Positions 1-25,679 of a DNA stretch of 25,679 nt are shown one piece after another. The DNA lies in IMG/VR virus record IMGVR_UViG_3300037961_000267, positions 1-25,679 of that record; one strand, 5' to 3'. The stretch's first letter is position 1. Each line of letters begins with the position of its first letter. Under the pieces are notes generated by a model. The model was not told the origin of the DNA. It saw nothing but the letters and a program-made list of their open reading frames with translations, and did not search any database. A program made the position numbers and the translations under genes. This stretch comes from a virus.

Positions 1-59
1 AAAAGAAGGGGTTCAGGGAGCCGTAGAGACGGGAGTACCGGTGGCTCTCCTAAATCCAT
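1..59 (-). CDS. Start of a hypothetical protein, 3' end outside window
   Basis: A frame opens at an ATG sharing one base with the preceding stop (TGATG) and runs off the window: MDLGEPPVLPSLRLPEPLL. It is Pro/Leu-rich. The junction type is the same as for the other genes, which is the main support. Too little is visible for a function; it does not look like the start of a large terminase. Confidence 0.45.
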   Translation of the reverse strand, partial: MDLGEPPVLPSLRLPEPLL

Positions 60-220
60 CAGCCATCACCAAACAAGCCACGTTCAAGAACGTCCACGGC
101 TGCGTCGTCTACAGTGTTGTCAGACTTCTCAGCAAGTTTGCGGAGCATGTCAACAATCAGGCGCTTCACTTTGTCGCTGTTAAGAAACGACATCAATACG
201 GGGCGAATAAGAGCGATCAT
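59..220 (-). CDS. Small hypothetical protein, 53 residues
   Basis: A 53-residue frame, MIALIRPVLMSFLNSDKVKR at the start, then LIVDMLRKLAEKSDNTVDDA, ending in ERGLFGDG. It is amphipathic and helical with a short hydrophobic start, but no full membrane span is seen. I recall similar 'LIRP.L..FL.S..VK.L...LL.K.A...DN..DD' proteins in phages, with no assigned function. T7 has its holin in this area; the sequence does not support that call here. The start overlaps the preceding stop (ATGA) and the stop shares one base with the next ATG (TGATG). Confidence 0.78.
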   Translation of the reverse strand: MIALIRPVLMSFLNSDKVKRLIVDMLRKLAEKSDNTVDDAAVDVLERGLFGDG

Positions 221-573
221 GGTTTTGTAGGCCAAGTAGGGTTTGCAAGGTCAGCAGTGTTAGCTGGCAGGTCACGTAACGCTTGCCGATAAGCAGACTG
301 TTCATCAGTCATAGTGCAATCAGACAATGCCCACCAATCAGTCTCGGCAAGACGCTTGTTGCGCTCTTCACGAAGATTGGCAAGGTGACCTGCATTATTT
401 AATTCAGTAAGTTTGTTTTCTACAGTTTCACGAGATGGTTTCGGAAAACTGGCTGGAAACTGCCAAACAAGGGAGTCATAATCACCGTTATACTCCCACC
501 ATCCAGCAGGTCTGTCAGCTTTAGGGTAAAGGGCTCGCAGTGCGTCACCCAGCCTGTGATTGGTTTTGTTCAT
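217..573 (-). CDS. Phage tail assembly chaperone-like protein
   Basis: A 118-residue protein. Its C-terminal half, LREERNKRLAETDWWALSDC followed by TDEQSAYRQALRDLPANTAD and PTWPTKP, is the common phage pattern of the Phage_tail_APC family, usually found next to fibre genes and thought to help fibre assembly. The N-terminal half (YPKADRPAGWWEYNGDYDSL) is less typical and may bind the specific fibre. I chose the ATG at 573, which overlaps the preceding stop as ATGA, over an in-frame GTG at 582. The stop overlaps the next ATG by 3 nt (shared ATGA). Confidence 0.85.
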   Translation of the reverse strand: MNKTNHRLGDALRALYPKADRPAGWWEYNGDYDSLVWQFPASFPKPSRETVENKLTELNNAGHLANLREERNKRLAETDWWALSDCTMTDEQSAYRQALRDLPANTADLANPTWPTKP

Positions 574-1460
574 CGGAGCCACATGGTACAGCAGTAACCA
601 GCATTGAAATCTCTGCGCTCAGAGTTATCGCCTACGTCGCTCTGGTTTGCGTCGTAATGTGCATACCTATCATCATCATAGCCGATCATAGCAGATGAAT
701 CCGTATCTTGACCTGAATTGCTATCTGTTGCAGATACAGTCCATTTGGACTCTAATGTTCCGTTATATGGGTTCCACATGTTGCTTGTAGGAGTAATAAA
801 TCCGTTTTGAATTACTGCTGCAGAGGAAGCATTGTAATCAGTTTGTCGATGGTACTGATAGTTGTTGTTAGTCCACCTGCCTTTACCATCTCTTGCGCTC
901 ATAAATCTTTGACCACCTTTTGTGTTGCTAGTTCCGTCTATCCCACGATTTTCAAGTTCTCGAGTTGTGTAAAAACCGCGATCATCGGCTTGGTTGTTTG
1001 ACATAATTTGCCACCAAGCGTCACCAACCGAGTCATAATTGCCTGTCTTGTAGATAAAATCAACGCCACGACTTCCAAGAATGTCTGAGGCGTTGTTGTA
1101 GGTTATGACGCGAATTTCAGTCGGCCTGTAGTCTCCCCAATCAGCAGAAAACTGGCTTGCACCGCTAATGGAAACGTCATCCATGCCTCTTGAGGATGTA
1201 ATGGCTGTCTTGAACGACAGAGCCATCTCGTCACTGTTAGGTTGACTGCTGTTAGTACCACCTTTCCACCTAGCGACAAGCACCCAGCCAAAATCGCCGC
1301 CCTGGGAGGAGCCAGAACAGTTAAGAAAATAACCGTCCTGAACACCTCCGTTAGGCGTGTCAAATTTATAGACACCACTAGAAAATCCACCTCGCTTCAA
1401 TTCTTGCGGGCTGCGGTAAGCGCCAACATGGTCAGCGCCAGCAGAGTATTTAATAGCCAT
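570..1460 (-). CDS. Fibrinogen-like putative tail adhesin
   Basis: A 296-residue protein right after the tail fibre. Residues 27-65 (SSGVYKFDTPNGG, then FGWVLVARWKGG) resemble the opening of fibrinogen C-terminal-like domains (SGVY..., then GGGWTLV). The rest is rich in Asp, Asn, Ser, Gly and aromatic residues and ends RRDFNAGYCCTMWLR. Such domains bind sugars or N-acetyl groups in other proteins, so a second receptor-binding or tail-tip role is reasonable but unproven. The start has a strong SD sequence (GGAGG) and overlaps the fibre stop by one base, so it should be made together with the fibre. The stop overlaps the next ATG (ATGA). Confidence 0.85.
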   Translation of the reverse strand: MAIKYSAGADHVGAYRSPQELKRGGFSSGVYKFDTPNGGVQDGYFLNCSGSSQGGDFGWVLVARWKGGTNSSQPNSDEMALSFKTAITSSRGMDDVSISGASQFSADWGDYRPTEIRVITYNNASDILGSRGVDFIYKTGNYDSVGDAWWQIMSNNQADDRGFYTTRELENRGIDGTSNTKGGQRFMSARDGKGRWTNNNYQYHRQTDYNASSAAVIQNGFITPTSNMWNPYNGTLESKWTVSATDSNSGQDTDSSAMIGYDDDRYAHYDANQSDVGDNSERRDFNAGYCCTMWLR

Positions 1461-4400
1461 TAGTTTACCTCCGTAAGGTTAAATTTGTATTTTTTGCCGT
1501 TACGGCGGTTCAGCAAGAACAGGTCGTCCTCGCCTTCTTGAATAGTCCAGCTACCCCAGGTTCCATCAACATCGTTAGCACTACCTTCATTGCTAAGGTT
1601 CATGTCGTTGGTGTAGACGTTGCGCCAACGTTTAGAACTGGATCCCAGATCCAAACTGCCATCTGATGTAGGCAGCACATGACCACCAGCAGTAATATCA
1701 ATGCCACTGACAGAACCCATACTATTGCCAGCACCAATACGCATTATGTTGTTAGTGCTGCCGTTGTATTTCTTGCCAACAACAAAGTTAGTGCCACCAG
1801 CGTCAAAGTAAACATAAGGGTCACCGCCTGTATTAGCTTGAGTCTTAATTGCTACTCTGTTGTTGCCTCCGCTGTTTACAAGAGTATCAATACTTGTAAC
1901 TTCAGATGAGCTGCTTGAATCAATATCAACTGTACCATCAACATCCAAGCTGTCGCACTCAAGCTCGCCAAGAATGTTGACGCCGCCAGAAAATGTTTCC
2001 AAGACTTTGCTGTTGTCATGGAAAATCTCAACATCTCCATCAGCATTGACGACGATGGCATCTTCGCCAGTGTATTTACCAATGCGTGTACGATTAGACC
2101 TGATATAAAGATCGCCTGTTCCGGCATCATCAATATATGAATGGCTGCCGTCGTGATAAATGCGTAGGTCACTGCTCTGACCCATTGCAATCTGGTCGCC
2201 ATCCCCGAAACCAAGATTGCCGTGCATCGAAGCACCATCGGTTGCGGTAGAAAACCTTAAAACGTTGTCATAAAAAAGTTGTACGTCAGCATTGCCATGA
2301 ACCTTGATGCCGTCCTCTCCGTTTGCGGGCTGAATAAAAATGTCATCAGCAGCACGGATAAGTATATCATCGCTAGTACACTGGAGGTAAAGGTCGGCAG
2401 TGTTATTTACAACGTTGCTATTAACGCCGTCGTGATAAATCTCTAGGTCATCACCTGCGCCAAGGAGTAACTTCTTGCTATCTTGCAAATCAAGATTGTT
2501 GTGCAAAGTGACATTTCCGCTAATGTCTGCCGCACCATCAACATCTAGGGAGTCGCATTGGACCTCTCCTGTTACGTCGATGCCGTCTGATTTGGTGAGT
2601 AGCTTTTCGGCACCGTAGTAATAAAGGCCAACTGTGCCATCGCTGCCATTACAAACAATGTAATTTGATGTGCCACCAGAGCCGTTGTCCGTTTTAATAA
2701 CTACATTATTGTCATCAGAAAAATTCTGAATAAAAAGATTACCAGTGTAGTTATTGATAGAACTTTCATTACTGGAGTGATAAAGCCGTAGGTCTTCGCC
2801 TGCACCAAGCCGGATCTGGTCGCCGTCTCCCATGTACAGGTCGGATTGCAGGGTTACGTTACCGCTAAATGTGGCAGAGCCGTTATTTGCAACAGTAAAT
2901 ACCGAAGCACCACCAGCAGATGTTGGTGCCATGGCTTCAATCAGTAGACCACTGCCTTGGTTTTTGAGCTGAAGGGAGGCATTGGTTGAATTATTTTCAC
3001 CAATAAGCGCATAACTTGTTGAGTTTATTGACGATACAGTGCTAGAAAACGTCGGACTTGTGTCCGTGCTCGCAGCAGTCAGACGACCATCAGCATCAAC
3101 AGTGAACGACGCTACACCGCTTTGGCTTGCGCCATAGGTGCCAGCAGTAACAGCAGTGCTAGCCAGTTGAGTAGCACCAATAGATCCTGCAGTCACAGCA
3201 ACAGTAATCTGTCCGCTGCCAGGCGTGTCATCGCTAACAGTAATACCAGTACCGCCAACCACATCAGACGTCAATGCAGTGTCGATCTTAGAGTCGATTG
3301 TACCGTCAACGTAGGTTTTATTGGTTGCGTGACCACCTGCAGTAGGAGTAATGGTAGTCAGCTGACCCGTCATGGTTGCACCAGACGTGGTAACAAAACC
3401 ACTGGTGCTAGTAACACCAGCTTGCCATGCACCTGCAGTAGCGTTGTAAACCTTGAGGGTATCTGCTGTCGTGTCAAACCACAGGTCACCATCGTCTAAA
3501 GACGTGGTAGGTGCCGTTGAACTGACTCGATAACGTGCAGCAAAATCGTTTACGCTGCTAATGTTAGATGCAACAGTGTTGACGTTACTAATAGAGCCAG
3601 CAGTGGTGTTTACGTTGCTGATAGAACCTGCAACAGTGTTGATGTTGCTAATGTCGTCTGAACAATTGCTCATTGCAGTGACATTACTGGACGTAGCCAG
3701 TGTGTTCATGTCAGATACAATATCTGCTGTGCCAAGCGTATTCATGTCCGCTACAGCATCAGCGGTGCCCAGGCGACCAATCTCAGTAGCCTTACCTGCA
3801 ACTGCAGTAACGTTTGAATCGTTATTAGCAACAGTAGTGACGTTAGAGCTAATACCTGCAACCGTAGTTACGTTAGAACTAATGCCCGCAACAGTGCTTA
3901 CATTAGCGTTATTACCTGCAACAGTCGTGACATTACTAGAAATACCAGCAACAGTATTGATGTTTGCAATGTTATCTTCAACAGTGTTGATGTCACTGAT
4001 GTTGTTTTCAACAGTCTGAATATCACCGATATTGTTGGCAACAGTTGTGACATCACTAGAAATGCCTGCAACAGTTGTGACTTCAGTTGCCTTAGGAGTC
4101 AGACGGTGGAAACTATAGGTATGCGTAGTCGAAGTAGTTTCGACAAGGCATCCAAATCCAGAAGCCAGAACCGTGCTACCGCAACCAGTAATAGTAACGG
4201 TATTACCAGAACCAGCACCGTTTGCAATAGTAACTGTGCCACCAGAAGGTGTACGGCTAGTGCCAATAACACCAATACTAACGATTGTGCCAGTGCCATT
4301 ATTGACATCTGGGTTAGCAGCTGGGAACGACGTTTCGTTTGCAATAGGTACAAAACCACCAACATCGTCTATCAAGTCAACAATTCTATCGTTGATAGCA

Positions 4401-7267
4401 GCAGTAGTGGCAATGGTAGTGTCGTTATCTGGGAACGCTTGACCATCTTTGATGGTATCGCCAGAACTGATGTTGAAGTAACGTGCGTCAGACGCTGCAG
4501 TAGTAAAGAACGAAGTATCGTTTGCAGTTGCAGTACCTTGCTCGCTGTTAGTAACAACAGTAGCTGCATTCAGTTTTGCACTTGTAATTGTGCCATCGCT
4601 AATGTTTCCGTTGACAATGGTGCCATCAGCAATCTTAGCAGATGTAACTGCATCGTCTGCAAGGTTACCTTCTACAATAGTACCGTCTGCAATTTTAGCT
4701 GAAGTAACAGCATCATTTGCTAAATCTGCTTCTACAATAGTGCCATCAGCAATTTTGGCTGAAGTAACAGCACCATTTGCAATGTTACCAGTCTGGTTTA
4801 CAAAGGTGTCAACATAGTTTTTAGTAGCAGCATCTTGTGCGCTAGTGGGGTCACTAACACTTGTGATACGGCTGGAGCTAACGTCTACAGTGCCTGTACC
4901 GTTAGGGTCCAGGACAATGTTCTGATTAGTTGTGACAGACTTAATCTTCTTACCGTTGACATTAAGGTCTTCCAACAGTGTGTTGACAGACAAAGCACCG
5001 GCAGGGATACTGACAAAACCAGATTGTTGGTCAACGCTAAAGGTATCGCCAACACGGAACTTACCGTTGTGGTCAGTGATAGCAGCCCAAACTTTACCAT
5101 CGTTGAGTTCTTTCTTTTGATGCGACTCTTGGTGCACACCGTTGGGACTTGTACCAGCACCAACAGCATAAGTACCTGCAGCATACTCAGGCAGTGCACG
5201 ATAGTCTACACCAGCACCCACATATTCCATGGTGTGTCCAGCGGACGCAATCATAGATCGCAGGTAGAACTTAACAGCAGAGTTATCAGCAGGGCTGTTA
5301 GAAAGACCAAGGTTTTGCGTACGGTCGTTAGTGTCAGGGCGACTAATAGTAACCGTAAACTCAGTAGAAGAAACTACAGTAGAAGATAGGATTGGATAAA
5401 GGTTACCGCCAACCTCTACAAGCATGTTGCTAGCAGGTCGTAGAGATGTTCCGTGCCAACCAGAATTAGCAGCAACACCGTCTACAGTAAACGTAATGTC
5501 GCCGGAGCTGGGTGTACCTTTGACTAGACCATCAAAGATGTCGGTAGTAGATTTACCATCTGCAACCAAAGAAAACCGACCAAAATCAGTAGTTGATGCA
5601 GCAAGGTTAGCCTGTCCACCGTTGATACATGCAATGTGGAAGTGGTTAAAGAAAGCGTAGCTAGAGGTAATCTGAGTGTAACCATTGTTGGTCACAAAAA
5701 TGCCAGGACCATCCAGTGCAGTGTGGGTGTAGCTGTCCGCAACCATAGAACGGAGCGGAGAGTCGTCGTGAGGTGTCGAACCATCGACAAGAAGACCACC
5801 ACCAGTAGGTGCAGAATCAAGGTCACCTGCGCGGCCTTTGTCTTCATCACCTGCATAGAAGTTGAGGTTGTTGTTGTCAATCTCCGAGTCAGAAAAGTTA
5901 GTGCAGTTCTGAATGTATGGAGATTTGTAGATCATGGCGTCCGGATAGAACGACACGTTCCAACCTTGCGTAGGAGGCAAACCGTAGGTGCTGTCTTCCC
6001 AGAGTGATCCAGTGGCACCACGAGTACCGCTAGCTTTCACACCTGTAAACGTCATGTTATGCAGGTATGTACCACTGTTTACGCGGAACAAGCTGTTTGT
6101 TTCTGTAGCCTGAGTTGGGTGAACAATGACGTTACGGACAGACGCACCAATGATTGCGACGTCACGCTTTTGAATGTCAATAGGTGCAGCCTCTTGATAG
6201 ATGCCAGGAGCGACCAACACAACGCTGCCATCACCAAACGTAGAGTCACTGTTAATAGCCTCTACAGCAGCTTTAATCGATGCTTTAGGGTTAGAGATAC
6301 GGTGACCTTCGTTGTTGTCGTTACCGTTTACAGAGTCAACATAGATAACCTTTTCAAGCTTTGTAAACGTACCGCCAGATGTAACTCCATCCCATTTACT
6401 ACCATCCCAAATGTGCAACGTTTGGTCGTTATCATTTTGATACCAAATCTTACCGGTTTGGAATGTAGATCCAGAGGGAGTACCGGTTTGTACAAGCCCA
6501 TCGTGGCGAGTCTTTGCTGCAAGAGCAGTAAAGATGTTGTTGTCAGTAGGTGATGGATTTTGTGCATCTTGCTCAGCGTTGTTGATGATGTCGCTGTTTT
6601 TGATGCGATCAAGATCAACAGAGTTGGCAGTGATGCCCAAAGTGACCTGACCACCAGTGCCAGTCTTGTTAAGACCAGTGCTGTCAACCAACACGTCAGT
6701 CTCAAGGGCTGTGTCGATCTTTGCAGAGATACGATTCTCGATTGCTTTGCTAGTTGCAATCTGGGTATCTACGTCAGTCCAAGTCTCATCACTGTGCAGG
6801 GTCTCAGTTTCGTTGTCCCAGGTTTCCTGCTCCAGGTACTGTTTGTTTACAGCATCTTTAGCATTGACAGGATCTGCCATATCGGTGATCCTGTTGTCGT
6901 TCAGATCAACGTTAGTGCTGAATGAACCATTTTCTTGTGTGACGTACTGATCTTTAATTTCCTGAACAGCAAAATTGTTCTGCTCAAAGTTGTCGTTAAG
7001 ATCCTGTGAACGGATGGATGAGCCAGCAAAGAATGTAGCCTTGAGGTCATCAACATCCGTCTCACGGAAGATACGAATAGTTTGGCTGGAGGTGGGGGTC
7101 AGCGAAACAAATTGAATAGTAGAGGCTGTTGGAAAAGTGTATGCAGTTGTAGCTTGAGTTACGCCGTCAATACTTACTTTGACGTCGGTCTCATCAATAT
7201 ATTGAAATGAAAAAGAGAACGGTCCAGTTGTACCGTTCCCAGGAGTAGTATTAAATGTGACAGCCAT
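1460..7267 (-). CDS. gp17: Tail fibre protein (gp17), 1935 residues
   Basis: The receptor-binding side fibre, far longer than T7 gp17 (553). The N-terminal ~150 residues are the T7 fibre attachment domain (IRIFRETDVDDLKATFFAGS, SIRSQDLNDNFEQNNFAVQE). Residues about 304-570 look like a right-handed beta-helix (KVIYVDSVNGNDNN at its start). About 832-910 has 20-residue repeats (AVTSAKIADGTIVEADLAND) and about 1058-1240 has 11-residue repeats (ISSNVTTVAGN), likely fibrous shaft. About 1469-1780 has beta repeats around DLRIYHDGSHSYID and GTGDLYIRS. The C terminus (KRWRNVYTNDMNL, DDLFLLNRRNGKKYKF) shows no clear S74 chaperone. The start has no SD sequence. The stop overlaps the next ATG by one base. 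Confidence 0.94.
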   Translation of the reverse strand: MAVTFNTTPGNGTTGPFSFSFQYIDETDVKVSIDGVTQATTAYTFPTASTIQFVSLTPTSSQTIRIFRETDVDDLKATFFAGSSIRSQDLNDNFEQNNFAVQEIKDQYVTQENGSFSTNVDLNDNRITDMADPVNAKDAVNKQYLEQETWDNETETLHSDETWTDVDTQIATSKAIENRISAKIDTALETDVLVDSTGLNKTGTGGQVTLGITANSVDLDRIKNSDIINNAEQDAQNPSPTDNNIFTALAAKTRHDGLVQTGTPSGSTFQTGKIWYQNDNDQTLHIWDGSKWDGVTSGGTFTKLEKVIYVDSVNGNDNNEGHRISNPKASIKAAVEAINSDSTFGDGSVVLVAPGIYQEAAPIDIQKRDVAIIGASVRNVIVHPTQATETNSLFRVNSGTYLHNMTFTGVKASGTRGATGSLWEDSTYGLPPTQGWNVSFYPDAMIYKSPYIQNCTNFSDSEIDNNNLNFYAGDEDKGRAGDLDSAPTGGGLLVDGSTPHDDSPLRSMVADSYTHTALDGPGIFVTNNGYTQITSSYAFFNHFHIACINGGQANLAASTTDFGRFSLVADGKSTTDIFDGLVKGTPSSGDITFTVDGVAANSGWHGTSLRPASNMLVEVGGNLYPILSSTVVSSTEFTVTISRPDTNDRTQNLGLSNSPADNSAVKFYLRSMIASAGHTMEYVGAGVDYRALPEYAAGTYAVGAGTSPNGVHQESHQKKELNDGKVWAAITDHNGKFRVGDTFSVDQQSGFVSIPAGALSVNTLLEDLNVNGKKIKSVTTNQNIVLDPNGTGTVDVSSSRITSVSDPTSAQDAATKNYVDTFVNQTGNIANGAVTSAKIADGTIVEADLANDAVTSAKIADGTIVEGNLADDAVTSAKIADGTIVNGNISDGTITSAKLNAATVVTNSEQGTATANDTSFFTTAASDARYFNISSGDTIKDGQAFPDNDTTIATTAAINDRIVDLIDDVGGFVPIANETSFPAANPDVNNGTGTIVSIGVIGTSRTPSGGTVTIANGAGSGNTVTITGCGSTVLASGFGCLVETTSTTHTYSFHRLTPKATEVTTVAGISSDVTTVANNIGDIQTVENNISDINTVEDNIANINTVAGISSNVTTVAGNNANVSTVAGISSNVTTVAGISSNVTTVANNDSNVTAVAGKATEIGRLGTADAVADMNTLGTADIVSDMNTLATSSNVTAMSNCSDDISNINTVAGSISNVNTTAGSISNVNTVASNISSVNDFAARYRVSSTAPTTSLDDGDLWFDTTADTLKVYNATAGAWQAGVTSTSGFVTTSGATMTGQLTTITPTAGGHATNKTYVDGTIDSKIDTALTSDVVGGTGITVSDDTPGSGQITVAVTAGSIGATQLASTAVTAGTYGASQSGVASFTVDADGRLTAASTDTSPTFSSTVSSINSTSYALIGENNSTNASLQLKNQGSGLLIEAMAPTSAGGASVFTVANNGSATFSGNVTLQSDLYMGDGDQIRLGAGEDLRLYHSSNESSINNYTGNLFIQNFSDDNNVVIKTDNGSGGTSNYIVCNGSDGTVGLYYYGAEKLLTKSDGIDVTGEVQCDSLDVDGAADISGNVTLHNNLDLQDSKKLLLGAGDDLEIYHDGVNSNVVNNTADLYLQCTSDDILIRAADDIFIQPANGEDGIKVHGNADVQLFYDNVLRFSTATDGASMHGNLGFGDGDQIAMGQSSDLRIYHDGSHSYIDDAGTGDLYIRSNRTRIGKYTGEDAIVVNADGDVEIFHDNSKVLETFSGGVNILGELECDSLDVDGTVDIDSSSSSEVTSIDTLVNSGGNNRVAIKTQANTGGDPYVYFDAGGTNFVVGKKYNGSTNNIMRIGAGNSMGSVSGIDITAGGHVLPTSDGSLDLGSSSKRWRNVYTNDMNLSNEGSANDVDGTWGSWTIQEGEDDLFLLNRRNGKKYKFNLTEVN
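3547..4092 (-). repeat. 33-bp periodic repeats inside the tail fibre gene
   Basis: A run of imperfect 33-bp units codes for 11-residue repeats such as ISSNVTTVAGN and ISNVNTVAGS, broken in the middle by a LGTADAVADMNT section. The Val/Ile spacing fits a triple-stranded fibrous shaft. Near-identical units sit next to each other around 3840-3960. Confidence 0.8.
4560..4771 (-). repeat. 60-bp tandem repeats inside the tail fibre gene
   Basis: Three good copies and one degenerate copy of a 60-bp unit start near 4771, 4711, 4651 and 4591 (minus strand). Each codes for a 20-residue unit of type AVTSAKIADGTIVEADLAND. The register is exact, so the array can change copy number without breaking the frame. 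Confidence 0.85.
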
Positions 7268-7280
7268 TTAGGTTAATTTG

Positions 7281-10200
7281 TTAGCGTGGACGTTTGAGTA
7301 GTTCTTGCGCCTGATCGTATAGGGCGTTACTACGTTCTGAATCCTGACTTTGTAGATATTTAGCACCTGCTTCTTTTTTCCGTGCGGAAATAAGTCGGAT
7401 AACATCTGCATCTTGACGTAGGGAACCCCATGCTCTTGCACGTGCACGATTGATGACGTATGCAATTCTTTCGTTGTGGTGGTATGACATAGGATCTTTA
7501 CGACGACGTCCTGATTGGATGTCTTGTTCCATCTCTTTAAGAGATTCGATTACTCTAGGTTCAGTGGCAATCTTTGCAAGTTTGTCCTCCAGACCTTGTT
7601 CACCAATAGCCTTTTGGAACAATGACCTGACCTTAGGTGAGTCACTAAGGTTAGTACCATCAGGAGCTGAGTAGACAGACATACGCATGTCGTAGTTACT
7701 ACGCAACAAAAGCTGACGGCCCGGTGACGGATCAAGGTTTAGTTGGATCGGGCTAATCATGTTGAACATCCGTGTGAGAGGATGCCAATCGTTGATGATT
7801 TTGCCAGTGAGAATGTCGTACTTATATGGCAGCTCTTCCTGAGCTAGGAACTCAGTAGTGAGGTTGCGGTTGCGAATTTGATCGGTCCAGCTAGAGCTGA
7901 GTTCACGCATACCAGGGTTGATAGCACGACCAATTTCGTTACGGAGAGACGACATCGGTACTGTGTTGTTCATCAGACTGGCTGCAATCTTCTCAAACTT
8001 TTTAGGGTCGTTACCAAACAGGTCAAAGACTTGCTGCAGACCTTGCAGATAGGTCTTAGTAACAAGACCTTTTGCCATGATAAGAGAAGTTCCTACAAGA
8101 CCTTTTTCTACCCACTCATCACCCATCAGACGTTGGTTATCACCAAGATCACCAATCATTGCAAACAGGTTGGAGAAAGGTTCCATAGAGTCATAGCTGA
8201 CCCATACATCCCCTAACTTAATAGAACGTGGTTTCCAACCAGCGGCTTCCCATACACGTCTAAGAGCGATGTCAGCAGGTCCATTGCCGCTCAGGTTGCC
8301 GTTCAGATAGGCTTGAGATGCCATAAATGTGACAGCAGATCCGACGGCTAGCCTGCCGTTTTGCAAGGCTTTTGCGTTTGCCAGTTCGAGATCGTTGGTA
8401 ATACCATACTGCCGGACGTTGTCCAGTTGACCTGGCTTTGCTGCCCAGATGTCATTGAACTCTTTGACAAACAAGTTAAGTCCAGGCACATGTTTGAAGC
8501 TAAACTCAAGCCCATTGATACCTGTTCGTGCAAACAAATAGAAAGGTTTGAGGAGAGGCTGTGAATCGAACAAAGCATCCATAGACTTACCAAAACCTGT
8601 AACGTCTTTAGTAAGAGTTGCCTCTTGTTTCATGTACTTCAACATGTCATCACTAACACTACCGTCAACAGCATCAAAGATCTCAGCATACTCACGTGCT
8701 TCGACTTCTTTGATCATTTGCGGCGTGATGTCAGGAATGATGCCTGCACTCTGTGCTTCAAACGCAGCATTCATTGCCTTTTCTTTAGCCCTTGCACGGG
8801 CCAAAATCATGGTAAATGCATCGTCTGTTGCAGCCATCAACTTAGACGAATAAGTCAAAAAGTTGACGTTGTTTAGCATCCGTGCAACGTTGGTGATGCG
8901 GAACGCAGCCTTGTCACCAGCAGTGCCTCTGGTTTCTGCCCAATGGGTCATCAATTCCCACTGCTCATCTGCAGGAGAGTATTCAGCGTACCTGCTCTTG
9001 ATATTGCTTAGTTCACCAGACCAATAAGCTTGTGTCCTAGTCTTGAAGTATTTAGCTGCTTCAGGAATCGTTTGAACCATAGCGTTGGCAGATGCCAATG
9101 CAGTACGCAATGCACTTGCATCGCTAAATCCGTTGCCTACAAACTGTGCAAGACCACCAACCATCTGTGCCATAGGGCGTGTGAAGACGGCTGTGCTTGT
9201 GCCCATGATGGCCCGAAGGGGAGTCTTAGGTCCACTAAGGACACTGTTGATCATCACACCTTGCAGTTCACGAATGAGCTGTCCTGTTTTTTTGACACCA
9301 GATGCAGTGGTTTCACCTTTCAAACGACGACGCATGAATGCATCGAAGTCAGTCCAGTTAAGAATGTCATTAGACATAGAGAATGCTTCTAGCACAGCGT
9401 GCAAAAAGTCATCGCGGGGTGCCTGGCGTGCAAGGTCAAGCATCATGTCAACCTGTGCTTTGCTTGATTCATGAGCTGCTGCAGCTACTTCATCAGCAGT
9501 CTTTTTGGCTAATGCAGGGTTCTGTGCCGCCAGGGAACGGAACTCTTGGCTAATCGTGTATCGGGCACGTTTGGTTTCAGTCAAACCGACAATCAAGTTG
9601 TCACGGATGGATTTGACAGGACCATCAACATCTGTGATGTCTACAAGTTTGATTAGTTCTCGTGAACCAATGGATAAGTCACGGAGTTTCTTAAACAACG
9701 ACACGTTGACCAAGTCAGCCGCAACTACGTTCTCCATCGACCAGGTCACGATGTTGTCCTTGCCACCAGTCATGAATGGAACATCATCCATGATCGGTTT
9801 CCAATACTGCTCAGGAGTCAGTTCACCAGCATCCCTGCCACCGGTAACAATCTGCATTTTTTCAAATGCACTTCCGAAAGTTTCTTCAAAGGACTTACGC
9901 TTTGAACGCAGGTCTGCCAGTAGACGTTGCAGGCGGGCTTCACCAAAAAACTGTTTGGCTACCTTAAGGTTGATTTCTTTAGTGCCGTAGCCTTCGTTTG
10001 CATAACGTTCGGAAGCAGTCGGGGTAATGATATTGTCGGTGCTACCCGCTTCAGCTCCATATTCTTTGTGGATACGCTCAGCTTGTTTGTGGATGTCGTA
10101 AGGGCTTCCCATAGAGTTCGGCGAACCCTGATGAGCATCAGCAATAGGTTTGTTTTTGTGACCACGGAACTCTGGGTCTGCCATTTCGACACGGCCCTTC

Positions 10201-11249
10201 TCGATAGTCTGATCCTCTACTGATTTGTTACGCTCTTCTACCTTACGTGCTGCACGCTGATCTGCGTTTTCGACTGGGTTCCAACTGTCGTATGCCCCAG
10301 AACGGTTGCGCTTCTTTGTAGCAAGCATCTGTTCGATCTGATCTTCAGGCGACAGTTTCTTGAAATCGATACCTTTGTTGTTAAGGTATTGCGCAGTTTT
10401 TTGTCTAAGTACCTTTTCTACAGCCGCTTTAGTTGCGTCTTCGGCTTTTGCACGAGACATACCTACGACTGCATCAGCTTGCTGCAGAGCAGTACGGTCA
10501 GGTTTTGCATCTACTTTTGTGGAGCTAGCGACACGAGACCGACCAATAGCACGGACAACACCGTCAGCAACCACACCAATACCCATACCCTCAACAACAT
10601 TCTTGAGAGTTTTGATCAGTGGATGGTCAGTGTCTTTGGTAGACAATGGTGTGTCAATAAGACCAAAGTGATCGCGCAGCTCACCGAGAGCGTTAGCATC
10701 CTGACTGTATTCAGACAGAAGGTCACCGGCAGCACCAACAGCAGCACCACGTGCAGCGTTAGCAGCAAAGCCAGTTGAACCTGCACCTGCTAGCCAGCCT
10801 GCGCCAGCACTGATACCACCGCCGATACCTGCAGCAGCAATACCTTTTGCACCCAGTACAACAGCACCTGCCATGGTGCCGAAGTGGACAACGCCACGAA
10901 TGGCTTTGCCCCACCAGGTCTTGTTCATTTTGTTGTTGTCGCCACCAAGAGGGTTAAACTCAGGTTCATAGTCTTCACCCTTAGCCTGTGCAGCTTGCAT
11001 CTCACCGTTGAACATGTCTTGCACACGTTCAGGCAGAGTGACTGCTGAGCTGATCGTGTCTTTGACACCACCAGTTAGTGCAGTACCAAGTTCATCTGCA
11101 ATGCTGACGTCTTTGGCTTCAGCCTCTTGTTTTTTACGGGCTTCTTCTTCTTCAAGTAGACGAGCTTTGTTGTCTTCTTGTTCGTTAAATTCTTTTTTGA
11201 ACGCAGCTTTATCTTGGATAAACTGGTCGTCGATAAAATCAGCACTCAT
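7281..11249 (-). CDS. gp16: Internal virion protein D (gp16)
   Basis: The largest core protein, 1322 residues against about 1318 in T7, ejected to form the trans-envelope channel. It begins with a charged helix (about residues 10-47, many Glu and Lys). A long Gly/Ala-rich hydrophobic stretch (about 118-176, including AGAVVLGAKGIAAAGIGGGI) may insert into membrane. The rest is long and mostly helical. The lytic transglycosylase motif that opens T7 gp16 is not visible here, and gp15 carries a muramidase-like domain instead. The start has a good SD sequence (GGAGG, 7 nt before ATG) and overlaps the gp15 stop by 4 nt. The stop is 13 nt before the fibre gene. Confidence 0.94.
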   Translation of the reverse strand: MSADFIDDQFIQDKAAFKKEFNEQEDNKARLLEEEEARKKQEAEAKDVSIADELGTALTGGVKDTISSAVTLPERVQDMFNGEMQAAQAKGEDYEPEFNPLGGDNNKMNKTWWGKAIRGVVHFGTMAGAVVLGAKGIAAAGIGGGISAGAGWLAGAGSTGFAANAARGAAVGAAGDLLSEYSQDANALGELRDHFGLIDTPLSTKDTDHPLIKTLKNVVEGMGIGVVADGVVRAIGRSRVASSTKVDAKPDRTALQQADAVVGMSRAKAEDATKAAVEKVLRQKTAQYLNNKGIDFKKLSPEDQIEQMLATKKRNRSGAYDSWNPVENADQRAARKVEERNKSVEDQTIEKGRVEMADPEFRGHKNKPIADAHQGSPNSMGSPYDIHKQAERIHKEYGAEAGSTDNIITPTASERYANEGYGTKEINLKVAKQFFGEARLQRLLADLRSKRKSFEETFGSAFEKMQIVTGGRDAGELTPEQYWKPIMDDVPFMTGGKDNIVTWSMENVVAADLVNVSLFKKLRDLSIGSRELIKLVDITDVDGPVKSIRDNLIVGLTETKRARYTISQEFRSLAAQNPALAKKTADEVAAAAHESSKAQVDMMLDLARQAPRDDFLHAVLEAFSMSNDILNWTDFDAFMRRRLKGETTASGVKKTGQLIRELQGVMINSVLSGPKTPLRAIMGTSTAVFTRPMAQMVGGLAQFVGNGFSDASALRTALASANAMVQTIPEAAKYFKTRTQAYWSGELSNIKSRYAEYSPADEQWELMTHWAETRGTAGDKAAFRITNVARMLNNVNFLTYSSKLMAATDDAFTMILARARAKEKAMNAAFEAQSAGIIPDITPQMIKEVEAREYAEIFDAVDGSVSDDMLKYMKQEATLTKDVTGFGKSMDALFDSQPLLKPFYLFARTGINGLEFSFKHVPGLNLFVKEFNDIWAAKPGQLDNVRQYGITNDLELANAKALQNGRLAVGSAVTFMASQAYLNGNLSGNGPADIALRRVWEAAGWKPRSIKLGDVWVSYDSMEPFSNLFAMIGDLGDNQRLMGDEWVEKGLVGTSLIMAKGLVTKTYLQGLQQVFDLFGNDPKKFEKIAASLMNNTVPMSSLRNEIGRAINPGMRELSSSWTDQIRNRNLTTEFLAQEELPYKYDILTGKIINDWHPLTRMFNMISPIQLNLDPSPGRQLLLRSNYDMRMSVYSAPDGTNLSDSPKVRSLFQKAIGEQGLEDKLAKIATEPRVIESLKEMEQDIQSGRRRKDPMSYHHNERIAYVINRARARAWGSLRQDADVIRLISARKKEAGAKYLQSQDSERSNALYDQAQELLKRPR

Positions 11250-13807
11250 TGACTACCTCCAGCCAGTGCAGGCAGAATGTATTGTGGTTGGTTGTATACA
11301 GAAAGTGGTTCAATTGCCTGTCGAAGTTGGATGTCGGGAACGTATTGCAGGCCGATCCACTCGCTTCTAAGACCAGACATAAGTGCATCTGGGTTAGTAC
11401 CATGAAGACGAACCCTGTTATGGTAAAGAGCCATAGCAAGTCTGTCTTGTGTTGCCTTGTCGAACTTGGCATCCAATGGAATGCCTGCAAGTTGGACGAC
11501 CATCTTCATGGTGTTTGGAATGATTTGATAAGCACCTGCAGCAAACACTTTTTGCTGTGCCTGTAAGTCCATCACCTCAGCAATAGTCATTTCTGACAGG
11601 CCTCGGCCAAACACATCTTTACTGTTTGCCGAGCCGTATGCCTTATGACCACCGTGAGATCCGCCAGTGTTCATGGCGTCGTACTCACCGTATGCTTCAC
11701 TTTCCTTGGATTTAACTAAATCTAGGAATGGCTCTGTATCTTGACCAGAACGTTCAGCTTCAAGCTGTGCTCTGAATGTACGACTTGGTGTATTGTACTC
11801 ACGCAACAAACTCCGCACTAACGGAGTGTAGCCATCGATACGTTGCTCTACACCAGGTTTTTGAAGGGTGCCTTTGCCGTGTGCATTATATTGAATGGCA
11901 GCAAGGTCCCAACCATCTACCCCACGGATTGCGCGAGCAACAGCGTGGAACTCGTAGGGAATGTCTGTTTTTCCTTGTTCTTGGTACTCTGCAAGCCGTT
12001 CGACTGCAGGGGCAAGAGCAGCAATGGGAACATTAAAACCACCGGATTGCAAAGCTTTTTCAGCTTCAGTAATAGTTTTGTCAAGATCTTTGTCTCCTGA
12101 GGGTGGTGCTTTTCTGCCTCTAAATGCTTGATCGTTTTTTGCCTTTTGGATTACATCATTAAGTGCAAGTTTATGTGCTTTTTCTGGTGTGTACTGATCA
12201 GACAACATATACTGCTGATACTGTTGCAGGTAATGATCTTTAGCATTTTCAATAAAAACTTTTTCGTCAAGACCACCACGCAGCTCGCCACCTGCTCTTA
12301 GTTCATCGATAGCAAGTCTTTCAATAGAATCATCTGCGTCTGCTTCATAGACTTCGCTTGGACGTACCAGTTCAGAGTCACGGATATTAGCAGCCTCTTT
12401 GATACGAACAGACGGGTGCAAACCTCTAGCCTGTTCGGTGTAAATGACACCGCCTTGACGTGCTTTCAGTAAGTCTGCATAGTCTTGGCTAGCCGCTTGA
12501 TCTTGCTCATTACGAGTCTCGTAGTCTTTTAGATACTCAGGGATGTAGCCAAGACCAAGACCGTCTTCACCATAAGCGTATTGTTTTAGAACTTGCAGTT
12601 CACCTTCACTCAAGGGTACACCACGGCTAGCTTCTTTTTCTTGTAGATCCTGAATAAAAGCTGTTTCCTTAGCTTTTTTCTCTTCCTGTGCTCTTGCAAT
12701 AGGACGTAGGCCAGCTTCGTGAATAGACTTGCCCATGTCAATTGCGGCAAGCTGCACTCTGAATTGTTCACGGATAGTCACTTCTTTCCCGTTCATAATA
12801 ATCTTATGATCGAGAAGATCTTCTACGTCTTCAGGACTGTACAGACCAGCATCCAAACCTTCTTTGACATGTTTAAGAAGGGCATCACGAGCCTTACCTT
12901 TGCCACCAAAATCGTATTGGTAAAGACTTAGAAGTTTTTCAAAGCCTACACCCATTTGCTTGTTAGCAGCGTAGCCTGAAAACGAATCCAGCATTTCAGT
13001 CTTACGCTCAGCCTGAAGTCGTTCTCGCTGTTCGATAGCAAACTCAGTAGCAGCTTTGACTTCATACCGCTTCATGGCAGGAAACAAATACTCATTGAGT
13101 AGAGCAAGGTTCATGCCTTCAAAGTTCTTCAAATACTGCCTACGAATCTCTGCTTCGACAGCAGCACGCTCTGAACTGTTCTGTGCATTCTCTAAATTTA
13201 CAGCACGACCGTTAAGTTCAATTTGAACACGCGTAGCTGCCTCTTCGTAAAAAGCACCGTACTGTTGTCCAGCAAGCTGTGCAATACCACGTGCGTATCC
13301 ATAACTTTTCCAGCCACTAAGGTTTCGTGCTTTTTGCACGACGTCAGTAGGTGCGTCTTCTGCTTCGAGCTGGGCACCGACACCCTTAGCAAGCATTGCT
13401 GCTTCCTCTGCCATCAACTCCTGTTGACGGAACTGTTCCATGGTGGAGTCAGGCAAACCATCGGTATAGGCAAGAGCCATCCCAGCTTCGATGTCTTTTT
13501 CTTTTCTGTAGTCTCTGTAAGCAGTAATACTATTTGTGAGAGTTTGTGAGAACGTTGCAAGATCTTCCAGACCTTGTGAAGCAACTAAATCTGCAACGCT
13601 GTTCTGCTGCTCTATAGCGCGGCGTTCTGCATCAGCTTCAATCCGCATAACCTGCAGACTCTGATCCAGCATACGCTGCATATTGTTTTGTTCGACTTGT
13701 CTGTTCTCCCGTAGGAGAGGGGTTACGTCAACAGGCTTAATTGGATCAAACCCTTGGGATTGAGCATAGCCTTGGTAACGTGCACCCGGTTCAAATTCTT
13801 TAGGCAT
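11246..13807 (-). CDS. gp15: Internal virion protein C (gp15) with C-terminal muramidase domain
   Basis: The second core protein, 853 residues against 747 in T7. Residues up to about 690 are mainly charged helices, as expected for gp15. The last 160 residues look like a phage lambda-type muramidase: FLDLVKSKESEAYGEYDAMN (from residue 694, candidate catalytic Glu702), then VFAAGAYQIIPNTMKMVVQL and AGIPLDAKFDKATQDRLAMA. This matches the order in lambda R (a Glu after FLDML, then GAGRYQLL, then a SQD motif). It would locally open peptidoglycan during DNA ejection, the job done in T7 by the N terminus of gp16. The stop overlaps the gp16 start (ATGA). Confidence 0.92.
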   Translation of the reverse strand: MPKEFEPGARYQGYAQSQGFDPIKPVDVTPLLRENRQVEQNNMQRMLDQSLQVMRIEADAERRAIEQQNSVADLVASQGLEDLATFSQTLTNSITAYRDYRKEKDIEAGMALAYTDGLPDSTMEQFRQQELMAEEAAMLAKGVGAQLEAEDAPTDVVQKARNLSGWKSYGYARGIAQLAGQQYGAFYEEAATRVQIELNGRAVNLENAQNSSERAAVEAEIRRQYLKNFEGMNLALLNEYLFPAMKRYEVKAATEFAIEQRERLQAERKTEMLDSFSGYAANKQMGVGFEKLLSLYQYDFGGKGKARDALLKHVKEGLDAGLYSPEDVEDLLDHKIIMNGKEVTIREQFRVQLAAIDMGKSIHEAGLRPIARAQEEKKAKETAFIQDLQEKEASRGVPLSEGELQVLKQYAYGEDGLGLGYIPEYLKDYETRNEQDQAASQDYADLLKARQGGVIYTEQARGLHPSVRIKEAANIRDSELVRPSEVYEADADDSIERLAIDELRAGGELRGGLDEKVFIENAKDHYLQQYQQYMLSDQYTPEKAHKLALNDVIQKAKNDQAFRGRKAPPSGDKDLDKTITEAEKALQSGGFNVPIAALAPAVERLAEYQEQGKTDIPYEFHAVARAIRGVDGWDLAAIQYNAHGKGTLQKPGVEQRIDGYTPLVRSLLREYNTPSRTFRAQLEAERSGQDTEPFLDLVKSKESEAYGEYDAMNTGGSHGGHKAYGSANSKDVFGRGLSEMTIAEVMDLQAQQKVFAAGAYQIIPNTMKMVVQLAGIPLDAKFDKATQDRLAMALYHNRVRLHGTNPDALMSGLRSEWIGLQYVPDIQLRQAIEPLSVYNQPQYILPALAGGSQ

Positions 13808-14616
13808 TAGTTCATGTACTGTGAAATACCTTCTAAGTTAAGACCTGGTGGTTTAGGAGCGGGTGATCCTCCACCGCCACCGAAGAAGTTACTGAACGTT
13901 CCTTCAGGTGCATTAGCTGCAAAGCTACTGACAGCACCAAGAGCGGCACTAGCAATAGAAAGTCCTCTGTTGAACTTAGGCAGTTGCATTTGTGCCATCG
14001 GCCCAAACTCAGGCTTAGGCAGGTTGTTCTGCAATGTTGGTGGGATTGCAATCTGACTGTAAGCTTGGAACTCAGCATCTCTTAGTTGACGCCTGACGTT
14101 TTTGTCTGCAGCTCTAGTTGACACACGTGCGCTGACAAGACTTTCAGACAGCTCAGAAGATGCCATTCCAAACTTTGCCAACGTACTTTTCTGTTGTGCT
14201 AGTTCAAACGATCTACCACGGTTGCCCTCGTTAGATGCGTTCCAGCTACCAATAGACGCTGCAAGAGCTGCTTCGTCTTTTTGCCTACCAAACTTCGCTT
14301 GTGCATAGATTTCATCCAGCTTACGTTGGTTAGCTTGATACGCTAAATCAGCAGCTTCTGATCTGTAAAATTTACTTTGATCGTATATGTCTAGTTTCTT
14401 ACCGAAGATCTTTTTAGTCCGCTCGTTAGCGGCAGAGATCATAAGGTTTTGAAACGTGTTTTGAAAGTTAGCTTGTGCCCTTTGATTTCCTTCGGCTCTG
14501 ACTTGTGCTACATACTGACGACCAGCTTGGTCAATTTGTGCAGCACGTTTAGCATCACCACCAAATATGTTGCCTAGGAACCCGGCACCTGCCGAGATGG
14601 CGGCCATCCATGCCAT
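13807..14616 (-). CDS. gp14: Internal virion protein B (gp14)
   Basis: Part of the internal core that is ejected into the cell to extend the DNA channel across the envelope. It has 269 residues against 196 in T7. It begins with a hydrophobic Gly/Ala segment (AISAGAGFLGNIFGGDAKRA, about residues 6-25), then a long helical region rich in Gln, Arg and Ala (about 26-190). It ends with a Gly/Pro-rich tail (FFGGGGGSPAPKPPG). Assignment rests on order (before gp15 and gp16), size and this helical pattern. The gene begins inside the gp13-like gene and its stop overlaps the gp15 start by one base. Confidence 0.9.
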   Translation of the reverse strand: MAWMAAISAGAGFLGNIFGGDAKRAAQIDQAGRQYVAQVRAEGNQRAQANFQNTFQNLMISAANERTKKIFGKKLDIYDQSKFYRSEAADLAYQANQRKLDEIYAQAKFGRQKDEAALAASIGSWNASNEGNRGRSFELAQQKSTLAKFGMASSELSESLVSARVSTRAADKNVRRQLRDAEFQAYSQIAIPPTLQNNLPKPEFGPMAQMQLPKFNRGLSIASAALGAVSSFAANAPEGTFSNFFGGGGGSPAPKPPGLNLEGISQYMN

Positions 14617-15041
14617 AGTTTTACAATCTCCACATGATAGTTGTTAGACGGCTCAACAGCTACCACGTTGATAACTTTGAACCCTAGGTGTTTGATAAAT
14701 TTAATTAAATTTGTATTTTGTATATCAATGCAGTTGAATAGGATAGGACGTTCCAGGTTGTTGATGAACCGTTTAGCTGCCCTGATAAATGCAATGGGAT
14801 ACTTTTGTACTTCGTTAGTCATGTGCAACCAAATACATCCAGTATCGCTGATACCAAACATACAAATAGGTTTGCCGTCTTCTGTTGTAGCTAGATATGA
14901 ATCGTCATTCATGACGTCGTACGCCATGGTAAGCACAGGCTGGTAGCCTGCACGGTTAAGGTCTGCAATGCCAGCTTCCAACAAATCACCTGCAACTGCA
15001 GGAATATCAGACAGGGTGGCTTGTCTAATATCAATCTTCAT
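14574..15041 (-). CDS. gp13: gp13-like internal virion protein, GNAT-type fold
   Basis: A 155-residue protein at the gene 13 position. The N terminus IRQATLSDIPAVAGDLLEAG and the middle DGKPICMFGISDTGCIWLHM follow the phage gp13/DUF2833 pattern. The end, NCIDIQNTNLIKFIKHLGFK, is typical of the last strand and helix of GNAT acetyltransferases. The acetyl-CoA loop (Q/RxxGxG/A) is not evident, so it is probably structural rather than catalytic, as proposed for gp13 as an assembly factor of the internal core. The start is 2 nt after the gp12 stop. It overlaps the gp14 gene by 43 nt, the longest clear overlap in the window. Confidence 0.85.
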   Translation of the reverse strand: MKIDIRQATLSDIPAVAGDLLEAGIADLNRAGYQPVLTMAYDVMNDDSYLATTEDGKPICMFGISDTGCIWLHMTNEVQKYPIAFIRAAKRFINNLERPILFNCIDIQNTNLIKFIKHLGFKVINVVAVEPSNNYHVEIVKLWHGWPPSRQVPGS

Positions 15042-15043
15042 AG

Positions 15044-17911
15044 TTAGGATCGTGCGTAGAATCGATTACCAACCCTGCCTTCCCAGTTCATTGCCAGCAG
15101 ACTGACAGGAAATGGTGTGTCGCCAATGATGTTGACTTGAAGGTTTTCGTTGCGTTGGTAGAGTGGAACATCGTGAATAGCGTCAGCACTAAGGTTGACG
15201 TTATTAAGGTTATAGTTATACGGCTGTGCAACGTCAATAGTCTTGTCGTACTGATCAATGCCGTCGATGTCTATGCGGTACGTGATAGGGCCGCTAAGGC
15301 CTGTGCTAACCTTGATACGGTGGATAATAAGGTCGTTGGTGAAATCGGACGATGCAGAGCCTTGTGCGGTCTCCTGACGGAAGAACTTAGGCAGTTCTAT
15401 GTCCATCGTATACACGTAACCAACAACAATATCGTCGCCCCGTATGTCACCATTGATAGTGAAGGTAGAACCGCTTACTGTAGGGAAGTAAACTGAACCG
15501 TCATTAGTATCAATGACAGCAAGTTTTTTACCAGTTAAGTGGCTATAAGGTAGGGTTATAGTAGTCTTTTTCGTACTGCTGCTATAGCTTGCAGCAGGGT
15601 TTACAACCCAGTTATCAAGACAAACGTCAGTCTTCTCACCTGTGGGCAGGGTCAAGAATCCACTTTCATTTGCCTGTGTGAGGTCATACGACTTCAGGAA
15701 CACCTGACTGTCTGAAGTTACAATAACATACAGGGTGCTCTGATCAAAGAATTGATCTAATAGGTTGCCTGTCAGTGTCCACGTGTACCAGCTAGACACA
15801 CGTTTATCGTCTTGTGCAAGGAACCTATACTGGAACATCTTATTACTACCAATAGTGCCGATAGAAATCATCGACTGTGTAGAAGATGTTACAAAGCTGT
15901 CTGCTGTTGAAGGAATAAACTCAGGCACAATAGCCGTCGTCTCTCCCATGGTAGGTGCACGATCTGTGCTGATGTCAGCTAGTTCGTAAACACGCGTGAA
16001 CAGTGGTGTCTTAGCAACAAAAGCTATGGTCGTACCCAGTGACTCAGCTTGTACTTTGGGATCACATTCAAACGAACTGAGTGTATTTACCTTTGCAGTT
16101 GTAGGGCTTAGAACGTCACCGTCAGTGCTCAACAGAAACTGATCTCGTTCACCAAACAGAACAAGACCTGCGCTGGAACTGCGTGCGTACTTAAGAATAG
16201 CAGGGCGTGTGGAACTGGCAGAAATATCAATTGGGTCATCAGCAACGGCTTGGACAGCAGAGGTAGCAAAGAAGTTAAAGAAATCACCAGCTTTACTCAA
16301 CACCACAGAGTCACCGGCAAGGAAACCTAGACGGTTGCGGTAGAAGAAAAGGTTAGAAATTTTTTTGCCAACAAATGAAGGGATTGGATTTGTCTCGTTA
16401 TCACCAACTGTCCTGTCATTGTAGACAACAGGTTCGTACTTGAACGACCCGTCTGATTGCCTAACGATTTGGTGTGGCAACGTGGCTGAGTCTAACTCAA
16501 ACTTAATACCTGGACCAGTCGTTTCAACCCATGTGCCTGGACCGAATGACGCACTGTTTGTCGTTTCAAACTTGACGTACAAATCATCGACAGTCAGATC
16601 AGTGCTGTTAATAACTGCAACGACATAACCATTCTTTGCTTGTGCTGGCAGACGCGATGCATTTCTGATCTTGTCTTGGAACACAGTGATAGCATCCTCT
16701 TGACCACCACCGGAGGCTTCGATCGTAAAGGCGCTAGTGCCACTGACGTAGATGCCAGGACCGACAACAGTTGCGCTAAACCCTGAAAGGCCATCGATAG
16801 CGTTACGGATTGCAGTTGCGATCGAGTTAGCGTCGTTTTGTACAGGGTTAGTGTCGTCTACTTTAGACGGTGTATTGTGTGTTACAGTCGTATTGTTGAT
16901 CTTGACTTTGTACGAAGCGTTGTAAGAAACAACGTTGATTGAAATGAATGCTTCGTTAGGCAAAGCAGCAGTAGTGTTGCTAGTCATCGCAACAGTCTTC
17001 GCCTTGTTCAAAACAAACGTAAAGTCATTGATCGTCAAAAACTCAAGGTCATCATTCGTCGCACCGTTTAGATACTCAGTGCTAGGGATAGTGCTGATAG
17101 TACAGGCAGTAACCTCGTTTGTATAATTAGTCAGAGCTGTAGCTTCTGCAGTAACAGCGTTGTCGTAATTTGTCTTTGCAGTGGTCAGTGCAGTTTCTGC
17201 AGCCGTCAACTGACCAGACGTGTGCGTAGCAGCTACCGTCTCTTTGAGTTCAAAAATACGAAAACCTTCTGCGGCCAACAATGGTTGCTCATTAGTGCGT
17301 TCAGTACCTTTGGCAAATGCAGATCCAGTGACAACAGCTCCATTCTTTTTGAAGGTGATGTTGCCTGCTTTATCCTGCATAACACCTGTAGTTAAGGCAT
17401 CATTGATTCTACCGACAGGATATGCAGTGGTAGTCGTAAAGACACTCGTAACCGTTTCGTTCTGACCAGCCTTGGCTTCTGCAAACTCTTTTTGTTTTGT
17501 CTTGAGGATAGTAAGCTTGGCAGCAGTGTCGTCTCTTGCGGTGTTGTAAGCAGCTACATCTGTCTGAAAGTTCGTGTAGTTACAACCGCTGGGGACACCT
17601 TTTGTACCCGGTGTACCCATGTCAACTTTTCTTACGGAACCATCGCTGAGATCCCAAATACGAAAAATGTTGTCAGCATATTGTCCAACATATTTTTCGT
17701 TAGAATCTCGGATGATCGAAAACCACCTGCCGCCAGTGTTTGCATCGACAAGCTTGCTGACATATTTACCGCCAGGCCGCTTGAGCATACCGAGGGCATA
17801 GTCAGGAAACACGTTGTCAGCAGATACAACTTGTCCTGGAAACTTGCGTAGATCAGGTTGTTGTGAAACACCCAACAGTAAGTTGGGAATACGTTGGGTG
17901 ATTGTTCTCAT
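15044..17911 (-). CDS. gp12: Tail tubular protein B (gp12, nozzle) with insertion
   Basis: The nozzle protein, which closes the short tail and contacts the fibres. It has 955 residues against 794 in T7. The N terminus (RIPNLLLGVSQQPDLRKFPG) and the blocks PSFVGKKISNLFFYRNRLGF and LAMNWEGRVGNRFYARS match T7 gp12. Between IFRIWDLSDG (about residue 82) and DDLEFLTINDFTFVLNK (about 287) there are some 170 extra residues. They consist of a helical stretch (about 116-150), a small beta-rich part and a second Ala/Thr-rich helix (about 231-268). T7 has only a short loop there. This looks like a helical hairpin carrying an extra domain on the nozzle. The stop is 2 nt before the next gene. Confidence 0.95.
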   Translation of the reverse strand: MRTITQRIPNLLLGVSQQPDLRKFPGQVVSADNVFPDYALGMLKRPGGKYVSKLVDANTGGRWFSIIRDSNEKYVGQYADNIFRIWDLSDGSVRKVDMGTPGTKGVPSGCNYTNFQTDVAAYNTARDDTAAKLTILKTKQKEFAEAKAGQNETVTSVFTTTTAYPVGRINDALTTGVMQDKAGNITFKKNGAVVTGSAFAKGTERTNEQPLLAAEGFRIFELKETVAATHTSGQLTAAETALTTAKTNYDNAVTAEATALTNYTNEVTACTISTIPSTEYLNGATNDDLEFLTINDFTFVLNKAKTVAMTSNTTAALPNEAFISINVVSYNASYKVKINNTTVTHNTPSKVDDTNPVQNDANSIATAIRNAIDGLSGFSATVVGPGIYVSGTSAFTIEASGGGQEDAITVFQDKIRNASRLPAQAKNGYVVAVINSTDLTVDDLYVKFETTNSASFGPGTWVETTGPGIKFELDSATLPHQIVRQSDGSFKYEPVVYNDRTVGDNETNPIPSFVGKKISNLFFYRNRLGFLAGDSVVLSKAGDFFNFFATSAVQAVADDPIDISASSTRPAILKYARSSSAGLVLFGERDQFLLSTDGDVLSPTTAKVNTLSSFECDPKVQAESLGTTIAFVAKTPLFTRVYELADISTDRAPTMGETTAIVPEFIPSTADSFVTSSTQSMISIGTIGSNKMFQYRFLAQDDKRVSSWYTWTLTGNLLDQFFDQSTLYVIVTSDSQVFLKSYDLTQANESGFLTLPTGEKTDVCLDNWVVNPAASYSSSTKKTTITLPYSHLTGKKLAVIDTNDGSVYFPTVSGSTFTINGDIRGDDIVVGYVYTMDIELPKFFRQETAQGSASSDFTNDLIIHRIKVSTGLSGPITYRIDIDGIDQYDKTIDVAQPYNYNLNNVNLSADAIHDVPLYQRNENLQVNIIGDTPFPVSLLAMNWEGRVGNRFYARS

Positions 17912-18525
17912 CGCATCAGTGCATTAAATGGTTGATAGCTGGTGTAGAAGTCTTGTCCGTTTTTGAACCCGAACATGCTGTAGTCACCTTGGTTGCATTC
18001 GTACTCAATAGCACCAGCACGGGTAAAGCCTTCCTGTTCAGTCAGGAGTTGATAGATCTCTCTGTCTCCAACCATCTTGGTTGCACACATCTTTGCAGCT
18101 CGTGCAGTGATGTACTGTTGGATAGCAGGCGGTACGTCAGTGAAATCAAAGAGCCAGACAATGTTAGCTTTAATTTCTTTAGTGAATTCAAAAGTGTGGT
18201 GCATTCTGTCGTACAGCTTGCCATTACGGCGTACTGTATCCAGACTAGCGTTTGCACCGGTAACGTCAGTATCCATTGCCAAGGCGTTGGAAGGATACAC
18301 AATTTCTTTGGTAACTGAATCTGGGGTCAGGGTGTACTCACGTTCAGTATTGAAGATCCAACCCTCAGACTGCACTTGCTTGTTCACCTCTCGTAAGGTG
18401 TTAAGGACAATTGCGACTTCCGGGTTTTGCAGATCTAGAGTGGTGACAGGAGCCTGTCCCACCGAGCTAAGTATTTGATTTACAGCATCCAGTTCGGTGG
18501 ACACAGCATAAGTAGGAAAAGGCAT
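17908..18525 (-). CDS. gp11: Tail tubular protein A (gp11, gatekeeper/adaptor)
   Basis: This protein forms the ring that joins portal to nozzle. It has 205 residues against about 196 in T7. Recognisable blocks are ELDAVNQILSSVGQAPVTTL (about residues 11-30), NKQVQSEGWIFNTEREYTLT (about 48-67) and a C-terminal YECNQGDYSMFGFKNGQDF segment that parallels T7. The ATG follows the capsid terminator by a few bases and has no clear SD sequence. The stop overlaps the gp12 start by 4 nt (ATGA), so the two tail-tube proteins are translationally coupled. Confidence 0.95.
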   Translation of the reverse strand: MPFPTYAVSTELDAVNQILSSVGQAPVTTLDLQNPEVAIVLNTLREVNKQVQSEGWIFNTEREYTLTPDSVTKEIVYPSNALAMDTDVTGANASLDTVRRNGKLYDRMHHTFEFTKEIKANIVWLFDFTDVPPAIQQYITARAAKMCATKMVGDREIYQLLTEQEGFTRAGAIEYECNQGDYSMFGFKNGQDFYTSYQPFNALMR

Positions 18526-18533
18526 ATCTGTCT

Positions 18534-18566
18534 AAAAATAAAAAAAAGGGACCCCGAAGGATCCCT
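18534..18566 (-). terminator. Rho-independent terminator after capsid gene
   Basis: On the minus strand, AGGGATCC-TTCG-GGGTCCCT forms an 8-bp stem (one T-G wobble) with a stable tetraloop. It is followed by seven T, one A and five T. It lies between the capsid stop and the gp11 start, the same place as T-phi in T7. It should lower expression of the downstream tail genes relative to capsid. Confidence 0.92.
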
Positions 18567-18589
18567 GTATGAATAAGAACTGATATGTA

Positions 18590-19771
18590 TCAGCCGCCGT
18601 AACCAGCGTTGTTGGTAGCGGTTTGGACCGTACCGAACTGAGCCGGAGGAGTGGCGGTACCAGCAAACAGCTCAACGGCTGCAGCGGGGTTGAGGTAATC
18701 TGCCCCCATAGCCAAGCGCCCCAAAATCACATCACCTTGGTATACCACAGAGATGTCACCCGAGGTGACCTGAACTTGAGGTCCGATAGCTTCGACACAA
18801 CCAGCAGCTTCACGTTGGAAGATGAGGCCGCAGGAGTTTGCGAAGTTAGAAGCTTGACCGTAATCGTTGTTGATACCGGTCACGCTATTACGACCATCTT
18901 CAATGGCTTCACCCACGAACGAACCGGTCTCGCCAGGATCAGCGACACCAGGGTTGGTGGCAGAAGCAGTACCAAACTTAGTACCGTACTGAGAGAAGAA
19001 TGGGATGTTCATCGACTTGTAGATCTTGATGCCTGCAATTTCGATGATGCCCTGGCCGCCTTGCAGCGCAGTGCCTTGCTCGTCCCGGTTCACCAATCCG
19101 TTGCTGCCAACAGCTTGGATCAGTTCATAGTATTGGCGAGGGTTAAGTACACCCACGCGACCTTCGGAACTAACACCTTTTTCGTCAAGTGCAGCAGCAG
19201 CGTCATAGAAAGCAGCCACAAGTTTGGCAGAATCGTATGCATCAGAAGCAGCAGTACCAGAGGAACCAACACGAATTTGGGTTCCGCCGGGCTCGATGAA
19301 AGAGGATTTTTGGACAGGAGACTTAGCCCGAGCACCGCGAGTGATAGCGCGGAAGATCAGACGGTCATACTTTTGTGCGAGTGCATAGCCGATCTTTTTA
19401 GAGATCTCGCCACGCAGTTCGTAGTGAGCCAGAGTCTCATCAAGGTCGTAAACGAATGCACTTGAGATCAAGAGATCGTCAACCGTGATGGTCTTCTCTG
19501 CCACCGGAGGTGCACCGTCGGAGTTACCGAGGATTGCATTTCCGGGGGTGTGATATTCAGCAGTGGTGCGGCCCGTGTAGATGAACTGCATGGATTTGCC
19601 GCTCTTCAGAGTACGCTTCATCACCATATCACGGGCGATAGCGTTATACTCGAAGCCTTTGAACATCTCTCCAGAGAAGAGTTTCAAATACAGGGCGCGA
19701 GAATCAGCCGCGCCATTAAGACTACCAGGCCGTGAAAGGCTAGTAGTCAGGTCAGAACTTTGATGTGCCAT
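18590..19771 (-). CDS. gp10: Major capsid protein (gp10)
   Basis: The major shell protein, with 393 residues and the HK97-type fold expected for T7-like capsids. Blocks close to T7 gp10 are LYLKLFSGEMFKGFEYNAIA (about residues 28-47), KRTLKSGKSMQFIYTGRT (about 52-69), EKTITVDDLLISSAFVYDLD (about 92-111) and AHYELRGEISKKIGYALAQK (about 114-133). The C terminus is Gly/Ala-rich. The ATG at 19771 is preceded by TACTCCTTACA, not by an SD sequence, which is odd for the most abundant virion protein. The gene stands alone between a structured leader and a strong terminator, so it probably has its own transcription signals. Confidence 0.97.
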   Translation of the reverse strand: MAHQSSDLTTSLSRPGSLNGAADSRALYLKLFSGEMFKGFEYNAIARDMVMKRTLKSGKSMQFIYTGRTTAEYHTPGNAILGNSDGAPPVAEKTITVDDLLISSAFVYDLDETLAHYELRGEISKKIGYALAQKYDRLIFRAITRGARAKSPVQKSSFIEPGGTQIRVGSSGTAASDAYDSAKLVAAFYDAAAALDEKGVSSEGRVGVLNPRQYYELIQAVGSNGLVNRDEQGTALQGGQGIIEIAGIKIYKSMNIPFFSQYGTKFGTASATNPGVADPGETGSFVGEAIEDGRNSVTGINNDYGQASNFANSCGLIFQREAAGCVEAIGPQVQVTSGDISVVYQGDVILGRLAMGADYLNPAAAVELFAGTATPPAQFGTVQTATNNAGYGG

Positions 19772-20026
19772 TGTAAGGAGTAAAAAGTATTATCTAACTC
19801 CTAAAGCTTTAGGAAAATTTTGTAGCAAATTTTTTGTGGTCTATCCCACCGTCTAGACGGCTAATGGGTATCCGCGTACGGGCCAAAAGCCAAAGCAGGG
19901 CAGGTCCTACTCCGAGGTGCCTGCCCCACAGGCGTGGCTGCTTTCCGGTCAGCCACTCCTTAAACCGTCCTTCGGGCTTTACAATTGTGGAAAGCTCGTT
20001 ACCTTATATGTGAGGGGTGCAGAGGG
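19772..20026 (-). promoter_or_regulatory. Structured capsid-gene leader (intergenic)
   Basis: This 255-bp gap is the only long non-coding stretch in the window. In RNA order it holds a GTGGCTG/CAGCCAC hairpin (19956-19934); GCCTG-TGGGG-CAGGC (19933-19919), which competes with GGGCAGG/CCTGCCC (19926-19898, with an inner CCT/AGG pair); the palindrome CCGTCTAGACGG (19860-19849); GTGG/CCAC (19849-19836); and the palindrome CCTAAAGCTTTAGG (19813-19800). Next to the capsid ATG, AGGAGT (19802-19797) can pair with ACTCCT (19781-19776). No convincing reading frame was found. A role in capsid mRNA stability, processing or translation is inferred. Confidence 0.6.
20002..20020 (-). promoter_or_regulatory. 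Candidate T3/T7-type phage RNA polymerase promoter
   Basis: On the minus strand this reads GCACCCCTCACATATAAGG. The CCCTCAC part equals that of the T3 promoter (AACCCTCACTAAAGGG), and CTCAC followed by an AT-rich stretch and GG resembles the T7 core (CTCACTATAGGG). It lies just after the last mini-gene and upstream of the capsid gene, where T7 has its strong phi10 promoter. Known marine Syn5-type promoters differ, so this is a positional and motif-based guess. It would give a leader of about 230 nt. Confidence 0.35.
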
Positions 20027-20128
20027 TCAGGACTTTTTAGTCTTGGCCTTTTTTTCTCCCTGTTTTTGTGTATTGACTGGACCGTAATAAGTTACGGCAG
20101 CTTTTGCTTTGTTACTTTGATGCGACAT
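20027..20128 (-). CDS. 33-residue basic peptide with TYYG motif
   Basis: A 33-residue frame starting MSHQSNKAKAAVTYYGPVNT and ending in a Lys-rich tail (EKKAKTKKS). It overlaps the preceding peptide gene by 17 nt in another frame and has no SD sequence of its own, so it is probably translated by coupling and would share the riboswitch control. The AVTYYGPV core resembles the LTYRGV core of its neighbour, which may mean distant paralogy or chance. The function is unknown. Confidence 0.65.
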   Translation of the reverse strand: MSHQSNKAKAAVTYYGPVNTQKQGEKKAKTKKS

Positions 20129-20198
20129 TACGCTTGACAACGTAAGCAACGCCCCGGTAGGTCAGGACGACTTCTTTTTTTTGTGCAGTTTGAGACAT
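20112..20198 (-). CDS. Riboswitch-controlled 28-residue peptide (DUF4278-like, LTYRG)
   Basis: A 28-residue peptide beginning MSQTAQKKEVVLTYRGVAYV. The core LTYRGVAY matches the short cyanobacterial DUF4278 type, known mainly for its YRG motif. An SD sequence (GGAG, 6 nt before the ATG) lies directly after the pseudoknot strand of the glutamine riboswitch, so translation is probably gated by ligand binding. In cyanobacteria a related glutamine riboswitch controls a small inhibitor of glutamine synthetase. Whether this phage peptide acts on host nitrogen metabolism is unknown. It overlaps the next mini-gene by 17 nt. Confidence 0.82.
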   Translation of the reverse strand: MSQTAQKKEVVLTYRGVAYVVKRNVASK

Positions 20199-20213
20199 GA
20201 TGAACTCCGAATA

Positions 20214-20265
20214 CCTTACCCCCCGTTCCATGAGTAAGATGCCTGCGTCCCGAAAGGGATGAACG
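20214..20265 (-). promoter_or_regulatory. Glutamine-II riboswitch (downstream-peptide motif)
   Basis: Read on the minus strand, the element starts CGTTCATCCC. Stem P1 is CGTTC (20265-20261) with GAACG (20228-20224). An inner hairpin TCCC-TTTC-GGGA lies at 20259-20248, followed by GACGCAGG. A pseudoknot is visible: TCTTAC (20239-20234) in the P1 loop pairs with GTAAGG (20219-20214), just before the SD sequence. This agrees with the known architecture of the glutamine-binding downstream-peptide RNA of marine cyanobacteria, whose target is usually a short peptide gene. That is exactly what follows at 20198. It would tie translation of that gene to host glutamine, that is, nitrogen status. Confidence 0.85.
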
Positions 20266-20272
20266 TACGGCT

Positions 20273-20746
20273 TCAGTCTAGGAGTTTTTCGTGAATTGGC
20301 CCCATAGTGTCACCCTCCCAGTCGCGTTCAACGCTTGTGGGTGGGATGCCATTTAGCCACTTCTGCACTGACAAGAAGCAGCCACCGTTAGGTCCTACGA
20401 CACCGCCGTGCCAGTCATTGCGGTGAACGTAAACTGCTCTGCCAGTCTTCATTGTCTCTGGTGTACCAATCACTGACCCAGAATGTCTAAAGGTAATGCC
20501 ATGGATAGGTACCTCAAAACTATCTACGTTCGGATGGATGTGATCTGGCACAGGTGCATTGGGTTGTCCAATAAATAGTTGGGTCTGAAACTGTTTGTAT
20601 CTGTGGATAGTATATCCAACAAACCCGTCCATGAAGGTAAGATTATCAGAAGGTGGAAACAGAACGGGTTTTGTCTCAAAGAAAACTTTCATGTAGAATT
20701 CTAAATCAGTTTCTGGTTCAAAATCCCAAACGTCGATAAATTCCAT
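20273..20746 (-). CDS. Cupin-fold protein with candidate metal site
   Basis: A 157-residue protein with a single cupin-like beta-barrel. The first motif is around PDHIHPNVDSFEVPIHG (His69, His71, Glu78) and the second around VHRNDWHGG (His113). These four residues match the usual cupin metal ligands, though the His-to-Glu spacing is longer than in the textbook motif. Cupins range from oxygenases to binding proteins; no substrate can be named here. It is the largest gene in the island between scaffold and capsid. It could be a metabolic enzyme or a structural part. The start has no SD sequence. Its stop is 8 nt upstream of the riboswitch, so upstream transcripts read into that element. Confidence 0.75.
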   Translation of the reverse strand: MEFIDVWDFEPETDLEFYMKVFFETKPVLFPPSDNLTFMDGFVGYTIHRYKQFQTQLFIGQPNAPVPDHIHPNVDSFEVPIHGITFRHSGSVIGTPETMKTGRAVYVHRNDWHGGVVGPNGGCFLSVQKWLNGIPPTSVERDWEGDTMGPIHEKLLD

Positions 20747-20758
20747 GGTGGTGTTGGA

Positions 20759-20905
20759 TTAGTATCCTAGTTTTTTCAGCATTGCTTTTTTCTTTTCCTG
20801 TGCCTTCACAAACTTAGCAGCAGGAGCAACGTTTTCTTTTTTAGTCAGAAAGCCACGAGCAAAATCAAGAACAACGTTACTGTTCTTTTTCTTTTTGTTA
20901 GGCAT
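20759..20905 (-). CDS. Small Lys-rich protein, 48 residues
   Basis: A 48-residue frame, MPNKKKKNSNVVLDFARGFL at the start, then ENVAPAAKFVKAQEKKKAML, ending KKLGY. It has basic ends around a short hydrophobic, possibly helical stretch (VVLDFARGFL). It overlaps the preceding gene by one base and ends 12 nt before the cupin gene. Size, charge and packing match the other small genes of this island. The function is unknown; no motif is recognised. Confidence 0.73.
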   Translation of the reverse strand: MPNKKKKNSNVVLDFARGFLTKKENVAPAAKFVKAQEKKKAMLKKLGY

Positions 20906-21051
20906 TACTTTTTCTTTTTAATTTTAAGGTTTAGTTTCTTCAACTCATCGCGCAGCTTCCTTTCTTGTGCAGAATCGCCTTTCCTTGCAGCGTTAGTGAT
21001 TTGATTTCGGAGCTGCATCCTGCGTGCCATGAAGGCGTGATTACCGAACAT
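20905..21051 (-). CDS. Small helical basic protein, 48 residues
   Basis: A 48-residue frame starting MFGNHAFMARRMQLRNQITN and ending KKLNLKIKKKK. The middle (about residues 9-42) looks like one amphipathic charged helix (RKGDSAQERKLRDELKKL), possibly a coiled coil. The ATG is 2 nt after the preceding stop and the TAA shares one base with the next ATG (TAATG). Support comes from these junctions and the composition shared with its neighbours. The function is unknown. Confidence 0.75.
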   Translation of the reverse strand: MFGNHAFMARRMQLRNQITNAARKGDSAQERKLRDELKKLNLKIKKKK

Positions 21052-21053
21052 AA

Positions 21054-21215
21054 TCAAGCCCGTCGAGTATTTCGTTTTGCAGTTTTAGCAGCACGCTTGA
21101 AGTTTGCTGCAGTCGGTGCGCCTTTAGATCCAGGCTTACGCATCTTCTCGCCACTGCCTGCAGCGATGCGCTTACGTTTTGCGTGGATGTTAGCGTAAAG
21201 TCCGGGTTTAGCCAT
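21054..21215 (-). CDS. Conserved phage protein, KPGLYANIHAKR family
   Basis: A 53-residue protein starting MAKPGLYANIHAKRKRIAAG, with GEKMRKPGSKGAPT in the middle and a basic end (KTAKRNTRRA). I remember the 'KPGLYANIHAKRKRI..GSGE.MR.PG..GAPT' pattern from many marine phages, where it sits among structural genes without a known role. The start lies 3 nt after the preceding stop and has no SD sequence, so coupling is likely. Its stop is 2 nt before the next ATG. A 67-residue frame over the same bases (21041-21244) is a shadow. Confidence 0.88.
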   Translation of the reverse strand: MAKPGLYANIHAKRKRIAAGSGEKMRKPGSKGAPTAANFKRAAKTAKRNTRRA

Positions 21216-21218
21216 AAG

Positions 21219-21479
21219 TCAGCATTTCCATTTACGTAGTGCAAGAGCCTTCCGTGTAGGACGACCCTTACTGTCTTTCATTGGCCCTTTCACACCAGAC
21301 ATACGGGCACAAAAGGAACGCTTGCGTGGTCCGCCTTGTGGCTGAGGTGCTTTGAGGTTGGACCCTGTAGCTCTGTTGTATTTACGACGACCCTTTGCGG
21401 TGAGACCGCCAGTCGGCGATTTGTGTTCGCCAATCTTGAGACTGACAGAACGTGTACTACTTCTTGTAGCCTTTGCCAC
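21219..21479 (-). CDS. Conserved basic phage protein, 86 residues (DUF6321-like)
   Basis: An 86-residue basic protein with the blocks TGGLTAKGRRKYNRATGSNL (about residues 23-42), GPRKRSFCARMSGVKGPM (about 50-67) and the C-terminal RPTRKALALRKWKC. I recognise this as a small family widespread near phage structural genes, probably DUF6321, with no known function. The start is a GTG at 21479 preceded by GGAGG with an 8-nt spacer. The frame upstream of it has no ATG before an in-frame TGA. Two Cys (57 and the last residue) and many Arg/Lys suggest nucleic acid or metal binding, but that is inference. The stop is 3 nt before the next gene. Confidence 0.88.
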   Translation of the reverse strand: MAKATRSSTRSVSLKIGEHKSPTGGLTAKGRRKYNRATGSNLKAPQPQGGPRKRSFCARMSGVKGPMKDSKGRPTRKALALRKWKC

Positions 21480-21519
21480 CTTTCTTGCCTCCGCAAGAGC
21501 CTTTACCTTTGTGTGCCAT
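21457..21519 (-). CDS. 20-residue Lys/Gly-rich micro-protein
   Basis: A complete 20-residue frame, MAHKGKGSCGGKKGGKGYKK, with a strong SD sequence (GGAGG, 8 nt before the ATG). The start shares one base with the preceding stop. It is almost entirely Lys, Gly and Ser with one Cys. The next gene's SD lies inside it and the two genes overlap by 23 nt in different frames, so translation of this peptide may open or regulate the next start. It could be a real micro-protein, a leader peptide or both. The function is unknown. Confidence 0.6.
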   Translation of the reverse strand: MAHKGKGSCGGKKGGKGYKK

Positions 21520-21689
21520 CAGGACATCCTCCGGCCACGCAGGATTTTCAGATCAGAAGCATCGATTTTATTTGGATTGCCACCAAGACTTGCCATCCTC
21601 TTCTGTTTAGGTGACAGCTTTTTCATTTTCTTTTTCTTAGCAGGAGGTCGTCCTACTTTCGATCCGTATGTTCCAGGTCCGTAAGGCAT
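21519..21689 (-). CDS. Small basic phage protein, 56 residues
   Basis: Translates to a 56-residue protein starting MPYGPGTYGSKVGRPPAKKK and ending KILRGRRMS. It has a Lys-rich patch (residues 18-24), then LSPKQKRMASLGGNPNKIDA. I recall similar 'PYGPGTYG...PKQ..LA...GNPNKID' proteins from marine phages, but no function. The start is 2 nt after the scaffold stop. Its stop codon shares one base with the next gene's ATG (TGATG). Conserved-looking composition and exact junctions support a real gene. It may bind DNA or capsid through its basic segments; that is a guess from charge only. Confidence 0.85.
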   Translation of the reverse strand: MPYGPGTYGSKVGRPPAKKKKMKKLSPKQKRMASLGGNPNKIDASDLKILRGRRMS

Positions 21690-21691
21690 GG

Positions 21692-22477
21692 TTAAAAATC
21701 AAGATCAGATTGTTCTAGTCTTTGCATGACCTCTGCACGGTATGCAGGGTCACGGTCGTACCGTGGGTCTTGCATGGCACGGACAACCTCAGCCTGACTA
21801 CGGAACCCATTAGCGGGTGCCGCAGCCTTGCCTTGTAGAAGTTGCCCCTCCATACCCTCGGCTTCTGTATATCGGTAGTACAAGGCTTGTAGTGCAAGGT
21901 TGATTGCACCTACGTTGCCTGATTCAACTACACCATCAAACGCTTCGATTTCAGCTTGATCAAAGTTTTCTGCTGCCCAGGACACAAGAGCATTGTAGTT
22001 GTCAGCACCCCCAACACTTTGCTGAATCGATGTGACATCAGACTCACTAAGCTCTACGCCTTGTGGTTCTGAACCCATGCGTTCTTGCATTGCAAAGTAT
22101 GCATCGAGAAGTTCCTCAGAGGACATCTCTTTGAGAGACTCTAGTGTCTCTTCAGACAGACTACCGTTTTCATCGTACTCGTCGTTGACGGCTTGAAAAA
22201 ACTCAAGTGCTTCTTCTGAATAGTCACCGCTTTCCTCTTGTGTTTCTCCCTCTGCTTCACCTTCCTGTGCTTCCTCTTGGTTATCAGAACCAAGTTTGCT
22301 TTGCAGTTCAAGGTATGCTTTCTCAAGTTCTTGAGCATCTTTATATTTACCCGCAAGCAATTCATTTTGCTCACGCTCAAGCTGTTCAGCTACAGCAAGG
22401 TTTTCAGCATCACGTGCTTCTGCTGACTGTACGGCTTGAGGATCGTCACTGGGATCGTAGGTTAGAATTTCGGCCAT
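21692..22477 (-). CDS. gp9: Capsid scaffolding protein (gp9)
   Basis: This is the internal scaffold for procapsid assembly, which leaves the shell before or during DNA packaging. It has 261 residues, is strongly acidic and is predicted mostly helical. Glu/Gln-rich segments at about residues 20-90 include QEEAQEGEAEGETQEESGDY, and the C-terminal part is less acidic and ends EVMQRLEQSDLDF. Identification rests on its place directly after the portal, its size and its composition, since scaffolds diverge quickly in sequence. In T7 the capsid gene follows directly. Here about 1.9 kb with nine small genes separates scaffold from capsid. The stop is 2 nt before the next ATG. Confidence 0.92.
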   Translation of the reverse strand: MAEILTYDPSDDPQAVQSAEARDAENLAVAEQLEREQNELLAGKYKDAQELEKAYLELQSKLGSDNQEEAQEGEAEGETQEESGDYSEEALEFFQAVNDEYDENGSLSEETLESLKEMSSEELLDAYFAMQERMGSEPQGVELSESDVTSIQQSVGGADNYNALVSWAAENFDQAEIEAFDGVVESGNVGAINLALQALYYRYTEAEGMEGQLLQGKAAAPANGFRSQAEVVRAMQDPRYDRDPAYRAEVMQRLEQSDLDF

Positions 22478-24087
22478 TACTGTTGCTGGGGTGGTTGGTC
22501 AATAGGTGGTACAATTTCTTGACCCATCGCATTGTTGATAACTTCAGGTGCGTTGGGGTTCTTAGTTGGATCAAGGATAGGAGACTTGAGCATCTGACCC
22601 ATTTGTTGAGTCATCATCTGCTCTTCCTGGGTTTCCGCTGCTGCATCAGCCTCTTCCTCTTGCTGCTCCATACCTTTGACAAGGCCGAGCACATCAATAC
22701 CCTGTGCGGCAGCCAATCGTTTGATGGCTTCGTCTGGGTTGATGTACGTCATCATTGCCTCAGGTCCAATTGTCTGTGCAATCGTTGTGATAAATGTAGT
22801 CAATGCTTCTCGATCTTGGCCGCGGCCTAATGCATTGATACCGGCAACGATGGTTGGGTTGACAAGGTCTTTAGGAATCTTAGGAACTTCACCAGTGCGT
22901 TGCAATACCATGAGCTTGCGGTTCAGGTAAGGCACAAGGAACTCAACAGTCAGAAGGGAGAATAGTCCCCCCAATCCTTGTTCCAATTCGAGTTGTGTGA
23001 GGCGGACCTCTTCGGCAGTTGTGCGTTCTGATTGTCGAATGTTGAGTTGCATAAAGCCCTCAGCAATACGACGTTCAAGAACACTTGCCATGTTTGAAGC
23101 GGTGGCAAAGTCAGCAGTCTTACCTACCTGGATAACAGAGACATCATCAGGTCTTCCCTGTACAATAGCTCCGTTACCTGCGGCGGCAATAGTCTGTGGC
23201 TTAGTTGTAGAGGACGGACTGACGAGGAATACAACCTTCGCAGCAGCCGCGCTACCTTCTACAAGTGCCTGAGACAGTGCTTCGAGAGATCGAAGATCAC
23301 CAAGAAATTCTTCTACTCTACCCCTACCGTAGTTCTCACCATCAACCGCTGCAAATCTTAATACGAGCCAAGGATTTGCAGACAAAGGTGCTTTACCTTG
23401 ACTACCAGGAATGACCATGTCAAACACCTCTTGGTGCCAGACCATTCTGTTGTTTTCCCGACGGCAGTGGGTAAAGATCTCTACGTCTTCACCGTTGATA
23501 GTGGTTGTGTTGTTGTTTACATCATTTAGTTTTGAACCAAGCTGTTGCTGTACAACACCAGGCAAAAGCTTTTTGTTGATCAGCTCTTTGGTAACGATCT
23601 CAATAACATTGCCGTTTCCATCTCGATCTACAACGTATCTGTTCAGTGGGTAATGCTTAATGTTATCCTTATCCATAAACAGAAGTGCGTTACCACCAAC
23701 GACCAGATGCTTGATAGCTTGGTGGATGGTAACGCGATCAGTAGACGCAGCGATGGATTGCATCACCATGCGTTCAATCTTTGCAAAGCTCAGATCGAGT
23801 TCTGATTTAATGTCTGCTGGAAGTTCAGTGCCTAGTTTCTCATCACGAACTTGTAACTTAAAAAATGTAGTTTGTGGCGGAAGAAGCGCAAGCATCAACT
23901 TACTACTAAGAGTCGTCACCGCTTTGGATCCGACCGATTGCCACGGCTGAATAAGTTTTTCGTGTGTAGTTAGGCCTTGATCTTCACGAATGAGATAAGG
24001 AAGTGTAAGTCTTGAACACCGAACTGCAACGTTTAGAAACTCGGAACGGTTACTAGATAATGCATCGTACCTTTTTCTTGCAGTCAT
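22477..24087 (-). CDS. gp8: Portal protein (head-tail connector, gp8)
   Basis: The portal forms the dodecameric ring at one capsid vertex. DNA is packaged and ejected through it, and the tail attaches to it. The protein has 536 residues, matching my recollection of T7 gp8. Conserved blocks include PWQSVGSKAVTTLSSKLMLA (about residues 48-67) and IHQAIKHLVVGGNALLFM (about 122-139), both close to T7. The C terminus is Gln/Glu-rich and low in complexity (QQEEEADAAAETQEEQ and a final PPQQQ), as is common in these portals. The ATG at 24087 has no obvious SD sequence. The stop overlaps the scaffold start by one base (TAATG), consistent with coupled translation of portal and scaffold. Confidence 0.96.
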   Translation of the reverse strand: MTARKRYDALSSNRSEFLNVAVRCSRLTLPYLIREDQGLTTHEKLIQPWQSVGSKAVTTLSSKLMLALLPPQTTFFKLQVRDEKLGTELPADIKSELDLSFAKIERMVMQSIAASTDRVTIHQAIKHLVVGGNALLFMDKDNIKHYPLNRYVVDRDGNGNVIEIVTKELINKKLLPGVVQQQLGSKLNDVNNNTTTINGEDVEIFTHCRRENNRMVWHQEVFDMVIPGSQGKAPLSANPWLVLRFAAVDGENYGRGRVEEFLGDLRSLEALSQALVEGSAAAAKVVFLVSPSSTTKPQTIAAAGNGAIVQGRPDDVSVIQVGKTADFATASNMASVLERRIAEGFMQLNIRQSERTTAEEVRLTQLELEQGLGGLFSLLTVEFLVPYLNRKLMVLQRTGEVPKIPKDLVNPTIVAGINALGRGQDREALTTFITTIAQTIGPEAMMTYINPDEAIKRLAAAQGIDVLGLVKGMEQQEEEADAAAETQEEQMMTQQMGQMLKSPILDPTKNPNAPEVINNAMGQEIVPPIDQPPQQQ

Positions 24088-24091
24088 TTAA

Positions 24092-24514
24092 TTAACCGAT
24101 ATTTGGGCCACGTCCTGCACCACGTACACCAGGAGCAAGTCCAATTAGCAGACTGCTACGGCCACGGCGTTGACGTTTCTTTGGTTTTCTAAGTTTGACA
24201 CCACCATCCATGTCACTTCCGAACCGGACCCTTTGGTCGTTAGGTGTATACCCAGAAGGTTTTGGTTCTGGCGTTGGTGTAGTTGATGTTTCAACTCTTG
24301 TAGATGCAGGCCGTGCCTTGGGGACCGGCGGCGGTTTTGGAATCATCGCTTGCATAGCCTCGTAGGACTTGCGTTGCTGTTCCAGCATCCGTTGTGCTTG
24401 TGCTTCTGCACGTGCAATAGCTTCACGTTCACGACGTGCGGCTTCTGCACGAGCCTCACGAGCTGCCTTTTCTGCACGCTTACGTGCACGGCGCTCTCTT
24501 CCTCCTCCACACAT
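24092..24514 (-). CDS. Basic coiled-coil virion protein, gp7.3-like
   Basis: A 140-residue, very basic protein. It starts MCGGG, then has a long Arg/Ala/Glu helix (about residues 6-55), a Pro-rich linker (about 58-90), and a basic tail ending in GLAPGVRGAGRGPNIG. From memory, T7 gp7.3, a small virion protein involved in tail assembly and host range, ends with a similar basic, Ser/Leu, Gly-rich, 'NI' tail and lies directly upstream of portal gene 8. Position and tail pattern agree here, though the rest is not similar, so the assignment is inferred. Cys2 could suggest lipidation, but there is no signal peptide before it. It starts 2 nt after the preceding stop and ends 4 nt before the portal gene. 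Confidence 0.8.
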   Translation of the reverse strand: MCGGGRERRARKRAEKAAREARAEAARREREAIARAEAQAQRMLEQQRKSYEAMQAMIPKPPPVPKARPASTRVETSTTPTPEPKPSGYTPNDQRVRFGSDMDGGVKLRKPKKRQRRGRSSLLIGLAPGVRGAGRGPNIG

Positions 24515-24516
24515 GA

Positions 24517-24702
24517 TTAGTCTTCCTCAATACGAGATTTAATAAAGTCAACAATGCTCCGTTGACCGGAGCGATACATTATTTGATTGATGGGTGTTTC
24601 TGGTGTCGGTTGAGATGGAGGAAACTTGTCCTCCAGCTCTTCCAACAACCGTTCCACAGTCAAGCCAATGTTAAGCGTACTGTGGGAGGTCTGTATTTGC
24701 AT
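24517..24702 (-). CDS. Small hypothetical protein downstream of nrdB
   Basis: A 61-residue protein of unknown function. It has a helical acidic centre (LTVERLLEELEDKF), a Pro/Thr-rich linker and a C terminus ending in VDFIKSRIEED. I chose the ATG at 24702, which overlaps nrdB by 32 nt. An in-frame ATG at 24765 would give 82 residues but a 95-nt overlap. Neither start has a clear SD sequence. Its stop lies 2 nt before the next ATG, so it belongs to the same transcript as nrdB and the head genes. No catalytic motif or membrane segment is visible. Confidence 0.7.
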   Translation of the reverse strand: MQIQTSHSTLNIGLTVERLLEELEDKFPPSQPTPETPINQIMYRSGQRSIVDFIKSRIEED

Positions 24703-25387
24703 GTTCAAAGAACGCTGGGACTCTGCTAGCCCTGGTGGCAGCAAGCTCAGGAGCTTTGCCTTCATACATCAGGCGGTCGCTAGAATCCAGCCAAAATTTT
24801 TTGTTCAGATATTTATCAGGGTTAGATGCAGACAGTGGTTGCATTACCCAATTGATAGTTGCCTTCCTGAGTTTATCAAGAGAAGGACTGATGTTATACC
24901 CCAGCTCAGTATGAACCAAACTATTGGCAGCCACGTGAATTTGTTCATCTCTGGAGATGTCAGCACTTACTGTTCTAAATCCACCGTCACCAGTAAAGCG
25001 CATGAGTGGTAAAAGAACGAAAAAAATTGCACGTTCGGCCACCATTGCTTTCGTGATAGTGTGATCTGGATGCGATGTCCAAGCATCGCGTAGCCGAAGC
25101 GCCTCAGCCTCAGCCTTTTCATCAACCCCGTGAGCATTGGCAATGTAACCAAGAGCGAGGTCATGTTTCTCTTCGTCTTTGACGTTGGAGACCAGTAGCT
25201 CACGTGCCATTTCCGGAACTTCGGAAGCGAGAGCGTCATTGATAAAATCTCCCACAGGAAGTTCCATGTGCCGCAAGGCAAGGGCACGGCTTAACACCTG
25301 TTCTGCCCCTTCTTTGACTGTACCAGCAGTCGTCTGGACCGGCGTCCAGGTTCTTTTTCTTTCGAGTAGTTTTTGATACGGATTCAT
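24671..25387 (-). CDS. nrdB: Class I ribonucleotide reductase beta subunit (short, ferritin-like)
   Basis: Class I beta subunits hold a metal-radical centre that starts reduction of ribonucleotides to deoxyribonucleotides by the alpha subunit; here it would feed phage DNA synthesis. The protein has 238 residues, against roughly 320-375 usual for the family. Candidate metal ligands in family order are Glu42, Glu72 and His75 (EEKH), Glu118 (ERAIFF), and Glu148 with His151 (SRDEQIHV). The radical tyrosine normally lies four residues after the first ligand His; here that place is Leu79, and the nearest Tyr is Tyr81. A penultimate Tyr237 could serve radical transfer in the C-terminal tail. I chose the ATG at 25387, which overlaps the previous stop as ATGA, over an in-frame TTG at 25396. 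The fold call is firm; the cofactor type is inference. Confidence 0.85.
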   Translation of the reverse strand: MNPYQKLLERKRTWTPVQTTAGTVKEGAEQVLSRALALRHMELPVGDFINDALASEVPEMARELLVSNVKDEEKHDLALGYIANAHGVDEKAEAEALRLRDAWTSHPDHTITKAMVAERAIFFVLLPLMRFTGDGGFRTVSADISRDEQIHVAANSLVHTELGYNISPSLDKLRKATINWVMQPLSASNPDKYLNKKFWLDSSDRLMYEGKAPELAATRASRVPAFFEHANTDLPQYA

Positions 25388-25679
25388 TCTTGACAATCGC
25401 AGGTCGGTTCTTCATTAAGAATGTCTGCAAGGTACTCATCAACATCTGACTGAAGTGCAGCATAAACATCTGACTTGTCTTGTGTATCTCCCATAACTTG
25501 TAGACTGTAGTATAGGGAGGTCTGCGGAGAATCCAACCACTCTTCGATAAAGGCTTCGTCATATGTAACGACATCACTCCAACTGTTGAAGCTATACCCG
25601 TGAAGAAGTCCCGTGCGGTTGAGCATGGTCATGATGCCATCGGCAACACGTTTGTAGTTTGCCCAACCAACTTCTGATG
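25384..25679 (-). CDS. Acidic hypothetical protein, 5' end outside window
   Basis: I do not recognise this protein. The reading frame is open from the window edge through SEVGWANYKRVADGIM to the stop, so the start is probably outside the window. The internal ATGs at 25638 and 25632 have no SD sequence in front of them. The visible part is acidic, contains LLHGYSFNSWSDVVTYDEAF, and ends in a Cys-x-Cys tail (CDCQE). The stop overlaps the next gene's ATG by 4 nt (ATGA), so it is coupled to the ribonucleotide reductase beta gene. In related cyanophages the alpha subunit lies just upstream of beta. This could be the alpha C terminus, since class I alpha tails carry a cysteine pair, or a separate small protein. 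I cannot decide from this fragment. Confidence 0.65.
   Translation of the reverse strand, partial: SEVGWANYKRVADGIMTMLNRTGLLHGYSFNSWSDVVTYDEAFIEEWLDSPQTSLYYSLQVMGDTQDKSDVYAALQSDVDEYLADILNEEPTCDCQE

Follow-up and report, generated by a model that had tools for sequence, protein, structure and literature searches.

Glutamine riboswitches have so far been treated as a cyanobacterial device with a few phage examples. In the Glutamine-II class (Downstream-peptide, type-2 glutamine riboswitch) the pocket nucleotides are defined by a crystal structure (PMC6698751), and for one Prochlorococcus copy of the type-2 switch glutamine turns expression on, probably at translation (PMC6316151, PMC6698751). 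Cyanobacterial glutamine riboswitches also control proteins with DUF4278, the N-terminal domain of the glutamine synthetase inactivator IF17; DUF4278 proteins and the IF17 N-terminus share the YRG..Y motif of the peptide described here (PMC6316151). Among phages, OM43 phage Melnitz, pelagiphage Mosig and Prochlorococcus phage AG-345-P14 carry a glutamine riboswitch too; that of Melnitz is described as glnA-like (type 1) and is associated with a tmRNA rather than with a capsid leader or a YRG peptide (PMC9004378). In the open-access papers that we searched, nothing linked cyanopodoviruses, P-SSP7 or DUF4278 to a phage glutamine riboswitch.

The DNA studied here (the window) is the whole 25,679-nt stretch of IMG/VR virus record IMGVR_UViG_3300037961_000267. 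It contains the minus-strand head and tail operon of a T7-like cyanophage, with genes for portal, scaffold, capsid, tail tubes, internal proteins and tail fibre. An earlier note, made from the letters alone, had placed a glutamine riboswitch between the scaffold and capsid genes of this operon, and the Pfam matches of the flanking genes bear out that position (Table 1).

Table 1. Features of the window around the riboswitch, with strand and evidence.
Feature	Position	Strand	Evidence or remark
Major capsid protein (T7 gp10-like)	18590..19771	(-)	PF21703, E 7e-75
Capsid-leader RNA: hairpin 19926-19898 and three-hairpin core 19893-19835	19835..19926	(-)	63 nt before capsid ATG
Hairpin with sub-threshold PhotoRC-I match (29.2 bits, cut-off 45)	19930..19979	(+), opposite genes	also in 11 relatives
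Second small ORF, 33 aa (phrog_23119), overlapping the end of the YRG ORF	20027..20128	(-)	start resembles MPHQSK... Cys-rich peptides
YRG micropeptide ORF, 28 aa, MSQTAQKKEVVLTYRGVAYVVKRNVASK	20112..20198	(-)	phrog_5049; motif kept with synonymous change in relatives
SD-like GGAG, six nt before peptide ATG	20205..20208	(-)	direct reading
Glutamine-II riboswitch aptamer, compact form	20214..20268	(-)	RF01704; pocket mapping from PMC6698751; covariation in relatives
Scaffold / capsid assembly protein	21692..22477	(-)	PF05396, E 1e-11

The covariance-model search that the note had proposed as a check was run with cmscan and gave RF01704 (Glutamine-II) as the sole Rfam match in the whole window. 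The match covers the full model (positions 1-60) and scores 52.4 bits against a cut-off of 33 (E 3.1e-10, or 7.2e-14 when the record was searched alone), and none of 14 control genomes had a match. The RNA class, the hairpins and the pseudoknot all came out as the note had read them. The pseudoknot pairs C20265-C20261 with G20228-G20224, and a long-range pair joins C20245 to G20223, both as read from the sequence. P1 is formed by 20259-20256/20251-20248 and the distal stem by 20239-20232/20221-20214; the window has the compact form, in which the P1 loop is four bases long. When mapped onto the crystallised RNA (PMC6698751), the pocket nucleotides C1, G2, U3, C17, G18, C19, A33, A38, C39, G40, G41 and G42 are all found between 20265 and 20222, with the linker C20247 G20246 C20245 as predicted ligand contacts. 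One structural detail of the note fell: it had the 3' pseudoknot strand abutting the SD sequence, but the strand ends 15 nt before it, with the distal stem between. The folding energy of 20268-20112 alone is ordinary (z 0.23), as is expected of a small and pseudoknotted aptamer.

Both aptamer stems covary in the phage relatives. In an alignment of 21 similarity-pruned phage aptamers, built from sequences chosen for an exact core, the covariation score was 0.411 against 0.127 after shuffling, and none of 500 shuffles scored as high. Cells with changes on both sides numbered 49 (10.8 in shuffles), double changes occurred in 10 of 17 pairs, and no slid version of the alignment scored above 0.094. 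The pseudoknot pairs are invariant across the phage aptamers and hence carry no covariation information; the regular-expression searches fix core nucleotides, so that the search pattern itself accounts for part of the invariance of the core. The covariance-model score together with this covariation excludes a chance match, and by class, as judged from its sequence, the feature is a genuine Glutamine-II riboswitch.

The phage copies share with the RF01704 RNAs of Prochlorococcus and Synechococcus the covariance model, the pseudoknot, the pocket, a short YRG peptide downstream and a similar spacing. They differ in several marks. Among the matches listed, the P1 closing pair is U-A in 93 of 105 phage copies and in none of 39 host copies, and a CGCA-UG linker occurs in 91 of 105 phage copies, again against 0 of 39; the linker is 13 nt long in most phage copies and 15 nt in most host copies. 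Furthermore, the phage copies precede a capsid gene and a peptide with one YRG motif (125 of 126 phage peptides, among the matches listed), whereas host peptides found with the same pattern mostly have two to four. By sequence the phage aptamer is thus a recognisable type, distinct from that of the host. All pocket nucleotides of the phage aptamer are also present in the crystallised construct (PDB 6QN3, Prochlorococcus sp. RS01), whose U-A closing pair, CGCA-UG linker and linker length are likewise those of the phage type (PMC6698751). Because it bears these phage marks, the RS01 RNA may derive from phage DNA; an exact match of its sequence was not found in viral contigs.

In order to sample relatives with no selection for the RNA, IMG/VR contigs were recruited by capsid protein alone and the whole records searched with RF01704. 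Among the matches listed, 52 such contigs had 800 nt or more of sequence ahead of the capsid gene, and 48 of these carried a Glutamine-II match at E<=0.01, with 38 above the curated cut-off. One of the four contigs with no match (L143) has a nested aptamer, as described below, so that 49 of the 52 listed carry the switch, a share that holds for this clade since the contigs are the nearest relatives by capsid and are redundant. In the full capsid-recruited set, all 60 Glutamine-II matches listed share the strand of the capsid gene and precede it by 222-1076 nt. Of the 22 genomes of T7-like cyanophages in a phage collection, 15 (P-SSP7, P-SSP2, P-GSP1, S-TIP37, S-RIP2 and NATL1A-7 included) have exactly one match above the cut-off, on the capsid strand and upstream of the capsid gene, while P60, Syn5, S-CBP2, 7B11-B, DSL-LC07 and S-SRP01 gave no RF01704 match. 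A scan of IMG/VR with the aptamer core only found at least 80 contigs with an aptamer and a YRG ORF, 75 of 80 having T7-like cyanophage head or tail genes. The earlier note had mentioned a single phage example; the frequencies in the recruited contigs and in the cyanophage genomes do not agree with a rare phage case. The riboswitch and its micropeptide are a near-constant part of the capsid-gene leader in this T7-like cyanophage clade.

A second structured RNA occupies the same leader. Directly before the capsid gene lies a hairpin followed by a three-hairpin core, in which three helices covary (score 0.331 against 0.100). Among the matches listed, sites found with the core pattern have a capsid gene within 200 nt downstream in 75 of 80 cases; two of the others are within 300 nt of a capsid gene and three are near contig ends. 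In most of the T7-like cyanophages seen (L122-L129, L328-L335 and most capsid contigs), a spacer of 46-107 nt separates this capsid-leader RNA from the capsid gene; the RNA also occurs in phages that have no glutamine switch, and it reaches no Rfam cut-off. Its first hairpin is tRNA T-arm-like in some phages, yet an identity as tRNA was rejected, as ARAGORN finds none in the window. In NATL1A-7 (L126 3936-4006) a tRNA-Gly with anticodon TCC stands directly before it. Given this partly T-arm-like neighbour, the aptamer fold might chiefly serve the processing or stability of the mRNA. We regard this as very unlikely, since the ligand contacts and pseudoknot pairs are invariant, although compensatory changes would be compatible with the fold as such, while the stems vary, even though the fixed core is partly produced by the search pattern.

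What the riboswitch controls is indicated by the sequence that follows it. In the window the YRG ORF begins 16 nt past the aptamer and contains LTYRGVAY. Among the matches listed, a YRG-containing ORF follows all 119 distinct exact-core phage aptamers, a set taken with 150 nt of following sequence in which the ORFs were not picked for the motif; shuffled leads give 0.5%. The ORF is coding and conserved: pN/pS is 0.44 over the nine codons of the peptide core, compared with 1.17 and 1.37 in the other frames, and in a table of ORFs chosen for the motif third positions vary but Y, R, G and Y never do. In several relatives no obvious SD precedes the peptide. The peptide starts at an almost fixed distance from the aptamer core (about 20-27 nt), whereas the distance from aptamer to capsid gene varies several-fold, from 222 to over 1000 nt, and this difference identifies the peptide as the riboswitch target, as the earlier note had proposed for the 28-residue ORF. 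An aptamer that mainly tunes the capsid gene (late head expression), with the peptide ORF as a leader with translation coupling, would also account for the strand and placement fixed in all 60 matches listed and for the second conserved RNA directly before that gene. We consider it unlikely, however, in view of the variable capsid distance, with genes such as gp222 intervening in Tangaroavirus, the near-constant spacing to the peptide and the amino-acid constraint on the latter.

The window peptide matches the profile of phrog_5049, a family of unknown function, at E 1.7e-4. Its single YRG motif resembles the C-terminal end of the two-motif domain DUF4278 (PF14105), to which it scores 17.3 bits against a cut-off of 25.3, over model positions 43-57 of 57 only; the peptides of 13 of 17 relatives also match DUF4278 weakly. 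Hence, in comparison with DUF4278 proteins, the phage peptide has one motif and stays under the Pfam cut-off. The earlier note had spoken of peptide genes after the switch, and for the first of these the YRG motif is indeed a conserved feature. The second ORF was rejected as a second YRG gene: its TYYG is missing in several near relatives, and its start fits a different small family. The counterpart at this site in relatives is longer and rich in Cys: MPHQSKVVKAA...CGHCGDKKPQCRKQKKCLKGLL.

The surroundings of the switch include a slot for cargo genes. Just upstream of the riboswitch, a 157-aa ORF (20273-20746, minus strand), which has no Pfam or PHROG match, occupies the cargo slot that holds psbA in relatives. 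The plus-strand hairpin near the second small ORF scores far under the PhotoRC-I cut-off. PhotoRC-I matches of relatives (G081, G001, G003 and eight others) score 23-29 bits, also on the strand opposite to the genes; the slot of this hairpin is where relatives usually have psbA, and it falls before or after the second small peptide depending on the phage. At locus L050 (638-1982) the riboswitch stands beside psbA and a T7-like RNA polymerase gene, not capsid genes, a layout which suggests that the cassette can move with psbA. In S-TIP37, S-CBP4 and Tangaroavirus no more than about 10 nt separate the psbA stop codon from the start of the aptamer, and the host, too, has riboswitches of this class, so one might see the switch as a passively carried remnant of host or psbA cargo with no current function in the phage. 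That reading is highly improbable: the switch is kept with no psbA in the slot in S28-C3, SS120-1, S-TIP28 and the window, its stems show compensatory changes, the peptide is under purifying selection, and the phage aptamers form a distinct sequence type.

Weak Glutamine-II matches (13-32 bits) were considered as decayed aptamers, an explanation that we rejected for most of them, as these hold an intact gene in the P1 loop. In these nested loci an ORF of 53-60 codons fills the P1 loop; CGTTCA, the 5' pseudoknot strand, precedes its start codon by 3-14 nt, and the linker, the distal stem and GGAACGGG follow directly after the ORF. The isolate S-SBP1 is nested (L127 3624-3830), its annotated gp32 being the inner gene, and further nested loci were found at L137, L139, L143, L148-L150, L157, L176, L179, L180, L183, L196 and L430-L509. 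Among the best 80 of 489 relatives by inner-protein similarity, all 78 loci with both flanks (47 distinct DNAs) have the inner ORF between the two pseudoknot strands and a YRG ORF after the aptamer, and the inner ORF ends in GAC GCA TGA or GAC GCA TAA in 73 of the 78. The stop codon usually falls within the ligand-binding linker (GACGCATGA/TAA), and in the commonest nested type the start codon itself is in the P1 stem. The nested P1 arms form 4.70 contiguous pairs, above all 2000 shuffles (3.56 with shuffled partners), and at the third pair T-A and C-G replace each other.

The inner protein belongs to phrog_628 and its gene is under strong constraint (dN/dS about 0.10; pN/pS 0.20 against 1.7 and 2.4 in the other frames). 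An AlphaFold model of it is a two-helix hairpin (pLDDT 87). In T4-like cyanophages phrog_628 is a free-standing gene, and the copies examined there had no aptamer around them. From the arrangement at the nested loci we infer a two-output switch. With the last codons GAC GCA predicted to form the ligand-binding linker, and the AUG often placed in the P1 stem, closing of P1 and inner-ORF translation should be mutually exclusive: a glutamine-bound aptamer would shut the inner ORF and open the YRG peptide, and an inner ORF occupied by ribosomes would prevent the aptamer from folding. We suggest, tentatively and as the less probable outcome, that the capsid-leader glutamine riboswitch of T7-like cyanophages has two forms, the nested one a reciprocal switch and the compact one a single-output version of a late-infection nitrogen sensor. 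A limited open-access search found no description of an ORF inside an aptamer loop, and we know of no described precedent for a gene so placed that joins two reading frames to one ligand.

For the locus as a whole, the best explanation, to which we assign a probability of roughly 0.7, is that the window carries a genuine Glutamine-II switch that acts as an ON switch for the YRG micropeptide and is near-constant in the capsid leader of this clade. By homology with the Prochlorococcus copy, at high glutamine the bound aptamer would most likely turn on translation of the adjacent one-motif peptide, so that the late head transcript would yield the peptide only under plentiful glutamine. In ViennaRNA ensembles of 118 leaders, computed both for the free RNA and with the aptamer folded, the SD was not consistently masked in the free state: its mean openness was 0.41 free and 0.46 with the aptamer folded (0.63 and 0.67 in the window). 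The missing SD sequestration in these models counts against the ON-switch explanation, as do the relatives that have no obvious SD, the sub-threshold DUF4278 score of the peptide and the T7-like cyanophages that lack the switch.

The peptide resembles the end of DUF4278, the IF17 N-terminal domain, and an action on host nitrogen metabolism is therefore a reasonable guess. It would act by mimicking or competing with the multi-motif YRG (DUF4278-type) proteins of the host, perhaps as a one-motif competitor. Glutamine sensing late in infection and an action on host nitrogen control, both put forward in the earlier note, would fit the ON behaviour of the Prochlorococcus homologue.

If this reading is true, a large part of a very common group of ocean viruses, P-SSP7 included, carries a nitrogen sensor in its capsid leader, through which the nitrogen state of the host may be read late in infection, and this metabolite sensor comes with an unstudied micropeptide. 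Existing isolates would then make it possible to test a standing question, namely how viruses that infect nitrogen-starved cells of the ocean adjust to the nitrogen state of their hosts. The gene-in-aptamer-loop form, if true, would be an unusual way of linking a single ligand to two reading frames.
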